Shown here: positions 1 through 64,000 of the stretch, piece after piece | Position numbering within the stretch: position 1 is the stretch's first letter | How the letters are laid out: each line of letters starts with the position of its first letter | Origin: an uncultured Alphaproteobacteria bacterium | GTDB lineage: Bacteria > Pseudomonadota > Alphaproteobacteria > UBA2966 | Direction: 5' to 3' | Assembly: GCA_958295725.1 (NCBI GenBank) | Contig: OY282368.1 | Location: 1,198,501-1,262,500 of the forward strand | Length of the DNA stretch: 64,000 nucleotides | The notes under the pieces: model-generated | Databases searched by the model: none | Told to the model about the DNA's origin: nothing | The model's input: the letters and a program-made list of their open reading frames with translations, nothing else | Translations under genes and position numbers: made by a program

Positions 1-1
1 G

Positions 2-1174
2 CCCGTGCGGATCCGCCGCCTGGGCGAGGACCTCGTCGTCTTCCGGGACGGTTCGGGACGTCTCGGCCTCGTGCACGCCCATTGCAGCCACCGCAACACG
101 TCCCTCGAATACGGCATCGTCGAGGAACGCGGCATCCGCTGCTGCTACCACGGCTGGCGCTACGACGTGGACGGCGCGATCCTGGAGACGCCGGGCGAGC
201 CCGACGCCAGCAGGATCAGGGAACGGATCGTCCACGGCGCCTATCCCGTCGTCGAGGTGGAGGGCCTGATCTTCGCCTACATGGGCCCCATCGGGAAGAT
301 GCCGCCGTTCCCCCTGTTCGACACCATGGACCTCCCCGGCGACGAGATGGCGCCGGCGATGATCCCCAGCCCCTGCAACTGGCAGCAGATCGCCGAGAAC
401 TCCATCGACCCCTATCACGTGGTGTTCCTGCATTCCCGCGTGAGCGGGATACAGTTCCAGAACGAATTCCACCTGATGCCGGTGTTCGACTACTTCGAGC
501 GTCCCAACGGCGTCTTCTACACCAGCGCCCGGCGCGTCGGGGACAAGGTCTGGATCCGCGTGCACGACCACCTGATCCCCAACTTCTCCCAGAACGGCGG
601 GATGTTCACGCAGGGCGACCAGGAAGAGCTCTATTTCGCCCGCGCCGGCCTGACCCGCTGGATCGTGCCCGTGGACGACGAGAACTCCCTCTACGTCGCC
701 TACCGCCACTTCAACGAGGAAACGGACCCGCTCGGCCTCGGCGACAGGGACAAGGTCGGCTGGAACACCATCGACTTCTACGGCCAGACCGACGAGCGGA
801 CCTACGAGGAAGCGCAGAGGAGCCCGGGCGACTACGAGGCCTGGGTCGGGCAGGGGGCCGTCACCGTCCACGACCGGGAACACCTCGGGCGCACGGACCA
901 GGGCGTCTCGATGTACCGGCGACGGCTGCGCGACGCCATCCGGCGGCTGCGGGAGGGGGAGGAGCCCATGCAGCCGTCCGACCTCGGCCTGCCCGTTCCG
1001 ACCTACGCGGGGGACACCATCCTGCGGATACCCGAGAACGGCGCGGACGACCGCGCGCTGCGGTCCGATATCTCCGCGAGGGTGGCCGGGATCTTCCGCA
1101 GCGGCGACGGACTCGTCGGCGACGAGCGCCGCGAGCACATCAGGCGCCGGCTCCGCGACCTCGAGAACCGGTAG
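2..1174 (+). CDS. Rieske 2Fe-2S ring-hydroxylating oxygenase alpha subunit (5' truncated)
   Basis: The reading frame is open at the left edge, so the true start lies outside the window and a GTG at 5 is only internal. Numbering from that GTG, the Rieske cluster ligands C27, H29, C46 and H49 are in the canonical CxH-x16-CxxH arrangement. The mononuclear iron site D135-PY-H138-x4-H143 follows, the 2-His part of the facial triad. Such enzymes hydroxylate or demethylate aromatic or other unactivated substrates, taking electrons from a reductase and ferredoxin. No reductase gene is visible here. The 389 visible residues are nearly a full family length, so only about 30-50 residues are missing. The substrate cannot be told from sequence. 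Confidence 0.9.
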   Translation, partial: PVRIRRLGEDLVVFRDGSGRLGLVHAHCSHRNTSLEYGIVEERGIRCCYHGWRYDVDGAILETPGEPDASRIRERIVHGAYPVVEVEGLIFAYMGPIGKMPPFPLFDTMDLPGDEMAPAMIPSPCNWQQIAENSIDPYHVVFLHSRVSGIQFQNEFHLMPVFDYFERPNGVFYTSARRVGDKVWIRVHDHLIPNFSQNGGMFTQGDQEELYFARAGLTRWIVPVDDENSLYVAYRHFNEETDPLGLGDRDKVGWNTIDFYGQTDERTYEEAQRSPGDYEAWVGQGAVTVHDREHLGRTDQGVSMYRRRLRDAIRRLREGEEPMQPSDLGLPVPTYAGDTILRIPENGADDRALRSDISARVAGIFRSGDGLVGDERREHIRRRLRDLENR

Positions 1175-1179
1175 CCGGG

Positions 1180-1243
1180 CGGCCGGCTCCTCCCCCTGCC
1201 AGGGGGGAGGCCGGAAGGGGGGCGGACTTCAGGTCCCGGCGGC
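1180..1243. repeat. Direct repeat, left copy, flanking the ATPase-PIN-ligase operon
   Basis: An 18-bp block (1180-1197) and a 27-bp block (1217-1243, starting with a run of six G) are identical to blocks at 3931-3948 and 3970-3996. The spacer between the blocks differs (19 versus 21 bp). Both copies are in the same orientation and sit just outside the three-gene operon. The left copy also contains an inverted repeat of the CCTCCCC / GGGGGAGG kind seen in the 4.9-5.3 kb array, so it may be one member of a dispersed intergenic repeat family. Confidence 0.8.
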
Positions 1244-1248
1244 GTCCG

Positions 1249-1968
1249 TCACCGCGCGTTCCGGCCTTCTCGGCCGGCGAATGGGGCGGCCCGGCCCGCG
1301 ATCCGGCACGGCCTCCAGTTCCTGGTCCAGTGCTCGTCGGTCTGCACGTGTCCGAGGCGGACGCTCTTGCAGACGTTGTCCGGGAACTCCGCCGCCGGAA
1401 ACCCTCGCGCCAGCCGCATCACGACGCCCTCCCGCTCGCCCCCGAGCGCGGACGGCTCGCCGTGAGCGTGTTCGATAAACCCGCGTATCTCCGCGACCGA
1501 CCCGAAACGGCCCCTGAACAGGACCGGGACGACCGGGATCTCCCGCGGCCGCGCGTACGCCTCGACCTCGGCGAAGGCGGCGAACGCGCCGTCGCCGTCG
1601 CGCAGCGCGAACGCGTGGAACGTCTCGCGCTCCGCGACGGGGTCGTACTCGATGCTGTGCACGCCGTAGATGTCCTCGCCGTACAGCCAGACGCCGGGCT
1701 CGGTCGCTTTCCAGGCATGGTGCTTTTTCACCATCGCCATCCACTTCGCGTCGGAAGGGACCGATACGCTGCGCGCGTAGACCTCGCCGGCGTGCAGGAG
1801 CGTGTTGCCGCCGTCCAGCTTCTCGGTCGCCACCACGTCCTCGCCGACGAAGCGGTCCGGATTCGCGTGCACATCGTCGTCCCGGCCGATGGCCGGGGAC
1901 CACGGCCAGTACGGAGTGCCGGGGTACTTCGCGTTCCAGGGCGGGCCGGAACCGTTCCTCGCGGTCAT
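1249..1968 (-). CDS. ATP-dependent RNA ligase family protein (Rnl2-like nucleotidyltransferase)
   Basis: A 239-aa protein with the ordered motifs of covalent nucleotidyltransferase RNA ligases. Motif I is EKLDGGN with the adenylated lysine at K50. Motif III is YGEDIYG (96-102), followed by HSIEYD. A motif IIIa-like HAFALRD lies near 118-124. Motif IV is EGVVMR (180-185), and motif V has the lysine of KSVR (K201), followed by HVQTDEHW. Such enzymes seal RNA 3'-OH/5'-phosphate ends. The ATG at 1968 was chosen because it overlaps the TGA of the upstream PIN gene by 4 nt, which points to translational coupling; longer in-frame extensions have no family-like sequence. It is the last gene of a three-gene operon with the PIN nuclease and AAA ATPase. 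A role in RNA repair or in counteracting the PIN enzyme is inference. Confidence 0.85.
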   Translation of the reverse strand: MTARNGSGPPWNAKYPGTPYWPWSPAIGRDDDVHANPDRFVGEDVVATEKLDGGNTLLHAGEVYARSVSVPSDAKWMAMVKKHHAWKATEPGVWLYGEDIYGVHSIEYDPVAERETFHAFALRDGDGAFAAFAEVEAYARPREIPVVPVLFRGRFGSVAEIRGFIEHAHGEPSALGGEREGVVMRLARGFPAAEFPDNVCKSVRLGHVQTDEHWTRNWRPCRIAGRAAPFAGREGRNAR

Positions 1969-2450
1969 CGCTCGCGTCGGGATTGTCTCGCGTGTTGCGG
2001 ACAGAGTTGCTCCACCTCGACGTCCAGGCTGTCCATCAGATCCTTGCGCTCGTCCCAATCGCGGTCGGTCGCGTTCAGAACCACCGCTTTCGCGACTACC
2101 GCGACTGCCAGGAACTTCCGGTCCGAGCGGTCGAAGGCGTTCTCCGGCAGCTCTTCGAAGCCTCGCCGGTCGTCGTCGGACTCCGTAATCTCGGTCCTGC
2201 GGACGTACTCGCACCGATACTGGTTGTCGAACACGTGCTTGAGGAACGCGTCGCCGACTCCTGGTCCTCCCGAAAAATTCAGGCGGCCCTGGTATTCCTC
2301 CAGAATGAGACCCTTGTCGTCGACGGCGACTACTTCCCGTTCAAGAGACTCCAGCTTCTCCACACATACCAATTGACATTCTTCGTCCGCGTGAGTTTCG
2401 CGACCGTTGGCGGCTATCGCGACGTTGGTATCGACGACGAACACTGTCAT
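1965..2450 (-). CDS. PIN-domain nuclease-like protein
   Basis: 161 aa. The N-terminus, FVVDTNVAIAANG, is the classic first PIN strand with acidic D7. Further acidic positions are E51/E52 in the region LILEEYQ, D110 in DRSDRKFLAVA, and D129/D131 in ATDRDWD, matching the usual four-acid PIN active site. PIN domains are metal-dependent RNases, and in VapC-type toxins they cut tRNA or rRNA. The start at 2450 overlaps the stop of the ATPase gene (ATGA overlap), and its own stop overlaps the RNA ligase start in the same way. All three should therefore be made from one transcript in coupled fashion. There is no VapB-like antitoxin next to it; instead the partner is an ATPase, so it may be the effector of an ATPase-gated system (inference). 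Confidence 0.8.
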   Translation of the reverse strand: MTVFVVDTNVAIAANGRETHADEECQLVCVEKLESLEREVVAVDDKGLILEEYQGRLNFSGGPGVGDAFLKHVFDNQYRCEYVRRTEITESDDDRRGFEELPENAFDRSDRKFLAVAVVAKAVVLNATDRDWDERKDLMDSLDVEVEQLCPQHARQSRRER

Positions 2451-3835
2451 CCGGATTGCTCCGTTTTTCTTTTCGATATTTTTCTTTTCAATGAAGCCTT
2501 CACGATCGCCGCGACCTCGCCCATCTCGTCGCCGAAGAACTCGTCCGGCCAGTTCTCGATCTCGCCCCATTCGTTCAAGCGCAGGTCCTCAACGTGCGCC
2601 CGGCCCCGTTGCGAGGAAACGAAGTACAGCCTCATATCCTCGGAGGGTGCCTCCTGTTCGGCGACCCGGCGTTGCAGGCGCCGCAGCAAGTGCTCGCTGT
2701 GGCTCTCCACGACGATCTGGACGTTTCGCACCTTGGCGACGTTCAGCATGACGTCGGCCAGACCGCTTTGCACGGCGGGATGGAGATGGATCTCCGGCTG
2801 CTCCATCAGTACCGTAGAGCCTTCCGGAACGTAATAGAGCAGGACCAGCGCGGGCAGAACCTGGGATACGCCGAATCCGACGTCGGTCAGCGCCGTCGGC
2901 GCGCTCGACGAGGAGGTCTTGACCATCGCCCGGTACAGGTTCGTTCCCTTGGCGATCTCTTCGAGACGGAAGTCTTCGATCAACCCCAGCTCGTTCAACC
3001 AGTGGGCGATGACTCTCTGGAACGCTATCCCCCGCACTCCCCGTGCCCGGGGCTTCAACCTCCTTTTCTCATTGTCGCGAGTGGCGGCAAGTATCGCGTC
3101 CATCGTACGCTCGCCGCGCTGGCCAACGTCCTCCGGGCTGGCTCCGGCCCAGTGGTACTCCCGCTTCGGGTGCTCGCGCAACGGCCCGAGGTAGTAGAGC
3201 GAGTCCATCAGCCTCTCGTAAGCCAGCTCGAAATCGCCGAGGAAGTCCGAGTTCTGGTAGTAAGTTCTTGCCTGGTTGGGGAACAGGTATGTCTTGACCG
3301 GATGCGGAAGCGGCCAGGGACGGCCCTGTTTGTGCTGGAATTCAAATTTCTCGCCGTCGGCTACCAACTTGAAATCGCCCTTCTTCTTCGATTTGGGCTT
3401 CGGTTGCAGCCCGAACTTTACGCCGTCGAACCGGTATTCCAACCGGTACGGCCAAGGACGTTTCTCTTTCCAGCCGACCTTGCACTTCGTGCTCAGTTTG
3501 TCTCCGCTGAAGAGCAGTTCTTCGGGGTTCATCGGATCCTGGATCTCCAGCGGCTTGGGCAGCGTCCAGTCGAGGGTCCAGCGTATTCGCGCGTCCTCGT
3601 CACGGCCGTGGACGACATCGGCGAACGTTCCCAGGTTCACCAAGTCTCCCGGTCTGCCGAAATCGAGAACCAGCCCCCGGTCCGTGGCGTTCCGGGTCTG
3701 CTTGAGCAACAGGAGGAACTGGAGGAGGCTGCTCTTGCCGGCGCTGTTGGGCCCGAAGAATCCGGTCACCTTGCCGAAGGTCAGGTCGGCTTCCCGCCAC
3801 GCCTTGAAATTCTCGATCTTCAGACTCTTCAGCAT
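2447..3835 (-). CDS. AAA/ABC-type ATPase, DUF3696 family (OLD/AbiEii-like fold)
   Basis: 462 aa. Walker A is GPNSAGKSS (28-36). An ABC-signature-like segment DVGFGVSQVLPA and Walker B VLMEQPEIHLHP follow, with a switch histidine in VVESHSEHLL. The last ~60 residues (HVEDLRLNEWGEIENWP, FFGDE) match the C-terminal DUF3696 module. Proteins of this kind resemble SMC/Rad50-type ATPases and often pair with nucleases in phage-defence operons. The ATG at 3835 is preceded by GGGAG at good spacing; an upstream in-frame start (3910) adds 25 residues before the conserved MLKSLKIENFK start and is less likely. First gene of the ATPase-PIN-ligase operon. The sensed trigger is unknown. Confidence 0.88.
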   Translation of the reverse strand: MLKSLKIENFKAWREADLTFGKVTGFFGPNSAGKSSLLQFLLLLKQTRNATDRGLVLDFGRPGDLVNLGTFADVVHGRDEDARIRWTLDWTLPKPLEIQDPMNPEELLFSGDKLSTKCKVGWKEKRPWPYRLEYRFDGVKFGLQPKPKSKKKGDFKLVADGEKFEFQHKQGRPWPLPHPVKTYLFPNQARTYYQNSDFLGDFELAYERLMDSLYYLGPLREHPKREYHWAGASPEDVGQRGERTMDAILAATRDNEKRRLKPRARGVRGIAFQRVIAHWLNELGLIEDFRLEEIAKGTNLYRAMVKTSSSSAPTALTDVGFGVSQVLPALVLLYYVPEGSTVLMEQPEIHLHPAVQSGLADVMLNVAKVRNVQIVVESHSEHLLRRLQRRVAEQEAPSEDMRLYFVSSQRGRAHVEDLRLNEWGEIENWPDEFFGDEMGEVAAIVKASLKRKISKRKTEQSG

Positions 3836-3930
3836 CGCCGTTTCTCCCGCCGGGCTCCCGACGACCAAGCCGCGTCCACCCGACTCGTCGCATACCCGTT
3901 CATTATACATCGTACTACAACTTCGCCGGA

Positions 3931-3996
3931 CGGCCGGCTCCTCCCCCTCGACGGAGAGACCGCCTGGAGGGGGGGCGGACTTCAGGTCCCGGCGGC
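3931..3996. repeat. Direct repeat, right copy, flanking the ATPase-PIN-ligase operon
   Basis: Same orientation as the 1180-1243 copy, sharing 18-bp and 27-bp identical blocks. It lies between the start of the ATPase gene and the end of the terminase-like gene. The last five codons and stop of that downstream gene are written inside this repeat. Confidence 0.8.
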
Positions 3997-4728
3997 ATCC
4001 GCGCCAGGGCGGGGCGGGATCGACCCGCCGCGCCGCCGCCGCCGCCCGCGGCGATTGTTTCTACGCGCCTTCTTCCCAAGGGGCTTCCCACGGGTTCCAC
4101 GAGGCCGGCAGATGTCCGCCTCTTCCTCTGCTTCCTCTTCCTCTTCGTCCTCTATCTCTTCCTCCTCCTCCATCTCTTCCTCTTCGTCCTCTATCTCCTC
4201 CATCTCCTCCTCTGCCGCCGCTTCCTCCGCCTTCGCCTCCATCTCCGCCTCTATTTCCGCCTCTATTTCCGCCTTCATCGCCGCTTCCTCGTCGAGCCGG
4301 CGCATCACCGCCTCGCGGAGCCTTCGGGTTCTCGATGCCGGATCGTCGGGTTCCGGCTCCGGCTCCGGCGGTCGGTAGTTGTCGCGGTAGCGCGCCGGGC
4401 GGTGGGCCTTGAGCAGGAACATGGCGAGGGCGTCGGAGTAGTGGCGCGTCGTCCCCACCTGTTCTCCCTTGTAGTAGACGGGTTTCTCTACCCCTTCGAA
4501 GGCGCGGCGGTGGAGTTCGGCCTCCAGGAGGTCGATGCCGTTGTCGAGGGCGTCGTCCCACTCGCGGGCGAAGTCGGGGTCGGCGTCGCGCCAGTCGTAT
4601 GCGGTGCGTCTGGGGATGCCGGCGTCGCGGCAGGCGCGGGCGACGTTGACGGTATCGGCGAGGGCGTGGAGGAAGGCGGTTTTGCGGCCTGGGCGTATGT
4701 CGGCGGCGGCGGCGGTGTTTCCGTGCAT
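3982..4728 (-). CDS. Terminase-small-subunit-like HTH protein with acidic Glu-rich C-terminal tail
   Basis: 248 aa. The first ~110 residues look like a small-terminase or HTH_Tnp-type DNA-binding domain: an HTH segment with VARACRDAGIPRRTAYDWR, then a helical part (LHRRAFEGVEKPVYYKGEQV) and a conserved LKAHRPARYRDNY. After a Pro/Glu linker comes a long low-complexity run of E/A/D/I/M residues (about 145-215), then a very basic Arg/Gly tail. The ATG at 4728 has GGAG upstream at 10 nt. The C-terminal codons (DAAGT and stop) lie in the right flanking repeat, suggesting the gene end was rebuilt by a repeat-mediated rearrangement. No large terminase or other phage gene is visible, so it may be a solitary remnant or a domesticated regulator. 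Confidence 0.65.
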   Translation of the reverse strand: MHGNTAAAADIRPGRKTAFLHALADTVNVARACRDAGIPRRTAYDWRDADPDFAREWDDALDNGIDLLEAELHRRAFEGVEKPVYYKGEQVGTTRHYSDALAMFLLKAHRPARYRDNYRPPEPEPEPDDPASRTRRLREAVMRRLDEEAAMKAEIEAEIEAEMEAKAEEAAAEEEMEEIEDEEEEMEEEEEIEDEEEEEAEEEADICRPRGTRGKPLGKKARRNNRRGRRRRRGGSIPPRPGADAAGT

Positions 4729-4758
4729 GTCGGGGTCTCCTGTTTCCCGTGTAGGAAC

Positions 4759-4787
4759 AATGTGAGAACAGGAGTGTGTCGTGTCAA
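4759..4787 (-). promoter_or_regulatory. Candidate sigma-70-type promoter for the terminase-like gene
   Basis: Read on the minus strand, a perfect TTGACA (4782-4787) is followed after 17 bp by CACATT (4759-4764), a weak -10. It lies 31 bp upstream of the ATG at 4728, in a stretch noticeably richer in A/T than its surroundings. Confidence 0.4.
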
Positions 4788-4850
4788 GAGGAAAATTCCA
4801 AAGTAGAGAAAAAATATCCACGATGCGGTCAAGAACGGGAAAGCGGTTCG

Positions 4851-5334
4851 CACAATCCGCACACCGTCGGGGCACACACTCTCGGGATGCGATTCCCCCT
4901 TCCGGCCTCCCCTTTCGACAGGGGGGAGGAGCGTAACCGTCCCGTCCCGGCGCCGGATCGGGATTGCACAATCCGCACACCGTCGGGCCGCGCACTCTCG
5001 GGACGCGATTCCCCTTCCGGCCTCCCCTTTCGACAGGGGGGAGGAGCGTAACCGTCCCGGCGCGGCGCCGGATCGGAATTGCACAATCCGCACACCGTCG
5101 GACGCGCACTCTCTCGGGACGCGATTCCCCTCCCGGCCTCCCCTTTCGACAGGGGGGAGGAGCGTAACCGTCCCGGCGCGACACCGGATCGGGATTGCAC
5201 AATCCGCACACCGTCGGGGCACACTCTCTCGGGATGCGATTCCCCCTTCCGGCCTCCCCTTTCGACAGGGGGGAGGAGCATAACCGTCCCGGTGCGGCGC
5301 CGGATCGGAATTGCACAATCCGCACACCGTCGGG
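4851..5334. repeat. Tandem array of ~116-bp hairpin-containing repeats (4 full units plus a partial fifth)
   Basis: Units begin with CACAATCCGCACACCGTCGG at 4851, 4967, 5082, 5198 and 5314, giving periods of 116, 115, 116 and 116 bp. Each full unit contains a strong stem-loop of the form CCTCCCC-TTTCGACA-GGGGGGAGG, followed by GAGCGTAACCGTCCC and a variable GCGCCGGATCGG segment. Units are very similar but not identical. An inverted partial copy of the leading motif lies at about 5463-5478. No reading frame through the array looks like protein. Unlike CRISPR, the whole unit is conserved, with no unique spacers. Confidence 0.9.
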
Positions 5335-5340
5335 CTATAC

Positions 5341-5374
5341 GGAACGTTCCTGTCCAGACCACGACATGTCGTGG
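5341..5374. promoter_or_regulatory. Two adjacent perfect palindromes
   Basis: GGAACGTTCC (5341-5350) is a perfect 10-bp palindrome. CCACGACATGTCGTGG (5359-5374) is a perfect 16-bp palindrome immediately after it. They sit at the right edge of the tandem array, ~425 bp before the ABC-transporter operon, and could be dimeric-regulator sites or cruciform seeds. Confidence 0.45.
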
Positions 5375-5529
5375 TTCAGCGGTGTGAACGTCAACATATG
5401 GTATATCGAGGGCGTTATCGGGAGGGGATGGGTCACGGTTCCGCGGCGCGCCGGTTCGTGTCCCGACGGTGTGCGGATCGTGCGGATCCGAATCGCGCAG
5501 ACGCGACGCGGGGGCCGGGTCCCGCACGG

Positions 5530-5566
5530 GGATCCCTCCCGTCCCACATGCCCTGAACCGGGACAC
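5530..5566 (+). repeat. Decayed IS481-type end (palindrome remnant)
   Basis: TGCCCTGAACCGGGACA (5550-5566), preceded by a CCCGTCCCACA segment, resembles the left terminal end of the intact IS481-family element at 62.1 kb read outward. Only the end is left; no transposase sequence accompanies it. Confidence 0.5.
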
Positions 5567-5653
5567 CCTGTTGACCGCTCGACCGGGTTCGGATACATAG
5601 TGGGACGCGGCTCGACCGGCGCGTCGTCGTTCGGCCCCGCTGTGGCCGAAAGT

Positions 5654-5676
5654 CCGCCCCCGGACGGCGGGGGCGG
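5654..5676. promoter_or_regulatory. GC-rich stem-loop upstream of the transporter operon
   Basis: CCGCCCCC pairs perfectly with GGGGGCGG across a 7-nt loop, 122 bp before the first permease start. There is no T-run, so it is not a classical terminator. It could be a transcript-stabilising or attenuating hairpin. The rest of the 4729-5798 gap holds the array, palindromes and IS end listed separately, and no credible gene. Confidence 0.4.
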
Positions 5677-5798
5677 TCCGCGGGAAATTCGTTCGACGAG
5701 GGGAAACGCCCCCGCTTGCGTTGCCACGCGGGAAGGATAGAATTGGCCCGGCCCGACGATGCCGGGCCGGGCGACCGCGGGAACAGGGTCAAGGACGC

Positions 5799-6653
5799 AT
5801 GAAGGCTCGCTGGGACCTCATACTCATACCCTCGTTCGTCTTGAGCTTCATGCTCATGGCGGCGTCGCAGATCATCTTCCTGCGCGCGAGCTTCTACAAG
5901 GACCTGGGGTTGGGGCGCCAGGGCGAGGACATCGTCTTCACCAACTATGGCCGGTTCTTCACGGACGAGTTCTATCTCGACGTGCTGTGGCTGACGATCC
6001 AGGTGTCGTTCCTGGCCATGCTGTTCACCCTGGTGTTCGGTTTTCCGGTCGCCTACATGATCGCGCGGCTGCGTTCGCGCTGGGCGATGATCCTGCTGGC
6101 GGGCATCGTGATTTCCACCTTCATCACGATCGTGATCAAGGTGTTCGGCATCTACATCATGTTCTCGGCCAGCGGCATCGTGAACCAGACGCTGATGGGG
6201 CTCGGCATCCTCGACAGGCCGTGGACGGTGATCGGCAACGACGCCGGCGTCGTGGTCGGCCTCATGCACTTCACGCTCGGGTTCGGCGTGCTCGTCCTCT
6301 ACAGCGTCGTGCAGACCATACCGCGGTCGCTGGAGGAGGCCGCCCAGATACACGGCTCCAGCCGCTGGCGGGTGTGGGCCCGGGTGATCGTCCCGCTGAG
6401 CCTTCCCGGAGTCACGGTCTCGGCCCTGATGATCTTCAACATGTGCATGGGCGCCTTCACCTCGGCCGCCCTGCTCGGCGGCGGGCGCGTCTTCACGCTG
6501 CCGGTGCTGATCCAGCGCGTGGTGATCATGGAGGTGAAGTACTCCATGGGGGGAACGCTGGCGGCCGTCCTGCTGATCTCCGTGCTGCTCATCAACCTGC
6601 TCTCGATCTATCTGATGACGCGCATGCGCAAGCAGAGGCTGGTGATCACATGA
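5799..6653 (+). CDS. ABC transporter permease, PotB-like (polyamine/opine-type importer)
   Basis: 284 aa, with about six hydrophobic helices. The EAA-type coupling loop is LEEAAQIHGSSRWRVWARVIVPLSLPG, which contacts the ATPase. The start at 5799 is supported by AAGGA just upstream; a longer frame reading from 5721 has Arg-rich, non-membrane sequence and is rejected. It forms the inner-membrane channel together with the next gene, with which it overlaps by 4 nt (ATGA). The order permease-permease-binding protein-binding protein-ATPase follows. Substrates of this family include spermidine, putrescine and related cationic compounds, but the actual ligand is not determined by sequence. Confidence 0.9.
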   Translation: MKARWDLILIPSFVLSFMLMAASQIIFLRASFYKDLGLGRQGEDIVFTNYGRFFTDEFYLDVLWLTIQVSFLAMLFTLVFGFPVAYMIARLRSRWAMILLAGIVISTFITIVIKVFGIYIMFSASGIVNQTLMGLGILDRPWTVIGNDAGVVVGLMHFTLGFGVLVLYSVVQTIPRSLEEAAQIHGSSRWRVWARVIVPLSLPGVTVSALMIFNMCMGAFTSAALLGGGRVFTLPVLIQRVVIMEVKYSMGGTLAAVLLISVLLINLLSIYLMTRMRKQRLVIT

Positions 6654-7537
6654 CGATCTCGACGCCGGCCGCGACCTCGGCCCCGAACGGCGCCCGGCGG
6701 CGGCCCGGGTTCCACTTTCCCACCGGCAAGGTCTCGTTCTACGGATTCTGCAGTCTTTCCTACATATTCCTCCTGTCGCCGCTGGTCGTCGTCGTCGGCG
6801 CTTCCCTGCACCGGGGAACCCGGTACACGGTCGTCAAGTTCCCGCCGGAGGACCTCTCCCTCTACTGGTACACGCAGATCCCGGACGCCCACTGGGAAGC
6901 GCTGACGCTGAGCTTCGGCCTGGCGTTCATGGCCTCCATGCTGGCCTGCGTCGTCGGCATCCCCGCGGCGCTGGGCCTCGTGCGGAGCAACATCCCCCTC
7001 AAGGGCCTGTTCTCGTCGATCTTCCGGGCGCCGCTGCAGATCCCGTCCATCGTCACCGGCGTCGCCTTCCTGCAGATGTACTACCTGTTCGGCGACCTCA
7101 CGGGCCTCTACGTGAACGGGACCTTCGCGGGCCTGCTGCTGGGACACCTGTTCGTCGGCATCCCCTACGTCGTGGGGACCGTCGGCGCGGTCCTGCAACG
7201 CTTCGACACGCGCCTCGAGGAGGCGGCGCAGAGCCTCGGGGCGGGCCGCATCACCACGTTCCGCCGCGTCACGCTTCCCGTCATCATGCCGGGCGTGTAC
7301 GCTGGCGGCCTGTACGCCTTCATGGTCTCCTTCGGCGACGTGCCGATCTCGATCTTCCTGTCGGCGCCCGGGTTCGTCACCTTCCCGGTCGAGCTCTTCT
7401 ACGGTATGGAGAACGACTTCAACCCGTCCGTGCTCGCCTCGTCGACGCTCGTCATCCTGTTTTCGCTCGGCCTGCTGCTGCTCATGCAGCGCATCGTCGG
7501 GCTCGAGAACCTGTTGCGTTCCGGCGGCGGCTCGTGA
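6650..7537 (+). CDS. ABC transporter permease, PotC-like
   Basis: 295 aa. A ~25-residue polar N-terminal extension is followed by six predicted membrane segments. The coupling loop LEEAAQSLGAGRITTFRRVTLP carries the expected EAA motif. The start overlaps the stop of the first permease. It partners that protein in the membrane channel; the cluster contains one ATPase (9993-11057) and two candidate periplasmic receptors. Confidence 0.9.
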   Translation: MTISTPAATSAPNGARRRPGFHFPTGKVSFYGFCSLSYIFLLSPLVVVVGASLHRGTRYTVVKFPPEDLSLYWYTQIPDAHWEALTLSFGLAFMASMLACVVGIPAALGLVRSNIPLKGLFSSIFRAPLQIPSIVTGVAFLQMYYLFGDLTGLYVNGTFAGLLLGHLFVGIPYVVGTVGAVLQRFDTRLEEAAQSLGAGRITTFRRVTLPVIMPGVYAGGLYAFMVSFGDVPISIFLSAPGFVTFPVELFYGMENDFNPSVLASSTLVILFSLGLLLLMQRIVGLENLLRSGGGS

Positions 7538-7635
7538 TGTCCGGTCCGCGGCCCCGCCGGCATGCGTCGCGTGACAGGAAGGGCGGTCCTTCCGGGAGCG
7601 CGGAAACAAACCCCCGGTCGGGGAGGAGAGGACAT

Positions 7636-8733
7636 ATGCGCATGAACATGAATCTGTCGAAACTCGCGGTCCTGGCCGTCGCGGCCGGGGCGATGGCGGT
7701 CGCGGCGCCGGGACCGGCCTCGGCCGGCGATCTCGACGGCCAGGAAATCAATGTTTGCACCTGGGGCGGATCCTGGCGCGACGTGCAGCTCGAAACCATC
7801 GTCCAGGGACCCGACGGCCTCGAGGCGCGCGGCGCCAAGGTCGAGTTCGTGACGGGAAGCCCGCAGGACAACATGGCCAAGCTCATCGCGTCGCGCGGCC
7901 GGCCGGTGTGCGACGTCATAGAAGTCCTCGACGCCACCTGGGACGAGATGGTGGAACTGGATTTCGTCGTCGACGAGCTCGACTTCGGCCTGATCCCGAA
8001 CGCCAAGGACACGCTGGCCTACCTGCTCGGGAAGAACCATACCGGGAGCTGGTTCACGCAGGAGGGCATCTGCTATAACGCCGACAAGTTCAAGGAGCAC
8101 GGCATTCCCGTGCCGACGACCTACAAGGACCTGATCCATCCGAAGCTCGAGGGCCTGATCCAGATCCCCGACATCACGTCGGGCGGCGGGCTGGCCAACT
8201 TCTCCGCCATCGTGAAGGCGGCGGGCGGCGACGAGACCAACGTGCAGCCGGGGTTGGATCTCATCAGGGCGATGAAGGTGCGGAAGTTCTGGAAGCGCGG
8301 CAGCGAAGGCGTCACCCTGCTCGAGAACGGCGACATCTGGGCGCTCGTGGCCTACGTCGGCTGGTGCATGCGCGGGCACAAGGCCGGACAGACCTATCTC
8401 AAGTTCGTGCACCCGTACGTCGACGAGAACCACACCGGCGTGCAAAAGTACGGATACCTGTCGATCGTGAAGTCGATCGACAGGAAGAACTGGGAGGCCG
8501 CGCACGCGTACATCAACGGCTTCCTGTCCGAGGAGACCCAGTACCAGATGTCCACGCAGTCGGGCACCACGCCGGTCAACGTCAAGGTGTGGGCGCGCCT
8601 GGAGAGCGATCCCGTGCTCAAGGATATGGCGATGTTCGATCCCGAGAAGATCGAGATGCACTATCGCGCCGACTACAAGATGGCCGACCGGTCGCTCTGG
8701 CTCGATCAGTGGAACCGCAACGTCACCCAATAG
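7636..8733 (+). CDS. Periplasmic solute-binding protein, PotD/family-1 type (copy 1)
   Basis: 365 aa. It begins with a clear Sec signal peptide (MRMNMNLSKLAVLAVAAGAM, cleavage after PASA). The mature protein starts GDLDGQEINVCTWGGSW, typical of spermidine/putrescine-type receptors. The ATG at 7636 has GGAGGAGAG upstream; the in-frame start ~100 bp earlier lacks a signal peptide. It delivers substrate to the permease pair. A close paralogue follows directly. Confidence 0.9.
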   Translation: MRMNMNLSKLAVLAVAAGAMAVAAPGPASAGDLDGQEINVCTWGGSWRDVQLETIVQGPDGLEARGAKVEFVTGSPQDNMAKLIASRGRPVCDVIEVLDATWDEMVELDFVVDELDFGLIPNAKDTLAYLLGKNHTGSWFTQEGICYNADKFKEHGIPVPTTYKDLIHPKLEGLIQIPDITSGGGLANFSAIVKAAGGDETNVQPGLDLIRAMKVRKFWKRGSEGVTLLENGDIWALVAYVGWCMRGHKAGQTYLKFVHPYVDENHTGVQKYGYLSIVKSIDRKNWEAAHAYINGFLSEETQYQMSTQSGTTPVNVKVWARLESDPVLKDMAMFDPEKIEMHYRADYKMADRSLWLDQWNRNVTQ

Positions 8734-8863
8734 GACGGACGCGGTCGGGTGGTAGCAACGGGCCGGTCCGGCGAAGGGCTGGTCCCATTGTTTCGGAAGA
8801 GGACGCGGGCATGATGTCCGCGGCCGACAAACAAACCCAGCGTATGGGGAGGAGGAAACTTAC

Positions 8864-9952
8864 ATGCATGGCTTATTGAAACTATCGGCCCTGGCCGTAG
8901 CCGCCGGCGCGCTCGCGATGACGGCGTCCGGTCCCGCGACCGCCGGCGACCTCGACGGTCAGGACATCAAGGTCTGCACGTGGGGCGGGTCGTGGCGCGA
9001 CATTCAGCGCGACAACATCGTCACCAATCCGGGCGGCCTGGAGGAACGGGGCGCCACGGTCACGTATGTGACCGGAAGCCCGCAGGACAACATGGCCAAG
9101 CTCATCGCGGCGCGCGGTCAGCCCGTCTGCGACGTCATCGAGATCCTCGACGCCACCTGGGACCAGATGGTCGAGCTCGACTTCGTCGTCGACGAACTGG
9201 ACTTCGACCTGCTCCCGAACGCCAAACACCTGGCGGACTGGCAGATCGGCAAGAACTTCACCGGTTCGTGGTTCACGCAGGAGGGCATCTGCTACAACTC
9301 CGACAAGTTCAAGGAAAACGGCATTCCCGAGCCGACGACCTACAAGGACCTGATCCATCCGAAGCTCGAGGGCCTGATCCAGATCCCCGACATCACCTCG
9401 GGCGGCGGTCTGGCCAACTTCGGCGGCATCGTGAAGGCCGCCGGCGGCGACGAGAACAACGTCAAGCCGGGTCTCGATCTCATCAACGCGATGAACGTCA
9501 AGAAGTTCTGGAAGCGCGGCAGCGAGGGCGTCACCCTGCTCGAGAACGGGGACATCTGGGCGCTCATCTCGCACGTGGGATGGTGCATGCGCGGCCACAA
9601 GGCCGGACAGACCTATCTCAAGTTCGCGCACCCGATCATCGACGACATGCATGTCGGCGTGAACAAGTTCGGGTTCCTCAGCATCGTCAAGAACAGCCCC
9701 ATGGAGCTCCGGCCCGCCGCGCACGCCTACATCAACGGGTATCTCGACGAGGAGACCCAGTTCCAGATGTCCGCCCGCGCCGGCACGATCGCGGTGAACG
9801 TCATGGCGCAGGCGCGTCTGGCCGAGGATCCGGTGCTCAAGGAGATGGCGGTACTCGACGCGGAAGGCATCGCCAAGGAATATCGCGTCAAGTACAAGGG
9901 CATCGACATCACGACCTGGAACGACCAGTGGAACCGCGCCGTCACCCAGTAA
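8864..9952 (+). CDS. Periplasmic solute-binding protein, PotD/family-1 type (copy 2)
   Basis: 362 aa, with a signal peptide ending GPATA and mature start GDLDGQDIKVCTWGGSW. It is collinear with and clearly duplicated from the previous gene; for example the region LIHPKLEGLIQIPDITSGGG is identical in both. GGAGGAGG lies upstream of the ATG. Differences concentrate in several ligand-facing stretches (VAYVGWC versus ISHVGWC, CT-terminal lobe), so the two copies may bind different but related ligands. Confidence 0.9.
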   Translation: MHGLLKLSALAVAAGALAMTASGPATAGDLDGQDIKVCTWGGSWRDIQRDNIVTNPGGLEERGATVTYVTGSPQDNMAKLIAARGQPVCDVIEILDATWDQMVELDFVVDELDFDLLPNAKHLADWQIGKNFTGSWFTQEGICYNSDKFKENGIPEPTTYKDLIHPKLEGLIQIPDITSGGGLANFGGIVKAAGGDENNVKPGLDLINAMNVKKFWKRGSEGVTLLENGDIWALISHVGWCMRGHKAGQTYLKFAHPIIDDMHVGVNKFGFLSIVKNSPMELRPAAHAYINGYLDEETQFQMSARAGTIAVNVMAQARLAEDPVLKEMAVLDAEGIAKEYRVKYKGIDITTWNDQWNRAVTQ

Positions 9953-9992
9953 GGCGCCGGCGGTTCCGAGCGTAGGACGGAGGAAGATCCAT

Positions 9993-11057
9993 ATGTCGCG
10001 CGTCAAACTCGAACGGGTAGTCAAGCACTACGGAAACGTCGTGGCGCTCCGGGAGTTGGATCTCGAGATTCAGGAGGGCGAGTTCCTGACCCTCCTGGGT
10101 CCCTCCGGATGCGGGAAGACGACGACGTTGCGTCTCGTCGCCGGGTTCATCGAGCCCACCCAGGGCACGATCTACCTCGGCAACGACGACGTGACGTACG
10201 TCCCCCCGCAGAAGCGGGAAATCGGCATGGTCTTCCAGGACTACGCCCTGTTTCCGCACATGACGATCGAGGACAACATCGGCTTCGGCCTCAAGGAGCG
10301 CCGCGTCGGCAGGGAGGAGATCAGACACCGCGTCGGCGAGCTGCTGGACCTGATCCACCTGCCCGGCGTCCAGGACCGCTATCCCGCCGAGCTCAGCGGC
10401 GGCCAGGCGCAGCGCGTGGCGGTGGCGCGGGCCGTCGCCTACGCGCCGCGCGTGCTGCTGATGGACGAACCCCTCGGCGCGCTCGACCTCAAGCTCCGCG
10501 AGGCCATGCAGATCGAACTCCGACGCATCCAGCAGGAACTGAAGATCACCACGGTCTACGTCACCCACGACCAGGGCGAGGCGATGAACATGTCGGACCG
10601 GATCGTGGTCATGAACCTCGGCCTGATCGAGCAGACGGGCAGCGCCGAGGACATCTACAACAACCCGCGGACCAAGTTCGTCGCGGACTTCATCGGTTCG
10701 ATCAACTTTCTGCCGGCGAAGATCGTGGGCGACGACGGGGAATGGTCGGTCGCCGAAACGGTGGGAGCGAAGGTCAAGGTGCCGAAGAGCGGCGCTTCCT
10801 CGTCGTCGGGCGAGGTCGCCATCGCCCTGCGTCCGGAACGGCTGGAGCTGGTCGTCAACGGCGGCGACGGCATGAACGTCGTGCCGGGCACGATCTCCAA
10901 CAAGATCTTCAACGGCAACCTCATGCGCGTCTTCGTCGATGTGGGCGCCAGGGAGCCTGTCGTGATCGAGCTTCCGCCCGCCGATGTCCACGGCGAGACG
11001 GGCGATTCGGTGAGCGTCGGGTGGGCGCCGCAAAACGGTCAGGTTCTGATGGAATAA
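9993..11057 (+). CDS. ABC transporter ATP-binding protein, PotA-like
   Basis: 354 aa. Walker A is GPSGCGKT (36-43). Q-loop VFQDYALFPHM, signature LSGGQAQRVAVARA (~133), Walker B VLLMDEPLGALD and switch VTHDQGEAM follow. A C-terminal TOBE-like domain (~240-354) is typical of polyamine/opine/iron importers and may regulate activity. GGAGGAAG precedes the ATG. It energises the permease pair encoded upstream and probably closes the transporter part of the operon. Confidence 0.92.
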   Translation: MSRVKLERVVKHYGNVVALRELDLEIQEGEFLTLLGPSGCGKTTTLRLVAGFIEPTQGTIYLGNDDVTYVPPQKREIGMVFQDYALFPHMTIEDNIGFGLKERRVGREEIRHRVGELLDLIHLPGVQDRYPAELSGGQAQRVAVARAVAYAPRVLLMDEPLGALDLKLREAMQIELRRIQQELKITTVYVTHDQGEAMNMSDRIVVMNLGLIEQTGSAEDIYNNPRTKFVADFIGSINFLPAKIVGDDGEWSVAETVGAKVKVPKSGASSSSGEVAIALRPERLELVVNGGDGMNVVPGTISNKIFNGNLMRVFVDVGAREPVVIELPPADVHGETGDSVSVGWAPQNGQVLME

Positions 11058-11149
11058 CGATTTCGGGCGCCGCCCTCTCTCGTTCGAGGGGGCGTCCCGG
11101 GCCTGCGCCGGATCGTCGCGTGGGCCGCAACGCTGGATAGGGAGGTTCC

Positions 11150-11770
11150 ATGGCCGAGCGACGGGTTGCGGTGAATCCGGGCACCGTGGATTGGGCCGGC
11201 GAGAACCCCGGCATCTACCTTCGCGACGTCGACGACGGTCCGTGGGTGACTTTGGGCGTCTTCTTCCGGGTGGTCATGTCGCCTTACGGACGGGGCCACG
11301 CGATGTTGGTGCTCGACGAGCCGGATACCGGCAAGGGATGGCCCGACGCCCGGAACTTCATCGTCAACGACAACGAGGATCTGACGCGTTACCTGATCCG
11401 CGATTACGTGTCCGGGTTCCCGTCGTTCCGCGACAAGCCGGGCCTCGAGGCGATGACCTACGCGCCCCTCGACACCGTGGCCTGCGCCGGCGACCCGCGT
11501 ACCGCGTACTCGGAGACGGTGACGGCGGAGGGACTGACCGCCGCCATGACGTGGTCCGACACCATGGAGCCCATGGCGGTCGAGGTGACGCCGGAGACCT
11601 CCGCGACCGGCAAGCACGATATGTACAGCCTGTTCTTCGAGGCCAGGGAGGCCAGGATCGAGGTCAACGGCGAACGCCTCTCGGGGCGCGTATCGACCCG
11701 CCAGTTCTTCGGGAAGACCATGAGCACGGCGTTCCTGGCCTTTTCCGAGACCTGGGTGCAGCCGGCGTAG
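11150..11770 (+). CDS. Uncharacterised protein, paralogue A of a tandem pair
   Basis: 206 aa, start with a strong GGAGG. I do not recognise a family. There is no signal peptide or membrane segment, so it is probably cytoplasmic. Shared with the next gene are an N-terminal NPGxxxW-GxNPG motif, DGPW, FFRVVMSPYGRGHA, a DNEDLTRYL segment, and a C-terminal VNGERLSG followed by FSETW. The alternating hydrophobic pattern suggests a beta-rich fold. Its place between the transporter ATPase and the DUF1116/amidase genes suggests a role in handling the imported compound (inference). Confidence 0.7.
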   Translation: MAERRVAVNPGTVDWAGENPGIYLRDVDDGPWVTLGVFFRVVMSPYGRGHAMLVLDEPDTGKGWPDARNFIVNDNEDLTRYLIRDYVSGFPSFRDKPGLEAMTYAPLDTVACAGDPRTAYSETVTAEGLTAAMTWSDTMEPMAVEVTPETSATGKHDMYSLFFEAREARIEVNGERLSGRVSTRQFFGKTMSTAFLAFSETWVQPA

Positions 11771-11816
11771 GCGGAGCGGACGGACCCGCGCGCGGGGATA
11801 TCGGGGAGGGAAGCGG

Positions 11817-12434
11817 ATGCCGTTGTCGACACCTGTCAATCCGGGAAAGATCTGGTGGTCGGGCGACAATCCCGGGATGCTGCTGAAGGAGTCCGAGGAC
11901 GGGCCGTGGACGGCCATGGCCCTGTTCTTCCGGATCGTGTACACGCCGGCGGGCCGGGGCAACGCCCTGTTCCTGTACGGACGACCGGACTCCGGCGAGA
12001 GCCTGCCCGACGCGCCCAACGTCGTGCTGCACGACAACGAGGACATGGCCCGCTGGCTGGCCGACAACTTCGTGGCCCGCCTGCCCGGACCGTTCTCCGA
12101 ATCGCCGGCCTTCGGGGCGCTGCGCTACCTGCCCCTGACCGAATGCCGCACGTCGGGCGATACCTCGAGCCGGTACGTTCAGACGGTCGCGGCGGAGGGC
12201 ATCGAGGTCGAATTGATCTGGGACCGGCTGGGCGCGCCGAGGGCGCTCGAGCTGTCGCCCGAGCACGTGGGCACGCGGTCCCACAATCTTTTCAACCTGC
12301 TCGTCGAGTCGCGCGACGCGTCGATCCTGGTGAACGGCGAACGGTTGCCCGGAAAGGTGATGCCGCGGCGGCAGGCCGGGATGGATACGACGACCGGGTT
12401 CGTCTATTTCTCCGAGATCTGGATCGAATCCTGA
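11817..12434 (+). CDS. Uncharacterised protein, paralogue B of a tandem pair
   Basis: 205 aa, collinear with the previous gene: NPGKIWWSGDNPG, DGPWTAMALFFRIVYTP, DNEDMARWL, RYLPLTECRTSGD, VNGERLPGKV and FSEIWIES match the corresponding blocks. Its start is preceded by GGGAGGG. No family recognised. The two proteins could form a heterodimer like other tandem paralogues; this is untested. Confidence 0.7.
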   Translation: MPLSTPVNPGKIWWSGDNPGMLLKESEDGPWTAMALFFRIVYTPAGRGNALFLYGRPDSGESLPDAPNVVLHDNEDMARWLADNFVARLPGPFSESPAFGALRYLPLTECRTSGDTSSRYVQTVAAEGIEVELIWDRLGAPRALELSPEHVGTRSHNLFNLLVESRDASILVNGERLPGKVMPRRQAGMDTTTGFVYFSEIWIES

Positions 12435-12507
12435 ACCTTCGGGGGAGGGAGCGACGCGGCGCCGGTCCGGAACCGGGTCCCGCGCCGCCAAGACAGGGGA
12501 CAGGGCA

Positions 12508-13710
12508 GTGGCAAACCTCAACGCCGCCGACGAGGCGGCCATCGAGAAGGTCCTTGCCGTCGAGCCGGCGCTGCGGGGGCTGAAGCCCGCGTCGGAAGCG
12601 GTCGGCCTCGACCGGAACACGGTTCTCCACGCGGGCCCCGCGTTCGCCAAGCCCGCCGACGTCACCAGACCGATCCTCAATTCCGCCGTCGTCGCGCTGG
12701 TGTTCGAGGGGGTCGCCGACGACTTCGAGACGGCGGAGCAGATGATTCTTTCCAGCGACGTCGTGCTGCGGCCGGCCCAGGACCACGACGTCGTCACGCC
12801 GCTCGCGGCATGCGTTACGGCGTCGTTCATGCTCCAGGAAGTCGCGGACGGCGCCGGGCGGGGCCGCGGCGCGTATACGCCGATAAACGGCGGGAACAGC
12901 CCTGGCGCCATGCGCCTCGGCGTGCGCACGGAGGAATCGCTCGCGCTCGCGCGCTGGCTCAACGGGGACTTCGCGCGCGCCCTGGGCGACGCTCTGGACG
13001 AGCCCGTGCCGACGTTGCCCCTGGCCAGGGCGGGCATGGAGGCGGGGGACGACTGTCACGGGCGGACGCCGGCGGCCACCGCGGCGCTCGCCGGACTCCT
13101 GGCGCCGAGACTGACGGGAAGCGCCGGCGCGGAGAAGGCGGCCGCCTTCATCGGGGAGAGCCCCAGCTTCTTCCTCAACCTCTGGATGGCCTCCACGCGC
13201 TGCATGTTGAGCGCCGCTTCGGGCGTCGAGGGCGGCAGCCTGGTCGTCGGCGCCGGCGGCAACGGCGCCGCGGCGGGCATACAGGTCGCCGGCCTGCCCG
13301 GACGATGGTTCACCGCGCCCGCCGCTCCCCCGAGGCACGAGACGCCGGACGGCGTCCCGGAAGGCCGGGCGCTGGGCGCCATCGGGGACTCGGCGATCGT
13401 CGACGCCATGGGGTTCGGCGCCATGGCCATGAACCTGGCGCCGGAGCAGAAGAAGGGAATGGGCCACCTGATGCCCGAGGGCGGCCTCGAACTGCCGGCG
13501 CTGCTTCTGGCGGCCGAGCATCCCGGGTTCGACGGTCTGGGCCTGCGCGTCGGCATGACGGCGCGCGCCGTCGTCGACACCGAGCGCCAGCCCGTGGTCA
13601 GCCTCGGCGTGCTCGACAACGAGGGCGAGCTGGGCCGTCTGGCGGGAGGCGTCTTCGAGACTCCGCCGAGCGTCTTCCGCGACGCCGTGACGGCCCTGGA
13701 GGCGGCATGA
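12508..13710 (+). CDS. DUF1116 family protein (AllG/YlbE-like)
   Basis: 400 aa. Conserved blocks of DUF1116 are visible: RPILNSAVVALVFEG, PAQDHDVVTPLAA, YTPINGGNSPGAMRLG, AGDDCHGRTPAATAAL, FFLNLWMASTRCML, GLPGRWFTAPAAP and IGDSAIVDAMGFGAMA. Known members include a component of the anaerobic oxamate carbamoyltransferase of allantoin breakdown, where it works with FdrA-type and DUF2877 partners. Neither partner is seen here. GTG start at 12508 with an AGGGG upstream; the stop overlaps the amidase start by 4 nt. The coupling to an amidase suggests a carbamoyl or amide compound as substrate (inference). Confidence 0.75.
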   Translation: MANLNAADEAAIEKVLAVEPALRGLKPASEAVGLDRNTVLHAGPAFAKPADVTRPILNSAVVALVFEGVADDFETAEQMILSSDVVLRPAQDHDVVTPLAACVTASFMLQEVADGAGRGRGAYTPINGGNSPGAMRLGVRTEESLALARWLNGDFARALGDALDEPVPTLPLARAGMEAGDDCHGRTPAATAALAGLLAPRLTGSAGAEKAAAFIGESPSFFLNLWMASTRCMLSAASGVEGGSLVVGAGGNGAAAGIQVAGLPGRWFTAPAAPPRHETPDGVPEGRALGAIGDSAIVDAMGFGAMAMNLAPEQKKGMGHLMPEGGLELPALLLAAEHPGFDGLGLRVGMTARAVVDTERQPVVSLGVLDNEGELGRLAGGVFETPPSVFRDAVTALEAA

Positions 13711-14987
13711 CGTCCGAGCTCAACGAGCTCGGCGCCAGGGAGGTCGCCGGCCTCGTCGCGTCGGGGAAGGCCGGCGTCGAGGAGGTCGTCGCGGCGTGCA
13801 TCGCGCGGGTCGAGGCGCGCGAGCCGGATGTCGGCGCCTTCGAGTGGTTCGACGCGGACCACGCCCTGGAGCAGGCGAGGGCGTTGGACAACGGCCCCGT
13901 CAAGGGCGTCCTCCACGGCGTGCCTCTCGGCGTCAAGGACATCATCGACACCAGGGACATGCCGACACGGAACGGCAGCCCCATCCACGCGGACCGCCGG
14001 CCCTCGTCCGACGCGAGCTGCGTCGCGCTCTCGCGCGAGGCCGGCGCCGTCGTCCTGGGCAAGACGGTGACCACGGAGTTCGCCTATTTCTTTCCGGGAA
14101 AGACGAGGAACCCGCACAACCCGGACCACACCACGGGCGGGTCGTCCATGGGGTCGGCGGCGGGCGTGGCCGACCGCATGTTCCCGATCGGGTTCGGCTC
14201 GCAGACCGCCGCCTCGGTGACGCGGCCGGCCGCCTACTGCGGCGCCGTCGGTTACAAGGCGACGACGGGGGCCTTCGATCTGCAAGGGGTGTGCGGTCTC
14301 GCGGCCTCCTACGACACGCTGGGGTTCCTGTGCCGCGAGATCGAGGACGTCTCGCTGATGCGCGAGGCGCTGCTCGGCGACCGGCCGCCGCCGCCGCGCG
14401 ACGACGACGCGCCGCCGCGGGTGGGCTTCGTCCGCACGCCGTGGTGGAACGAGGCGGATGCCGCCACCCACCGCGCCCTCGAGTCGGCCGCCGGGAAGCT
14501 GGCGGACGCGGGGGCGGAGGTGACGGAACCGGAACTGCCGGCGGAGTTCGGCGGGCTGGTCGCGACGCACAAGCTGGTGATGGCGTTCGACGCCGCCCGC
14601 GCCCGCGCCTACGAATACGTCAACCATCCGGACGAGCTCAGCCCCCAGTTCACCGCCCTGATGGAGGAGGGCCGCGCCGTGTCCTACGTCGACTACCGGG
14701 CCGCGCAGGAGCGGTCGGCCGCCTGCCGGCGGCGGCTCGCGGACCTGATGTCCGGCTTCGACGTCCTGCTGGCGCCGAGCGCGCCGGGCGAGGCTCCCGA
14801 GGGACACGCCGCGACCGGGGATCCCCTGTTCAGCCGCATGTGGACGTTGCTCCATGTCCCGTCCGTGACGCTGCCCGTGGCGGCGGGCGATTCCGGACTG
14901 CCCATCGGCGTGCAGGTCGTCGGCAAGGCTCGCGGCGACGGCGCGTTGCTCGCCGACGCGCGGTGGATTTACGACCGGCTCCGGTAG
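13707..14987 (+). CDS. Amidase signature-family hydrolase
   Basis: 426 aa. The Ser-cisSer-Lys triad is visible: lysine in GVKDIID, cis-serine in TTGGSSMGSAAGVA, nucleophile in GSQTAASVTRPA. Family members hydrolyse amides (AtzF/allophanate hydrolase, indoleacetamide hydrolase and similar). The nucleophile block reads QTAAS rather than the common DTGGS, suggesting a divergent subfamily. Translationally coupled to the DUF1116 gene by the ATGA overlap at 13707. Confidence 0.88.
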   Translation: MTSELNELGAREVAGLVASGKAGVEEVVAACIARVEAREPDVGAFEWFDADHALEQARALDNGPVKGVLHGVPLGVKDIIDTRDMPTRNGSPIHADRRPSSDASCVALSREAGAVVLGKTVTTEFAYFFPGKTRNPHNPDHTTGGSSMGSAAGVADRMFPIGFGSQTAASVTRPAAYCGAVGYKATTGAFDLQGVCGLAASYDTLGFLCREIEDVSLMREALLGDRPPPPRDDDAPPRVGFVRTPWWNEADAATHRALESAAGKLADAGAEVTEPELPAEFGGLVATHKLVMAFDAARARAYEYVNHPDELSPQFTALMEEGRAVSYVDYRAAQERSAACRRRLADLMSGFDVLLAPSAPGEAPEGHAATGDPLFSRMWTLLHVPSVTLPVAAGDSGLPIGVQVVGKARGDGALLADARWIYDRLR

Positions 14988-15024
14988 CGCCGCCGGTAGC
15001 CGTCTCGATTCGGGCGATGGTCAT

Positions 15025-15047
15025 AAATACAATGAAAACAATGTATT
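15025..15047. promoter_or_regulatory. Candidate operator (AATACA-N11-TGTATT inverted repeat)
   Basis: An A/T-rich island in an otherwise GC-rich gap contains the half sites AATACA and TGTATT, separated by about 11 bp. This is a spacing seen for dimeric regulators such as GntR types. It lies ~60 bp upstream of the alcohol dehydrogenase start. No regulator gene is adjacent. Confidence 0.3.
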
Positions 15048-15105
15048 GATACGATCCTCGAACAAGGATTCCAGACTTCGACCCCGAAACGGAGGAACCA
15101 CGGCA

Positions 15106-16290
15106 ATGGCTGGCGACGATCTCGACGGCGCGCCCGAACCGTTCTTCTTCCGGCATTCCGCCCAGCAGATCCTGTTCGGGCCGGGACGGCTCTCCGAGCT
15201 CGCGGCGATCGCCCGGGCGCGGCGCGTCGAACGCGCCGTCGCGGTCATGGACGGTTTCTTCATCGGCGGAGAGCTGGAGGCCCGGGTCCGCGACGTGCTC
15301 GGCGGCCTGACCGATGTCGAGGTCCACGGCGTCCCCATCCAGGAGCCCGACACCGGGACGGTGGAGGCCTGCCGGCGGGTGCTGGAAGCCGCGCGTCCCG
15401 ACATGGTCGTGGCGGTGGGCGGCGGCTCGACCATGGATACCGCCAAGGTCGCGCGCATTCTGCTGTCCAACCCGGGCACCGTGGAGGAGATGGCGGGCTT
15501 CGACCGCTACTACGAACCGCACCGTTCGGTCATGGCGTGCGTGCCGACCACCGCGGGAACCGCCTCCGAGGTCTCGGAGATGGCCGTCATCGGCCTCGAA
15601 GGGTCCGACGTCAAGCTCCGCTACCGGTCGCAGAACATGACGGCCCAGTTCGCGGTGCTGGACCCGGAGCTGCTGCTGACCATGCCGCCCGCGGTCACGG
15701 CCAACACGGGCTTCGACGCCCTGACCCACGCCATCGAGTCCTATGTCTCCCGCGGCGCCAACATCATGTCGGACCCTTACGCCCTCGACGCGGTCCGGCG
15801 TCTGGTCCGATGGTTGCCCGTCGCCTATCGGCATGGCGACGACCCGGTCGCCCGCGGACACTGCCACATCGGCTCGATGCTCGCCGGCGTCGCGTTCAAC
15901 TCGACCCAGCTCGGACTGGCCCACGCCATCGCCGCGCCGCTCGGCAACATCCACCACGTGGTCCACGGCAAAGCCAACGCGCTCGCCTTGCCGGCGGTGA
16001 TGGCCTACAATGAGCCGGAGCTCGGCGACAAGGGCCGGGTGCTGGCCGACGTTCTGGGCGGCGCGACCGCGGCGGAAGGCGTGGCGCGGATCCGGGCCGA
16101 GCTCGATCTCGATATCGGGCTCGACGAGATCGTCGCCACCGAAGAGGAGCGGGAGGCCATCGTCGAGGCGGCGATGAAGAGTGGCAACGTGCCCTACAGT
16201 CCGCGCGAGCCCTCGATCGAGGACGTCCGGGCCATCGTCGCGGCCATGCGGGAGCCCGTCGGCGCGGCGCGACCCGTTCCGGAGGTGTAG
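15106..16290 (+). CDS. Iron-containing alcohol dehydrogenase family protein
   Basis: 394 aa. NAD-binding GGGSTMDTAK, then PTTAGTASEVSEMA, GFDALTHAIESYVS and the metal region NSTQLGLAHAIAAPLGNIHHVVHGKANA, which supplies His ligands. The family includes alcohol and 1,3-propanediol dehydrogenases, maleylacetate reductases and hydroxyacid-oxoacid transhydrogenases. The ATG at 15106 has GGAGG upstream; an earlier in-frame start adds 20 unconserved residues. It is followed after 2 nt by the nitrile hydratase genes, so it is probably cotranscribed with them. Confidence 0.88.
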   Translation: MAGDDLDGAPEPFFFRHSAQQILFGPGRLSELAAIARARRVERAVAVMDGFFIGGELEARVRDVLGGLTDVEVHGVPIQEPDTGTVEACRRVLEAARPDMVVAVGGGSTMDTAKVARILLSNPGTVEEMAGFDRYYEPHRSVMACVPTTAGTASEVSEMAVIGLEGSDVKLRYRSQNMTAQFAVLDPELLLTMPPAVTANTGFDALTHAIESYVSRGANIMSDPYALDAVRRLVRWLPVAYRHGDDPVARGHCHIGSMLAGVAFNSTQLGLAHAIAAPLGNIHHVVHGKANALALPAVMAYNEPELGDKGRVLADVLGGATAAEGVARIRAELDLDIGLDEIVATEEEREAIVEAAMKSGNVPYSPREPSIEDVRAIVAAMREPVGAARPVPEV

Positions 16291-16292
16291 CG

Positions 16293-16631
16293 ATGCGCGG
16301 AATACACGATCTCGGCGGGTTGCCCGCCGGCTCCGTCGACCTGGAGGAGCACGAGCCCGGTTACTGGGAGAAGCGTATCGACGGGATCCGGCTGCTGCTC
16401 GCCGACCGGAAGCGCCGGCTGATCACGGTCGACGAGATGCGCCGGGGGATCGAGTCGCTGGGCAAGGACGTGTACGACAGGCTCGGCTACTACGAACGCT
16501 GGACGGCCTCGGTCACCGGCGTCATGCTGGAGAAAGGCGTCATCACGACCGACGAGCTCGGCCGCAAGATGGCGGAGATCGAGGAACGCGACAAGGCCCG
16601 GCTCGAGAGGGCGGGGTCCGGGGATGGCTAG
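16293..16631 (+). CDS. Nitrile hydratase beta-subunit N-terminal half (separate polypeptide)
   Basis: 112 aa. It starts MRGIHDLGGL, the hallmark start of nitrile hydratase beta subunits. It continues with W-E-K-R helical sequence and YYERWTASVTGVMLEKGVITTDEL. The polypeptide ends where a normal beta subunit would continue into its SH3-like C-terminal half; that half is encoded by the next, overlapping gene. Split beta chains are known in thiocyanate hydrolase (scnB/scnA) and toyocamycin nitrile hydratase. GGAGG precedes the ATG. Confidence 0.85.
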   Translation: MRGIHDLGGLPAGSVDLEEHEPGYWEKRIDGIRLLLADRKRRLITVDEMRRGIESLGKDVYDRLGYYERWTASVTGVMLEKGVITTDELGRKMAEIEERDKARLERAGSGDG

Positions 16632-16908
16632 GTTCGCGCCGGGAGACAGGGTGTTCGTGCGCGAGGCGTATCCGCCCGGTCACATCCGCACGCCCTGGTA
16701 CATCCGCGGCAAGTCCGGCGTGATCGAGCGCGTCTGCGGCGAGTTCCGCAACCCCGAGGAGCTCGCCTACGGCCGCGACGGCACGCCCAGGCGGACCCTG
16801 TACCGGGTGAGGTTCATGCAACGCGAGGTGTGGGACGATTACGCCGAGCACCCCGGAGATACCGTGGATATCGAGATCTACGACCACTGGCTGGAACCAG
16901 CCGCATAA
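16624..16908 (+). CDS. Nitrile hydratase beta-subunit C-terminal half (separate polypeptide)
   Basis: 94 aa. It begins MARFAPGDRVFVRE and contains PPGHIRTPWYIRGKSGVIER, the conserved start of the beta C-terminal SH3-like domain, then LYRVRF and VDIEIYDHWLEPA. It overlaps the N-terminal half by 8 nt in another frame and has its own start codon, so this is a genuine two-gene split rather than one simple frameshifted gene. It would assemble with the N-terminal half and the alpha subunit. Confidence 0.85.
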   Translation: MARFAPGDRVFVREAYPPGHIRTPWYIRGKSGVIERVCGEFRNPEELAYGRDGTPRRTLYRVRFMQREVWDDYAEHPGDTVDIEIYDHWLEPAA

Positions 16909-16924
16909 CGTTCGAGGGACCGCC

Positions 16925-17581
16925 ATGAGCCGGCACGCGCACGAACACGAGCACGAACGCCATCACGCGCACGATCACAGCCATCCGCCGCAACCGGACA
17001 TCGATTCCGGGCCGATGGGGCACTACCAGCTCATGGGCGCGGCCCTCGGCGAGCTGCTGATCGAGAAAGGCGTCATCACGGCCGACGAACTGCGGGCGAC
17101 GATCGAGCTCATCGACGGCAAGTCGCCGGAAGACGGCGCCAGGGTCGTGGCCCGCGCCTGGACGGATCCGGACTACAGGAGGCGGCTTCTCGAGGACGGG
17201 AACGCCGCGGTCGACGCGCTCGGCGTCGAAATGCCCGACACGCATCTGGTCGTCGTCGAGAATACGGCCAAGGTCCACAACGTGATCGTCTGCACCCTGT
17301 GCTCGTGCTATCCGCGGATGCTGCTCGGGCTGCCTCCGGACTGGTACAAGGCGCATGCGTATCGCAGCCGCGTCGTGCGCGAGCCCCGGGCGGTCCTGCG
17401 GGAATTCGGCACCGAGCTTCCGGACGACACGGAGATCCGCGTCCACGATTCGACGGCCGACATGCGGTATCTGGTCCTGCCGCGGCGCCCCGACGGAACG
17501 GAGGACATGAACGAGGAAGAACTCGCGGCGCTGGTCACTCGGGACTGCATGATCGGCGTCTCCTCGCCGAAGGCGCCCTGA
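16925..17581 (+). CDS. Cobalt-type nitrile hydratase (or thiocyanate-hydrolase-like) alpha subunit with His-rich N-terminus
   Basis: 218 aa. The metal motif C123-T-L-C126-S-C128 is the cobalt-type signature (Fe types have Ser for Thr). It is followed by YPR-LLGLPPDWYK and YRSRVVREPRAVLREFG. These enzymes hydrate nitriles to amides at a low-spin Co(III) centre with oxidised cysteines. The first 20 residues hold nine histidines alternating with E/A/D, an unusual metal-binding tail. No separate activator gene is seen, so the tail may help cobalt loading (inference). It follows the split beta genes in the order beta-N, beta-C, alpha, the same order as scnB-scnA-scnC. Amidases on both sides would take the amide to acid. 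Confidence 0.9.
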   Translation: MSRHAHEHEHERHHAHDHSHPPQPDIDSGPMGHYQLMGAALGELLIEKGVITADELRATIELIDGKSPEDGARVVARAWTDPDYRRRLLEDGNAAVDALGVEMPDTHLVVVENTAKVHNVIVCTLCSCYPRMLLGLPPDWYKAHAYRSRVVREPRAVLREFGTELPDDTEIRVHDSTADMRYLVLPRRPDGTEDMNEEELAALVTRDCMIGVSSPKAP

Positions 17582-17650
17582 CTGTCCGGAACGAATGCCT
17601 GTTCGGACGATGCCGTTCGACAGAGGTTCGACGCTTCGGCTGCCGGCGAC

Positions 17651-19075
17651 CTATACGTCGGGGCGCTTGCCGGCCCACGGACACGCCCGTTCGAAGGCCG
17701 CCGCGACGCGCAGGAGCAGGTCCTCGCGATACCAGGGCGCGATCAGCTGCATACCCACCGGCAGGCCGTCGTCCGTCCACCCGCAGGGCAGCGTGATCGC
17801 CGGATGCCCCGACATGTTGAAGGGGTGCGTGTACGCGTACCACGCGGCCCTCAGCTTGCCCGCGCGCACGCCCTCGATCTCGATGTCCCGGTGGGCGTCG
17901 AAGTCGGCGGCCGGCGGCGGCGCGGCGAGAGTCGGGGTGATCATCAGGTCGAAACTCCCGAAGACTCTCTCGATCGCGCGGTAGATGTCGCCGCGCGCGA
18001 ACAGGCCATTCTGAAGATCGAGCCCGCCGACCCGCATACCCTCTTCCATGTTGGTCTTCAGGGACGGGTCGATGAGATCGGGCGTGGCCTCGAGATGGGA
18101 GGCCATGCGCGCGTACTGGGCCGAATATCCGATCGCCCGCCACATCGCGTCGCCCGCCTCCAGCATGTCTTCCTCGGGCTCGATGTCGAGGCCAAGGCCG
18201 GAAAGGCTCCGGACCGCTCCTTCGACGACGCTTTTCACGCCGCTGTCGATCACGGAATTTCCCAGGAGGGGAAACCATGCCGCCTTGATGTTCCCGGGCA
18301 GGGGCAGGGTCTCCGGGAGCGACGGATCGGGAAGGGCGGGTTGTCCCCGGGACCAGGGGTCCGAGGCATCGGGGCCCGCCATCACGGAAAGCATCAGCGC
18401 CGCGTCCGCGACGGTCCGGGTCATCGGGCCGATGAAGCTCAAGGTTCCGAACAGGTCCGGCGCCGAGTCCTGTGGCACGCGCCCGAGAGTGGGCTTGAGG
18501 CCCACGATGCCGCAGGCGCTCGCGGGAATCCGTACCGACCCGCCGCCGTCCGTACCGAGCGCCAGCGGCCCCTGCCCGCTGGCGACGGCCGCCGCCGCGC
18601 CGCCGCTCGACCCGCCGCAGGTGCGTTCGAGATTCCAGGGGTTGCGGGAGACTCCGGAAACCAGGCTGGTCGTGATGCCCTTGTGGCCGAGGGCGGGAGT
18701 CGTCGTCTTGCCCAGAAGAATTCCGCCCGCCCCCTTCAGTCGCCCGACCGCCACGGCGTCGCGGTCGGGCACGTTGTCGCCGAAAACCGCGGAGCCGAAC
18801 GTCGTGCGCACGCCCCTGGTCGGCACGAGGTCCTTGACGGAACAGGGGACGCCGACGAGCGCGCCCGTGCCCTCGCCGTTCGAAAGGGCGGCCTCGGCGT
18901 CCCTGGCGGCCTTCCGGGCGTCGTCCTCGCAAACGGTCACGAAGGCGTTGACGGTGGGTTGCAGCTTCTCGATACGGGCCAGCGCCGCGTCGACGACCTC
19001 GACCGGCGAGACGCGCTTGCGCCCGTAGGCGTCCAGCAGTTCGGTCGCGGAAAGGTAGAGAAGTTCGTCCGACAT
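17651..19075 (-). CDS. Amidase signature-family hydrolase
   Basis: 474 aa. Catalytic lysine in GVPCSVKDL, cis-serine in CGGSSGGAAAAVA, nucleophile in GTDGGGSVRIPAS, the canonical triad. C-terminal HPAITLPCGWTDDGLPVGMQLI is typical of GatA-like and Asp-tRNA-amidase-related hydrolases. No GatB/GatC genes are near, so a catabolic amidase is more likely. It is the last gene of a minus-strand operon (enolase-SDR-amidase) converging on the nitrile hydratase. Confidence 0.9.
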   Translation of the reverse strand: MSDELLYLSATELLDAYGRKRVSPVEVVDAALARIEKLQPTVNAFVTVCEDDARKAARDAEAALSNGEGTGALVGVPCSVKDLVPTRGVRTTFGSAVFGDNVPDRDAVAVGRLKGAGGILLGKTTTPALGHKGITTSLVSGVSRNPWNLERTCGGSSGGAAAAVASGQGPLALGTDGGGSVRIPASACGIVGLKPTLGRVPQDSAPDLFGTLSFIGPMTRTVADAALMLSVMAGPDASDPWSRGQPALPDPSLPETLPLPGNIKAAWFPLLGNSVIDSGVKSVVEGAVRSLSGLGLDIEPEEDMLEAGDAMWRAIGYSAQYARMASHLEATPDLIDPSLKTNMEEGMRVGGLDLQNGLFARGDIYRAIERVFGSFDLMITPTLAAPPPAADFDAHRDIEIEGVRAGKLRAAWYAYTHPFNMSGHPAITLPCGWTDDGLPVGMQLIAPWYREDLLLRVAAAFERACPWAGKRPDV

Positions 19076-19110
19076 CGGGTCTCCGTGAAGGGGGAGGGCG
19101 GGACGTGCGG

Positions 19111-19851
19111 CTACAGCGATCCCGCGATGTCGACGAGAGCGCCCGAGACGTAGGACGCTTCGTCCGACAGCAGGTGCAGGATCACGGACGCGATCTCGTC
19201 CGCTTGCGCGACGCGCCCGATCGGGAGTTTGGGGCCCGTCGCCTCCACCAGGCCGGGCGGTTGAATTTCGGTGTCCGTGATTCCCGGCCGGACGCAGTTC
19301 ACGCGAATCCCCTCTCCCGCGACTTCCCCGGCCAATCCGATCGTGAAACTGTCGACGGCGCCCTTGCTGGCGGCGTAATGGATGTACTTGCCCGCCGCGC
19401 CGAGCTTCGAGGCGACGGACCCCACGTTGACGATGGCGCCGCCCTTGCCGCCGCGGTTCGTCGACATGCGCAGAACCGCGTAGCGGCAGGGGACGACGGT
19501 TCCGGTGACGTTGACGGCCCAGAGATCGGCGAGAAGCTCCCCGTCGATTCGTTCGTCGTCGAGCCGGCCGATCCCGCCGGTTATGCCGGCGCTGTTCACC
19601 AGGGCGTCCACGTCGCCGAGCTCCTTGTCGACCGTCTCGAACAGGCGGGCGACGTCCGCCTCTCTCGAGACGTCCGCCTGAACGGCGATGGCCTTGCGGC
19701 CTTTCGCCTCTATCTTCCCGACGACCTCGCCGGCGCGGTCGCCGCGTTCCCGGTAGTTGACGCAGACGTCGTAGCCGCGGTCCGCGGCCATGAGAGCCGT
19801 GGCCGCGCCGATACCGCGGCCGCCGCCGGTGACGACGAGATTGCCGGTCAT
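19111..19851 (-). CDS. Short-chain dehydrogenase/reductase (FabG-like)
   Basis: 246 aa. NAD(P)-binding TGGGRGIGAATA, NSAG, catalytic Ser in VNVGSVASK and YxxxK (Y in IHYAASKGAVD). An NYRERGDRA segment after beta-2 suggests NADP(H) preference. It starts 2 nt after the stop of the upstream enolase-superfamily gene, so the two are cotranscribed. Confidence 0.9.
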   Translation of the reverse strand: MTGNLVVTGGGRGIGAATALMAADRGYDVCVNYRERGDRAGEVVGKIEAKGRKAIAVQADVSREADVARLFETVDKELGDVDALVNSAGITGGIGRLDDERIDGELLADLWAVNVTGTVVPCRYAVLRMSTNRGGKGGAIVNVGSVASKLGAAGKYIHYAASKGAVDSFTIGLAGEVAGEGIRVNCVRPGITDTEIQPPGLVEATGPKLPIGRVAQADEIASVILHLLSDEASYVSGALVDIAGSL

Positions 19852-19853
19852 GG

Positions 19854-20987
19854 TCACTCCCCGCGCATTTCTTCGAGGGAAGGGGCCCGGCCGCCCGCCG
19901 AGACACGGGTAAAACGCTCCCGCGCCATGCTCAGACGGTCCACCGCGCCGCGGTCGAGCTCCGGCCGGAAGCCTTTTTCCAGTATGATCGATCCGTCGCG
20001 GAAGGGCAGGGCCTCCTTGAAAAGCCGCTCGCTGTTCTTGAGGTAGCCGTTGTTCTCGGCCGCGTTGTCGATCGTGTGGCGCGCCACGCAGGACTCGACG
20101 AAACAGCCCACGTCCGACGCGGCGCCGTTGCCCAGCACCGGGGTCATTCCCAGCTCCCGGATGCGGTCGAGTCCCCGCCTGAGCAGGTCGACGCCCGTGA
20201 GCTTCGAGATCTTGAGCTTGACGAATCCGCAGCCGTCCATGGCGCCGGCGCGCTCGACGTCGTCGATTCCGTATATGGACTCGTCCATCATCACGGGCAC
20301 GTTGGAGACGGCCGCCACCGCGGCGTTGCCGTCCCAGTCCTCCTTGTCGCAGGGTTGCTCGAAGAGTTGCAGCTCGCCGCCCGATTCCAGGGACGTGGCG
20401 AACTCGATCCCGTCCTCGCGGGAGAAGCCCTGGTTGGCGTCGATCCGGATGTCCGCGCGTCCGGCATTGGCCTTCCGTATGATCTCGAGACGGTTCAGAT
20501 CGGCCGCGGGCTCCCAGCCGACCTTGACCTTGAGGGTGCGGTGCCCTTTCTCGATGAGCCTGTCGACCTCGTCCGGGATCTCGTCCAGCGCCTTGGTGTT
20601 GACGGCGCCGAGGACGGGGATCCCGACCGGCTCGTCCGGCGGATCGAACAGGGGGTTCTCCTCCATCATCTCGATCGCGACTTGCAGGGCGCTGACGGCA
20701 TGGGCGTCGCTGAACCGGTACGGATCGAGGCTGGCCTTGGCTTCCCCCGTCTCCATCCCGACGATGCGTTCGCCGTGCCCGAGGCAGAACTTCCAGCCGC
20801 CGTCGCACGTCTCGTGCGTGTAGCCCGGGAGGATCGTGGCGTCTCCCACGCCAGTGCGGCCGTCTTCGTCGTGCGCTTCGCAGACGATGGTGTCGAGCGC
20901 CCTGAGCCCCTCCGGCTGGAGCCTGGTGATATAGGGGAAGGACAGGGGAATTTCGACCCGGTAGAGGGCGAGATCGTGGATCTTCAT
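19854..20987 (-). CDS. Enolase-superfamily enzyme, muconate-lactonizing (MLE) type
   Basis: 377 aa. The catalytic K-x-K is in TLKVKVGWEP. Metal ligands are in DANQG, FEQP and MMDES, and the second catalytic lysine is in VKLKISKL, the pattern of the MLE/dipeptide-epimerase group. These enzymes abstract an alpha proton from a carboxylate, giving racemisation, epimerisation, cycloisomerisation or dehydration. The substrate is unknown. First gene of the enolase-SDR-amidase operon. Confidence 0.88.
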   Translation of the reverse strand: MKIHDLALYRVEIPLSFPYITRLQPEGLRALDTIVCEAHDEDGRTGVGDATILPGYTHETCDGGWKFCLGHGERIVGMETGEAKASLDPYRFSDAHAVSALQVAIEMMEENPLFDPPDEPVGIPVLGAVNTKALDEIPDEVDRLIEKGHRTLKVKVGWEPAADLNRLEIIRKANAGRADIRIDANQGFSREDGIEFATSLESGGELQLFEQPCDKEDWDGNAAVAAVSNVPVMMDESIYGIDDVERAGAMDGCGFVKLKISKLTGVDLLRRGLDRIRELGMTPVLGNGAASDVGCFVESCVARHTIDNAAENNGYLKNSERLFKEALPFRDGSIILEKGFRPELDRGAVDRLSMARERFTRVSAGGRAPSLEEMRGE

Positions 20988-21069
20988 GGGTGTCGGTCCT
21001 CGAGGCGGCGGATGGCGCGGCTGGCTGCCGTCCTTCATAGCACGCCGGCCCGCCTCGGGCCACGCGGCG

Positions 21070-21093
21070 TTTCGTATGTCCCGAACCGGGACA
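21070..21093 (+). repeat. Decayed IS481-type end with perfect palindrome
   Basis: TGTCCCGAACCGGGACA (21077-21093) is a perfect palindrome with a 3-nt centre, preceded by TTTCGTA. It matches the outward left end of the intact IS at 62.1 kb, except that both arms changed together (CTG/CAG to CCG/CGG). Confidence 0.55.
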
Positions 21094-21250
21094 TGCGGTC
21101 CAGCGGCGCGCGGATTGCGCGTGTTCGGTCCGGCGCATCGTCGGGGAAGCGGCCAATCCATTATGGCGCATAATCCGGTCAACTCGAAATGTTCTCGACA
21201 GGGCGGATTTTGACCTTGCGGTGTCGTTCGTGGTAGGGTAGGGTACGAAC

Positions 21251-21289
21251 TTCACGGGGCCTCTTCACAGGGCCTCTTCACAGGGCCTC
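21251..21289. repeat. Three tandem 13-bp repeats in the leader of the lipoprotein gene
   Basis: TTCACGGGGCCTC followed by two copies of TTCACAGGGCCTC, ending 27 bp before the ATG at 21317 and within the likely 5' untranslated leader. Copy-number change here could affect expression. Confidence 0.75.
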
Positions 21290-21316
21290 TTCTAGATGAA
21301 GGGAGGTCCTGTTCCG

Positions 21317-23740
21317 ATGACGATCACGAGATTGATGGCGATGTTGGCGTGCGGCGCGATGCTGGCGTTGGGCGCCTGTACCGACACCAAGAGGGTTCCC
21401 GTCGGCGACCCGATGGCCGATGAGAAGCTCAAGAAGGAGACGGACAGGGCCAACGCGGCCCAGGCCGCGCTGAACGATCTCCGCGACTCGCTGGCGGACG
21501 TCCAGAACGCGCTGAAGCCGGATCCGTCGGCCACTCCCGAGCAACAGCGCGAGAACCTCAGAAAGCGGCTGACGGACGTCGAGACAAACCTGGGGATGGT
21601 CCAGGAGAACTTGCAGAAGCAGCCCGCGAGCGCCGCCAGGACGGCGGTCGACACGGCGCTGACGGCGGTCGGTACGGCGGTGGAAGCGGTCAAGACGGCC
21701 CTGGCGCCGACGCCGGCGTCCGGGGGCACTGTTTCCTTCGCCGACATGCATATGGATCTGGATGCGGCGCAGGCCGCGCTGGACGACGCCCAAACCAAGA
21801 TAACGGCGGCTCTGGGCGCCGACGGCCTCACCGACACGCTCCAAACCGCGCTGACGCAGGCCCAGGCCGCGCTGACCACCGCCCAGGTCTCGCTGGTGCC
21901 GAGGCTGCGCAGCGAGCTGATGCAAGCCGAGGACGACGCGGCGGCGCAAAAGGCCAGGGCCGACGCCGAGAAGGAACGGGCCGACGCCGAGAAGGCCAGG
22001 GCCGACACCTACGACCCGCGCGTCACACTGGGCGACAGGCTCACGCCGGTGGCGCCGGGAGGCACCCAAGTGAATCGCGGCGGGACGAACGCGGACTTCA
22101 CCTACATGGAGCGTACGTCCCATACGGCCAAGACCGCTCCCACCGCTCCCGCCGCTCCCGCCGACCCCTCCAACCCAACTGCGGAGGAGCGGGCCTTGCT
22201 CGACGCCTACGCCGACAAGTTCATGTACACGGACCCGCTCGAGATCAAGGACGAGGGCGTCCTGTATACGGACGGCAAGATGGTGGTCGGCGGAGCGGGG
22301 GGCGATGAGCTGATGCTCCGGGGGACCGTGCTGCGCGACACCCTGAGGGTGAGCACCACCAACAGGCCGACCGTCGGCCCCACCAACAAGGGGCTGACCA
22401 TCCTCGGCCATGATGAAAGGCCGCTTTCGACCAACGCTGAGTGGTACAACTGGCGCTTCCCCCTCAAGAGCTCCATCAAGCTGCCGACCGACCCGGCCAA
22501 GGGGCCGACCTTCGAGATGGGCGGGCCGGGCGTCATCTCCTACGACCTGGAGCAGCGGACGAGAGCCAGTGGCGGATTCTGCCCCGACGGCCAGACCGGC
22601 GATACGCGTACGCACTGCGACGACGCCACGACCGACGACGTGCGCGTGGCCTTCACCTCGCAGGCGGTGCAGGACCCGACCGGCGATGCCGCCTATTACT
22701 GGCAGACGAACATCCCGTTCGATACCACGGGCCGCAATTCCGCGCTCTTCAGCACCGTCAAGAAGGGGGACGACATCGTCTTCGGCGTGTCCGACGCGGC
22801 CAACAGATGCGCCGTCATCGCCGCCACCGCCATGACCGGCTGCACGGGGACCGCCGACCGGGCGGGCGTCCTCGGCACCGCCGCGGCCGGCGACAAGGCC
22901 GACCGGCAGGTCTTCATGGACGGCGCCACTCCCCAGGCAAGGCCGCTCTACGACACGCCGAGGCTGACCTGCACCCATAACTGGTGCAACGAAAAAGACC
23001 CCAGGGATTACGGGCGTCCGTTTGACCAGGGGCAGTACCGGGCCTGGCTGTCGAACTACGCCGGCGAGAACAGCTATCTCAAATACGCGGCCTACGGGCT
23101 GTTCCAGTCCTTCGGTTCCTCTGCGAACTACGCCGGCCCCGGCCGCAGCCAGGCGTTCCATTTCGGATACGACGCCTATGCCCACGACCCCGAGGCCAGC
23201 AACAACCCCAACGCCGTGCCGACCACTGGCGACCCGATCTCGGCCACGTTCAAGGGCGCGACCACGGGCTGGCTGCTGCGCACCGGGAGGCCCGGGGGCA
23301 CCGCCGATGCCGAAGTGTTCTCCACGAGCCACCGCCTGAGGGGTTCGGTCGAACTGACCGCCAAGATCGGCGGCACCGGTAGCGACACCAACACGATCAC
23401 CGGCTCGATGAGCGACTTCGAGATCTTCGACAACGGCATCTGGTCGAACCGCTTGAGCAGCTTCCGCATCCTCTCCCCCGGCGCGGACGGCGTGGGAGTC
23501 AGCCTGACGGCCGGTGTCATCGCGGCGGACGGCACCTACAAGGGCACGGCTGAGGCCCCCAGCGGGCAGTTCTCGGCCGGCGCGTTCGAGGGCGCCTTCT
23601 ACGGCCCCGAGGACCTCGGCGAGCTCGAGACCGCCGGCTCCTGGTATCTCCCGCCGTCGGCGACGTTATACAACGGCCTGGAACTCGGCACCGTCCTCGG
23701 CAGCTTCGGCGCCAGGAGCGAGCCGCCGGCGACGGAGTAG
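21317..23740 (+). CDS. Large lipoprotein with coiled-coil stalk and transferrin-binding-protein-like C-terminal region
   Basis: 807 aa. It has a lipoprotein signal with lipobox LALGAC (lipidated C21). Residues ~30-230 are helical and Ala/Asp/Lys/Glu rich, with EKERADAEKARAD heptads. A Pro/Ala/Thr linker near 270 follows, then a beta-rich region. The last ~70 residues (GAFEGAFYGPEDLGELETAG, and the ending GSFGARSE) resemble the FYGP / GSFGAK end of TbpB-like, Slam-exported surface lipoproteins. GGAGGT at 10 nt favours the ATG at 21317 over one 7 codons upstream. Probably anchored in the outer membrane; ligand unknown. A strong terminator follows. Confidence 0.75.
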   Translation: MTITRLMAMLACGAMLALGACTDTKRVPVGDPMADEKLKKETDRANAAQAALNDLRDSLADVQNALKPDPSATPEQQRENLRKRLTDVETNLGMVQENLQKQPASAARTAVDTALTAVGTAVEAVKTALAPTPASGGTVSFADMHMDLDAAQAALDDAQTKITAALGADGLTDTLQTALTQAQAALTTAQVSLVPRLRSELMQAEDDAAAQKARADAEKERADAEKARADTYDPRVTLGDRLTPVAPGGTQVNRGGTNADFTYMERTSHTAKTAPTAPAAPADPSNPTAEERALLDAYADKFMYTDPLEIKDEGVLYTDGKMVVGGAGGDELMLRGTVLRDTLRVSTTNRPTVGPTNKGLTILGHDERPLSTNAEWYNWRFPLKSSIKLPTDPAKGPTFEMGGPGVISYDLEQRTRASGGFCPDGQTGDTRTHCDDATTDDVRVAFTSQAVQDPTGDAAYYWQTNIPFDTTGRNSALFSTVKKGDDIVFGVSDAANRCAVIAATAMTGCTGTADRAGVLGTAAAGDKADRQVFMDGATPQARPLYDTPRLTCTHNWCNEKDPRDYGRPFDQGQYRAWLSNYAGENSYLKYAAYGLFQSFGSSANYAGPGRSQAFHFGYDAYAHDPEASNNPNAVPTTGDPISATFKGATTGWLLRTGRPGGTADAEVFSTSHRLRGSVELTAKIGGTGSDTNTITGSMSDFEIFDNGIWSNRLSSFRILSPGADGVGVSLTAGVIAADGTYKGTAEAPSGQFSAGAFEGAFYGPEDLGELETAGSWYLPPSATLYNGLELGTVLGSFGARSEPPATE

Positions 23741-23767
23741 CGGCCCCACCCGCTGCCCGGTCCCGGA

Positions 23768-23803
23768 CCCGCCGCGTCCCCCCGGGGGCGCGGCGGGTTT
23801 TTT
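23768..23803 (+). terminator. Rho-independent terminator
   Basis: CCCGCCGCGTCCCCC pairs with GGGGGCGCGGCGGG, with no more than a minimal loop, and is followed by a run of six T. It ends the lipoprotein transcript. Confidence 0.85.
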
Positions 23804-23884
23804 CTCGCCGGCGCCCCGCGGTCGGAACGCCGCCCCGCGCGCGCCATCCCGCGGGGAGGGGAAGGATGTTCGCCCGCGCGAGTC

Positions 23885-23995
23885 CGACACCTTCCGACCG
23901 CACCGGGCCCTTGGCGGATACACCGCTGTCGAGTACCTTGCCGGACACTCGGCCGAAGAACCTCCCCACCGTCTCATATGTCCTGAACCGGGACA
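23885..23995 (+). mobile_element. Decayed 3' end of an IS481-family transposase gene
   Basis: The translated frame reads FRPHRALGGYTAVEYLAGHSA, which aligns with FRPHQALGGHTPAQYLHSLTA at the C-terminus of the intact transposase at 62.1-63.2 kb. It runs into the same CTCATATGTCCTGAACC terminal palindrome (23979-23995). The rest of the element is gone. Confidence 0.8.
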
Positions 23996-24062
23996 CGGCG
24001 TTTGTCCGCCGGGCACTCCGTGTTACGATGGCATGGACCGTCGACGGGATGGGGAGGAGCCG

Positions 24063-25181
24063 ATGTTCGACATTCGTGGCAATTTCATGGCGGCGCTGGC
24101 CGCCTCGGGTCTCCTGCTCGGGACCGGCACGGCCCAGGCGCAGATCAAGATCGCGACCGCCGGACCGATGACCGGGCAGTACGCGTCGTTCGGCGAACAG
24201 ATGATGCGCGGCGCGGAAATGGCCGTCGCCGACATCAACGCCGCCGGCGGCGTTCTCGGCGAGCGGCTCGAACTGCTCATCGGCGACGACGCCTGCGACC
24301 CCAAGCAGGCGGTCGCGGTCGCCAACAAAATGGTGAGCGACGGCGTCGTGTTCATGGCGGGCCATTTCTGCTCCGGGTCGTCCATCCCCGCCTCGAAGGT
24401 CTACGAGGAGGAACAGATCCTGCAGATATCGCCGGCGTCCACGAATCCGAAGCTGACGGACGAGGGCGACGACAACGTGTTCCGCGTGTGCGGTCGCGAC
24501 GACCAGCAGGGCATCGTCGGAGGGAACCTGCTGGCCGACGTCTTCGGCGAAAAGAAGATCGCCATCCTTCACGACAAGACGGCCTACGGAAAGGGCCTCG
24601 CGGACGAGACCAGGAAGCGGCTCAACGCCCGCGGCGTGACGGAGGCCATGTACGAGGCCTACACGGCCGGCGAGAAGGACTACACCGCGATCGTCTCGAA
24701 GATGAAGGCGGTCGGCATCGACGCCTTCTACGTGGGCGGCTACCACACCGAGGCCGGCCTGATGATCCGCCAGGCGCACGAGCAGGGCTACAGGCCGCAG
24801 CTCGTGTCGGGCGACGCCCTGGTCACGGACGAGTTCTGGAAAATCACCGGCGCGGCGGGCGAGGGTACGCTCATGACCTTCAGTCCCGACCCCCGGAAGA
24901 ACCCGGAAGCCGCCGAGGTGGTGAAGAAGTTCAAGGCCCAGGACTACGAGCCCGAGGGCTACACGCTCTACACCTACGGCGCCATCCAGGCGTGGGCGCA
25001 GGCCGTCGAGAAGGCCGGTTCCACGGATACCGCCGCCGTGGTCGCGGCGCTGCGGTCGAACCGGTTCGATACCGTGCTCGGCGGCATCGGCTTCGACGAG
25101 AAGGGCGACGTCACGGCCCCGGGCTACGTCTGGTACGAATGGAGCGGCGGCACCTACGACTACGCCAAGAAGACGATGTAG
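24063..25181 (+). CDS. Branched-chain-amino-acid-type periplasmic binding protein (LivJ-like)
   Basis: 372 aa. The signal peptide ends TAQA, followed by QIKIATAGPMTGQYASFGEQMMRGAE, the classic opening of the Peripla_BP_6 family. The ligand-site region HFCSGSSIPAS and the hinge DDQQGIVGGNLLAD are in place. The ATG at 24063 is preceded by GGGGAGGAG. No permease or ATPase genes of a Liv system are adjacent, so it is an orphan receptor. The ligand may be an amino acid or an amide. Confidence 0.9.
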   Translation: MFDIRGNFMAALAASGLLLGTGTAQAQIKIATAGPMTGQYASFGEQMMRGAEMAVADINAAGGVLGERLELLIGDDACDPKQAVAVANKMVSDGVVFMAGHFCSGSSIPASKVYEEEQILQISPASTNPKLTDEGDDNVFRVCGRDDQQGIVGGNLLADVFGEKKIAILHDKTAYGKGLADETRKRLNARGVTEAMYEAYTAGEKDYTAIVSKMKAVGIDAFYVGGYHTEAGLMIRQAHEQGYRPQLVSGDALVTDEFWKITGAAGEGTLMTFSPDPRKNPEAAEVVKKFKAQDYEPEGYTLYTYGAIQAWAQAVEKAGSTDTAAVVAALRSNRFDTVLGGIGFDEKGDVTAPGYVWYEWSGGTYDYAKKTM

Positions 25182-25221
25182 CCGCTCCGCCGGGGGGAGG
25201 GGCGACCCGGACGGCGGGACG

Positions 25222-26019
25222 TCACATCGCGCCCCGGTGGATCGCCGCGACTCCGGCGGCCACGAGCAGGACGCCGACCGCGCGGCCGATGAGGTCTCCG
25301 CGGGGCGCGACCTTCTCGACGAACACGAAAGCGGCGATGGCCGCGACCCACAACACGTTCATCACGCCGGCGACGAACAGGAGCGCCATCAGGACCCAGC
25401 AGCACCCCACGCAGAACGAGCCGTGGCGCAGCCCCATGACGAGCGCGCCCGTCCGGCCCGGCCGCCAGGAGGTCACGAGGAAGGACATCGGGGTCCGGCA
25501 GTGGACGAGACAGGCATGTTTGAGCGGCGTCCACTGGTAGACGCCGGCGGCGATCAACAGAGCGCCCCCGAAGGTCGCGCCGGCGCCGGTCATCGCCGCC
25601 GAGACCAGCGCCGCGGCGTGCAGGACCCACTGCGCGAGGGCGGCGGCGGCGCTGAAGCCCGTCCAGACGACGAGGTATCCCAGCACGAACACGCCGACCG
25701 GAAAGAGGTCGCCGCGCCGCGCCTCCCGGCGCTTGCGATTCACGGTCGCGAACGTCATCGCCATGGGCGCCGCCGACGGCACCATCATGGCGACCATCAT
25801 GATCGACCACATGACGAACAGGAAGCCGAGATACCCCACGTCCCACGACGCCGGGTGGGGCATGGCCACGTCCATGCCCACGCGCGACATCCGGTCCGCC
25901 TCGACGATCAGATAGAGCCAGCCCAGCGCCGCGACGCCGGCCAGGCTCAGGCCGACGATGGCCCGGTCGCCGACCGCGATGCGGGAGAGCAGCCGCTGTC
26001 TCGTTCCCGTTCCTCGCAT
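25222..26019 (-). CDS. DUF2182 integral membrane protein
   Basis: 265 aa, about six to seven hydrophobic segments. Conserved MVAMMVPSAAPMAMTFATVNRKRR, YQWTPLKHACLVHCRTP and HGSFCVGCCWVLMALLFVAGVMN match DUF2182, whose Cys/His pairs suggest metal handling. DUF2182 genes normally sit next to DUF1326 genes. Here the DUF1326 gene (28484-29095) is 2.4 kb upstream, separated by a Septu-like module. An ~80-bp piece of this gene recurs at 28395-28473. Confidence 0.85.
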   Translation of the reverse strand: MRGTGTRQRLLSRIAVGDRAIVGLSLAGVAALGWLYLIVEADRMSRVGMDVAMPHPASWDVGYLGFLFVMWSIMMVAMMVPSAAPMAMTFATVNRKRREARRGDLFPVGVFVLGYLVVWTGFSAAAALAQWVLHAAALVSAAMTGAGATFGGALLIAAGVYQWTPLKHACLVHCRTPMSFLVTSWRPGRTGALVMGLRHGSFCVGCCWVLMALLFVAGVMNVLWVAAIAAFVFVEKVAPRGDLIGRAVGVLLVAAGVAAIHRGAM

Positions 26020-26156
26020 GGCTTTCCGCTGTCCGATGCGCCCCGATCAGGTCGCGGGCGGCGCGCAGGGCGGAGGCCAGCAGGTCGAGCGCCGCCAGAA
26101 CACCAAGTCACGCAACGCGCACCCGTCTCGCGTCTCTTCCCACCGGCGGCAGCGCG

Positions 26157-26960
26157 CTACCACTGCAAGGCTTCCGGAACCTCCGTGAACAGGTCCCGCA
26201 ACGCGCGGATGTCCTTCCACTGGCGCTGCATCTCGCGCCACACCGTCGGGTGGTCGCTGGTCCGGATCGCCTCGCTCATCGTCTCGAGCGAGGCCGCGTC
26301 CGCGCCGTCGTCCCGATCGCGCCGGTACTCCGCGAGGTGGGCGCGGAAATGGCCGTAGGCTTGGCCCCGCGCTTTCGACAGTGTGTCGCGGTTGAGTTTC
26401 AGGAGCTCGATCGTGTACCCGGCGCGCCTCTCGTCGGCTCCACGGAGGCCTTCACGGGGGAGGAACAGGAAGGTCTCCTTGATCTCGAGGGCGAGAAACC
26501 CCAGGGGATCCTCGCGGCGCGGGTCGATCAGGGCCGGCGTTCCCGCCGCCGGCTCGGAGACTGCGGCGCCGGGGCGGCGTGCGACGTTCACCAGGCCGCC
26601 GCCGCCGTCGAGAACCGAGAAATCGTTGCCCTTGGCGCGGTTGCATCCTCCGCAGGCGAGCAGATAGTTCTCCCAGACGAACGTCCGCTCGGGATAAAGG
26701 CTCTTGGGCCAAATGTGTTCGATTTCGTCACCGACGGAATCCTCGCAATAGCCGCAGCGCTGGACGCCCATGCACATGCCTTCGAGCGTGCAGCGGACGA
26801 CGCCGAACACCCGGTCCTTGCGATGGTTGTAGCGGCCGAAGAGTTGGCTGCCGGCCGCCACCCGGGCGGCGTAGTCGCCCGCCCCGTCGACCTCGGTTTG
26901 GTAGGCGCACAATCCCCGCGCCGTTTTCACATCCAGGCAGTGGCCGCACAGACGCAGCAT
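26157..26960 (-). CDS. HNH endonuclease, Septu PtuB-like
   Basis: 267 aa. Zinc-finger-like CxxC pairs at C69/C72 and C103/C106 bracket the HNH core: E81-H82 (DEIEHIWPKS), N98 and CNRAKGN. An extra N-terminal CGHC (5-8) is present. This matches PtuB-type HNH nucleases, which cut DNA in Septu defence when licensed by the partner ATPase. It starts 7 nt after the ATPase stop, in the same operon and usual A-to-B order. Nuclease activity and phage target are inferred from family. Confidence 0.85.
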   Translation of the reverse strand: MLRLCGHCLDVKTARGLCAYQTEVDGAGDYAARVAAGSQLFGRYNHRKDRVFGVVRCTLEGMCMGVQRCGYCEDSVGDEIEHIWPKSLYPERTFVWENYLLACGGCNRAKGNDFSVLDGGGGLVNVARRPGAAVSEPAAGTPALIDPRREDPLGFLALEIKETFLFLPREGLRGADERRAGYTIELLKLNRDTLSKARGQAYGHFRAHLAEYRRDRDDGADAASLETMSEAIRTSDHPTVWREMQRQWKDIRALRDLFTEVPEALQW

Positions 26961-26967
26961 CCGGCGT

Positions 26968-28272
26968 TCAACCGCCGGACGAGGCGGTGACGCCAGGATC
27001 GCTCGGCAGCGCCGCCCGCAACCGGTCGCGCTCGCGCCGTTCGTCGTCCGACAGCGGCGCCCGCAGGCGCTTGCGGTTGAGTCGGGCGAGCCGCGCGCGG
27101 TTCTCCTTCGATTGTTCGGACCGGGTGACGTCTTCGCCGAACAGTTCGGTGCCGTAGGCGTCGAGTATGTCGCCGCCGATCAGGCGGGCCAGTTCGGTTC
27201 CGACGACGCGCCGGGGATCCTCCTCGGAGCTGGGCGCGGGCAGCTGCCAGACACTGCCGCGCCGCGCCGCCCGGCAGATGATCGGGCTGTGGGTGGTGAC
27301 GAAGAATTGCGTTTCCGGGAAGTGGTCCACGAACCAGTCGCCGATGCGCTGCTGCCATCCCGGATGGAGATGGGCGTCGATCTCGTCGATCGCGACCACG
27401 CCGGGGAGCGCGACCGTCGCCTTGCCCTGGTCGATGCGCGACAGCACCGTTTCGGCGTCGGACGTGGCGAACAGGATGCGCAGGAGCTCGAAGATCAGGC
27501 TGAGGATCGACCGGTATCCGTCGCTCATGTCCTCGACGTCGACGCGCACGCCCCGTCCGTCGGCGACCGTCACCCGATCGGACGTCACCTCGTCGATCCG
27601 CGCGCCGTGCGGCAGCAGGACGGGGCCGGAGCCGTTTACGAAGGAGACCACGGCATTCTTTATCTTTTCAGCCTCGCCGTCTCCTTCGAGATTCTTGACC
27701 TGGAGATTGCGCAGCCAGCGAAGGCTCTCGCCGAGCGCGACGTCCTCGCCGAACGCCGAGAGATGCGCCGCTAGCCGCGGATGGGTCAGGTAAAGCCTGT
27801 CCATCTCCGGGTTCGAGCCCGAAAAGCGCCGGAACGCGCCGAACGAGGCGGAGAACCATCCGTTTCCCTGGCCCCAGACCGTCCTGTTGGTAGTGTTGTC
27901 CTTGTAGAATTCGATCGCCGCCCGGTTCCCGCCGGACGCAGCCTCGATTTCCACACTCGGTTCGATCGCCCGCCCGATAGCGGTCTTACCCTGGCCGGAC
28001 CAGCGGTCGTGGTCTTCGTGCGCGTGCAACTGGAGACGGATACTGCCTGCCGCGCTGCCGACGGCGAGCCAGCGGGACCAGTCCTGGCGCGTGGCGAGGG
28101 CGTTCGCTTCCCCCATGAGCGCCAGCGCGAGGGCGCGGACGACGGTGGATTTGCCGGAGCCGTTGTCCCCGAGAAGGACGTGCCAGCCGGCCGGGTTTTC
28201 GTCTTCGCGCAGGTCAAGATCGAATTCCCGTATCAACCGTACGTTCTCGATCTCAAGCCGCCGGACGTGCAT
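26968..28272 (-). CDS. AAA ATPase, Septu PtuA-like
   Basis: 434 aa. Walker A is GDNGSGKST (35-43). A signature-like MSDGYRSILSLIFELLRIL, Walker B VVAIDEIDAHLHPGWQQRIG (~290-305) and switch VTTHSPIICRAARRG follow, an SMC/OLD-like ATPase. The C-terminus is Arg/Glu-rich, with SKENRARLARLNRKR and ERRERDRLRAALP, as in PtuA. The ATG at 28272 was chosen over a GTG at 28311, because conserved MHVRRLEIENVRL begins there and GGGGA precedes it. With the next gene it forms a type-I-like Septu pair; no reverse transcriptase is near, so it is not a retron form. Confidence 0.87.
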   Translation of the reverse strand: MHVRRLEIENVRLIREFDLDLREDENPAGWHVLLGDNGSGKSTVVRALALALMGEANALATRQDWSRWLAVGSAAGSIRLQLHAHEDHDRWSGQGKTAIGRAIEPSVEIEAASGGNRAAIEFYKDNTTNRTVWGQGNGWFSASFGAFRRFSGSNPEMDRLYLTHPRLAAHLSAFGEDVALGESLRWLRNLQVKNLEGDGEAEKIKNAVVSFVNGSGPVLLPHGARIDEVTSDRVTVADGRGVRVDVEDMSDGYRSILSLIFELLRILFATSDAETVLSRIDQGKATVALPGVVAIDEIDAHLHPGWQQRIGDWFVDHFPETQFFVTTHSPIICRAARRGSVWQLPAPSSEEDPRRVVGTELARLIGGDILDAYGTELFGEDVTRSEQSKENRARLARLNRKRLRAPLSDDERRERDRLRAALPSDPGVTASSGG

Positions 28273-28394
28273 CGGGCTGTCCCCGTTCCCTGGACGATGA
28301 GAGCCCCGCACTAGAACGGCGCGGTCTTCGCCCTGTCAAGCATCCGCTTCGCCCGAAGCTCCTTGGGGCGCGCGACCCGCCACCCGGAAGCATC

Positions 28395-28473
28395 CCGACC
28401 GGAAAGGGGTCGTCGCGCCTCCCGGCGCTTGCGGTTCACGGTCGCGAACGTCATCGCCATGGGCGCCGCCGGC
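28395..28473 (-). pseudogene. Fragment of a DUF2182 gene
   Basis: On the minus strand this encodes APMAMTFATVNRKRREARR, nearly identical at DNA level to 25694-25776 inside the full DUF2182 gene. It begins about 10 bp beyond the DUF1326 stop, where an intact DUF2182 gene would be expected, but lacks the first ~80 and all later codons. It marks the junction of the Septu-like insertion. Confidence 0.8.
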
Positions 28474-28483
28474 GCCGCCGCTC

Positions 28484-29095
28484 TCAGTTCCGGCTCTCGT
28501 GCGTGTGGGTGTAGCGGCCCCAGAAGACGTTGCCGCCCGAGTTGTCCCATTCGAGCCCGAAGTTGTCGAAGCGGCAGACGTTGGACCGGCCGCACTTGAG
28601 CTTGCCGCCGAGCGCGATGCGCTGGCGCGTGTGCTCCAGTTCCGGCACGCGCCCGCCGAACCCGTCGATCGGCGCGTAGTCCACTTCGAGGATCCCCGGG
28701 ACCGACGCCTTCCGCGTCTCCGTGCTGAATTCGATGGGCGCCGCGTCGATGCCGAGCCATTCCGCGGTGAGGGCGTCGATGCCCTCGAAGACGCCGCCGG
28801 CCTCGCCGCCGAAGATCGCCTTCATCGCCGCCTGCTGGTCCGCGTCCCCGCGTTCGTCGACGAGAACGCCGGTGCGGTAACCACCCGCCCGCATGTTGCC
28901 GGGCACCTCCGCGACGAGGATGGCGTTCAGGCCGTCGAGCGGCGTCGCGCCGAAATTCCCGCGGACGACGCGGAAGGCCATCATCAGGTGACAGCCGCCG
29001 TAGCCCGTCGACGGCGCGCCGGTGAACGGGCAGGGGCAATTCGGCGGACAGTTACAGGTCTCGATGTAGTCGAAATTCAGCTCCCAGGGGGTCAC
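28484..29095 (-). CDS. DUF1326 domain-containing protein
   Basis: 203 aa. It starts at a GTG with GAGGAG 8 nt upstream: (M)TPWELNFDYIETCNCPPNC. The CNCPPNCPC cluster near the start, CHLMMAFRV and the C-terminal LKCGRSNVCRFDNFGLEW are family hallmarks, and the cysteines suggest metal binding. Function is unknown. Family members usually precede DUF2182 membrane proteins, which fits the interrupted pair seen here. Confidence 0.85.
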   Translation of the reverse strand: MTPWELNFDYIETCNCPPNCPCPFTGAPSTGYGGCHLMMAFRVVRGNFGATPLDGLNAILVAEVPGNMRAGGYRTGVLVDERGDADQQAAMKAIFGGEAGGVFEGIDALTAEWLGIDAAPIEFSTETRKASVPGILEVDYAPIDGFGGRVPELEHTRQRIALGGKLKCGRSNVCRFDNFGLEWDNSGGNVFWGRYTHTHESRN

Positions 29096-29254
29096 GGCGT
29101 CGCTCCTCGATGTTCGATCCGCCACGATGTTCGCACACCGGCCACCGGCCCGTACACATCGTTCGTCCGGCCACATCGCCCACGGTGGTTCCGGTCGGAC
29201 CGGAACCGCGCTACAATGATATACAAGTATGCCGGAATCGCGGGCGGAGAGGTG

Positions 29255-30211
29255 ATGTCGATCGTCGAGAATGCGCAAAGTTCGATGCTGCCCCGGAAAG
29301 AGGTCAAGCCGTACCTGAAACGCAAGGACTGGCCGGGCCTCGTCTATCTCGCCGTTCATTTCTCCATGATCGGCGGCACGGGCTGTCTGGTGTACCTGGC
29401 GATGGGCACGGGCTGGGTCGTTCCGGCGGTCGTGCTGCACGGGCTCATCCTGTCGACCCTGTTCCATCCGCTGCACGAGTGCGCTCACGGCACGGCGTTC
29501 AAGACCCGCTGGCTGAACGAAACCGTCATGCAGGTTCTCGGCTTCGTCTATATCTGGCCGGGCCTGCTTTTCCGCTACGACCACGCGCCGCATCACAGCC
29601 ATACCCAGATCCAGGGCAAGGATACGGAGATGGCGATCCCGACCCCGCGCAACCTGGGCGACTATCTCGTCTACGTTTCCGGGCTCACGCACCATTGGCG
29701 CAACCTCGGCTGGCTGTTCCGCCACTCGATGGGCCGGATACTGCCGGAGGACGGAGCCAACGTGCCCCCGAGCGAGCTGCCCAAGATCTTCCTGGAAGCC
29801 CGTGTCATGCTGGCGGGGTATACGCTGATACTCCTGGCCGGGGTCGCGTCCGGCTATTGGTGGGCGCCGATCGTCTACTATTTCCTGCCGAGATTCCTGG
29901 GCGAGCCGCTCGTGCGCTTCTTCCGGGTGGCCGAGCACGTCGGGATGGACGAATCCCTCGACATGACGCGCAACACGCGAACGACCCTCACCAACCCGCT
30001 CGTTCAGTTCCTCACCTGGAACATGGGGTTCCACGGCGAGCATCACGTCTATCCGTCGGCGCCCTTCCATCGGCTTCCCGCCCTCCATCGGAAGATCGGG
30101 CGCAACGTCCACGTGGCGAAGGGCGGGTATCTGTGGGTACACTGGGACATCATCCGGAACCGTCTCGACGGCTTCTCCCTGGCGACGGCGAGAAAGCTCA
30201 AGGCTCTTTAG
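29255..30211 (+). CDS. Fatty-acid-desaturase-family membrane enzyme
   Basis: 318 aa. Three histidine boxes for a di-iron site: HECAH (74-78), HAPHHSH (110-116) and HGEHH (~259-263). They are separated by hydrophobic segments such as LVYLAVHFSMIGGTGCLVYL. This matches membrane desaturases/hydroxylases acting on acyl chains or carotenoids. GGAGAGG is close to the ATG at 29255; an ATG 13 codons upstream lacks one. Likely O2-dependent and in the inner membrane. Divergent from the DUF1326 gene. Confidence 0.85.
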   Translation: MSIVENAQSSMLPRKEVKPYLKRKDWPGLVYLAVHFSMIGGTGCLVYLAMGTGWVVPAVVLHGLILSTLFHPLHECAHGTAFKTRWLNETVMQVLGFVYIWPGLLFRYDHAPHHSHTQIQGKDTEMAIPTPRNLGDYLVYVSGLTHHWRNLGWLFRHSMGRILPEDGANVPPSELPKIFLEARVMLAGYTLILLAGVASGYWWAPIVYYFLPRFLGEPLVRFFRVAEHVGMDESLDMTRNTRTTLTNPLVQFLTWNMGFHGEHHVYPSAPFHRLPALHRKIGRNVHVAKGGYLWVHWDIIRNRLDGFSLATARKLKAL

Positions 30212-30247
30212 GATGCGGAACACACGAGACATCAACGAGCGAGCGAT

Positions 30248-30514
30248 ATGGACCTACTAGGCGCCGCCATCAGCTTCGCGATCAGCGCCTTCGTTGGCGT
30301 CCTCGTCGGCATGTTCGTCGGCGCCCTCGTCGGCGCGCTCATCGGCGTCCCCATCGGCGCGCTCATCGGCGTCGTCCCCTTCGGCGCCTTCGTCGGCGTC
30401 CCCATCGGCGCCTTCGTCGGCATCTACGCCGGCATCAAGACCTACAAGAAAACGATGACGAGAATCACCCGGACGGCGGCGGCCACCGCCGTTGAGAGGG
30501 GACATGACGAATGA
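30248..30514 (+). CDS. Small glycine-zipper membrane protein
   Basis: 88 aa. Residues ~14-65 are a tetrapeptide periodicity with Gly in nearly every fourth position (FVGV-LVGM-FVGA-LVGA-LIGV-PIGA). This makes long GxxxG zippers able to pack membrane helices. The tail TYKKTMTRITRTAAA is basic. The DNA shows matching ~12-bp degenerate repeats. The ribosome site is weak and no family is recognised; a real small membrane protein is likely but not certain. Confidence 0.5.
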   Translation: MDLLGAAISFAISAFVGVLVGMFVGALVGALIGVPIGALIGVVPFGAFVGVPIGAFVGIYAGIKTYKKTMTRITRTAAATAVERGHDE

Positions 30515-30612
30515 ATCCACCATCCTTCGCGCAGGGAGTAAGGAAGGAGTGGTTCGACCTGTCCATCGAGTACGTAATTTCCATTACTTGACAACGTGAG
30601 ATATCTCCCGAA

Positions 30613-31485
30613 ATGACCGACTTCGAGTGGAATCATCGATACGCGGACCTCCCGGGTCTGCGCGTGCATTACGTCCGGCACGGACAGGGAATGCCGCTCG
30701 TCCTGCAGCACGGATGGCCCGAGTTCTGGTACACGTGGCACAAGAACGTTCCCGCGTTGGCCGAGCATTTCGACGTCATCGCGCCCGACCTGCGGGGCTT
30801 CGGCGACACCGGCAAGCCCGAAGGAGTCCCCGAGATCCGGGACTACGTGGACGATCTCTCGAATCTGGTCGATCACCTCGGTCTCGACGGCTTCGGAATC
30901 GTCACCCACGACGTGGGGGCGTGGATCGCCCAGCCTTACGCCCTCCAAAACGCGGAACGACTGAAAGGGCTGTTCTTTCTGAACTGTCCGTATCCCGGCG
31001 TGGGCAACCGCTGGAACGAGCCCGGACACCAGATAAACACGTGGTACCAGCAGTTCCACCAGATGCCGTTCTCGGCGGAACTCCTCACGCGGGACCGGGA
31101 GAACGCCAGGATCTACTTCAGGCACATGCTGGACTACTGGACCTACGCGGACGGCGTCTTCGACGAGGATCTGGAGGCCTGGATCGACAACTTCATGAAA
31201 CCCGGCAACATGCAGGGCGGCTTCAACTGGTATATCGCCGTCAACGACTTCCGCCTGAAGATCATGCGGGAAGGGCCGCTCGACGTACCGAGGATCGGCG
31301 TGCCGACGCGGGTCTTCTGGGGCGAAGCCGACCCCGTGCTCAAGGCGGAATGGAGAGACAATCTCGGAAACTATTTCAGCGACTTGCGCAAGGTCGACGT
31401 CGTGAGCGAGGCCGGGCACTTCGTCCATTACGAACAGCCTGAACGGACGAACGAAGAAATCATAAGATTTTTCAAAAGCCTGTAG
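30613..31485 (+). CDS. Alpha/beta hydrolase, epoxide-hydrolase/haloacid-dehalogenase-like
   Basis: 290 aa. Oxyanion-hole HGWPEFWYTWHK, nucleophile Asp in VTHDVGAWIAQPYA (Asp rather than Ser, as in epoxide hydrolases and fluoroacetate/haloalkane dehalogenases), cap domain ~130-220, acid region FWGEADPVL and catalytic His in EAGHFVHYEQPE. It would open epoxides or remove halides. Cytoplasmic. Followed after 22 nt by a second hydrolase. Confidence 0.87.
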   Translation: MTDFEWNHRYADLPGLRVHYVRHGQGMPLVLQHGWPEFWYTWHKNVPALAEHFDVIAPDLRGFGDTGKPEGVPEIRDYVDDLSNLVDHLGLDGFGIVTHDVGAWIAQPYALQNAERLKGLFFLNCPYPGVGNRWNEPGHQINTWYQQFHQMPFSAELLTRDRENARIYFRHMLDYWTYADGVFDEDLEAWIDNFMKPGNMQGGFNWYIAVNDFRLKIMREGPLDVPRIGVPTRVFWGEADPVLKAEWRDNLGNYFSDLRKVDVVSEAGHFVHYEQPERTNEEIIRFFKSL

Positions 31486-31507
31486 ACTGTCTTCGAGAGA
31501 CGACACG

Positions 31508-32332
31508 ATGTCGGACATCCGCGTCAAACGAGGTTTCGTGGACACGGCGGACGGCCAGATCTTCTACCGGGAAGCGGGCGGTGGGCCGCCCATCGTGCTG
31601 ATCCATCAGATTTTGCGCACGTCCCTGGACTACAAGTTCGCAATGCCGGTCCTGGCCCGGTCCCACCGGGTCGTGGCGTTCGACTCCGTGGGATGCGGCG
31701 ATTCGGACCACTCCGCCGATCCCTATTCGATCGAGGACCACGGCGCCGCGATCGGCCGGGCGATGGAGGCGCTCGGCCTCCAGGGAGCGACGGTCTGTGG
31801 GCACCATTCGGGCGCGAACATCGCCATGGAAGTGGGGCTTCAGAGGCCGGATATGGTCGCCCGCAACGTGTTCTCCGGGCTGGCCTACATCGGCGACCCA
31901 TCGATGCTGCCCGAGCTCCGCGCCAAGGCCTCCAGGCTCGGAGATCCGGAAACCAGGCCGGACGGCTCGCATCTCCTGGAAATCTGGAAGGAAGGAACCC
32001 GGACGAATTGGGGCAGGCCGCGCTTTCCCGAGGACCGCCTCGACCTCATGACGGATTTCTTTCTCGAGCAGGTCAAGACCGGTCCCCGCCGGTTCGAGCA
32101 GTACGTCGCGACGTTCGCCTACGACGCGACCAGGAAGCTGCCGCGAGTGAGCGTGCCCATTCTCTTCATCCGCTCGACCGACGACGTCTTCATGTGCGAC
32201 GCGGTGGACGACTGGATGCGGGATCAGCCAGGCGCGTCGCTGGTCGAGATCGAGGTGGAAGGCGGCGGGGAACTGCCCAAGCTCTACCCCGAACCGTGGG
32301 CCAGGGCCGTTCTCGATTTCGTGAGCGGGTAG
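31508..32332 (+). CDS. Alpha/beta hydrolase with altered catalytic His position
   Basis: 274 aa. Nucleophile elbow CGHHSGANIAM (Ser) and acidic RSTDDVF are present. At the position where relatives have a GxGHxP histidine, this protein reads GGGELPKLYPE, with Glu in place of His. The usual HGxP oxyanion segment reads HQILRTS. It may be inactive, or use a different general base. It lies right behind the epoxide-hydrolase-like gene and is probably cotranscribed. Confidence 0.8.
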   Translation: MSDIRVKRGFVDTADGQIFYREAGGGPPIVLIHQILRTSLDYKFAMPVLARSHRVVAFDSVGCGDSDHSADPYSIEDHGAAIGRAMEALGLQGATVCGHHSGANIAMEVGLQRPDMVARNVFSGLAYIGDPSMLPELRAKASRLGDPETRPDGSHLLEIWKEGTRTNWGRPRFPEDRLDLMTDFFLEQVKTGPRRFEQYVATFAYDATRKLPRVSVPILFIRSTDDVFMCDAVDDWMRDQPGASLVEIEVEGGGELPKLYPEPWARAVLDFVSG

Positions 32333-32366
32333 CGACGGGCGCGGGACCACGCGCCACGAGCCGCGG

Positions 32367-32870
32367 TCAGCGTTCGATCCAGAGACGCGCGGGGGTCGGC
32401 CTCCACTTCCGGGCGCGGTTTCTCGCCTCGGCGATCCATTCGGGATTCATGAGGCGCGCCACGTCGTCGCGGAGGGAAACCGCTTGCTGGCGCAGTCCCG
32501 GAACGCCGCTGTCGGCGGCGAGGCTGAGCCACATGTAGGCTCGCGTCAGGTCTTGGACGACGCCGACGCCGCGGATATGAAGCGAGCCGTAGGCGAGTTG
32601 CGCGCCCGGGTGGCCCTGGGTCGCGGCCTTGTGAAACCAGATGGCCGCGAACGCGTCGTTCCGGGGCACGCCCCTGCCGTGGAAGTACATGGCGCCCAGC
32701 ATGAACTCGGCCCGGGGGTCGCCGCGCTCGCTCAAGGGCCCGAATTCCCCGAGGGCGATGTCGTAACGGCCGGACTCGTAGGCGAGAATCGCCGCGTCGT
32801 AGTCGGCGAGCGCGGCGGCGGACGGCGCGCACAGGAACAGCACGGCAAGGGTCGTCCGCATGAACCGCAT
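32367..32870 (-). CDS. Secreted Sel1-repeat (TPR-like) protein
   Basis: 167 aa. The ATG at 32870 gives a signal peptide (MRFMRTTLAVLFLCAPSAAA, cleavage near ALA). Then come Sel1-like repeats: AEFMLGAMYFHGRGVPRNDAFAAIWFHKAATQG and AQLAYGSLHIRGVGVVQDLTRAYMWLSLAADSG. It is likely a periplasmic protein-interaction factor. A longer frame upstream has no signal and is rejected. Confidence 0.82.
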   Translation of the reverse strand: MRFMRTTLAVLFLCAPSAAALADYDAAILAYESGRYDIALGEFGPLSERGDPRAEFMLGAMYFHGRGVPRNDAFAAIWFHKAATQGHPGAQLAYGSLHIRGVGVVQDLTRAYMWLSLAADSGVPGLRQQAVSLRDDVARLMNPEWIAEARNRARKWRPTPARLWIER

Positions 32871-33039
32871 GGTCGGCGCTCCCGTGTTTCCCCACGAGGA
32901 TACCGCGACGCCGCCCGGTTCGCCAGACCGGGAGGACTCCCGTGTGTTCTCTTCCTCCCGAGAGGGGGAGGAGTGGCGCCATGCTGGACATCGCGCCGGC
33001 CAGGGGCCATATGTGATCCGCGCACAGGCGGGCGAAAAG

Positions 33040-33774
33040 ATGGACGACCGACGGCAAGCGAAAGAAGAAGACGGGGAAGGGCGACCGTCGCCGCACATCA
33101 TCGTGCCGGTGGAGGTGGGCTTCCTGCACCGTCTTCGCACCTACTTCCTCACCGGGATCGTCGTTACCGCGCCCCTCGGCATCACGATCTTCATCGCCTG
33201 GAAGTTCATCGGACTCGTGGACGGCTGGGTCACGCCCCTGATCCCGGCGCGGTACAACCCGGGCACCTATCTGCCCTTCGACGTTCCGGGCCTGGGACTG
33301 GTCGTCGCCATCATCGCCTTGACTCTCGTCGGCGCCCTGACGGCGAGCTTCGCCGGACGCATCCTGGTCAGGTTCGGCGAACGGCTGGTGGCCAGAATGC
33401 CCGTCATCCGCGCGGTCTACGGGGCGCTGAAGCAGATCTTCGAGACGGTGCTGGCCCAATCCTCCAAATCCTTTCGGGAGGTGGTGCTGGTGGAATACCC
33501 GCGACGGGGAATCTGGGCGATCGCGTTCGTCACCAGCCACACCGAGGGGGAGATCCAGAACCTGACCGAGGACGACCTCGTCAACATCTTCCTGCCGACG
33601 ACGCCCAATCCGACCTCGGGCTTCCTGCTGTTCGTTCCGCGCCGGGCCCTGGTCACGCTCGACATGACGGTCGAGGAAGGCATCAAGCTCGTGATCTCCG
33701 GCGGCATCGTCACGCCGCCCGACACGCGCCCGCGCGACGGCCCGCCGATTCCGTCCCGCGAGGCCGAGGCATAG
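33040..33774 (+). CDS. DUF502 family membrane protein
   Basis: 244 aa. Two hydrophobic segments (YFLTGIVVTAPLGITIFIAW; a second around GLVVAIIALTLVGALTA), then a soluble domain with YGALKQIFETVLAQSSKSFREVVLVEYPRRG, the DUF502 core. The function of the family is not established. The start could instead be a GTG at 33013, which has AGGGG upstream and adds nine residues. Convergent with recG. Confidence 0.82.
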   Translation: MDDRRQAKEEDGEGRPSPHIIVPVEVGFLHRLRTYFLTGIVVTAPLGITIFIAWKFIGLVDGWVTPLIPARYNPGTYLPFDVPGLGLVVAIIALTLVGALTASFAGRILVRFGERLVARMPVIRAVYGALKQIFETVLAQSSKSFREVVLVEYPRRGIWAIAFVTSHTEGEIQNLTEDDLVNIFLPTTPNPTSGFLLFVPRRALVTLDMTVEEGIKLVISGGIVTPPDTRPRDGPPIPSREAEA

Positions 33775-33838
33775 CGCGCGTCTGCCTCTGGAACTGACGC
33801 CCGGTCCGGCGTATGAGGACGCGACGCGGTCCGCCTCC

Positions 33839-35926
33839 TCAGCCGGACCTCAGGTAGCCCACGGCGGCGTCGCGTTCGAAGAGATAGAGCAGCACTCTCA
33901 GCGCTCGTCCGCGGTCGGAAGACAGGTCGGGGTCCCGCTCCAGCGCCAGTCTGGCGTCGTCGCGGGCGGCCAGCATGAGCTCCTCGTGCGCCGCGACGTC
34001 CGCCAGCCGGAAATCGGGAAGGCCGCTCTGGCGGGTGCCGAGCACCTCGCCGGCGCCTCTGAGGCGCAGGTCCTCCTCGGCGATCCGGAAGCCGTCGTCG
34101 GTCTCTCGCATGATCCGGATGCGCGCCCGGGCCGCGTCGCCCAGCGGGGCGGCGTAAAGCAACAGGCATCGGCCCCGCCGGTCCCCTCGGCCGACGCGCC
34201 CCCGCAGTTGATGGAGCTGAGCCAGACCGAACCTCTCCGCGTGCTCGACGACCATGACGGTCGCCTCGGGAATGTCGACGCCGACCTCGATCACGGTGGT
34301 CGCCACGAGCACCGATACCTCGCCGGCGGCGAACCCGTTCATTCGCGCGTCTTTCTCGGCGCTCTTCATGCGGCCGTGCAACAGGGCGACGCCGCCGCCC
34401 AGACTCCCGGCGAGCGCGGCGTGGCGTTCCTCGGCCGCGGCGGCGTCGACGACGTCCGATTCCTCCACGAGCGGGCATACCCAGTAGACCCGGTCGCCGC
34501 CGGCGACGGCCCGGCGCACCGCCTGGACGACTTCGTCGAGACGGTCGAGCGGCATGGCGCGCGTGTCCACGGGCGTTCGGCCCGGCGGCTTTTCGTCCAG
34601 CCGCGAGACGTCCATGTCGCCGTATGCGGTCATGGTGAGCGTCCGGGGTATCGGCGTCGCCGTCATGACGAGAAGATTGGCGCGGGCGCCGGCGGCCTTG
34701 GCCGTCAGGGCGAGGCGCTGGTGGACGCCGAATCGATGTTGCTCGTCAATCACCGCGAACGCGAGGTCGCCGAAGGCGACGCCTTCCTGAAAGATCGCGT
34801 GCGTGCCGACGAGTATGTCGATCTCGCCCGCCCGCAGATTGGCGAGAGTCCGTCGGCGGGACTCGCCCTTTTCCCGCCCCGTCAGGAGGACGAGGCGGAT
34901 GCCGAGCCCGACGCAGAGCGGCGCGAGCACATCGCGGTGCTGCCGGGCCAGAATCTCGGTCGGCGCCATGAGCGCCGCCTGAGCCCCGCATTCGACGGCA
35001 TTGAGCATGGCCAGAAAGGCCACGATCGTTTTCCCCGACCCCACGTCGCCTTGCAGCAATCGCAGCATACGGGCGGGGGAGGCCATGTCGTCGCATATCT
35101 CCTTCAGCGCCCGCTCCTGGGCCCCGGTCAGGGAATAGGGGAGGGACGCGAGGGTCCGCGTCCGGAGCGAACCGTCCCCGGAAACGGCGCGTCCCGCGCC
35201 CTCGCGGACGCTCTCGCGGACCAGGGCGAGGGCGAGCTGGTTGGCCATGAGCTCGTCGTAGGCCAGCCGTTCTCGCGCCGGATGGTCGGGCTTCAGGCGG
35301 TCCGGCGACTCCGGGGCGTGCGCGGCCAGGAGCGCGTCCTTCCACCCCGGCCATCGACGTCGCGAGAGGAATCGGGGCTCCAGCCATTCGGGGAGGTCGG
35401 GCGCCTTGTCGAGCGCCGACCGGACGGCGCGCCGCAACGGTCGCGCGGTCAGTCCTGCCGTCAGCGGGTAGACGGGCTCCACGATCTTGAGGGCATCGAG
35501 CTCCTCGACGGTCCCGATGTGGTCGGGGTGCGCGATTTGGATCTCGTCCCGGTAACGCTGGATGCGGCCGCTCACCACGCGTTCCTCGCCGACGGGCAAC
35601 GCGCGCTCCAGGTAGTCCGGCCTGGCGCGAAAGAAAACCAAGGTCAGCAGGGCACTGTCGTCGCGGCACAGGACCTTGTACGGCAGGCGCTTGTCGGGGG
35701 CCGGCAGATGACGTTCGACGACCACGGTCATCGTCACGATGGCGCCCTCGGGAGCGTTCGCCACCGGGGGCGAGTGGCGGCGGTCGACGATCTGGATCGG
35801 CAGATGCCAGTACAGGTCCACGAGCCGGGGGCCGGCGATCTTCTCGATCAGCTTCGCGATACGGGGTCCGACGCCCGGCAGGCTGGCGACGGGTGCGAAG
35901 GCGGGGAAGAGGATTTCCGGGCGCAT
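33839..35926 (-). CDS. recG: ATP-dependent DNA helicase RecG
   Basis: 695 aa, the expected length. N-terminal wedge/OB domain (1-~260), Walker A GDVGSGKT (293-300), DExH variant VIDEQHRFGVHQR, SAT-like TATPIPRT, and C-terminal QLRGRVGRGDRRG with the TRG motif. RecG regresses stalled replication forks and branch-migrates junctions. The ATG at 35926 begins the conserved MRPEILFPAFAPV; earlier in-frame starts lack ribosome sites. It is transcribed away from sdhE-mfd, the usual alphaproteobacterial arrangement. Confidence 0.95.
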   Translation of the reverse strand: MRPEILFPAFAPVASLPGVGPRIAKLIEKIAGPRLVDLYWHLPIQIVDRRHSPPVANAPEGAIVTMTVVVERHLPAPDKRLPYKVLCRDDSALLTLVFFRARPDYLERALPVGEERVVSGRIQRYRDEIQIAHPDHIGTVEELDALKIVEPVYPLTAGLTARPLRRAVRSALDKAPDLPEWLEPRFLSRRRWPGWKDALLAAHAPESPDRLKPDHPARERLAYDELMANQLALALVRESVREGAGRAVSGDGSLRTRTLASLPYSLTGAQERALKEICDDMASPARMLRLLQGDVGSGKTIVAFLAMLNAVECGAQAALMAPTEILARQHRDVLAPLCVGLGIRLVLLTGREKGESRRRTLANLRAGEIDILVGTHAIFQEGVAFGDLAFAVIDEQHRFGVHQRLALTAKAAGARANLLVMTATPIPRTLTMTAYGDMDVSRLDEKPPGRTPVDTRAMPLDRLDEVVQAVRRAVAGGDRVYWVCPLVEESDVVDAAAAEERHAALAGSLGGGVALLHGRMKSAEKDARMNGFAAGEVSVLVATTVIEVGVDIPEATVMVVEHAERFGLAQLHQLRGRVGRGDRRGRCLLLYAAPLGDAARARIRIMRETDDGFRIAEEDLRLRGAGEVLGTRQSGLPDFRLADVAAHEELMLAARDDARLALERDPDLSSDRGRALRVLLYLFERDAAVGYLRSG

Positions 35927-36150
35927 GGGCTGGTGCGAGCGCATCACGGCAATGCGGGCCAAGCCCGGCGACCTTATCGCAGGCGCTGGACGCGTGTCAT
36001 ATCGGCTCTCCGGCCGTCGCGGAACGCCCGGCGACCGTGACAGCGAGGCCGCCGCGGACTATATCGAACCCCCAGTCGACTCTGGACCGCCCGCCGCGGG
36101 ATCCGTGCGCGGGGAGCCAAGAGTCCGTCCACCTCGAGGACCGGAGCCCA

Positions 36151-36432
36151 GTGACCGACGAGAGCCCGCCCATCGACGAGTCGGAGGCGAAACGAAGGCG
36201 TTTGCTGTACCGCAGCCGGAACCGGGGAACGAAGGAGACCGACCTTTTGCTCGGCCGGTTCGCGAGCCGACATCTGGAGGCGTTCGACGACCGGCAACTC
36301 GCGCGTTACGAGGCGCTTCTGAGAGAGAGCGACCCCGACATCCTGGCCTGGATAGCCGGCCGCGAAGCCCCGCCACCCGAACACGACAACGACGTGATGA
36401 AGTTTCTTCTGGAATTCAAGTATTATGAATAA
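36151..36432 (+). CDS. sdhE: Succinate dehydrogenase assembly factor SdhE
   Basis: 93 aa. The RRRLLYRSRNRGTKETDLLLGRF segment carries the flavinylation RGxxE motif, followed by FDDRQLARYEALLRESDPDILAWI. It promotes covalent FAD attachment to SdhA. GTG start at 36151 with GGAG upstream. The last 8 nt overlap the start of mfd. Confidence 0.93.
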   Translation: MTDESPPIDESEAKRRRLLYRSRNRGTKETDLLLGRFASRHLEAFDDRQLARYEALLRESDPDILAWIAGREAPPPEHDNDVMKFLLEFKYYE

Positions 36433-39400
36433 CTTTCTGAATTTGAAAGATATTGAATGGGGGGAACCGACATCCGTCACGTTGTCGGGCACTCCCGAGG
36501 GGATGGACGCGCTCGCTCTGGCCGAGATCGCGCGCCTTCATGCCGCGGGAGCCCTGCACATCGCGCTCGACGCGGAACGAATGGACACGACGGCGCGGGC
36601 GATCGCCTTCTTCGCGCCCGACGTCGAAGTAGTCAGGATTCCCGCGTGGGATTGCCTGCCCTATGACCGGGTGTCTCCCAATCCCGAGGTGGCCAGCGCG
36701 CGCCTGGACGGCCTGTGCCGGCTCGCCTCGTCGGAACCCGGGTCCGGATCCGCGCGGGTCGTCGTCACCACCCTCAACACGAGCGTTCAACGGGCGCCGG
36801 CCCGGGAGGTCGTGAGCTCCGCCGTCTACCGCGCCTCCGTCGGGGAACGCCTGGAGCTCGATGCCCTCGTCGAATTCCTGGCGCGCCACGGATATCAGCG
36901 GACGGGAACCGTCAGGGAGCCCGGCGAGTTCGCCGTGCGCGGCGGTATCGTGGACATCTTCCCGACGGGCACCGAGCACCCCCTCCGTCTCGACCTTTTC
37001 GGGGACGAACTGGAGGGCGTTCGCACGTTCGATCCTCTTTCCCAGCGTACCGTGGCGCGCGTCGGGAGTCTCGAGCTGGGGCCGGTCGGCGAAGCCTTCC
37101 TGGACGAGGAGTCGATCGCGCGGTTCCGTGGCGGATACGGCAGCCGCTTCGGCGCCGTGGCCGGGCAAACCGATCCGCTCTATCAGGCCGTCGCCGCAGG
37201 CAGGCGACACATGGGGATGGAGCATTGGCTCCCGTTGTTCCACGAGAAATTGGAGACCCTGTTCGATTATCTACCCGGGGCCGTGGTCGCGCGGGAGGCC
37301 TCGGTCGACGACGCCCTGGACCGGCGGCTTGAGACCATCGTCGATTACTACGAGGCGCGGAAATCGGGAGAACGGGGTGGCGGGACGAACGGTGCGGCCG
37401 TCTACCGCCCGCTGCCGCCGGAAGAGCTCTATCTGACGCGGGAGGAATGGTGCGCGCGCGTCGTGTCGCGCGCGAGCGTCGTGTTCTCCCAATTCCGTCT
37501 GCCCGGGTCTCCGCGGGTCCATGATCTCGGCGGGCGGCGGGCTCGGGATTTCACGCCGGAACGCGCCCGACAGGACCTCGACCTGTTCGATGCCGTGCGG
37601 GACCACGTCGACGGCCTGACGCGCGCCGGAACATCCGTCGTCATGGCGGCGTATTCGCCGGGCACGCGCGATCGCCTGTCCGGTCTTCTGGCGGATCATG
37701 GCATCCAGGGTTGCGTGAACGTGGAAAGCTGGCCCGAGGCGCGGCGGTCGCCCCCGGATGCGGTCGGCCTCGCGGTGCTGGGTCTGGAGCACGGCTTCGA
37801 GACCGACGGGCTCGCCGTCATCACCGAGCGGGATATCCTGGGCGCGCGCGCGTCCCGGCCGGTCAAGCGCGCGCGGCGCGGCGGGGACTTCATCGTGGAG
37901 GCCTCGGCGCTCTCGCCCGGTGACATCGTCGTCCACGTCGAACACGGCATCGGGCGATATGCGGACCTGTCGACGATCGACGTCGCCGGCGCGCCCCACG
38001 ATTGCCTGCTGATACTCTACGACGGCGACGACAAGCTCTATATCCCCGTCGAGAATATCGAGGTCGTCTCGCGATACGGATCGGAGGATTCCGAGGTCCG
38101 GCTCGACCGCCTCGGCGGCGGTGGCTGGCAGGCGAGGAAGGCCCGCGCCAAGGCGCGGATCCGGGATATCGCCGACCAGCTGATCAAGATCGCCGCGGCG
38201 CGCGAACTGCGGAAGGGCGAGGTCCTCACTCCGTCTGAAGGCATGTACGAGGAATTCTGCGCCCACTTTCCCTATCACGAGACCGAGGACCAGCAACAGG
38301 TGATCGAGGACGTTCTGCGCGATCTCGCCGCCGGCCGGCCCATGGATCGCCTCGTCTGCGGCGACGTCGGATTCGGCAAGACCGAGGTCGCGCTTCGATC
38401 CGCTTTCGTCGCCGTCATGGCGGGCAAGCAGGTCGCGCTCATCGCGCCGACGACCCTGTTGGCGCGCCAGCACCACGCGACGTTCCGAGAGCGGTTCGCG
38501 GCCTGGCCGGTGAAGATCGGACGCCTGTCCCGCATGGTCGGACCCAAGGAAACGGCGGAGACGAAAGCGGGACTGGGGTCGGGCGACATCGACATCGTGA
38601 TCGGCACGCACGCCTTGCTCGGCAAAAACCTCAAGTTCCGCGATCTCGGTCTTATCGTCGTCGACGAGGAACAGCATTTCGGCGTGGCGCAGAAGGAGCG
38701 CCTCAAGAATCTCCGCGCCGTGGCCCACGTCCTCACGCTCACCGCGACGCCGATTCCCCGGACGCTGCATCTGGCACTGTCAGGCGTTCGCGAGCTGAGT
38801 CTCATGGCAACGCCCCCGGCCGACCGGCTCGCGGTCCGGACATTCATCACGCCGTTCGACCCGGTGGTCGTGCGCGAAGCGCTGATGCGCGAACGCTATC
38901 GGGGCGGCCAGAGTTTCTACGTCTGCCCACGGATCTCCGATATCCCCGACATCGAGGCGTTCCTGCGTGAGCACGTTCCCGAGGCGCGCGTCGGCATCGC
39001 CCACGGACAGATGCCGGTGGGGGAACTCGACGAAGTCATGCACGCCTTCTACGAGGGCGGCATCGACATCCTGTTGTGCACCAACATCATCGAGTCCGGC
39101 CTCGACATCCCGACCGCGAACACGCTTGTCGTGCATCGCTCGGACATGTACGGGCTGGCCCAGCTCTACCAGCTCAGGGGCCGAATCGGTCGCTCCAGGA
39201 TCCGGGGATACGCTTACTTCACCCTGCCCGCCCGCCGTATCCCCACGGAAACGGCGGAAAAGCGGTTGAAGGTCATGCAGGCCCTGGAAGGGCTCGGCGC
39301 CGGATTCTCGCTCGCGAGCCACGATCTCGACATTCGCGGCGCCGGAAACCTTCTGGGCGCGGAGCAATCCGGGCACATCCGCGAAGTCGGACTCGAGCTC

Positions 39401-39976
39401 TATCAAGAGATGCTGGAGGAGGCGGTGGCGGCGGCGCGCGGGACGGACGGCGACGGCGCCGCCGAGGATAAATGGTCGCCACAGATCAGCATCGGCACCT
39501 CCGTGCTGATTCCGGAACGGTACGTTCCGGACCTCGACGCGCGGCTCGGCCTGTACCGGCGGCTCGCGCGGCTCGAGAGTCGCGCCGAGATCGACGCCTA
39601 CGCGGCCGAGCTCATCGACCGGTTCGGTCCCCTGCCCGAGGAAGTGGACAATCTGCTGCGGGTCGTCGCGATCAAACAGTTCTGCCGCGACGCGGGCGTC
39701 GAGCGCGTGGAAGCCGGTCCGAAGGGCGTCGTGGTCGCCTTTCACAACGACAGCTTCGCCAATCCCGCGGGGTTGGTCGAGTTCATCTCGAGGCAGTCGG
39801 GAACCGCGAAGCTGCGGCCGGATCACCGCCTAGTCTATATGCGCGCCTGGGACGACGCCGACTCGCGCCTGTCCGGCGTCACGCATCTGGTGCGGAACCT
39901 GGCGGAGACCGCGGATCAGGCTTCGCGATCGACCGTTTCCGACTCCGCCCCGGCCTCCGCCTCGCGCGCCATGTGA
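36425..39976 (+). CDS. mfd: Transcription-repair coupling factor Mfd
   Basis: 1183 aa. UvrB-like N-terminal region (~1-330), RNA-polymerase-interacting domain with DIVVHVEHGIGRYADLSTID (~500), then the translocase core with Walker A GDVGFGKTE (~645), DEEQHFGV, TATPIPRTLHLALSG, RGRIGRS and C-terminal autoinhibitory domain. It removes stalled RNA polymerase at lesions and recruits UvrA. Overlaps sdhE by 8 nt. Its 3' end overlaps the convergent DsbA-family gene by about 60 bp. Confidence 0.96.
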   Translation: MNNFLNLKDIEWGEPTSVTLSGTPEGMDALALAEIARLHAAGALHIALDAERMDTTARAIAFFAPDVEVVRIPAWDCLPYDRVSPNPEVASARLDGLCRLASSEPGSGSARVVVTTLNTSVQRAPAREVVSSAVYRASVGERLELDALVEFLARHGYQRTGTVREPGEFAVRGGIVDIFPTGTEHPLRLDLFGDELEGVRTFDPLSQRTVARVGSLELGPVGEAFLDEESIARFRGGYGSRFGAVAGQTDPLYQAVAAGRRHMGMEHWLPLFHEKLETLFDYLPGAVVAREASVDDALDRRLETIVDYYEARKSGERGGGTNGAAVYRPLPPEELYLTREEWCARVVSRASVVFSQFRLPGSPRVHDLGGRRARDFTPERARQDLDLFDAVRDHVDGLTRAGTSVVMAAYSPGTRDRLSGLLADHGIQGCVNVESWPEARRSPPDAVGLAVLGLEHGFETDGLAVITERDILGARASRPVKRARRGGDFIVEASALSPGDIVVHVEHGIGRYADLSTIDVAGAPHDCLLILYDGDDKLYIPVENIEVVSRYGSEDSEVRLDRLGGGGWQARKARAKARIRDIADQLIKIAAARELRKGEVLTPSEGMYEEFCAHFPYHETEDQQQVIEDVLRDLAAGRPMDRLVCGDVGFGKTEVALRSAFVAVMAGKQVALIAPTTLLARQHHATFRERFAAWPVKIGRLSRMVGPKETAETKAGLGSGDIDIVIGTHALLGKNLKFRDLGLIVVDEEQHFGVAQKERLKNLRAVAHVLTLTATPIPRTLHLALSGVRELSLMATPPADRLAVRTFITPFDPVVVREALMRERYRGGQSFYVCPRISDIPDIEAFLREHVPEARVGIAHGQMPVGELDEVMHAFYEGGIDILLCTNIIESGLDIPTANTLVVHRSDMYGLAQLYQLRGRIGRSRIRGYAYFTLPARRIPTETAEKRLKVMQALEGLGAGFSLASHDLDIRGAGNLLGAEQSGHIREVGLELYQEMLEEAVAAARGTDGDGAAEDKWSPQISIGTSVLIPERYVPDLDARLGLYRRLARLESRAEIDAYAAELIDRFGPLPEEVDNLLRVVAIKQFCRDAGVERVEAGPKGVVVAFHNDSFANPAGLVEFISRQSGTAKLRPDHRLVYMRAWDDADSRLSGVTHLVRNLAETADQASRSTVSDSAPASASRAM

Positions 39977-40590
39977 TCGAACAGTTCCATGAAGGCGTCG
40001 GGCTCCTGCGCACCGAACACGACGTACTTCTTCGCGAACACGAAACAAGGGACCGCGTTCACGCCCATGGTCCGCGCCGCCTCGTCTTCCTTGCGGACCA
40101 GATCGACGTCCTCCCCTCGCTCCAGGAGATCCGCGACGCGGTCCGCGTCCATGCCCGCGTACCGCGCCACCTCGACCAGTTCCTCCCGGTCGCCGATATC
40201 TCCGCCTTGGGTGAAGTAACGCTCGAACAGCCGCTCCACTACGGCGTCCTGCACACCGGCGGCGCCTGCCCAGCGGATCAATCGGTGCGAATCGATCGTA
40301 TTGGGCGTTCTCGGTATGGCCGCGAAATCGAAAGGGATACCTTCGAGACCGCCAGCGCCGCGGACATTTTCGTAGACCGCCCGGGCCCGCTCCCCGTCGC
40401 CGAACTTCGAGGTCACGTACTCGGTCCGGTCCATGCCCTCCGCGGGCATGTCGGGATTGAGCTGGAACGTTCGCCAATGCACGTCGACCCCGATGTCCGG
40501 CCGTTCGGCGAGGGCGCGCTCGAAACGACGCTTGCCCACGAAACACCATGGGCAGATCGTGTCGGAGACGATATCGACGTTCACGTACAC
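39916..40590 (-). CDS. DsbA-family oxidoreductase, FrnE-like
   Basis: 224 aa with a GTG start near 40590 (a GTG two codons later is also possible; no strong ribosome site). Redox motif CPWC at 13-16 in VSDTICPWCFVGKRRFE, helical insert, then the cis-Pro loop in MGVNAVPCFVFAKKYVVFGAQ. FrnE-type proteins are cytoplasmic DsbA-fold thiol oxidoreductases linked to polyketide steps or oxidative stress. No signal peptide. Confidence 0.85.
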   Translation of the reverse strand: MYVNVDIVSDTICPWCFVGKRRFERALAERPDIGVDVHWRTFQLNPDMPAEGMDRTEYVTSKFGDGERARAVYENVRGAGGLEGIPFDFAAIPRTPNTIDSHRLIRWAGAAGVQDAVVERLFERYFTQGGDIGDREELVEVARYAGMDADRVADLLERGEDVDLVRKEDEAARTMGVNAVPCFVFAKKYVVFGAQEPDAFMELFDHMAREAEAGAESETVDREA

Positions 40591-40726
40591 GAAGCGATCA
40601 TAGCAGCTCGTCCCGGATTCTTCGGCCACCGTCGAGACGGTATTTCGCGAATGTTGCCGGGCTTTCGACGCGGCACTAAGGTTCGGGAAACGATATCCGT
40701 TGCGGAAGATGGAGGGGGCGCGATCC

Positions 40727-41491
40727 GTGAGCAACCTGTTCTCGCTGGAGGGCCGGACGGCCTTGGTGACGGGTGCCTCGAGCGGCCTGGGGCGGCATTT
40801 CTCGTTGACGCTGGCGAGGGCCGGCGCCCGCGTCGCGGTCTGCGCCCGGCGCGCGGGTCGCCTGAAGGAGCTCGTCGAGGAGATCGAGGCGTTCGACGGA
40901 CGGGCGATGGCGTTCTCCATGAACGTGACCGATCACGACAGCATCGTGGGCGCGGTGGACGGCGCGGAAACCGAGCTCGGAGCGATCAGCGTGCTGGTCA
41001 ACAACGCCGGAACCACGGTCACCAAGAAGGTCGTGGACTTCACGATCGAGGACTACGACCATGTGATGGACACCAATCTCAAGGGCGCATGGCTCGTGGC
41101 GCAGGAAGTGGGAAGGAAGATGATCGCCCACGGGCATGGCGGTTCCATCGTCAACATCGCGTCCATGGCGGGTATTCATGCCGTCCGCCTGTTGAGCGTC
41201 TACGGCATGTCGAAAGCCGGCGTGGCGCACATGACACGGTTCATGGCGCAGGAGTGGGCGCGTCACGACATCCGCGTCAACGCCATCGCGCCGGGCTACA
41301 TCGAGACCGAGCTCAACGCCGCCTTCTTCGCCAGCGAAAAGGGACGGGAGTTCGTCGGACGATTCCTGCGCAAACGAGTCGGCAAGCCCGCGGACCTCGA
41401 CGGCGTGCTGTTGCTGCTCGCATCGTCCGCTTCCGACTTTGTCACCGGCACGGTCATCGAGGCGGACGACGGTCTCGGTCTGGTGATGTGA
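40727..41491 (+). CDS. Short-chain dehydrogenase/reductase
   Basis: 254 aa. TGASSGLGRHF cofactor loop, NNAG, Ser in VNIASMAGI and YGMSKAG (YxxxK). RR after beta-2 (ARRAGR) favours NADP(H). GTG start at 40727, with GGAGGGGG at ideal spacing. The two amidohydrolase genes follow at 10-nt and 3-nt spacing, so this is the head of a three-gene operon. Confidence 0.9.
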   Translation: MSNLFSLEGRTALVTGASSGLGRHFSLTLARAGARVAVCARRAGRLKELVEEIEAFDGRAMAFSMNVTDHDSIVGAVDGAETELGAISVLVNNAGTTVTKKVVDFTIEDYDHVMDTNLKGAWLVAQEVGRKMIAHGHGGSIVNIASMAGIHAVRLLSVYGMSKAGVAHMTRFMAQEWARHDIRVNAIAPGYIETELNAAFFASEKGREFVGRFLRKRVGKPADLDGVLLLLASSASDFVTGTVIEADDGLGLVM

Positions 41492-41501
41492 CGGAGATGT
41501 G

Positions 41502-42782
41502 ATGGATCTGATCCTTCGGGGCGGCAATCTTCCCGACGGGCGCGAAAACGTCGATATCGGGATCGAGGCGGGGCGGATAGCGGCCGTCGGAGCCGTCTCG
41601 CCCGCCGGCACCGCGGAGGAGATCGACTGCCGAGGCCGTTTGATCGCGCCGCCGTTCGTCGATGCCCACTTCCATATGGACGCGACGCTGACCGCGGGCC
41701 GACCGAGACACAACGGCTCGGGAACCCTTCTCGAGGGTATCGCGCTGTGGGAGGAGTTGAAGCCCACGCTCACGTTCGACGACTACGTCTCGCGTGCGCT
41801 CCGGTACTGCGACTGGGCCGTCGGGCGCGGCCTGCTCGCCATCCGCAGCCACGTCGACACGACCGACCCGAGCCTCACGGGCGTCGCGGCGCTCCTGGAC
41901 GTTCGCGAAACGGTGAGGGACTATCTCGATCTGCAGCTCGTGGCCTTTCCGCAGGACGGATACTTGCGTTCGCCCGTCGGCAAGGCGAACCTGATCAAGG
42001 CGCTCGACATGGGCGTGGACGTGGTCGGTGGTATCCCCCACTTCGAGCGCACCCAAGGAGATGCCACCGAATCCGTTCGCGCGCTGTGCGAGATCGCCGC
42101 CGAACGCGGCCTCCCCGTGGATATGCACTGCGACGAGACGGACGATCCCACGTCCCGTCACGTGGAAACCCTGGCTGCGGAAACGATCCGTCTCGACCTT
42201 CGGGGACGGGTCGCGGGATCGCACCTCACGTCCATGCATTCGATGGATAACTACTATGCTGGCAAGCTGATCGACCTGATGAAGGAAGCCGACCTTCACG
42301 TCGTGGCGAACCCGACCGCCAACATGCTGCTGATGGGCCGCCAGGATACATATCCCAAACGGCGGGGCATGACGCGGGTGCCGGAGCTCATGGCGGCCGG
42401 GATCAACGTCTCTCTCGGTCAGGACTCGGTGATGGACCCGTGGGGGCCGCTCAACGCCGCCGACATGCTCGACGTGGCGCACATGGCGGTGCACGCGGGT
42501 CACATGTCGGGGCGGGAACAGATCCTGTCCTGTTTCAGGTCCGTTACCGAACGTCCGGCCCGCACGCTGGGTCTGGAGGGGTACGGGCTGGAGCCGGGCC
42601 GCAACGCGGACATGGTCGTATTGCAGGCGACGGACCCCGTGGAAGCCGTCCGTCTCCGGCCGCCGCGCCTCTACGTGATCCGGCGGGGCAAGATCGTCGC
42701 CCGTGGCGCGCCCGCGGAAGTCCGGCTCGATCTCCCCGGACGTCCGAACGCCGTCGACTATGTCCGCGCGGGAGGCGGGTAG
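41502..42782 (+). CDS. Amidohydrolase, cytosine-deaminase-like
   Basis: 426 aa. Metal ligands in VDAHFHMDATL (HxH), HCDETDDP, SHLTSMHSM and GQDSVMDPW match the CodA/isoguanine-deaminase group. C-terminal VLQATDPVEAVRLRPPRLYVIRRGKIVA is typical. It would deaminate cytosine or a related heterocycle or amidine. CGGAG precedes the start; a GTG one codon earlier is possible. Confidence 0.88.
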   Translation: MDLILRGGNLPDGRENVDIGIEAGRIAAVGAVSPAGTAEEIDCRGRLIAPPFVDAHFHMDATLTAGRPRHNGSGTLLEGIALWEELKPTLTFDDYVSRALRYCDWAVGRGLLAIRSHVDTTDPSLTGVAALLDVRETVRDYLDLQLVAFPQDGYLRSPVGKANLIKALDMGVDVVGGIPHFERTQGDATESVRALCEIAAERGLPVDMHCDETDDPTSRHVETLAAETIRLDLRGRVAGSHLTSMHSMDNYYAGKLIDLMKEADLHVVANPTANMLLMGRQDTYPKRRGMTRVPELMAAGINVSLGQDSVMDPWGPLNAADMLDVAHMAVHAGHMSGREQILSCFRSVTERPARTLGLEGYGLEPGRNADMVVLQATDPVEAVRLRPPRLYVIRRGKIVARGAPAEVRLDLPGRPNAVDYVRAGGG

Positions 42783-42785
42783 GCG

Positions 42786-44474
42786 ATGCCGTCCGAGACG
42801 CGACCCGACCGAGGCGCCGATCTGATCCTGACGGGCGGGCGCGTGCTCACCATGGATCCGGGCATGCCGGTAGTGGAGGCCCTCGCCGTATCGGACGGTC
42901 TCGTCTCCGCCGTGGGCAGGGCCGACGACATTCTCGAGATGGCGGGTTCCGGAACGGAAACCATCGACATCGGCGGCCTGACGGCCGTTCCCGGGTTCAA
43001 CGACACACATGCCCACATGGACCGCGAGGGACTGAAATCCCACCGTCCGTCACTGGAGGGCGCGACGTCCGTTCCCGACGTTCTCGACCGCATCGCGAAG
43101 CTCGCGGCCGAGACGCCCCCCGGGGAGTGGATCGTCACCATGCCCGTCGGCGCGCCACCGTGCTACTTCGGCGGCCCGGAGAGCTTGGCGGAAGGGCGGA
43201 TGCCCACGCGCGGGGAGCTCGATGCCGCCGCGCCCGACAATCCGGTCTGCATCGCCGGCGTGTTCGGGAACTGGGGCGCGCCACCCGGATACACGGCTCT
43301 CAACAGCCTGGCGCTCGAGCTGAACGGCATCGACCGCGATACGGTTCCCCGCGTTTCCGGACTCGAGATCGAGCGCGACGAAGCCGGCGAGCCGACCGGC
43401 GTGATCGTCGAATACAACCAGCGGCCGTTCGTCGAATTCGACCTGCTGCCCGCAGTCCCCCGCTTCGGCCTGGAAGAGCGCGTGGACGGTATTTGCCGTT
43501 CCATGAGGGCTTACAACGCCGTCGGGACCACGAGCGTGTACGAAGGCCATGGCCTGAGCGCGCAAACCATCGCCGCGTACCGGGACCTGTGGGAGAAAGG
43601 CGAACTCACCGTGCGGGTCGCGCTGACGCTCAGCCCCGCGTGGCGGGACGTCGCGGAAGCGCGAACCGTCATGCGGGACTGGCTGAGCCACGCGCGGGGC
43701 CGGGGCATGGGCGATCCCTGGCTCTGGATCACCGGCGTTCACATCGCCTATGGCGGGGAGGGGGCCGTCGCCGATCTGGCCCGCGAGGACCTGCCGAACA
43801 CGGGCTGGTCGGGCTTCGTGGAACAGGCGGTCACGCGGAACGAATTCCGGGACTATTGTCTCGCCGCGGCCGAACACGACCTTCGGGTCCACACCATCGT
43901 CGGCGACGATCTGGGGGACGTGGTTCCCGCGCTCGTGGAAGTGGGCGAACGCTATCCCGTCGGAGAGCGGCGTTGGGTCGTCGAGCATATCGGACGCGCG
44001 CGACGGGAAGATCTGGAAACCCTGAAGGAGCTCGGCGTTCTGGTGACGACGATCCCCGCCTATTTCGTCTGGAAAGGCGGCGGGTGGTACGTCGACGACC
44101 CGGACTTCGGCGACTCGGTCGTCGCCCATCGCACCATGCTCGATCTCGGCATCCCGGTCGCGGCGGGCACGGACAACATCCCGTACGATCCGTTCTTCAC
44201 CCTGTGGGTCATGACCACGCGCCGTGAACGGCGCGACAACCGCGTGCTCGGCCCCGATCAGCGGATTTCGGGACTGGAAGCCCTCGACCTGCTGACGACA
44301 CGCGGCGCGTGGCTCACCTTCGAGGAGGAGAGAAAGGGCAGGCTGACGCCGGGGCGGTACGCCGACATCGCCGTGTTGTCGGACGACCCGACGGCGATCG
44401 ATCCCGAGAACCTGCGGGACCTTCGCTGCCGCCTGACGGTGGCGGGGGGAAGAGTCGTGCACCGCGACCTGTAG
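42786..44474 (+). CDS. Amidohydrolase family 3 protein (YtcJ-like)
   Basis: 562 aa. N-terminal ADLILTGGRVLTMD strand, metal HxH in FNDTHAHMD, later EHIGRARRED, AAGTDNIPYDPF and a C-terminal ADIAVLSDDP composite beta domain. The family hydrolyses amide or related bonds, such as N-substituted formamides. Substrate unknown. Starts 3 nt after the cytosine-deaminase-like gene. Confidence 0.88.
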   Translation: MPSETRPDRGADLILTGGRVLTMDPGMPVVEALAVSDGLVSAVGRADDILEMAGSGTETIDIGGLTAVPGFNDTHAHMDREGLKSHRPSLEGATSVPDVLDRIAKLAAETPPGEWIVTMPVGAPPCYFGGPESLAEGRMPTRGELDAAAPDNPVCIAGVFGNWGAPPGYTALNSLALELNGIDRDTVPRVSGLEIERDEAGEPTGVIVEYNQRPFVEFDLLPAVPRFGLEERVDGICRSMRAYNAVGTTSVYEGHGLSAQTIAAYRDLWEKGELTVRVALTLSPAWRDVAEARTVMRDWLSHARGRGMGDPWLWITGVHIAYGGEGAVADLAREDLPNTGWSGFVEQAVTRNEFRDYCLAAAEHDLRVHTIVGDDLGDVVPALVEVGERYPVGERRWVVEHIGRARREDLETLKELGVLVTTIPAYFVWKGGGWYVDDPDFGDSVVAHRTMLDLGIPVAAGTDNIPYDPFFTLWVMTTRRERRDNRVLGPDQRISGLEALDLLTTRGAWLTFEEERKGRLTPGRYADIAVLSDDPTAIDPENLRDLRCRLTVAGGRVVHRDL

Positions 44475-44475
44475 A

Positions 44476-44495
44476 GCGGTTCCGAGGGGAACCGC
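44476..44495. terminator. Possible bidirectional stem-loop terminator
   Basis: GCGGTTCC pairs with GGAACCGC across a GAGG loop, in the 42-bp gap between two convergent genes. There is no clear T-run, so it is tentative. Confidence 0.45.
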
Positions 44496-44516
44496 CACGG
44501 GCCGCGCCGATGCCGC

Positions 44517-44735
44517 TCAGCGTCCGCGGGACTTCCCGCGCTTGAATACGTGGTTCCAGTTATCCCGATAGGCGTCGGTGACCGGCTTCTGATTCTCGCC
44601 GCGGCTGTAGTTCTTCCGCGTGCCGTCCGAAGTCGTGCCGCCGGACGACTCCGAGCCTGTGCCGCCGCTCGAACCCGTCGTGCCGCCATCGTCGGATTTG
44701 GTCTCGCTCTTGGCGCTGTCCGTCGTCGTTTCCAT
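44517..44735 (-). CDS. Small Ser/Gly/Thr-rich hypothetical protein
   Basis: 72 aa. A low-complexity first half (DGGTTGSSGGTGSESSGG) and a conserved-looking basic end (NYSRGENQKPVTDAYRDNWNHVFKRG). GAGAGA precedes the ATG. No family known to me. The YRDNWNxIF-type ending suggests a real small protein. Confidence 0.5.
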   Translation of the reverse strand: METTTDSAKSETKSDDGGTTGSSGGTGSESSGGTTSDGTRKNYSRGENQKPVTDAYRDNWNHVFKRGKSRGR

Positions 44736-44953
44736 CGATTCTCTCGCTCGCATTGAGGAAATCCGGGCCGGATTTATCGCGCCCGGGCGAGAAAGAAAAG
44801 CCTTTTTTCGACACCGCGGGCCACGGGCGGTCGATCCCGCGCCGCGCTTCCTTCCGGTAAAGGCCCGTCTTCGGACCGAAGCGGATGTGGGGTGCTGAAT
44901 CGGCGGCTTCCGGCTTGTCCGCGAGCAAAGTATCGAAGGCGCCGTCAGGACTA

Positions 44954-45694
44954 CTACGTGTCTATCAACCTTTCCATCGTATCGAGGAACGAAGCGTCGT
45001 AATTCTCCTCGACATGGTTGTTGTTCCACAGGCCCGAAGCGCGCACCTGTTCCCGGTCGCTGAGCGCGCCGAGCCATCGGTTCGACGGCGCATCGGCGGC
45101 GGGCGTCCGCGCATGGCTGAGCAGGGCGATGGCGTTGCGCTCGATCAGGCCGCGTCGGCTGTCCGGCCCGGGCCCGTCATCCACGTTCAGCCACAGGAAC
45201 GGCATCCGGCCGATGTACGCGCTGACGCGGCGTTCCAGGCCGGCTTCGCCATCTCGAACCGACGCGCGATCCATGCCGAACCTCCGCGCCGCCGCGCCGG
45301 GATCGCTATCGGTCCCCCAGGTGAGTGGCAGCGAAGAATCGCCGCGCCGGGCCAACGCGGCGCCGACGATCAGCCGGAAGATCGAGCCGCGGTGATTGCC
45401 GCCGCCGGACCTGGCGACGCCCCGATGCTGCGACAACCGGTTCCACAGCGAAGTCCGGGAAGTCGCCGTCAGCGCATGGGTGCCGATCCGGACCACGCGG
45501 GGGCCGTGACCGGACCCGCTCCGCTCTTCTCCCGCCTCGAAGAAGAAATATACGCCGCGCCGGGGCCATTCCATGCGCCCGTCACAGGTTTCGAGCGTGC
45601 GAACCCCACCCACGCGGCGTTCGAGACGGGCGAGAAGCTCGTAGAACCGGGCGGTACCGGCGATGCGATCCTCCGGAACGCAGAAAGCATTCAC
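44954..45694 (-). CDS. GIY-YIG-like nuclease domain protein
   Basis: 246 aa. RGVYFFFE (46-53) and VVRIGTHAL (67-75) form the GIY-YIG-like strands. TSLWNRLSQHRG and GNHRGSIFRL give the Arg and His of the active-site region; a catalytic-type acid may be in NNNHVEENYD at the end. It overlaps the DUF6884 gene by 4 nt (ATGA), so the two are translationally coupled. Nuclease activity is inferred from motif only. Confidence 0.65.
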   Translation of the reverse strand: MNAFCVPEDRIAGTARFYELLARLERRVGGVRTLETCDGRMEWPRRGVYFFFEAGEERSGSGHGPRVVRIGTHALTATSRTSLWNRLSQHRGVARSGGGNHRGSIFRLIVGAALARRGDSSLPLTWGTDSDPGAAARRFGMDRASVRDGEAGLERRVSAYIGRMPFLWLNVDDGPGPDSRRGLIERNAIALLSHARTPAADAPSNRWLGALSDREQVRASGLWNNNHVEENYDASFLDTMERLIDT

Positions 45695-46464
45695 CGATCG
45701 AGCCGCTCATTCAGCCAGGCGAGCTGTTCGCCGCTTCTCAAACCCTCCATCGGTACGTGGACGGTAATGCCGCGTTCGAGCAACGCCGGCGCCAGGAACT
45801 CGCGGTACTTTTCGCCGGCGAAGATGACGACGGAGCCGACATCGACGAGTCCCGGATCGAGTGCGGCCATCACCTTATGTGACCATTCGACCCGTTCGTC
45901 TTTCCGCATTTCGTTCAGCGTCTTCTCGTATGCTTCGATGACCGCATCTGGATCGACCAAGCCGTATTTCGCGGAAAGTATGCGCCAGGGCCACCCCTCC
46001 GCCTCGATGACCGCGCGCGCTTTGAGAAACCAGTCCGAGACGTACAACTCCTTGGCGCGCGCGCGACCTGGCAGTTTCGTCTTGACACAAGACACGAGAC
46101 ACAGGTCGGCGGCGGGCAATACACCGTTATGCGCCCGTTGAGGTCGAGAGACAGGCGGCTCTGGATCACATGACTGAGCCGACGAAGCATCGCTGCGCCG
46201 ATAACGAAACGTCGTGGTCGTGCTTCGGCGAGGTCTCGTTTTGTTGATCAGGACGAGTCCAGCCTCCCGCTGAAACTCACGGCTTCCGAGGGCGCTGCAA
46301 ACGTTGGGAGTTCTGTTGCGCAACCCCATGGTTCGCGCGACGTCGCCCGCTCGAACGGAGAGCGTGCTCGCTCCCGATTCTCGCCACGGCCGCACATAGC
46401 GCTCCAGAGCATGTCGTCGGATCTCGTCCGCTTGCGAGGGCATGGGCGTATCCGCTTCATTCAC
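45691..46464 (-). CDS. DUF6884-type protein with an N-terminal accessory domain
   Basis: 257 aa from GTG 46464 (ATG 46443 is an alternative; neither has a strong ribosome site). Residues ~15-90 form a small domain (RRHALERYVRPW, TLSVRAGDVARTMGLRNR) that looks DNA-binding-like. Residues ~115-250 carry CLVSCVKTKLP, AKELYVSDWFLKARAVIE, WRILSAKYGLVDPD and VIFAGEKYREFL, the YaaA-like/DUF6884 pattern. Function unknown. It starts 21 nt after an SDR gene and is coupled to the GIY-YIG gene. Confidence 0.65.
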   Translation of the reverse strand: MNEADTPMPSQADEIRRHALERYVRPWRESGASTLSVRAGDVARTMGLRNRTPNVCSALGSREFQREAGLVLINKTRPRRSTTTTFRYRRSDASSAQSCDPEPPVSRPQRAHNGVLPAADLCLVSCVKTKLPGRARAKELYVSDWFLKARAVIEAEGWPWRILSAKYGLVDPDAVIEAYEKTLNEMRKDERVEWSHKVMAALDPGLVDVGSVVIFAGEKYREFLAPALLERGITVHVPMEGLRSGEQLAWLNERLDR

Positions 46465-46485
46465 CCGAAACGGGGCCTTGCCGCA

Positions 46486-47301
46486 CTATGCGTCCTCACG
46501 GGGAAGGCTCGTCTTCAGGGCCGCCGCCGTGACGCCGCCGTCGATGACCAACTCCGATCCCGTGACGAACCGGGCATCGTCCGAGGCCAGATACAGGCAT
46601 CCCAGTGCGATGTCCCGCGGCTGGCCGAATTCCGCGAGCGGCGTCGCCTCGAGGCGGACCCCGCCGTGCAGCGGATGCGCATGGACCTCCTTGGTCATGC
46701 CCGTGTCGATGAAACCCGGATAGACCCCGTTCACGCGAATCTTGTAGGGCGCGTACTGAATCGCCGCCGCTCTCGTCAGGGACCGGACCGCGCCCTTGGA
46801 GGCGTGGTAGCTCGCGTTCGAATCCGAACCGACCATGCCGTAGATGGAGACGACGTTGACGATGGAACCGCCGCCTGCATCGCGCATGGGCGCGACGGCG
46901 TGCTTGGCGCCGAGGAACACCCCGGTCGCGTTCACGGACATCACCCTTTCCCAGGTCTCCAGCGTCAGATCGTCGACACGCGGCGACGTGGGATCGTCGG
47001 GCATACGGCCGGAGATGCCCGCGGCGTTGACGAGAACGTCGAGGCGGCCATAACGGGCGACCGCTTCCGCGACCGCCTTCTCCCATTCGGTTTCCCGGCT
47101 CGTGTCGAGATGCCGGTAGGCGGCCATGCCGCCGGCGCCCACGATCTCCTTCGCCACGGCCTCGCCTCCGGCGTCGTCGATGTCCGTCACCGTCACCGAG
47201 GCGCCGTGCTCGCCGAAAACCCGGGCCGTCTCGGCGCCGATACCGGACGCGCCCCCGGTGACGAACGCCGCCTTGCCCTCAAGTCTCTTTTCCGAAGCCA
47301 T
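46486..47301 (-). CDS. Short-chain dehydrogenase/reductase
   Basis: 271 aa. TGGASGIGAETA loop, TDIDDAGG (Asp after beta-2, NAD preference), NAAG, Ser in VNVVSIYGM and YHASKGA. GGAGGACAGG precedes the ATG. It heads a run with the DUF6884/GIY-YIG genes, although a functional link is doubtful. Confidence 0.9.
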   Translation of the reverse strand: MASEKRLEGKAAFVTGGASGIGAETARVFGEHGASVTVTDIDDAGGEAVAKEIVGAGGMAAYRHLDTSRETEWEKAVAEAVARYGRLDVLVNAAGISGRMPDDPTSPRVDDLTLETWERVMSVNATGVFLGAKHAVAPMRDAGGGSIVNVVSIYGMVGSDSNASYHASKGAVRSLTRAAAIQYAPYKIRVNGVYPGFIDTGMTKEVHAHPLHGGVRLEATPLAEFGQPRDIALGCLYLASDDARFVTGSELVIDGGVTAAALKTSLPREDA

Positions 47302-47402
47302 GGTCTGCCTGTCCTCCGCGTATGAGTGAATTGTCGGGTGACGGGATCATATCAACAGAGGCGGGAGCACCCACCCCGGTGCCGTGTCCGTCCAGGGACG
47401 AA

Positions 47403-48503
47403 TCACAATTCGACGATATGAGCGGCGACGAAGTCCTCGTCCCAGTCCAGTCCGATTCCCGGCCTGTCGGGAATCTCCAGGTATCCGTTCCTGACGGCGT
47501 AAGGTTCCAGCAATACCGGATTGGCCCAGTCCTGCCATTCCAGCCAGTGCGCCGTTTCCGTGACCCTCATCACGTGCGCGGCGACTTCGGGATAGAGATG
47601 GGTGGAGATCGGCATTCCGGCGGCGCCTGCGATGGCGGCCGAACGCAGCCAGCCCGTTACGCCGCCGATCCGCATGAAATCCGGCATGACGAGATCGCAG
47701 GCCCGCTTCCGCAAGGCGGCGTACAGGTCCCGAGGGCCGTAGAAGTTTTCTCCCATCTGGATCGGGGTCTTCAACTCCGCGGTCAGCTGGGCGTAGCCGT
47801 CCAGGTTGTCGTAAGCGATGGGCTCCTCGATCCATAGCAGGCCGAGATCGTCGATCATGTGGCAACGGCGCAACGCCGCCGCCATGTCCAGTTCCTGCGA
47901 ATAGTCGATCATCAGCAGGATGCCGCCGCCGACCGCGCGCTTCACGGCTTCCAGGGTCGCGAGGTCGTCGTTGGCGTTCTCGCGGCCGAGACGTAGCTTC
48001 AGCGCGCCGAAATTTCCCTCGGCCAGCAACTCGACGGCTTCGTCCGCGACCGCGCCCGGCTCGTTCAGCCATAGTCCATTGCTGCTATAGGCCCTTACCG
48101 GCCCGACGCTGCCGCCCAGAAAGGCGCAGAGCGGGACACCCGCGGCTTTGGCCAAGGCGTCCCAGGCCGCCATGTCGAGGCCGGAAACCGCGATCATCGA
48201 CATTCCCTGATAACCGACAGGACGAAGAGATTTCCGCGCCATTCCAAATAGTTCGAACGGCGCGATCGGATGTCCCTTGAACGATTCCGCCATGTCGTTC
48301 AAAGCGGCGACGAGATAGCGCATCGCCTTGGGGAGATACGGCTCCAGATAGCTTCGTCCGGTAACGCCCTGCGAGGTGTAAAGGTCGATCAGGACGAGCG
48401 GCCACGACTCCGTTCGCGCCGCGCGACCGACGATGGGCCGTTTCAGTTCGAGGACGACCGGCCGAACCCTTATCTTCTCAAGCGTCAGACTCTCGGTTTT
48501 CAT
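47403..48503 (-). CDS. Enolase-superfamily enzyme, mandelate-racemase type
   Basis: 366 aa. Catalytic K in ALKLRLGREN, metal ligands in MIDYSQ, WIEEP and GENFYG, and the His of the His/Asp dyad in STHLYPEV, the mandelate-racemase subgroup pattern. The N-terminal cap begins LEKIRVRPVVLELKRP. Start uncertain: ATG 48515 has AGAGG close upstream and adds four residues. Likely a racemase or acid-sugar dehydratase. Confidence 0.85.
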   Translation of the reverse strand: MKTESLTLEKIRVRPVVLELKRPIVGRAARTESWPLVLIDLYTSQGVTGRSYLEPYLPKAMRYLVAALNDMAESFKGHPIAPFELFGMARKSLRPVGYQGMSMIAVSGLDMAAWDALAKAAGVPLCAFLGGSVGPVRAYSSNGLWLNEPGAVADEAVELLAEGNFGALKLRLGRENANDDLATLEAVKRAVGGGILLMIDYSQELDMAAALRRCHMIDDLGLLWIEEPIAYDNLDGYAQLTAELKTPIQMGENFYGPRDLYAALRKRACDLVMPDFMRIGGVTGWLRSAAIAGAAGMPISTHLYPEVAAHVMRVTETAHWLEWQDWANPVLLEPYAVRNGYLEIPDRPGIGLDWDEDFVAAHIVEL

Positions 48504-48846
48504 TGATGGCACCATGATCCTCTTGTCCAGCGCGAGATAGTACCTTGCCGCTTGGCGCATCTTGAAGAGGCATTGGAATAGGACGGGAACGTGGAGACCC
48601 TCGACGACACCCGTCCACAAGCCTTGACGGGCCCGCAACCAGTCGAGGCTCCCCAAGAAAGGAAAGCCGATACCGGGTGGCGTGGGCCGGAATCGGCCCC
48701 GTGGAGATTCCGGTGGGCATCTGCCGCCCCGGAGCTGTCGCCAAGGGTTCGGCTGGCGCGAATTCGCACGCGCGATCGCATCGTTGTGCTAAGAATGACC
48801 GGAGATCGATGGAGCCCAAGGGTGCCGGTTCTCCAAGAGTTGAAAA
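48504..48846. other. Intergenic region, no recognisable content
   Basis: 343 bp between the racemase-like gene and a small membrane protein. Open frames here are weak on both strands. I see no IS end, strong hairpin or RNA. Confidence 0.5.
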
Positions 48847-49068
48847 ATGACATTCAGCAATCTGCCGGAAAGGGCGAAACGCCTCCTCGATCGCTACATT
48901 CACTGGGTGGTGATCGTTTTGTGCAGCCTGGGCGTATTCGTGTTCATCGCGGTCATGAATCCGCAAACCCTCGTCTGGGTGGGGCTGGTTCAGATCGACT
49001 GCGACTTGCCGAAACACCAGAAATGCATTGCCGAGAATCCCCTGAAGATGCTGCTCGGGGACGATTGA
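48847..49068 (+). CDS. Small single-pass membrane protein
   Basis: 73 aa. One hydrophobic helix (WVVIVLCSLGVFVFIAV, ~20-36) flanked by basic RAKRLLDRY. The C-terminus has two cysteines (CDLPKHQKC). Weak ribosome site and no family; a plausible but unproven gene. Confidence 0.45.
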   Translation: MTFSNLPERAKRLLDRYIHWVVIVLCSLGVFVFIAVMNPQTLVWVGLVQIDCDLPKHQKCIAENPLKMLLGDD

Positions 49069-49270
49069 CGGCGCCGAACGGCTGGTCGGGATCGGGATCC
49101 GGTGATGGCGGAGGGGTGTCCGTCTAACGAATCCCGCAATTCATTGTTTCCGCGACATATTCTCGAACACCGTCCGGTCCGTCCCAACACGAATCCCAAC
49201 ACTGCGGACGGGAACACGTGGGAACGTATCGCGCTTGCGCTCGGACTGGCGCGCGGCCTATTCTCGCTTC

Positions 49271-49411
49271 ATGAGCGCCACTGCCGCCGAGCGGGGCGCG
49301 CTGGCGACGAAGGCCGACCTCGCCGATCTCAAGGCTGATATATTCAAGGTCGCCATCGGCATCGTGTTCGCCAACGCGGGCTTGACCTTCGCCTTGCTCA
49401 AGCTGGTCTAG
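49271..49411 (+). CDS. Very small DUF1640/CCDC90-like membrane protein
   Basis: 46 aa. ATKADLADLKADIFK helix followed by VAIGIVFANAGLTFALLKLV. This resembles the last ~45 residues of DUF1640 proteins (coiled-coil ADLxADL plus a C-terminal membrane helix). A shorter relative lies at 50304-50414. No strong ribosome site, so possibly a fragment of a once longer gene. Confidence 0.45.
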   Translation: MSATAAERGALATKADLADLKADIFKVAIGIVFANAGLTFALLKLV

Positions 49412-49872
49412 ACCGCGCCCAGCCGCGTAGAGCGGGCGGGCCGCCCCGGTCCGAGTTCTCCGGCCGCCCGGCGCGGTCGGGAACGGCCATCGTGGGGGAG
49501 ACGCCCGTCGGTGCCCGCGGCCACGGAGCAAGATCCCCCCGGCCATGAACGGCCCCCACCCCTCTCCGTTTCCCGGAATGGCCTTTTTCACGGAGACATC
49601 CGCGCCGTTTCCTCGATCCGCCCCGCCGCGCCCCCGGGGGGTCGTGCGCCCGCACGCCGCAACAGGTGCTGAAGGCCTCTACGTCGATCCTGGAGACATT
49701 GCAGACGTCAACACCCAACGCCGAGAAACGACGACATCCCTGCCAGGCCCCCCGAAATGCCCGGTTCGGCCTTGGGGGACCCTGTAACGGCGGGTTCCGC
49801 AAACACCGGGGGCGAAGAGGGGTAGGGGGGCACCGACGGACGGCGAGACGGGGGCGCCGCGATCGCGCTGCG
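49412..49872. other. Intergenic region, no recognisable gene
   Basis: 461 bp. Open frames on both strands have Arg/Pro-rich, non-protein-like composition. The stretch is C/G-homopolymer-rich (49500-49640), with no clear terminator. Confidence 0.5.
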
Positions 49873-50277
49873 TCACTCGGCGGGTCCGGGTGGCGGCGCG
49901 GTCCGTTCGATGACGGTCTCCAGGCTGGCGGTCTGGCGTTCGAGGCCGATGATCAGGGCTTCGAGTGCGCGGCTCTGTCCGGCGTGCGCCTGCATGGCTT
50001 CCTCGTGGCGGCGTTCGTCGACGTCGCGTTGGGAGGCGAGCGCGGCCATCGTTTCCTCGTGGCGCTGGTCCGCCTTGGCCATGGCTTCGGCGTGCGTGGC
50101 CATCGTTTCTTCGTGGCGGCGTTCGTCGGCCTGGCGTTGCTGATCGAGGATGGCGGCGCGGTCCTTGTTGGCGTGGACCATCGCGCGGATGCCGTACCAG
50201 ATGCCGCACGCCGCGACGACGACGGCGGCGGCGTTGGCAGCGGCGATGGTAAGACTTGCGGTTTCGAGTCCGGTCAT
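49873..50277 (-). CDS. Membrane-anchored coiled-coil protein
   Basis: 134 aa. N-terminal membrane helix (ASLTIAAANAAAVVVAACGIWYGI, ~8-31), then a long polar coiled coil with repeats of RRHEETMA (three versions: ADERRHEETMATHAE, ADQRHEETMAALAS, VDERRHEEAMQAH). Pro-rich end. No family name known to me. It follows the 36-aa DUF1640-like ORF, 26 bp downstream, probably in one transcript. Confidence 0.6.
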   Translation of the reverse strand: MTGLETASLTIAAANAAAVVVAACGIWYGIRAMVHANKDRAAILDQQRQADERRHEETMATHAEAMAKADQRHEETMAALASQRDVDERRHEEAMQAHAGQSRALEALIIGLERQTASLETVIERTAPPPGPAE

Positions 50278-50303
50278 GCGGCTGGTCGCCGGTTGGGCGC
50301 GGC

Positions 50304-50414
50304 CTACGGAAGCAGCTTGAGCAAGGCGACGGTCAAGCTGACGTTGGCGAACACGATCCCGATAGCGACCTTGAGGTCGGCCCTGGTGTCGAAGCCGGGT
50401 GCGAATATGGTCAT
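50304..50414 (-). CDS. Very small DUF1640-like membrane protein
   Basis: 36 aa: FDTRADLKVAIGIVFANVS, then LTVALLKLLP. Its helix is nearly the same as in the 46-aa protein at 49271. GGGG lies upstream. An ATG two codons earlier is possible. Confidence 0.45.
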   Translation of the reverse strand: MTIFAPGFDTRADLKVAIGIVFANVSLTVALLKLLP

Positions 50415-50574
50415 GGCCATGCCCCGAAGATAGGTCGTCGCGGTCCCGTGATGTGTTCCATACCATTCCGGTCCGATCCATTCCCTTCCGTGTTCGATTG
50501 TGGGATTTCAGGTGGGATCGATTCCTGGACCGATATGAAAGTACTCTATAAATCAATGTGTTATACGATAATTT

Positions 50575-50664
50575 TGGCGGATGGGGTGGGATTCGAACCC
50601 ACGAGGAGCGCAGACCCCTGCCGGTTTTCAAGACCGGTCCCTTCAACCGCTCGGGCACCCATCC
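50575..50664 (-). tRNA. tRNA-Ser (anticodon UGA)
   Basis: A 90-nt class II tRNA. The acceptor GGATGGG pairs with CCCATCC and CCA is encoded. The anticodon arm CGGTCTTGAAAACCGG places TGA in the loop. A long variable arm and a T-arm with GGTTCGAATCC are present. Confidence 0.95.
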
Positions 50665-50887
50665 GTCGGGACGCAATCAATAGGACAAACGGCCGTGGAC
50701 CGCACGCTTTTCCCGCTATCCCGGTGGTGACCGGCGCGTCGTGCGCGCGAACCGGTTTCTCGATTCATGGACTGGGGCGCGCCGGCGGGTCGTGGCCGGA
50801 CCGCTCCGCGCCTTGAACTCGACGGGTTCGCTGCGCAAGTTGCAACCTACTCGAATACGGCAGTCTCGTTCAGGAAAGGGAGAGATC

Positions 50888-51286
50888 ATGGTTCATCGCT
50901 ACAACCCGGATTCCATGTTCGCGCCGGTGGCGGCCTACATGCACGGTGTCGAGGTCGAGGCGGGGGAGCGGATCGTTCATGTCGCGGGCCAGGTCGGCAT
51001 CCGGCCGGACGGCGCGGTTCCCGAGAGCATGGAAGAACAGACCGAGCAGGCGTTCCTCAATATCCGGACCGTACTCCGTGAACGGGGCATGGACCTCGAG
51101 GACATCGTGTCCACCCAGACCTTCATCGTGGACAAGGACGACATTCCGGGCTATCGCGCGGGGCGGGAGAAGGTCGTTGGATCAGGTCCGGACGCGCCGA
51201 AGTGGGCGGCCGCGATGATCACCGTCGCCGGCCTGACCCGGCCCGAGTGGAAGATCGAGATCTGCGCCGTCGCCGCCAGGAAATAG
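50888..51286 (+). CDS. RidA family protein
   Basis: 132 aa. VHVAGQVGIRPDGAVPESMEEQTEQAFLNI and DIVSTQTFIVDKDDIPGYR match the RidA/YjgF/UK114 trimer family, which hydrolyses reactive enamine/imine intermediates. The usual C-terminal active-site Arg motif is altered (PKWAAAMITVAGLTRPEWKIEI), so substrate range may differ. GGGAGAG precedes the ATG. A strong terminator follows. Confidence 0.88.
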   Translation: MVHRYNPDSMFAPVAAYMHGVEVEAGERIVHVAGQVGIRPDGAVPESMEEQTEQAFLNIRTVLRERGMDLEDIVSTQTFIVDKDDIPGYRAGREKVVGSGPDAPKWAAAMITVAGLTRPEWKIEICAVAARK

Positions 51287-51291
51287 CGACC

Positions 51292-51332
51292 CCGCCGCCT
51301 GCCCGCGCCACGGCGGCGCGGGCAGGCGGCGG
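51292..51332. terminator. Strong bidirectional stem-loop terminator
   Basis: A perfect 18-bp GC stem (51292-51309 with 51315-51332) and a 5-nt loop lie between the convergent ridA-like and oxidoreductase genes. No T-run follows, but the position and strength fit a bidirectional terminator. Confidence 0.65.
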
Positions 51333-51334
51333 GA

Positions 51335-52201
51335 TCAGATCCTCTTGCCGTTCTCGTCCGCGTACCGGACGAGAACCTTTCCCAAGTGCCGACCGGCGAG
51401 CTTCTGATTGAGAAATTCGGGCGTGGCCTCCATGCCGTCCAGGACGACGTTGTGCATGGTCAGACGTCCGGCGCGCAGCAACGCGCCGAGCCGCTCGACG
51501 GCTTGCGGATAGAGTTCCGCGTAGGCATAACGGCTGAAGGCATGCATGGTGGTTTCCCGGGACCAGACGTGGCGCATGTTGGCCATGTCGTGCTCGGGCG
51601 TGGTGCTGTTGTTGGCGGCGATCCGTCCCACCAGCAGGATATGGGAGCGCATGGCCAGAATTTCCGACACGACGTCCGACACCCGCCCCCCGACCAGATC
51701 GAAATACAGGTGCACGCCGTCGGGACAGGCCGCGGCCAGTTCCTCTTCGAAATTCCCGGACTTGTAGTCCACGGCGGCATCGGCGCCGATGCGGTCGCGG
51801 ACATAGGCGGTCTTCTCCGGTCCGCCGGCGATACCGACGACGCGCATACCGCCGAGCTTCCCGAGCTGCACGGCGTATGACCCGACGGCGCCGGCCGCCG
51901 AACTGACGACCAGGGTTTCGCCCGGCATCGGACGCGCTTTCTGGGTGAACGCGAGATAAGGCGTCTGACCCGGTGATGACAGTGCCGTCATCCATTCCTC
52001 CGCCGTGTAGTCGTCGGCGACGACCTTGACGTCTCCGGGCGTGACGACGGCGTAGTCCTGCCAACCTTGGCGGCCCATGACGGCGGCGCCGACCGGCAGC
52101 GCGTCGCATTCGCTCTCCACCACTCGGGCGAAGGTGTCGCAGCTGATCAGTTCGCCAATCTCGAAGGGCCTGATGAAATTTTTGAAGTCCTTGGTTCTCA
52201 T
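51335..52201 (-). CDS. NAD(P)-dependent MDR oxidoreductase (curcumin/quinone-reductase-like), 5' end probably frameshifted
   Basis: 288 aa from ATG 52201. Rossmann SSAAGAVGSYAVQLGKL, then FDLVGGRVSDVV, HILLVGRIAANN and C-terminal LAGRHLGKVLVRY, the zinc-independent MDR group. Relatives are ~335 aa. The missing N-terminal strand is readable upstream in the same frame (NRRFVLCGRPRLLAGPENFE), but that frame has no ATG/GTG/TTG start. A GTG at 52350 is one base out of frame across a run of four A. One extra A would restore a normal start, so the gene carries a 1-nt deletion (real or sequencing error). Confidence 0.75.
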   Translation of the reverse strand: MRTKDFKNFIRPFEIGELISCDTFARVVESECDALPVGAAVMGRQGWQDYAVVTPGDVKVVADDYTAEEWMTALSSPGQTPYLAFTQKARPMPGETLVVSSAAGAVGSYAVQLGKLGGMRVVGIAGGPEKTAYVRDRIGADAAVDYKSGNFEEELAAACPDGVHLYFDLVGGRVSDVVSEILAMRSHILLVGRIAANNSTTPEHDMANMRHVWSRETTMHAFSRYAYAELYPQAVERLGALLRAGRLTMHNVVLDGMEATPEFLNQKLAGRHLGKVLVRYADENGKRI

Positions 52202-52412
52202 GCCCTGCCAAGCGGAGAGAGCCGCGATTTCGACGGCGACAAGGGCCTGCCCCTCCTTCAGGGGCGCGGCTGCGACTCTCTGGAGTTCGAAGTTCTCGGG
52301 CCCGGCGAGCAGTCGCGGACGGCCGCACAGTACAAAGCGGCGGTTTTCACGGGGTGCGATGACGTGATACTCCAGTGGAGACGGGTATCCGATCGATAGA
52401 TGGCCACGAGAG

Positions 52413-53291
52413 ATGAGTCAAATGCCGTTCTACCGTGACATGACGCGCGAGGAGTTCCTCTTTCAGTACACCCCGCAACTCCACGTGCCGGAGCACGAAG
52501 TCTGGAAGGCGCAATGGACCTTGGCGAGCGAACTCGTGCGCTCACGACGCGAAGGGAGGTTGCGCATCCCTTACGGGGACACGCCGGGACAGACGCTCGA
52601 CATCTTTCCGGCTCGAAATCCAGACTCCCCGATCAACGTCTTCGTTCACGGGGGCTTCTGGCGTTTCCTGGACAGTTTCGACCACAGCCTCGTCGCGCCC
52701 GCCGTTCAGGATGCCGGCGGGGCGTCGGTGCTGCTGAACTACGATCTCTGTCCCACGGTTCCGCTGACCGAGGTCATCCGGCAGGTGCGCGCGGCCCTGA
52801 AATGGGTCTGGGAGAACGCCGAGGAGGCCAACGGCGACCGCGACAGGATCTACGTATCGGGCCACTCGGCGGGCGGCCATCTGGCGTCGATGATGTGCCG
52901 GGACGACTATCTCGACGATCTCGGCCTGCCCCGCGACGTCGTCAAGGGCGGCACGGTCGTCAGCGGCATCCTGGATCTGGAACCCATCCTGATGGTGCCG
53001 GGCGCCGAGGAGCTGCTGGTCAAACCGGACGATGTGCGCTCGGTCAGCGCGAATCGCACGCCGCCCGCGCCGCATATCCCGCTCGTCGTCGCCGTGGGCG
53101 GGCGCGAAACCCGGGAGTGGATCCGCATGACGGACGAGTACGTGGCCGTCCTGAAGCGGCAGGGCAGTCGGGTCACGTACCTGAAGCCCGAGTACGACCA
53201 GCACTTCTCGATCCTGTTCTCGCTGGGTAATCCCTTGACGCCCCTGTGTTCGGCGATGCTCGCGCAGATGCAACTCGCCGGGGGCGGTTGA
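52413..53291 (+). CDS. Alpha/beta hydrolase, arylformamidase/esterase-like
   Basis: 292 aa. HGGFWR oxyanion motif, GHSAGGHLASMM nucleophile elbow, acid near VAVGGRETREW, and His in EYDQHFSILF near the end, similar to kynurenine-formamidase-like hydrolases. An alternative ATG lies three codons in. It probably acts on formamides or small esters. Divergent from the MDR gene, with 62 bp between 52350 and 52413. Confidence 0.83.
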   Translation: MSQMPFYRDMTREEFLFQYTPQLHVPEHEVWKAQWTLASELVRSRREGRLRIPYGDTPGQTLDIFPARNPDSPINVFVHGGFWRFLDSFDHSLVAPAVQDAGGASVLLNYDLCPTVPLTEVIRQVRAALKWVWENAEEANGDRDRIYVSGHSAGGHLASMMCRDDYLDDLGLPRDVVKGGTVVSGILDLEPILMVPGAEELLVKPDDVRSVSANRTPPAPHIPLVVAVGGRETREWIRMTDEYVAVLKRQGSRVTYLKPEYDQHFSILFSLGNPLTPLCSAMLAQMQLAGGG

Positions 53292-53700
53292 AACCGAACC
53301 AGGCCGCTCCCTCGACCTTTGTCGCCTCGCCGCGGACACGGCGAGCCGTCGGCCCGGTCCCTCGCGTCGACAGGAGATGAGGCGCTTCCCGCATCGGGAT
53401 CGCCCCGTAACCGTTCTCAAGCGGGCTTCTTCTCGTGTTCGGACTCCGCGAGACCGATTTCTGTCCTGGTTCAGGACATACGAGACGGGAGGGGGGTTCT
53501 TCGGCTGGGTGTTTGGCAAGGTACTGTGAGGTGGCCTCGGTTTGTCGGACAGCCTGGCGGCCAGGTTGAGGTGTATTCCAGTTGTCGCTCGGGCTGCCGG
53601 AGTCTCCTTGAATCGATCGATGAACCAGGACGGTCCCTTGGAGGACCGATCCCCGCCGGGTATCTTGCTGCCCGCGCGACCGTTCGGTGGAGGGGCACGC
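53292..53700. other. Intergenic region with IS481 remnant
   Basis: 409 bp before the molybdenum hydroxylase gene. It contains a decayed IS481 end in minus orientation (53462-~53560). The start of the next gene may lie inside this region (ATG 53620), but sequence there is not conserved-like. Confidence 0.5.
53462..53560 (-). mobile_element. Decayed IS481-family 3' end
   Basis: Begins with TGTCCTGGTTCAGGACA (53462-53478), identical to the left end of the intact IS at 62130. It continues with a frame that on the minus strand reads SQYLAKHPAEEPP, matching YLAGHSAEEPP of the 23.9-kb remnant and YLHSLTA of the intact transposase. Confidence 0.75.
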
Positions 53701-56028
53701 TTGGGTGAATTCGGTATCGGCCAGCCCGTCCCGCGTCTGGAGGATCCACGCCTCCTGCGGGGCGAGGGCGAGTTCGTCGACGATGTGCGTTTTCCGAACG
53801 AAGCCCAGGCCCACGTGCTCCGATCGCCGCGGCCCCACGCGGACATCCGCGGCATCGACATGTCGGCGGCTCTGGCATATCCCGGCGTCCTGACCGTGCT
53901 CACCGGTGCCGATGTCGAGGCCGACGGTCTCGGCGCCATTCCCAACATCGTGCCGCGCAACAGGCGCGACGGCTCGCCGATGTTCGTGCCGCCCCATACC
54001 GTTCTGGCGGTGGGGCGGGTCCGCTACGTCGGTGAGGGCGTTGCCCTGGTCGTGGCGGAGAGCGCGGAGGCCGCCGCCGAGGCCGCCGACCTCATCGTCG
54101 TCGAGTACGAGGACCTGCCCTTCGTCACCGGCACCGCCGCCGCCGTCGCGCCCGGGGCGCCCGCGATCTGGGAGGAAGCCCCGGACAACAATGCTTTCTT
54201 CTTCGAGCTCGGCGACAAGGGCGCGGTGGACGCCGCGTTCGCCTCGGCGGCGCGCGTCGTGGAGACGACGTTCGTGATTTCCCGGATCACGGCGAACCCG
54301 ATGGAGCCCAGGGCGGCCGTGGGGCGTTTCGACAGGCGCGACGGGCGCTGGACGCTCTACGCCAACGTCCAGCATCCGCATACGGTGCGCGGCATCATCT
54401 GTAGCGGCATACTGAAGGTTCCCGAGCACCGGCTGCGGGTCGTCGCCGCCGACGTGGGCGGCAGCTTCGGCATGAAGGGCATGGTGCACCCAGAAAATGT
54501 CCAGGTGTTGTGGGCCGCCCGGAAAGTGGGCCGTCCGGTCCGCTGGATGGCCACGCGCGGCGAGGGCCTTCTCGGCGACGCCCAGGCCCGGGACAACGTG
54601 TCGACGGCGAGGCTCGCGCTCGACGCCGACGGCCGGTTCCTCGCGCTCCACGTTTCGACGCTCGTCAATCTCGGCGCCTATCTGTCGATCTACGGCCCGC
54701 ATTGCGGCACCAACAACGTCGGCGGTCTCGTCGGCGTCTACGCGACGCCGCACGTCTACACCGATGTCGTCGGCGTCTACACCAACACCATGAACACGGG
54801 TCCCTACCGCGGTGCCGGGCGTCCCGAGGCCGGGTTCGCGATCGAGCGCGTGATCGATGTCGCGGCCCGCGAGCTGGGGCTGGACCGCGCCGAGCTCCGA
54901 CGCCGCAACACGATCCCGCCGGACGCTTTCCCTTACCGGACGCCGCTCACGTTCCGCTACGACAGCGGCGAGTTCGAGAAGAACATGGCCCGGGTCCTCG
55001 AGATCTCCGACCGCGCGGGGTTCGCCGAACGCCGCGCGGCGTCCCGCGGCCGTGGTCTTCTGCGCGGTTTCGGGCTCGCCAACTGCATCGAGATGGCCGG
55101 TCCCGCCGGCGTCGACGAGACCATGGAGATCAGATTGCACCCCGACGGGACGGCCACGGTCCTCGTTGGCACCGACGCCCAGGGCCAAGGGCACGAGACC
55201 ATGTATTCCCAGTACGTCAACGAGTTCCTGGGGCTGCCGCCGGGGGATGTCCGCGTCGTCGCCGCCGACACCGACGTCGTCGCGCGGGCGCGCGGCACCT
55301 TCGGTTCGCGCTCGTCCTGTGTCGGCGGCGCGGCGCTGAAGGAGGCGGCGGAGATCGTCGTCGAGAAGGGCCGGCGGGTCGCCGCCCATGTCCTGGAAAC
55401 GGCGCCCGACGACATCGAGTTCGACGACGGCGTCTTCCGGGTGGCGGGCACGGACCGGGAACTGGGGATCAGAGAGGTCGCCCGCGCCGCGTACAGGCTC
55501 GGCGCGCTGCCGGAAGGCATGGAACCCGGTCTCGGCGCCGTCCGCACCCACGTCCCGCCGGCATCGACCTATCCCAACGGGTGCCACGCCTGCGAGGTCG
55601 AGATCGACCCGGAGACGGGCGTCGTGGAGGTGCTGTCCTATCACGTGGTCGACGACGTCGGGCGGGCGATCAATCCGCTCCTCGTCCGGGGACAGATCCA
55701 CGGCGGCGTGTCGCAGGGGCTGGGGCAAGTGGTGGTGGAGCAGATCGTCTATGACGAGGAGTCGGGACAGCTGCTCACGGGGTCGTTCATGGACTACTGC
55801 ATGCCCCGGGCGGACGATATTCCCGACATGGAGATCGAACACAACGACGTGCCGACGACCGCGAATCCGATGGGCGTCAAGGGCGTGGGGGAGGCCGGCG
55901 CCGTCGGCGCCCTTCCGGCGGTCTACAGCGCCGTCACGGACGCCCTGTCGGAGCGGGGCATCGACGACTTCGACATGCCGGCGACGCCACAGCGCGTCTG
56001 GCGCGCTCTTCGACGGGCGAATGCCTGA
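53701..56028 (+). CDS. Xanthine dehydrogenase/CoxL-family molybdopterin-binding subunit
   Basis: 775 aa from a TTG at 53701, preceded by GTGGAGGGG and beginning GEFGIGQPVPRLEDPRLLRG, the usual family start. An ATG at 53620 would add 27 residues without a ribosome site. Mo-cofactor regions VVAADVGGSFGMKG, NTGPYRGAGRPEA, TDAQGQGHETM, FGSRSSCVGGAA and the catalytic Glu in GVKGVGEAGAVG are present. It lacks the AYxCSFR loop of form I CO dehydrogenase. No FAD or 2Fe-2S subunit genes are adjacent, so partners must be elsewhere. Confidence 0.88.
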   Translation: MGEFGIGQPVPRLEDPRLLRGEGEFVDDVRFPNEAQAHVLRSPRPHADIRGIDMSAALAYPGVLTVLTGADVEADGLGAIPNIVPRNRRDGSPMFVPPHTVLAVGRVRYVGEGVALVVAESAEAAAEAADLIVVEYEDLPFVTGTAAAVAPGAPAIWEEAPDNNAFFFELGDKGAVDAAFASAARVVETTFVISRITANPMEPRAAVGRFDRRDGRWTLYANVQHPHTVRGIICSGILKVPEHRLRVVAADVGGSFGMKGMVHPENVQVLWAARKVGRPVRWMATRGEGLLGDAQARDNVSTARLALDADGRFLALHVSTLVNLGAYLSIYGPHCGTNNVGGLVGVYATPHVYTDVVGVYTNTMNTGPYRGAGRPEAGFAIERVIDVAARELGLDRAELRRRNTIPPDAFPYRTPLTFRYDSGEFEKNMARVLEISDRAGFAERRAASRGRGLLRGFGLANCIEMAGPAGVDETMEIRLHPDGTATVLVGTDAQGQGHETMYSQYVNEFLGLPPGDVRVVAADTDVVARARGTFGSRSSCVGGAALKEAAEIVVEKGRRVAAHVLETAPDDIEFDDGVFRVAGTDRELGIREVARAAYRLGALPEGMEPGLGAVRTHVPPASTYPNGCHACEVEIDPETGVVEVLSYHVVDDVGRAINPLLVRGQIHGGVSQGLGQVVVEQIVYDEESGQLLTGSFMDYCMPRADDIPDMEIEHNDVPTTANPMGVKGVGEAGAVGALPAVYSAVTDALSERGIDDFDMPATPQRVWRALRRANA

Positions 56029-57058
56029 GACGGCGCCGGGCCGCGCTCCCGGTCGCGGACGGTTCCGGGTTCTGGGCCTGATCCTGGTTCTGTGCGCGGC
56101 CGCCTGCGCGCGCCCGACGCCGGCGCCCGTGGAGAACAAGGGCATGACCGGCTTCCCCGTCCCGGATCGACGTCCGGTGGACGCCGGATCCCCCTCCGAC
56201 CGGGTCGCCGACATCGTCGTGCGGAAGGGCGACACGGTCTGGGGGGTCTCGCGGCGTACCGGCGTTCCGGTCCGAGCCATCATCTCGGCGAACGACCTGA
56301 AGGCGCCGTTCGCGTTGCGGCCCGGACAGAAACTGACGATCCCCGCGGCCAGGCGCCACACGGTCCGAAGGGGCGAGACGATCTACGGGATTTCCCGACG
56401 TTACGGCGTCGATATGGCGAGTCTGGTCCGGCTCAACGAACTGAAGACGCCCTACACGATACGTCCGGACCAACGGCTGCGGCTTCCGGCCGGCGGCCGG
56501 CAGGCCGCTCCGCCCCGGCATGCGACGCGGATGCCGCCGGGCGGCGGCAAGTCGGCCGTGCGCGGGGCGGGGCGGGGCGCGGGCGGGGCGCCACCGCCAC
56601 GGGGCGGCTCCCTGTTCGTCTGGCCCACCGAAGGGCGTATCGTAGATGGCTACGGTGCCAAGGGAGGCGGACGGTATAACGACGGCGTCAACATCGCCGC
56701 CGTCCGCGGCCAGCCCGTGCGCGCGGCGGACAACGGCGTCGTCGCCTACGCCGGCAGCGAACTACGTGGCCTCGGGAACCTCCTCGTGATCCGGCACGCC
56801 GGAGGGTGGATCACGGCCTACGCGCACAACGAGGCGTTGCTGGTCAAACGCGGGGATGTCGTGAAACGAGGTCAGGTCGTCGGCCGGGTCGGCCAGACAG
56901 GGAACGTCCGGTCGCCGCAGCTTCATTTCGAGGTCCGCAAGGGAACGCGAACGGTCGACCCGACCCGTCACCTGCCCCGGCTCGCCTCAGGGCGCGTCGA
57001 GCCCGACCCCCAACCGCCCGGCCAGATCCTGGATGAACTGCCAGGCGACGCGGCCTGA
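56021..57058 (+). CDS. LysM/LytM (M23-like) lipoprotein, NlpD-like
   Basis: 345 aa. Lipobox in LILVLCAAACA. Two LysM domains (VRKGDTVWGVSRRTGVPVRAI; VRRGETIYGISRRYGVDMASL). A Pro/Gly/Arg linker, then a C-terminal LytM domain. Metal-site residues of active M23 enzymes (HxxxD) are replaced by NDGVN, while LHFEVR is retained. The domain is therefore probably non-catalytic and works as an amidase activator, like NlpD/EnvC. Overlaps the upstream gene by 8 nt. Its 3' end overlaps the convergent ATPase gene by ~70 bp. Confidence 0.85.
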   Translation: MPETAPGRAPGRGRFRVLGLILVLCAAACARPTPAPVENKGMTGFPVPDRRPVDAGSPSDRVADIVVRKGDTVWGVSRRTGVPVRAIISANDLKAPFALRPGQKLTIPAARRHTVRRGETIYGISRRYGVDMASLVRLNELKTPYTIRPDQRLRLPAGGRQAAPPRHATRMPPGGGKSAVRGAGRGAGGAPPPRGGSLFVWPTEGRIVDGYGAKGGGRYNDGVNIAAVRGQPVRAADNGVVAYAGSELRGLGNLLVIRHAGGWITAYAHNEALLVKRGDVVKRGQVVGRVGQTGNVRSPQLHFEVRKGTRTVDPTRHLPRLASGRVEPDPQPPGQILDELPGDAA

Positions 57059-57847
57059 ACGGGCTCCCCGGGTGACGGACCACTCGATGGCCTCCGCGCG
57101 CAACGAGTCCTCGTCTGCGGGAATCCCGTGGTACGCGACATAGCCGCGCACCATGGCGAGGAATTCGTCCTGGCTGCACGTATGGAAGCCGAGCCACAAC
57201 CCGAACCGGTCCGACAGCGACACCTTTTCCTCGACCGCCTCGGCCGGATTGATCGCGGTCGAACGCTCGTTCTCGATCATCTCGCGCGGCATGAGGTGCC
57301 GGCGGTTGGAGGTGGCGTAGAACACGACGCTTCGGGGTCGCCCCTCCAGACCGCCCTCGAGGACGGCCTTGAGGGACTTGAAGCCGGTGTCCCGCCCGTC
57401 GAAGGACAGGTCGTCACAGAACAGGATGCACCGCCGGTCCACGCTCGCCAGCAGCTTCAGCAGGTCGGGGAGGGACGGCACGTCCTCGCGGTGGATTTCC
57501 ACCAGGGCCAGCCCACCGCCGGAGTCGGCGTTCACCTCGGCGTGAATGGCCTTGACCAGAGAGCTCTTGCCCATGCCGCGGGCGCCCCAGAGCAGGGCGT
57601 TGTTGGCTGGCAGGCCGACGGCGAAACGCCGGGTGTTCTCGAGCAACGTGTCGCGGACGGAATCGATGCCTTTGAGCAGCTTCAGGTCAACGCGGTTGAC
57701 CTTGGCGACCGGCTCCAGGAGATGGCGTTCGGCGCGCCACACGTATGCCTCGGCGCCGTCGAGTCCGACGACTTCCGTCGGCGGCGAGATGCGTTCGAGT
57801 GCCTCGGCGATCCGGCGCAACAGCGGTTCGAGTTCCTCGTCGGGCAT
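56987..57847 (-). CDS. DUF815 family AAA-type ATPase
   Basis: 286 aa from ATG 57847 (GGAGG 11 nt upstream). Walker A WGARGMGKSSL (~87-97), Walker B-like CILFCDDLSFD, and sensor-region FYATSNRRHLMP, ending RSGRVAWQFIQDLAG. DUF815 proteins are predicted ATPases of unknown role, often near yajC/secDF as here. A TTG at 57946 would extend it by 33 residues up to the yajC start. Confidence 0.85.
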   Translation of the reverse strand: MPDEELEPLLRRIAEALERISPPTEVVGLDGAEAYVWRAERHLLEPVAKVNRVDLKLLKGIDSVRDTLLENTRRFAVGLPANNALLWGARGMGKSSLVKAIHAEVNADSGGGLALVEIHREDVPSLPDLLKLLASVDRRCILFCDDLSFDGRDTGFKSLKAVLEGGLEGRPRSVVFYATSNRRHLMPREMIENERSTAINPAEAVEEKVSLSDRFGLWLGFHTCSQDEFLAMVRGYVAYHGIPADEDSLRAEAIEWSVTRGARSGRVAWQFIQDLAGRLGVGLDAP

Positions 57848-57882
57848 CCTGTCCAGCGCCTCCCGCGCCGGGCGGGCGCGGT

Positions 57883-57910
57883 TTGCATATGGGGGGCGTG
57901 AAGCTATAGT
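57883..57910 (+). promoter_or_regulatory. Candidate promoter of the yajC-secDF operon
   Basis: TTGCAT (57883-57888) and TATAGT (57905-57910) with a 16-bp spacer, 37 bp before the yajC ATG, a good sigma-70-type match in an otherwise GC-rich stretch. Confidence 0.5.
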
Positions 57911-57946
57911 CCGGGCGAATTCGCGCTCGTCAACCGGGAACCGCAA

Positions 57947-58360
57947 ATGTTGATTTCACCTGCCTACGCCCAAGCTGGCGGCGGAGGGGTCGGCCTCTTC
58001 GAAGGCCTGTTGCCCCTCATCATCATCTTCGTGGTCTTTTATGTCCTGCTCATTCGACCGCAGCAGCGGAAGGCGAAACAACACCGCGAGCTGGTGGCAT
58101 CCGTGCGCCGGGGCGATGTCATAGTGACCGGCGGCGGGGTCGTCGGCAAGGTGACGAAGGTGGGGGAGACGGACGACATCACGGTGGAGATCGCCGAGGG
58201 TGTCCGCGTCCAGGTCGTCAAGGGTACCCTTTCCGACGTGCGGAGCAAGACGGAGCCCGTCAAGGGCGGCGCGCCGGCCGCGGGGGGCGCGCAATCGGGC
58301 GGCAGCCCGCTGGGCGGCCTGCTCGGATCGCTCGGGTTCGGTCGCAAACGGGGCGAATAG
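57947..58360 (+). CDS. yajC: Preprotein translocase subunit YajC
   Basis: 137 aa. N-terminal LISPAYAQAGG, one membrane helix LLPLIIIFVVFYVLLIRPQQRKAKQHRELV, then the GDVIVTGGGVVGKVTKV domain. The Gly-rich C-terminus is typical for alphaproteobacteria. Accessory to SecDF in the inner membrane. secD follows 19 nt later. Confidence 0.95.
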   Translation: MLISPAYAQAGGGGVGLFEGLLPLIIIFVVFYVLLIRPQQRKAKQHRELVASVRRGDVIVTGGGVVGKVTKVGETDDITVEIAEGVRVQVVKGTLSDVRSKTEPVKGGAPAAGGAQSGGSPLGGLLGSLGFGRKRGE

Positions 58361-58379
58361 ACGAACGCCGGGTCGCCGG

Positions 58380-59990
58380 ATGCTCTATTTCGCCAAATGG
58401 AAGACCGGGCTCGTCCTGGTTCTTTGCCTTGTGGGCCTCGTTTTCGCGGCACCGAACTTCGTCTCGGAGCGGTCCGCGGCGAGTCTTCCCACTTGGCTGC
58501 CTCACAAGCAGATAAATCTGGGGCTCGATCTCCAGGGCGGCTCGCACCTGCTGCTGGAGGTGGAGGTCGATGCCGTCATCGTCGAACGCCTCGAGTCCCT
58601 GATCGACTCGATCCGCACCGAACTCCGCCGCGAACGCATCGGCTACACCGGTCTGGGCGTGGCGGATGGTCGGGCGGTGAGGGTGCGTATCCGACAGGCC
58701 GACCGGGTCGATCGCGCTCTCGAACTGATCCGGGACTTGGGAAATCCGATGGCGCCCGACATCTTCGGCCAGGGCGGAGGCGTCGATATCGAGGTCTCCG
58801 CGGATTCGGACGCTCTGGTGACCGTGTCACTGACGGAGCAGGCGGTCCGCGACCGCAAGCGTTCGGCCGTGGAGCAGTCGATCGAGATCGTGCGCCGCCG
58901 GGTCGACGAGGTGGGCACGCGCGAGCCCGCGATCCAGCGTCAGGGCGAGGACCGCGTCCTGGTGCAGTTGCCGGGCGTGAAGGACCCGGACCGGATCAAG
59001 CGTCTTCTGGGCAAGACGGCGAAGCTCACGTTCCATCTGCTGGATACCACGACCCCGGTCGCCGATGCGCGGGCCGGCCGTATCCCTCCGGGTTCGCGGC
59101 TTCTCGAGGCCGATACCCAGGAGGAGGGCGCCGCCGAATACGTGGTGCGGAAGCGCGTCTACGTGAGTGGCGAGAACCTCGTCGACTCGCAACCCACCTA
59201 CGATCAGGGTCGGCCCGTCGTCAGTTTCCGCTTCGACGCCGTCGGCGGCAAGCGCTTCGGCGACGTGACCAGGGAGAACGTGGGCCGGCCGCTGGCGATC
59301 GTCCTCGACGACAAGGTGGTCAGCGCGCCGCAGATCCGGGAGCCGATCCTGGGAGGCTCGGGAATCATCACCGGTAACTTCACGGTGCAGCAGGCCAACG
59401 ACCTCGCCGTCCTGTTGCGGGCGGGCGCCTTGCCGGCGCCCCTGAAGATTCTCGAGGAACGCACCGTGGGGCCGGATCTCGGGGCCGACTCCATCCGGGC
59501 CGGCAAGATCGCCGGCGTCCTCGCGTTCGTCTTCGTCATGGTTTTCATGGGCATGGCGTACGGCCGGTTCGGAGTGGCGGCGGACATCGCCTTGCTGGTC
59601 AACATCGCCTTGATCGCGGGGGCGCTGTCGCTGCTTCAAGCCACGCTGACCCTGCCGGGCATCGCCGGGATCGTGCTGACCATCGGCATGGCGGTGGACG
59701 CCAACGTGCTCGTGTTCGAGCGCATCCGTGAAGAGGTCAGGACCGGCAAGACCCCGTTCGCGGCCGTCGAGGCCGGATACAGGCGCGCCCTCACCACCAT
59801 CGTCGACGCCAACGTGACGACGTTGATCGCCGCGATCCTGCTGTTCGAGTTCGGGTCGGGCCCGGTCAAGGGGTTCGCCGTCACTTTGGCGATCGGCATC
59901 GTCACGTCGATGTTCACGGCGATCACCGTCACACGCCTGATGATCGCTCAGTGGCTGCATCGTCGGCGGCCGGCCGCGCTGCCGATCTGA
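58380..59990 (+). CDS. secD: Protein translocase subunit SecD
   Basis: 536 aa. LGLDLQGGSHLLLEV near the first helix, the periplasmic P1 domain, then LPAPLKILEERTVGPDLG and the RND-like membrane domain with TIGMAVDANVLVFERIREE. Uses proton-motive force to pull substrates across the membrane. Same transcript as yajC and secF. Confidence 0.96.
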   Translation: MLYFAKWKTGLVLVLCLVGLVFAAPNFVSERSAASLPTWLPHKQINLGLDLQGGSHLLLEVEVDAVIVERLESLIDSIRTELRRERIGYTGLGVADGRAVRVRIRQADRVDRALELIRDLGNPMAPDIFGQGGGVDIEVSADSDALVTVSLTEQAVRDRKRSAVEQSIEIVRRRVDEVGTREPAIQRQGEDRVLVQLPGVKDPDRIKRLLGKTAKLTFHLLDTTTPVADARAGRIPPGSRLLEADTQEEGAAEYVVRKRVYVSGENLVDSQPTYDQGRPVVSFRFDAVGGKRFGDVTRENVGRPLAIVLDDKVVSAPQIREPILGGSGIITGNFTVQQANDLAVLLRAGALPAPLKILEERTVGPDLGADSIRAGKIAGVLAFVFVMVFMGMAYGRFGVAADIALLVNIALIAGALSLLQATLTLPGIAGIVLTIGMAVDANVLVFERIREEVRTGKTPFAAVEAGYRRALTTIVDANVTTLIAAILLFEFGSGPVKGFAVTLAIGIVTSMFTAITVTRLMIAQWLHRRRPAALPI

Positions 59991-59999
59991 GGGCGGGCG

Positions 60000-60959
60000 G
60001 TGAAGATGCGCCTCAGACTCGTTCCCGCGAAGACAAACATCGGGTTCATGGCCCATCGGGTCAAGGCGTTCGTCCTGTCGGGTGTCCTGTTCGTGGCGTC
60101 CATCGGGTTGTTCCTGGCGGTTGATCTGAACTACGGGATCGACTTCGAGGGCGGCATCCTGATCGAGGTGGGCACGCCGGGGCCGGCGGATCTCGGCCGT
60201 ATGCGCGGGGCCCTGTCGGGTCTGGATCTCGGCGAGGTGGCGTTGCAGGAGTTCGGCCGCGATACCGAGGTGTTGGTTCGCGTCGAGCGCCAGCCGGGGG
60301 ACTCCTCGGCGCAGCAGCGCGCGGTGGCGGCCGTGAAGGAGGCGCTGGCCGCGGAGATACCGGGCGAGCTCTCGTACCGCCGGGTGGAGTTCGTGGGGCC
60401 GAAGGTCAGCGCGGAACTGGTGCGCGCGGGCACGCTGGCGAGCGTTCTCGCGGTCGTCGCGATGCTGGTCTACATCTGGTTCCGTTTCGAGTGGCAGTTC
60501 GCCGTCGGCGCCGTGCTCGCCCTCGTCCACGACGTCGTGCTGACCATCGGGATCTTCGCGCTCACCCGGCTCGAATTCAATCTCTCCATCATCGCGGCGA
60601 TCCTGACCATCGTCGGCTACTCGGTGAACGACACGGTCGTGGTCTACGACCGCATCCGGGAGAACCTGCGCAAGTACCGTCGGATGCCGCTGATCGAGCT
60701 CCTGAACGTCAGCATCAATAACACGCTGTCGCGCACCACGATGACGTCCGCGACGACCCTCATCGCCCTGCTGACCCTGTTCTTCTTCGGGGGCGCGGTT
60801 ATCAAGGGCTTTACGTTCGCGATGATCTGGGGGGTGGTGGTCGGAACCTACTCGTCGATTTTCGTCGCCGCGCCCCTCCTCGTCTACATCGGTCTGCGCC
60901 GCGACGTCCCGGAGGCGGAGCCGGGCGACGGCGGAGGGGCTGCGGCCGATACGGGCTGA
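60000..60959 (+). CDS. secF: Protein translocase subunit SecF
   Basis: 319 aa from GTG 60000 (ATG 60006 equally possible). NYGIDFEGGILIEV, EFVGPKVSAELVRAG, and VGYSVNDTVVVYDRIRENLRKYR are the SecF signatures. Forms the SecDF complex. The Mth938-type gene begins 2 nt after its stop. Confidence 0.96.
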   Translation: MKMRLRLVPAKTNIGFMAHRVKAFVLSGVLFVASIGLFLAVDLNYGIDFEGGILIEVGTPGPADLGRMRGALSGLDLGEVALQEFGRDTEVLVRVERQPGDSSAQQRAVAAVKEALAAEIPGELSYRRVEFVGPKVSAELVRAGTLASVLAVVAMLVYIWFRFEWQFAVGAVLALVHDVVLTIGIFALTRLEFNLSIIAAILTIVGYSVNDTVVVYDRIRENLRKYRRMPLIELLNVSINNTLSRTTMTSATTLIALLTLFFFGGAVIKGFTFAMIWGVVVGTYSSIFVAAPLLVYIGLRRDVPEAEPGDGGGAAADTG

Positions 60960-60961
60960 GC

Positions 60962-61339
60962 ATGAACATCACGCCGCCGGTCCCGAGGGGACGTCAGGTC
61001 ATCCGGCGATACGGCGGCGGCGGGTTCTTCATCGCGGAACGGCGTTACACGGGATCGGTCCTGGTCTTCCGGGAGCGCGTCCTATCCTGGCTGGTGTCCG
61101 GCGTCGACGCGCTCTCCGTCGATGATTTCGCCGATGTCCGGAAGGCGTCGGACAACGTCGACATCCTGCTGATCGGGTGCGGGTTCGGGACTGCCGGTAT
61201 CGCTGACCGCGTCCGCGCCCGTCTACGGAGCGACGGGATCGTCGTCGAGCCGATGGATACCGGCGCGGCGTGCCGGACCTGGAACGTCCTCCTGTCGGAG
61301 GGGCGTCGGGCCGCTGCGGCCCTGATCGCCATCGAATAG
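60962..61339 (+). CDS. Mth938-like domain protein (NDUFAF3-type)
   Basis: 125 aa. GGGFFIAERRYTGSVLVF, VDILLIGCGFGTAG and a C-terminal TWNVLLSEGRRAAAALI match the MTH938/NDUFAF3 family, which in mitochondria helps assemble complex I. Always found just after secF in many alphaproteobacteria, usually followed by the phytoene-synthase-like gene that here lies 2 kb away. Confidence 0.9.
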   Translation: MNITPPVPRGRQVIRRYGGGGFFIAERRYTGSVLVFRERVLSWLVSGVDALSVDDFADVRKASDNVDILLIGCGFGTAGIADRVRARLRSDGIVVEPMDTGAACRTWNVLLSEGRRAAAALIAIE

Positions 61340-61366
61340 GGGTCCGACGGTGCGAACCGCGAGGTG

Positions 61367-61390
61367 ATCGGGGGCCCGAAGGCCCCCGAT
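61367..61390. terminator. Bidirectional stem-loop terminator
   Basis: ATCGGGGGCC pairs perfectly with GGCCCCCGAT over a CGAA tetraloop, between two convergent genes. Only a weak T content follows. Confidence 0.65.
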
Positions 61391-61414
61391 TCGTTCGACC
61401 GTCCTGCCCGCCGG

Positions 61415-61921
61415 TCAGTAGACGTTCTGCGCGCTCACCATGGCATAGAGCATGGGGATGGAAAGCATCGTGTTGACGCGCGATGTGAGACCGGCAAGGC
61501 GGGCGGCCTTGGGCCGTTCCTCGTCCGATACCTCCACTATGCCGAGGGCCTTCTTCTGGTTCGGCCAGATGATGAACCAGACGTTGAAGGCCATGATCAG
61601 GCCCAGCCACATGCCGAAGCCGATGGCGGCGTGCTTGGCCACGTTGTCCGTGAGGCCGAGGCTCAATGCCGGCCCCAGGTATCCCTGCATGTAGGCCAGG
61701 ATCAGGCCGAAGACGATCGTGGACAGTGCTGCCCAGCGGAACCAGAACAGCGCGGCGGGTGCGATGACTTTCGATATGGCGGGCTTCTGCTCGTCCGGGA
61801 TCTTGGGCATGCTCGGCGTCTGCACGAAGTTGAAGTACCAGAGCAGGCCGATCCACATGAAGCCGCTGAGCACGTGCAGCCAGCGAATGAAGAAGGTCCA
61901 CCAAGCGTAGTCGAGTTCCAT
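61415..61921 (-). CDS. PuuD-like (urate hydroxylase N-terminal type) membrane protein without cytochrome c domain
   Basis: 168 aa with four hydrophobic segments. FIRWLHVLSGFMWIGLLWYFNF, WFRWAALSTIVFGLILAYM and NVWFIIWPNQKKAL resemble the membrane domain of PuuD urate oxidases. Full PuuD carries a C-terminal cytochrome c domain, absent here. A heme or electron-transfer role is possible but unproven. A 30-aa membrane ORF directly precedes it. Confidence 0.8.
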   Translation of the reverse strand: MELDYAWWTFFIRWLHVLSGFMWIGLLWYFNFVQTPSMPKIPDEQKPAISKVIAPAALFWFRWAALSTIVFGLILAYMQGYLGPALSLGLTDNVAKHAAIGFGMWLGLIMAFNVWFIIWPNQKKALGIVEVSDEERPKAARLAGLTSRVNTMLSIPMLYAMVSAQNVY

Positions 61922-61939
61922 AGTCGGTCTCCCCTGTCC

Positions 61940-62032
61940 CTAGGCGCCGATCGCGTTGACGAGTATGACCATGACGACTGTTATCACGAGTCCCGAGATG
62001 ATCGTTCCGGTTAGTGAGTCCAGCGGATTCAT
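61940..62032 (-). CDS. 30-aa single-helix membrane protein upstream of the PuuD-like gene
   Basis: Sequence MNPLDSLTGTIISGLVITVV continues to a hydrophobic end VNAIGA. GAGGGAG lies 5 nt before the ATG, one of the best ribosome sites in the window for such a short frame. It ends 18 nt before the PuuD-like start, so it may be a small accessory subunit. Confidence 0.55.
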   Translation of the reverse strand: MNPLDSLTGTIISGLVITVVMVILVNAIGA

Positions 62033-62129
62033 TTGCGCTCCCTCGTTTGTGTAACGCCTCTTCGTCGTTGCGGATTCTCCCGACGAACCGAGCCGATTAT
62101 ATCAATACTATCCATATCACGATATCGAT

Positions 62130-63269
62130 TGTCCTGGTTCAGGACATATGAGACACGGGGGTCTCTTTGGCTGTCAGTGAGTGAAGGTACTGGGCGGGGG
62201 TGTGTCCGCCAAGGGCCTGGTGCGGTCTGAAGGTGTTGAATTCGTCGGCGAAGGCGTCGATCCATCGGTTGATGTCGTCGAGGTTGTCGTCGGGCAGGTC
62301 CCATGTGGCGTAGAACTCGTATCTCCAGGCGCCGTTGTTGCGCTCGACGTGACCGTTGAGCTTGGGCGAGCGTGGCGGGAGTTCGAACAGATCGATGCGG
62401 CGGCGCTGGCATTCGGTCTCGAAGTCGGCCTTGAACTCAGAGCCTCCATCGACCTGGATGGCTTCGATGGGGAAGGGCATGTCGGCCTGGAGCTTGTCGA
62501 GGAAGCGCCTGGCGTTGTGTGCGGTTGCGCGTCTCCAGGCCTGTGCGCAGGTCCATTTGGTGACGGGGTCATGGGCGGTGAACTGCTTGATGGCGGGCCG
62601 GGCTGTGTGTGGCGAGACGGTGAGGGTGTCGAGTTGGACGATCTCTCCGGGACTTGTGGGCTTGCGGCCCTTGGGCAGGCGTCTGGCGTATGGTCTGAGG
62701 CGCCGGGCGGCGCGCGGTCCGTTGCGGCGCAAGGTCGGGACCGGGGTGACGGCGCCGCGCTCCATGAGGGTCTTGAGGATGCGGCCTGTGGTGCTCTCGC
62801 TTGCCGCGTGCCCGTTGCGTCGGAGCAGGACGGCGATCTTGGCCTTGCCCCACATGGGGTAGTCGGCGCGTGTCTCCCGGACCGCCGTCACCAGCGCCGC
62901 CGACCAAGTGGGCCGGCGCGGGGTGTGCGGGCGTCGCGAGCACGGCTTGAGGCGGTTGCGGTCCGCCAGCCTCTGCCACCGGTAGAGGGTCGATCTCGGC
63001 ACGCCGACGGCGTTGGCGGCCGCTCGTGCGGTCAGGCCGTCGGCCCGGGCTTGGCGCCAGCGCTCAAGGGCGTCGCGCCTGTGCGCTTCGTCGCTCCGCT
63101 CCTTGCCGCACAGGCGCGACGCCAGGGCGGCTCCTCGTGTAATCTGCCGGGGCAGGCCGAAGGTCTGCATGGGGGTTCTCCTTCACGCTGCTTGTTCAGC
63201 ACCAACAGCGTCGGAGACCCCCGCCCTTACATCAAGGGCCCGTGTCTCACATCTGTCTGAACGAGGTCA
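62130..63269 (-). mobile_element. Intact IS481-family insertion sequence
   Basis: About 1140 bp with imperfect terminal inverted repeats: TGTCCTGGTTCAGGACATAT at the left, and at the right, read inward, TGACCTCGTTCAGACAGATG, both continuing to TGAGACAC. The flanks show TCGAT at 62125-62129 and again at 63270-63274, a candidate 5-bp target duplication. One transposase gene fills the element, its stop codon lying in the left inverted repeat. Confidence 0.88.
62139..63170 (-). CDS. IS481-family transposase
   Basis: 343 aa. N-terminal HTH (ARAAANAVGVPRSTLYRWQ, ~48-67), then the rve core with D181 (VQLDTL), D241 (IQVDGGSEF) and E276 (GHVERNNG), a complete DDE triad, and the family ending FRPHQALGGHTPAQYL. 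GGAGAACCCCC precedes the ATG. It appears intact and may be active. Confidence 0.93.
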   Translation of the reverse strand: MQTFGLPRQITRGAALASRLCGKERSDEAHRRDALERWRQARADGLTARAAANAVGVPRSTLYRWQRLADRNRLKPCSRRPHTPRRPTWSAALVTAVRETRADYPMWGKAKIAVLLRRNGHAASESTTGRILKTLMERGAVTPVPTLRRNGPRAARRLRPYARRLPKGRKPTSPGEIVQLDTLTVSPHTARPAIKQFTAHDPVTKWTCAQAWRRATAHNARRFLDKLQADMPFPIEAIQVDGGSEFKADFETECQRRRIDLFELPPRSPKLNGHVERNNGAWRYEFYATWDLPDDNLDDINRWIDAFADEFNTFRPHQALGGHTPAQYLHSLTAKETPVSHMS

Positions 63270-63321
63270 TCGATATGTTGTGCCCGCGACAGACCGTGGA
63301 ACCATGATGTTGTGAGGGTCC

Positions 63322-64000
63322 GTGGCCGAAGCCTCTTCCGACGCCTCCCTGGCCGACGACGTGCGGCGCCATGACTACGACCGCTATCTTTGCGCGCTGT
63401 TCGCGCCCGCGCATCGGCGCCCGGCCCTCGTCGCGCTGCTCGCGCTGAACCTGGAACTCGGGCGGATTCGCGAACGGGTCGGTGAGCCGATGCTGGGCCG
63501 GGTCCGTCTGACGTGGTGGCGCGAGACCGTCGACGGAGTCTTCGAGGGGCCGCCTCGTCGGCACCCCGTGGCCCGCGCCCTCGCGGAGGCCGTCGCGCGG
63601 CATCCGATCTCGCGGGAGGTGTTGGAGGGCATGATCGACGCGCGGGAGCAGGAGTTCGCCGGACGGGAGTTTCCGTCGTTCGAGGCGCTGGACCGGTTCG
63701 CGAGCGGGACCTCGGGTGCTCTCCAGCGCGCCTGTCTGGCGGTGCTGGGCGTCGACGACGCCCCGGAAGCGGCCGCGGCGGCGGACCATGTGGGCACGGC
63801 CCTGGCCCTGATCGATCTGGTCCGCGGCGTGCCCCATCACGCCCGCGCGGGGCGCACCTGCCTTCCGCGAGACGCCTTGGCCGAGGCGGCGCTCGGCACG
63901 GACGACCTGATCCATCCCGAGGGGCGCGCGCGTCTGGCGCCGGTCGTCGAGGCGATCGTCGACGGCGCGTCGCGGCATGTGCGGTGGGCGCGGGACCTGC
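63322..64000 (+). CDS. Squalene/phytoene synthase family protein (3' truncated by window edge)
   Basis: GTG start at 63322 with GAGGG upstream; 226 codons are visible without a stop. The text DYDRYLCALFAPAHRRPALVA, LNLELGRIRERVGEPMLGRVRLTWWRE and LVRGVPHHARAGRTCLP matches the alphaproteobacterial squalene/phytoene-synthase-like (NDUFAF6-like) proteins. Classic DxxxD prenyl-diphosphate motifs are weak (ALIDLVRG region), so a prenyltransferase role is uncertain and a complex-I-assembly-type role is possible, alongside the Mth938 gene. It begins 48 bp after the IS end. Confidence 0.88.
   Translation, partial: MAEASSDASLADDVRRHDYDRYLCALFAPAHRRPALVALLALNLELGRIRERVGEPMLGRVRLTWWRETVDGVFEGPPRRHPVARALAEAVARHPISREVLEGMIDAREQEFAGREFPSFEALDRFASGTSGALQRACLAVLGVDDAPEAAAAADHVGTALALIDLVRGVPHHARAGRTCLPRDALAEAALGTDDLIHPEGRARLAPVVEAIVDGASRHVRWARDL

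Follow-up and report, generated by a model that had tools for sequence, protein, structure and literature searches.

The window, a stretch of 64,000 nucleotides from an uncultured alphaproteobacterium, carries an operon that is best explained as a version of the candidate defence system HEC-03 that has three genes and moves horizontally: genes for an ATPase and a PIN nuclease are followed by a gene for a predicted RNA ligase. From the gene content and order, conservation, intact active-site residues and the defence-type neighbourhoods of relatives, all of them observed, we infer a mechanism in which the ATPase gates an RNase whose cut the ligase reseals; the probability of this reading is put at about 0.5. 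An earlier note on the window had proposed a new system of this kind. The conserved gene order and the defence contexts speak for that proposal, but the ATPase-PIN pair proved not to be new.

Organization of the operon

The three open reading frames all lie on the minus strand, in the order ATPase, PIN nuclease, RNA ligase. Gene 1 (2447..3835, minus strand) encodes a DUF3696-type ABC/SMC-like ATPase of 462 residues (HEC-03B), assigned by translation, Pfam, PADLOC and alignment. It lies directly upstream of gene 2 (1965..2450, minus strand), which encodes a PIN-fold nuclease of 161 residues (HEC-03A), assigned by PADLOC, an AlphaFold2 model and fold search. Gene 3 follows (1249..1968, minus strand) and encodes a predicted ATP-dependent RNA ligase (PF09414) of 239 residues, assigned by Pfam, PHROG, fold and conservation. 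The sequence has ATGA stop/start overlaps on the minus strand between ATPase and PIN (2447..2450) and between PIN and ligase (1965..1968). The gene coordinates and both overlaps agree with the earlier note, which did not give the strand. In 14 of 30 listed loci, PIN and ligase could share four bases in this way (ATGA or GTGA).

The ATPase scores above the Pfam cut-offs for AAA_15, AAA_21 and DUF3696, as expected from its earlier description as a DUF3696-type protein. Its Walker A motif reads GPNSAGKSS and its Walker B region LMEQPEIHLHP, motif names that were assigned by reading. The PADLOC model for HEC-03B (PDLC04148) is matched over residues 1-456 of 462 with an E value of 5.1e-206, and the match to AriA of PARIS is weaker (2.7e-26 vs 5e-206). 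An OLD-family protein and PtuA are also matched in a profile search. A search of the open-licence PMC literature for DUF3696 gave a single paper, which its title shows to be on another subject.

The PIN protein matches HEC-03A (PDLC04147) over residues 4-156 of 161 with an E value of 1.2e-66. Its Pfam match to PF01850 is sub-threshold (14.2 bits, cut-off 23.6), and at E values up to 1 it is accompanied by a spurious-looking match to V-SNARE; a sequence-profile search of the PDB gave no meaningful match. The AlphaFold2 model (pLDDT 93) has a VapC/PIN fold. Foldseek gave no E value under 0.001 for this model (best 6e-3, probability 1.00), and a second fold comparison aligned 118 residues with VapC21 (5sv2) at a Z score of 10.3 and an rmsd of 2.6, such that the modelled protein would have the PIN toxin fold of VapBC systems. 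The best fold matches are mostly VapC toxins, which are RNases. On either side of PIN, where a small cognate VapB antitoxin gene might be sought, lie the ATPase gene (before) and the ligase gene (after). The acidic residues D7, E52, D107, D110 and D129 are conserved in 39/39 ligase-bearing loci, and D7 is at the position given earlier. No relatives of the PIN protein were found in IMG/VR by a single-sequence search or in phage records; three modules on viral contigs came from a search with the ATPase.

The ligase is well above the cut-off for Pfam RNA_ligase (PF09414, 61.9 bits, cut-off 27), its sole Pfam match at E values up to 1, and a PHROG search identifies it as an RNA ligase. NCBIfam gave no match for either the PIN protein or the ligase of the window. 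The residues K50-x-D-G, G97-E98, E180-G181 and K201 are what we take to be motifs I, III, IV and V, by which the protein is predicted to belong to the ATP-dependent RNA ligase superfamily. Motif I (K-x-D-G) is invariant in the ligase alignment, as are the conserved positions in motifs III, IV and V, with K50 present in 38/38 rows that reach it and E98, E180 and K201 in 39/39 loci; the K50 position and the intact motifs of the earlier description are thereby borne out. That description as Rnl2-like stands with respect to RNA ligase, but the closeness to Rnl2 is loose, given that the solved structures closest to it in profile and fold searches are those of archaeal Rnl3 and Naegleria Rnl, and then T4 Rnl2. 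Outside HEC-03 loci, the closest sequences encountered belong to ligases of jumbo phages, with up to 54% identity.

Relation to HEC-03 and frequency of the ligase

The ATPase and PIN protein match both proteins of HEC-03, nearly full length and in order. The pair is therefore already catalogued, and the three-gene set is new solely through the ligase. The claim that no named system has this gene set fails for the ATPase-PIN part and stands, as far as PADLOC goes, for the ligase as third gene: no PADLOC model matches the window ligase or four ligases of clade B (see below), which were checked with a PIN protein run alongside. Given these five unmatched ligases and the lack of an NCBIfam match for that of the window, an already named three-gene system was rejected, and no description of one was found in the open-licence PMC literature. 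The HECs are traced to Payne et al. 2024 (bioRxiv 10.1101/2024.01.29.577857), as cited in PMC12988326; the available passage of the latter describes several HECs, HEC-06 among them, as antiviral, and does not name HEC-03. The order of ATPase before PIN is common to the window and 80/80 genome-contig loci, and that PADLOC requires this order is an assumption. Some ligase-free loci adjoin HmaC, consistent with the name Hma-embedded; the window differs in that it has a ligase and no Hma gene among the neighbours identified.

The ligase lies beside HEC-03 in 10 of the 13 HEC-03A genomes in a phylum sample of 383 genomes and in 5/11 in a class sample of 385, three of these five being from one genus. 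With both samples pooled, 14 of 22 distinct HEC-03A genomes have the ligase and eight do not, so a third component could be added to HEC-03 as PADLOC describes it. On genome contigs 253 loci were confirmed; of the 80 that are most like the window PIN, 19 have the ligase and 61 lack it, and this choice favours the clade of the window. Nine of 12 plasmid HEC-03 records have the ligase, one of them interrupted by an insertion sequence (IS). HEC-03 with the ligase occurs in seven phyla, and the three-gene order anticipated in the earlier note is thus conserved in other genomes, across phyla, in the genome-contig loci and the phylum sample. Ligases of this profile were found in 5/11 HEC-03A genomes vs 5/374 others in the class sample (Fisher p 1.6e-6), or 3/9 vs 5/268 when counted by genus (p 0.0012).

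The ligase-bearing set comprises 39 loci, including that of the window, from which duplicates were removed by hand and in which near-copies are left (for example L051/L052/L143, L061/L062 and L065/L068). The ligase is on the strand of the PIN gene in 39/39 and follows it with no gene found between in all except the IS-interrupted copy; no PIN-ligase fusions were seen among them. That copy is on a plasmid of Aeromonas caviae, where the ATPase and PIN genes keep their annotation, which suggests that the ligase is not a mandatory antidote. Three plasmid records of Acinetobacter soli have the PIN gene and no ligase match, and an HNH_2 gene is there in the one examined.

A different third gene was considered and rejected. 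Among same-strand genes close behind PIN in 69 ligase-free loci, those that recur are HmaC (L091, L093, L126), a type III methyltransferase (L071, L072) and one gene in each of two further pairs (L097/L103 and L119/L121); one additional pair is the same locus twice and was set aside. HmaC and the methyltransferase look like a host system round an embedded HEC-03.

Ligase ancestry and co-variation

A tree of ATPase plus PIN, built from the 83 of 93 loci with long enough matches to both, has two separate ligase-bearing clades. The ligase tree covers 35 of the 39 HEC-03 loci (without L052, L062, L068 and L139), 20 of 28 phage loci and 10 other ligases. A single clade for the HEC-03 ligases is rejected (p-AU 7e-5), and the ligase was therefore recruited at least twice. 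The ligase lineage of the window groups with jumbo-phage ligases; owing to the midpoint root and the sampling, in which the phage ligases were found with the window ligase, it is unproven that transfer went from phage to bacterium. When viral sequences were scanned with one clade B ligase, solely its own contig was matched. An orphan relative of the ligase exists (L156). Distances correlate within clade A (12 loci; Mantel r 0.92 for ATPase-ligase and 0.89 for PIN-ligase) and within clade B (14 loci; 0.66 and 0.67), with 0/2000 permutations in each case. The 39 loci, the presence of two separate clades and the results of the Fisher and Mantel tests speak against chance adjacency of the ligase and HEC-03, which was rejected. 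A gene cluster of a jumbo phage or prophage was likewise rejected: ATPase and PIN are absent by tblastn from all 25 viral ligase loci, the window is on a contig of 3.5 Mb and one ligase-bearing relative is on a chromosome of 5.1 Mb.

Genomic neighbourhoods

The ligase-bearing relatives include one inside a BREX locus, with part of a PglX-like gene on either side (L127), two with type I restriction genes (L131 and L118) and one in a P4-like satellite, between the integrase and Psu genes (L046). Ligase-free HEC-03 adjoins HmaC or type III methyltransferase genes. Members are thus found in defence contexts, as the earlier note had suggested checking. No match to the satellite module was found in E. 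coli genomes. The identified neighbours in the window are metabolic or repeat-like (Rieske, ABC transporter, a terminase-like open reading frame) and do not form a defence island. Both genomes of the same genus lack the module at the syntenic site.

Other bacterial ligases of the same superfamily are paired with an HD/AAA_33 kinase, as on a Deinococcus radiodurans plasmid (L144) and in L160 and L161. These pairs differ in their HD and AAA_33 partner; neither the HEC-03 PIN nor the ATPase was found next to the ligase in L160 or L161, and neither is among the annotations of the L144 stretch. Such an HD+kinase gene lies near 7/10 non-HEC bacterial ligase loci vs 0/39 HEC-03 ligase loci, a contrast that is weak because five of the seven positives are plasmid ligases hand-picked from match lists, the kinase profile was built from the remaining two (L160 and L161), and just 22 of the 39 HEC-03 loci extend 2 kb or more past the ligase. 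The class sample has five non-HEC ligases, of which L160 and L161 alone have the kinase. Within these limited flanks, no end-healing kinase was found beside the HEC-03 ligase in the 39 loci.

Proposed mechanism and alternatives

The ATPase may sense infection or another stress and would keep the PIN nuclease inactive until then. Once activated, the nuclease would cut RNA needed for translation, its predicted target by analogy with VapC toxins being tRNA. PIN enzymes leave 3'-OH and 5'-phosphate ends, and the ligase of the operon could therefore rejoin the halves without an end-healing enzyme. Resealing might limit self-damage from false activation or let survivors recover. Given that many HEC-03 loci are without the ligase, it appears to be an add-on to a working two-gene system. 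The evidence for cutting and resealing is circumstantial, consisting of at least two ligase recruitments and, within limited flanks, no end-healing gene found. It is conceivable, at somewhat less than even odds, that this is reversible RNA-cutting immunity with its own repair arm, for which a jumbo-phage-type ligase was captured and ligases from two lineages were placed behind the nuclease; if so, activation can be undone rather than end in cell death.

The most credible alternative, although an unlikely one, is that the ligase mends host RNA broken by phage nucleases or a neighbouring defence system, rather than the cut made by PIN, and travels with HEC-03 since both help during infection. 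The grouping of the window ligase with jumbo-phage ligases, described in the available part of PMC7824862 as ligating RNAs targeted by endoRNases, and the modules that adjoin other defence genes fit this account, but the place of the ligase directly after PIN and on its strand (39 loci, one IS-interrupted copy excepted) and the failure to find an end-healing kinase in those loci, with their limited flanks, argue against it. Distinctly unlikely is an RNA-processing pair, in which the active product of PIN and ligase would be an RNA that is circular, spliced or 5'-adenylated. Its precedent is the pairing of HARP and Rnl3 in archaea and bacteria, read in this way by its authors, among whose ideas, in the available part of PMC12153264, is circularisation of C/D box RNA; by Pfam and NCBIfam the PIN and ligase families of the window differ from that pair, and an inducible nuclease is a better match for the defence-type ATPase and the defence contexts.

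Action on DNA, with PIN nicking and the ligase-fold enzyme sealing DNA nicks, seems improbable. The best solved-structure matches of the ligase profile include entries named DNA ligase (8uce, 3qwu), and the ATPase matches an OLD-family protein and PtuA, but the fold search gives RNA ligase as the title of the 8uce series, Pfam and PHROGs indicate an RNA ligase, and the fold of the nuclease is closest to VapC. It is very improbable that the ligase is a passenger with no functional link to HEC-03, as might be supposed from the 61/80 loci without it, the IS-broken copy and the orphan relative L156, because at least two recruitments into the same slot, conserved catalytic residues, possible overlapping start codons in 14/30 loci and correlated distances count against this. 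The reading preferred here, an ATPase-gated RNase with a resealing ligase, suggests a candidate form of immunity in which RNA is cut and the break can be repaired.

Comparison with known systems

The HARP-Rnl3 pair resembles the operon in that a gene for a PIN-superfamily nuclease (HARP, a PIN-type protein-only RNase P) is co-localised with one for an ATP-dependent RNA ligase. However, the Pfam and TIGR families named in the available part of PMC12153264 are not matched by the window PIN or ligase, and Pfam and NCBIfam place neither in the HARP or Rnl3 family. The gene pair is typically bidirectional, and no ATPase or defence context is described for it in that part of the paper.

By profile, the ATPases related to HEC-03B are those of PARIS, retron-Ec78 PtuA and OLD/Gabija-type ATPase-gated nucleases. 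The effectors of these systems are TOPRIM or HNH nucleases, and to our knowledge an RNA ligase is part of none of them. The operon does not belong to PARIS, given that the gene beside the ATPase matches HEC-03A only and not AriB.

Many nuclease-based abortive systems are thought to be one-way. If a ligase that can do without end-healing is co-transcribed with a defence RNase, the system would contain its own reset, which would explain how cells tolerate false alarms. Because ligases of two lineages came to occupy one and the same slot, a functional link between the cutting and the joining enzyme can be put to the test. T4 Rnl1 and Rnl2 are phage RNA repair ligases that act against host RNases. 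The window ligase groups with jumbo-phage ligases but differs in its place, since its gene comes after that of a nuclease within a tight run of genes. From the phage kinship of this one lineage it would seem that an enzyme of anti-defence has become part of the defence.

Gene Content and Identity of the Module

The module lies on the minus strand at 3835-1249, and its three genes, as the earlier note had described them, are joined by ATGA four-base overlaps at both the ATPase/PIN and PIN/ligase junctions of the window sequence. The first gene (3835-2447, 462 aa) matches Pfam AAA_15/AAA_21 with a C-terminal DUF3696, in agreement with the DUF3696-type ATPase proposed before. The 161-aa product of the second (2450-1965) gives only a sub-threshold Pfam PIN match, yet its AlphaFold2 model (pLDDT 93) has the VapC-type PIN fold, which upholds the assignment as a PIN protein; the best Foldseek match has an E of 6e-3 and a probability of 1.00, and superposition on VapC21 gives Z 10.3 and rmsd 2.6 over 118 residues. 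The third gene (1968-1249, 239 aa) encodes a predicted RNA ligase (Pfam RNA_ligase, PF09414), the model of which (pLDDT 86) matches archaeal Rnl3, Naegleria Rnl, T4 Rnl2 and fungal tRNA ligase at E of about 1e-6 to 1e-4. Across 39 loci that carry such a ligase, the PIN acidic residues and ligase residues G97, E98, E180, G181 and K201 are conserved 39/39. The motif I lysine is found in all 38 rows that reach its position, the sole exception being a copy interrupted by an insertion sequence.

The ATPase and PIN match, over nearly their full lengths, the PADLOC models HEC-03B (5.1e-206) and HEC-03A (1.2e-66), and two of the three genes therefore belong to an already catalogued candidate defence system. 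At E up to 1, no PADLOC model is matched by the window ligase or by four ligases of clade B, one of two ligase-bearing groups described below. Of the gene set for which the earlier note knew no named system, the ATPase-PIN pair is thus already catalogued, and only the ligase is new. From sequence, the operon is rated as a variant of the known candidate system HEC-03, new through its ligase. No description of the three-gene combination was found in searches of the open-licence literature in PMC. PMC13356809 names HEC-03 among defence subtypes, and PMC12542007, which contains the string 'HEC-03', is by its title an osteoarthritis study. The closest published pairing found is of HARP with Rnl3 (PMC12153264), which, in the text covered, differs from the module in using other families and in having no ATPase. 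DefensePredictor (PMC13092281) includes the PIN-domain defence systems DS-3 and DS-5, and the word 'ligase' is absent from its main text.

Occurrence of the Ligase

A search for co-occurrence elsewhere had been proposed with the original description, and the three-gene order does recur. A ligase gene follows PIN in 10 of the 13 genomes with HEC-03A in a 383-genome phylum sample and in 5 of 11 in a 385-genome class sample, where three of the five belong to one genus; combined, the samples give 14/22, with two genomes common to both. Among the best 80 of 253 genome-contig loci, the ATPase precedes PIN in all 80 and the ligase follows in 19. PIN occurs in 12 plasmid records, nine of them with the ligase, and one of these nine ligases is split by an IS256-like element while ATPase and PIN are still annotated. 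Ligase-bearing loci are found in Acidobacteriota, Pseudomonadota, Thermodesulfobacteriota, Latescibacterota, Verrucomicrobiota, Myxococcota and, on a Rhodococcus plasmid, Actinomycetota. Ligase and PIN share a strand in 39/39 loci, and a four-base start/stop overlap between them is possible in 14 of 30 listed loci. A ligase profile search of the class sample is positive in 10/385 genomes, comprising 5/11 with HEC-03A and 5/374 without (Fisher p 1.6e-6; counted by genus, p 0.0012). Many HEC-03 loci lack the ligase, and one plasmid copy is disrupted; this distribution shows it to be a modifier of HEC-03 rather than an obligatory antidote.

An orphan ligase (L156, in sampled genome G222) groups inside the clade B HEC-03 ligases; neither ATPase nor PIN was found within about 1.5 kb of it, and it is perhaps a remnant. 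On an Acinetobacter soli plasmid (L140), the ligase slot of HEC-03 is occupied by an HNH_2 protein gene, which may be an alternative third component and adjoins an N-6 DNA methylase gene.

Ancestry

In a tree of ATPase plus PIN (83 rows), ligase-bearing loci fall into two separate clades, and ligase presence requires 3 changes, compared with an average of 18.8 after shuffling. Clade A, which includes the window, has 12 rows, all with ligase; clade B has nine ligase rows and three ligase-free ones (two Thiotrichaceae, one Frankia). The ligase tree (65 rows, with the same picture in an earlier 64-row tree) parts along the same line, and the AU test rejects the grouping of every HEC-03 ligase in a single clade (p-AU 7e-5). 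Those of clade A (11 rows, support 100/100) nest in a 20-row set with nine phage ligases (100/99), from which clade B is separated by a 100/100 branch. Because clade A nests among phage ligases, we infer that the window ligase may descend from a jumbo-phage-type lineage, phage to bacterium being the putative direction of transfer. The clade B side also takes in some non-HEC ligases, with moderate support, which makes losses or exchanges there possible. Ligase distances follow those of ATPase and PIN within each clade: Mantel correlations with ATPase and PIN are 0.92 and 0.89 in clade A (12 loci) and 0.66 and 0.67 in clade B (14 loci), with 0/2000 permutations in each case.

In the 462-kb jumbo phage contig L023, a terminase gene lies near the ligase, and PHROGs matches place nicotinamide phosphoribosyltransferase (NAMPT) and cytidyltransferase-like genes within a few kb of it. 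Judged by eye, ORFs in L025 and L030 resemble those around the L023 ligase. This type of neighbourhood suggests RNA repair coupled to NAD supply.

Genomic Context

The window module lies between Rieske oxygenase and ABC transporter genes. Both same-genus genomes have the same flanking genes and no module, with flank-to-flank distances of about 0.5 kb (G002) and 0.3 kb (G001); in the window the flanks are about 4.6 kb apart. The module is thus either a recent gain or was lost from both. Directly upstream, at 3971-5335, is a dispersed repeat element with internal repeats and an Sf6 terminase-small-subunit-like ORF (PF20901), with more copies on the same chromosome at 90-95% identity. Neighbouring solute-binding protein genes at 7534-8733 and 8864-9952, about 80% identical in DNA, are an apparent tandem duplication.

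Defence contexts were picked by eye, both among the ORFs listed for 15 ligase-bearing loci, several of which have no obvious defence gene there, and from clusters of ligase-free loci. One ligase-bearing module (L127) is inside a BREX locus, with BrxC ahead of it and PDC-S04 and PDC-M38 genes behind it; a PglX-like gene appears in two parts that flank the module and the PDC-S04 gene, as if the module had entered a BREX gene. Others are preceded by type I restriction and methylase genes with PDC-S02 (L131) or by N6-methylase and HsdR-type genes (L118). In L046, on the contig of a P4-like satellite, the module separates the integrase and Psu genes, an interval that is a defence hotspot in such satellites. 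Directly behind PIN, ligase-free HEC-03 loci carry HmaC (L091, L093, L126) or a type III methyltransferase (L071, L072).

Proposed Mechanism

Profile comparison relates the ATPase to an OLD-family protein and PtuA, and weakly to AriA. ATPases of these kinds gate nucleases, and PIN enzymes generally produce 3'-OH and 5'-phosphate ends, which ATP-dependent RNA ligases join. The PIN nuclease would be an RNase gated by the ATPase, and the module's own ligase would reseal the RNA. This is the favoured reading, given a probability of about one half.

A gene combining HD and AAA_33 kinase domains, likely encoding an end-healing enzyme, lies near 4/28 phage ligase loci and 7/10 bacterial non-HEC-03 ligase loci, five of these seven being hand-picked and the other two the source of the kinase profile. 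Pfam confirms both domains in six of the seven, and in the class sample the gene is beside only 2/5 non-HEC ligases. It is found in 0/39 HEC-03 ligase loci, 22 of which extend at least 2 kb beyond the ligase, a contrast that, within these limits of sampling, is in line with PIN ends needing only joining by a ligase. The adjoining ligase and kinase genes of L144, L148, L149, L150 and, in the window's class, L160 and L161 are probably RNA end-repair pairs. In L144, which is from a Deinococcus plasmid, the ligase and kinase genes are separated by a TIGR02452 gene.

What the first reader, a model, noticed from the sequence alone, without database searches (positions are those of the whole stretch)
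25222..29095. Septu-like module wedged between DUF2182 and DUF1326, with a duplicated gene fragment at the junction
DUF1326 and DUF2182 are normally neighbours. Here a PtuA/PtuB-like pair separates them, and an ~80-bp DUF2182 piece remains right after DUF1326, while a full DUF2182 gene lies beyond the module. This records how the defence module was gained, by duplication and insertion or by import as a block.
Basis: partly seen in the sequence, partly recalled or inferred. Interest (0 to 1): 0.6.

Follow-up and report, generated by a model that had tools for sequence, protein, structure and literature searches.

The report
Septu defence genes inserted into operon
A two-gene anti-phage system of a known type (Septu) was inserted fairly recently between two normally adjacent genes of this bacterium, with a short copied scrap of one of them at the junction; the event is clearly readable but the parts are ordinary.

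Summary
On the minus strand the order is DUF1326, an ~85-nt copy of DUF2182 (PpoB2) codons ~79-109, ptuA, ptuB, full DUF2182. Both same-genus genomes held (G001, G002) have desaturase-DUF1326-DUF2182 at the matching site with only a ~35-nt spacer and no PtuA, so this is a derived gain of ~2.45 kb. The pair matches PADLOC's Septu models over nearly full length and keeps the Walker and HNH residues: a member of a known kind.

The piece does not 'remain' from an old adjacent gene: it is internal, lacks codons 1-78, and shares 12 of 14 lineage-specific states with the full gene beyond the module (76/80 bases identical, one 5-nt deletion), so it is a recent copy. The full DUF2182 is the native orthologue (dS to G002 0.34; neighbours 0.42-0.49), so its import from a distant donor is not supported.

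New details: the other junction lies in a copy of a genome-specific dispersed repeat that seems to supply DUF2182's new start codon; DUF2182 shows faster protein change on this branch; its far side is also rearranged. How the copy arose (filler in one illegitimate insertion, or duplication then deletion) stays open.

The parts
28484..29095 (-). DUF1326 gene, GTG start, native; its stop codon has become TGA at the junction
   Evidence: PF07040 E 8e-39; 84-88% identical protein at the matching place in G001 and G002
28395..28479 (-). copied internal piece of DUF2182 (codons ~79-109), with a 5-nt deletion; out of frame, probably without function
   Evidence: 76/80 identical to 25694-25783; E 8e-25
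26968..28272 (-). ptuA, AAA/ABC-type ATPase, 434 aa
   Evidence: PADLOC PDLC00269 E 1e-151; Walker A GDNGSGKST, Walker B VVAIDEID, TTHSP
26157..26960 (-). ptuB, HNH nuclease, 267 aa
   Evidence: PADLOC PDLC00340 E 3e-98; PF01844; H82, N98, C69, C72, C103, C106 invariant
25995..26042 (-). copy of a dispersed repeat that contains the present ATG of DUF2182
   Evidence: 80-86% matches at five other places of the own genome, none in four relatives
25222..26019 (-). full-length native DUF2182 (PpoB2, copper-transfer family)
   Evidence: PF09948 E 2e-67; dS 0.34 to G002

Best explanation
A stand-alone Septu (PtuA-PtuB) module was gained by this lineage, most likely after it split from the nearest held relative (G002), and landed in the ~35-nt spacer of a native DUF1326-DUF2182 operon, replacing roughly 27 nt of spacer and the native start codon of DUF2182. 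The join on the DUF1326 side holds a short copied piece of DUF2182; the join on the DUF2182 side holds a piece of a dispersed repeat. Copied scraps at both ends fit one illegitimate insertion (end joining or template switching) with filler DNA. In function, PtuA would be the ATPase sensor and scaffold and PtuB the HNH nuclease that cuts nucleic acid on phage infection. Shown: gene identities, intact motifs, empty site in both congeners, late copying of the piece, native origin of the full DUF2182. Inferred: the single-event mechanism, and defence activity.
For: Empty orthologous site in G001 and G002. No PtuA in the six held same-genus and same-family genomes at E 1e-5, nor in the other 384 genomes sampled from the class at E 1e-40, while the own genome rang. 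Septu models matched over nearly full length, catalytic motifs kept across relatives. The piece has the full gene's state at 12 of 14 sites where that gene differs from G002. The nearest PtuA relatives found, 44-50% identical, sit as ptuA-ptuB pairs in unrelated contexts on an Oryzibacter contig and on Methylobacterium and Hymenobacter plasmids. The left junction falls in a dispersed repeat not found in congeners.
Against: No close donor was found, so the route of arrival is unknown. GC and GC3 of ptuAB (0.68, 0.86) do not stand out from neighbours. The repeat copy and the DUF2182 copy could be separate later events. Defence activity rests on homology only.
Confidence: 0.6

Rival explanations
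1. Duplication first: DUF2182 was duplicated in tandem, ptuAB entered between the copies, and the upstream copy then decayed to an internal scrap by deletions on both sides.
For: The scrap is in the same orientation as DUF2182, lies where an upstream copy would lie, and has its own changes including a 5-nt deletion.
Against: Needs a duplication, an insertion and two deletions, while the scrap is still 95% identical, so all of these would have to be recent; no other trace of an upstream copy was found between DUF1326 and ptuA.
Confidence: 0.25
2. Import as a block from a close strain: the arrangement arose elsewhere in the same species complex and was brought in by homologous recombination through DUF1326 and DUF2182.
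For: Homologous exchange between close strains would leave no trace in dS; all flanking genes are equally close to G002.
Against: Only moves the origin of the scrap to another strain; no such strain is held. A distant donor is excluded for DUF2182 by its dS.
Confidence: 0.1
3. The arrangement is ancestral and the congeners lost ptuAB.
For: Only two congeners are held.
Against: DUF1326 and DUF2182 are neighbours without the pair in family and class relatives too; the scrap carries states specific to this lineage; PtuA not found in held relatives.
Confidence: 0.03
4. Assembly artefact: a chimeric join placed ptuAB and the scrap here.
For: Raw reads cannot be seen.
Against: The locus lies inside a 3.5-Mb contig of a three-contig assembly; the scrap differs from the full gene at 4 bases plus a 5-nt gap, which a plain assembly repeat would not.
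Confidence: 0.02

Closest known systems
Septu (PtuA-PtuB), stand-alone type; E. coli structures 8ee4/8ee7
   Same: ATPase gene followed by HNH nuclease gene; Walker and H-N-H residues kept; PADLOC models PDLC00269 and PDLC00340 matched almost end to end
   Different: Only distantly similar in sequence to the solved proteins (PtuA E 2e-13, PtuB E 0.003 by phmmer); target molecule unknown
PtuAB effectors of group I-A retrons (Eco7/Ec78)
   Same: Same ATPase-HNH pair; Eco7 PtuAB depletes tRNA-Tyr (PMC11555353)
   Different: No retron protein among ten neighbouring proteins by PADLOC; PtuA 434 aa against ~550 aa; NCBIfam retron models far below their cut-offs
PpoB2 (COG5486) of Marinomonas mediterranea
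   Same: DUF2182 is now Pfam PpoB2; PpoB2 is involved in copper transfer to the tyrosinase PpoB1 (PMC2855505)
   Different: Here paired with DUF1326, not with a tyrosinase; its partner protein is unknown

Membership tests
Septu | PtuA-type ATPase gene directly followed by a PtuB HNH nuclease gene on the same strand | tested here: met
   PADLOC near full-length matches, 7 nt between the genes
Septu | Walker A/B motifs of PtuA and H-N-H residues of PtuB, shown to be needed for immunity in E. coli Septu (PMC13096335) | tested here: met
   GDNGSGKST (K41), VVAIDEID, H82 and N98 present and invariant in alignments with relatives
Septu | Stand-alone, not a retron effector pair | tested here: inconclusive
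   No retron protein among ten neighbours by PADLOC, retron NCBIfam models below cut-off; an msr-msd RNA was not searched for
Septu | PtuA-PtuB oligomer with nuclease activity | not testable with these tools
   needs biochemistry
Septu | Protection against phage | not testable with these tools
   needs plaque assays
DUF2182/PpoB2 | PF09948 domain above its cut-off | tested here: met
   227 bits against 28.7
DUF1326 | PF07040 domain above its cut-off | tested here: met
   134 bits against 25

The most novel reading that the evidence does not exclude
The defence module was captured in one templated end-joining event that left copied host scraps at both joins, and the capture rewired the host operon: DUF2182 now takes its start codon from a dispersed repeat and probably depends on transcription through ptuAB, tying a copper-handling gene to a defence module.
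Probability: 0.2. Interest if true: 0.4.

Novelty: new member of a known kind. Interest (0 to 1): 0.25.

Why it matters
It is a readable example of a Septu module entering a chromosome with no integrase or transposase gene seen in the insert, with an empty site in two congeners, and with a copied scrap that places the event late on this branch. It bears on how small defence modules settle in new genomes. The defence system itself is of a known kind.

Tried and rejected
Import of DUF2182 from a distant donor: rejected by dS. Ancestral presence with loss in congeners: unlikely, see rivals. Defence island: none of ten neighbouring proteins is a known defence protein (weak Cas3 helicase hits belong to a RecG protein). 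Phage origin: no full-length PtuA relative in phage records and none in viral contigs. Consensus promoter upstream of ptuA: none found by the scan. A copy of the left-junction repeat also at 25176-25240: one of six copies scored above all 300 shuffles, the rest did not, so not claimed. Source of the ~115 nt between ptuB and the repeat: no informative match in the own genome or congeners. Literature on DUF1326 or DUF2182 under those names: none held.

Full report
What is there. On the minus strand the window holds, in order of transcription, DUF1326 (28484-29095), an ~85-nt piece of DUF2182 (28395-28479), ptuA (26968-28272), ptuB (26157-26960) and a complete DUF2182/PpoB2 gene (25222-26019). 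ptuA and ptuB match PADLOC's Septu models PDLC00269 (E 1e-151) and PDLC00340 (E 3e-98) over nearly their whole length, and pairs from Oryzibacter, Methylobacterium and Hymenobacter share the Walker and HNH residues.

Empty site. Both congeners held, G001 and G002, carry desaturase, DUF1326 and DUF2182 in the same order with about 35 nt between the last two. DUF1326 and DUF2182 also lie near each other in G004, G006, G021, G030 and G036, in G036 in the opposite order. PtuA was not found in the six same-genus and same-family genomes, nor in the other 384 genomes sampled from the class at E 1e-40. The tool warns that an empty answer without a known positive shows nothing, with the same query, found the own copy and serves as the positive control.

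Junctions. At the end of DUF1326, G002 reads GGAATTAGCCGAGAGACGACG; the window reads GGAACTGAGAGCGGCGGCG and then runs into the DUF2182 piece. On the other side, similarity to the congeners resumes at about the third codon of DUF2182 (CGGCTGCT). The DNA just before that, 25995-26042, is a copy of a dispersed repeat with six places in the own genome and none found in G001, G002, G004 or G006. The present ATG of DUF2182 lies in that repeat. The inserted DNA is thus about 2.45 kb, and about 27 nt of native spacer and start region is gone; both figures are read from alignments and depend on the unknown sequence before insertion.

Age and origin of the piece. The piece and the full gene agree at 76 of 80 aligned bases, with one 5-nt deletion in the piece. 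Of 14 sites where the full gene differs from G002, the piece has the full gene's state at 12, G002's at one and neither at one. It was therefore copied from this lineage's own gene well after the split from G002. It corresponds to codons ~79-109, so it is not simply the start of a gene cut in two.

The full gene is native. Against G002, DUF2182 has dS 0.34, while DUF1326, the desaturase and two hydrolases have 0.42-0.49. Its protein has changed faster: a three-taxon estimate gives dN 0.110 on this branch and 0.037 on G002's, against 0.032-0.049 and 0.019-0.025 for the four neighbours. In the copied segment most changes are shared by the piece, so there they predate the copying. Relaxed constraint is a possible reading, not shown.

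How the arrangement arose. One illegitimate insertion with copied filler at the joins explains an internal scrap on one side and a repeat scrap on the other in the fewest steps (inference). Tandem duplication followed by insertion and deletions is possible but longer. No integrase or transposase gene was seen within the insert, which is filled by ptuA, ptuB and short non-coding stretches.

How it would work. Published Septu work shows that both ATPase and HNH residues are needed for immunity, and that targets differ: E. coli B88 Septu cleaves tRNA-Tyr, retron-Eco7 PtuAB depletes tRNA-Tyr, and the E. coli ATCC 25922 Septu is cited as cutting nicked phage DNA (PMC13096335, PMC11555353). Which applies here is unknown. 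PpoB2, the characterised relative of DUF2182, is involved in copper transfer to a tyrosinase (PMC2855505); no link between copper and defence is shown here.

Surroundings. Beyond DUF2182 the congeners carry a run of genes that look like TauE/SafE permeases (named by eye, not by a family search); a 2.4-kb DNA query from that run finds only one 129-bp weak match in the own genome. In its place lies an ABC substrate-binding gene (PF13458) that sits on other contigs in the congeners. The locus has thus been rearranged on both sides of DUF2182; whether in one event is unknown.

Verdict. A real, derived insertion of a known kind of defence module, with an instructive junction. Interest is modest: the system is known, and capture of small modules between operon genes is expected from their patchy distribution.

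Noticed in passing
25995-26042 (-); also G000:C1 near 391476, 750220, 1135011, 1408101 and 2527600: Dispersed intergenic repeat family with a G+C-rich palindromic part, six places in the own genome and none found in four relatives; one copy contains the present start codon of DUF2182.
   Followed up: partly
24050-25222: The far side of DUF2182 is also rearranged: a TauE/SafE-like gene run of the congeners is missing, and an ABC substrate-binding gene located elsewhere in congeners abuts DUF2182 tail to tail.
   Followed up: partly
25222-26019: DUF2182 shows about three times more nonsynonymous change on this branch than on G002's, a larger excess than its neighbours show.
   Followed up: partly
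23879-24003: The stretch upstream of the ABC substrate-binding gene has several 73-77% matches on different contigs of congener G002, suggesting another dispersed repeat.
   Followed up: no
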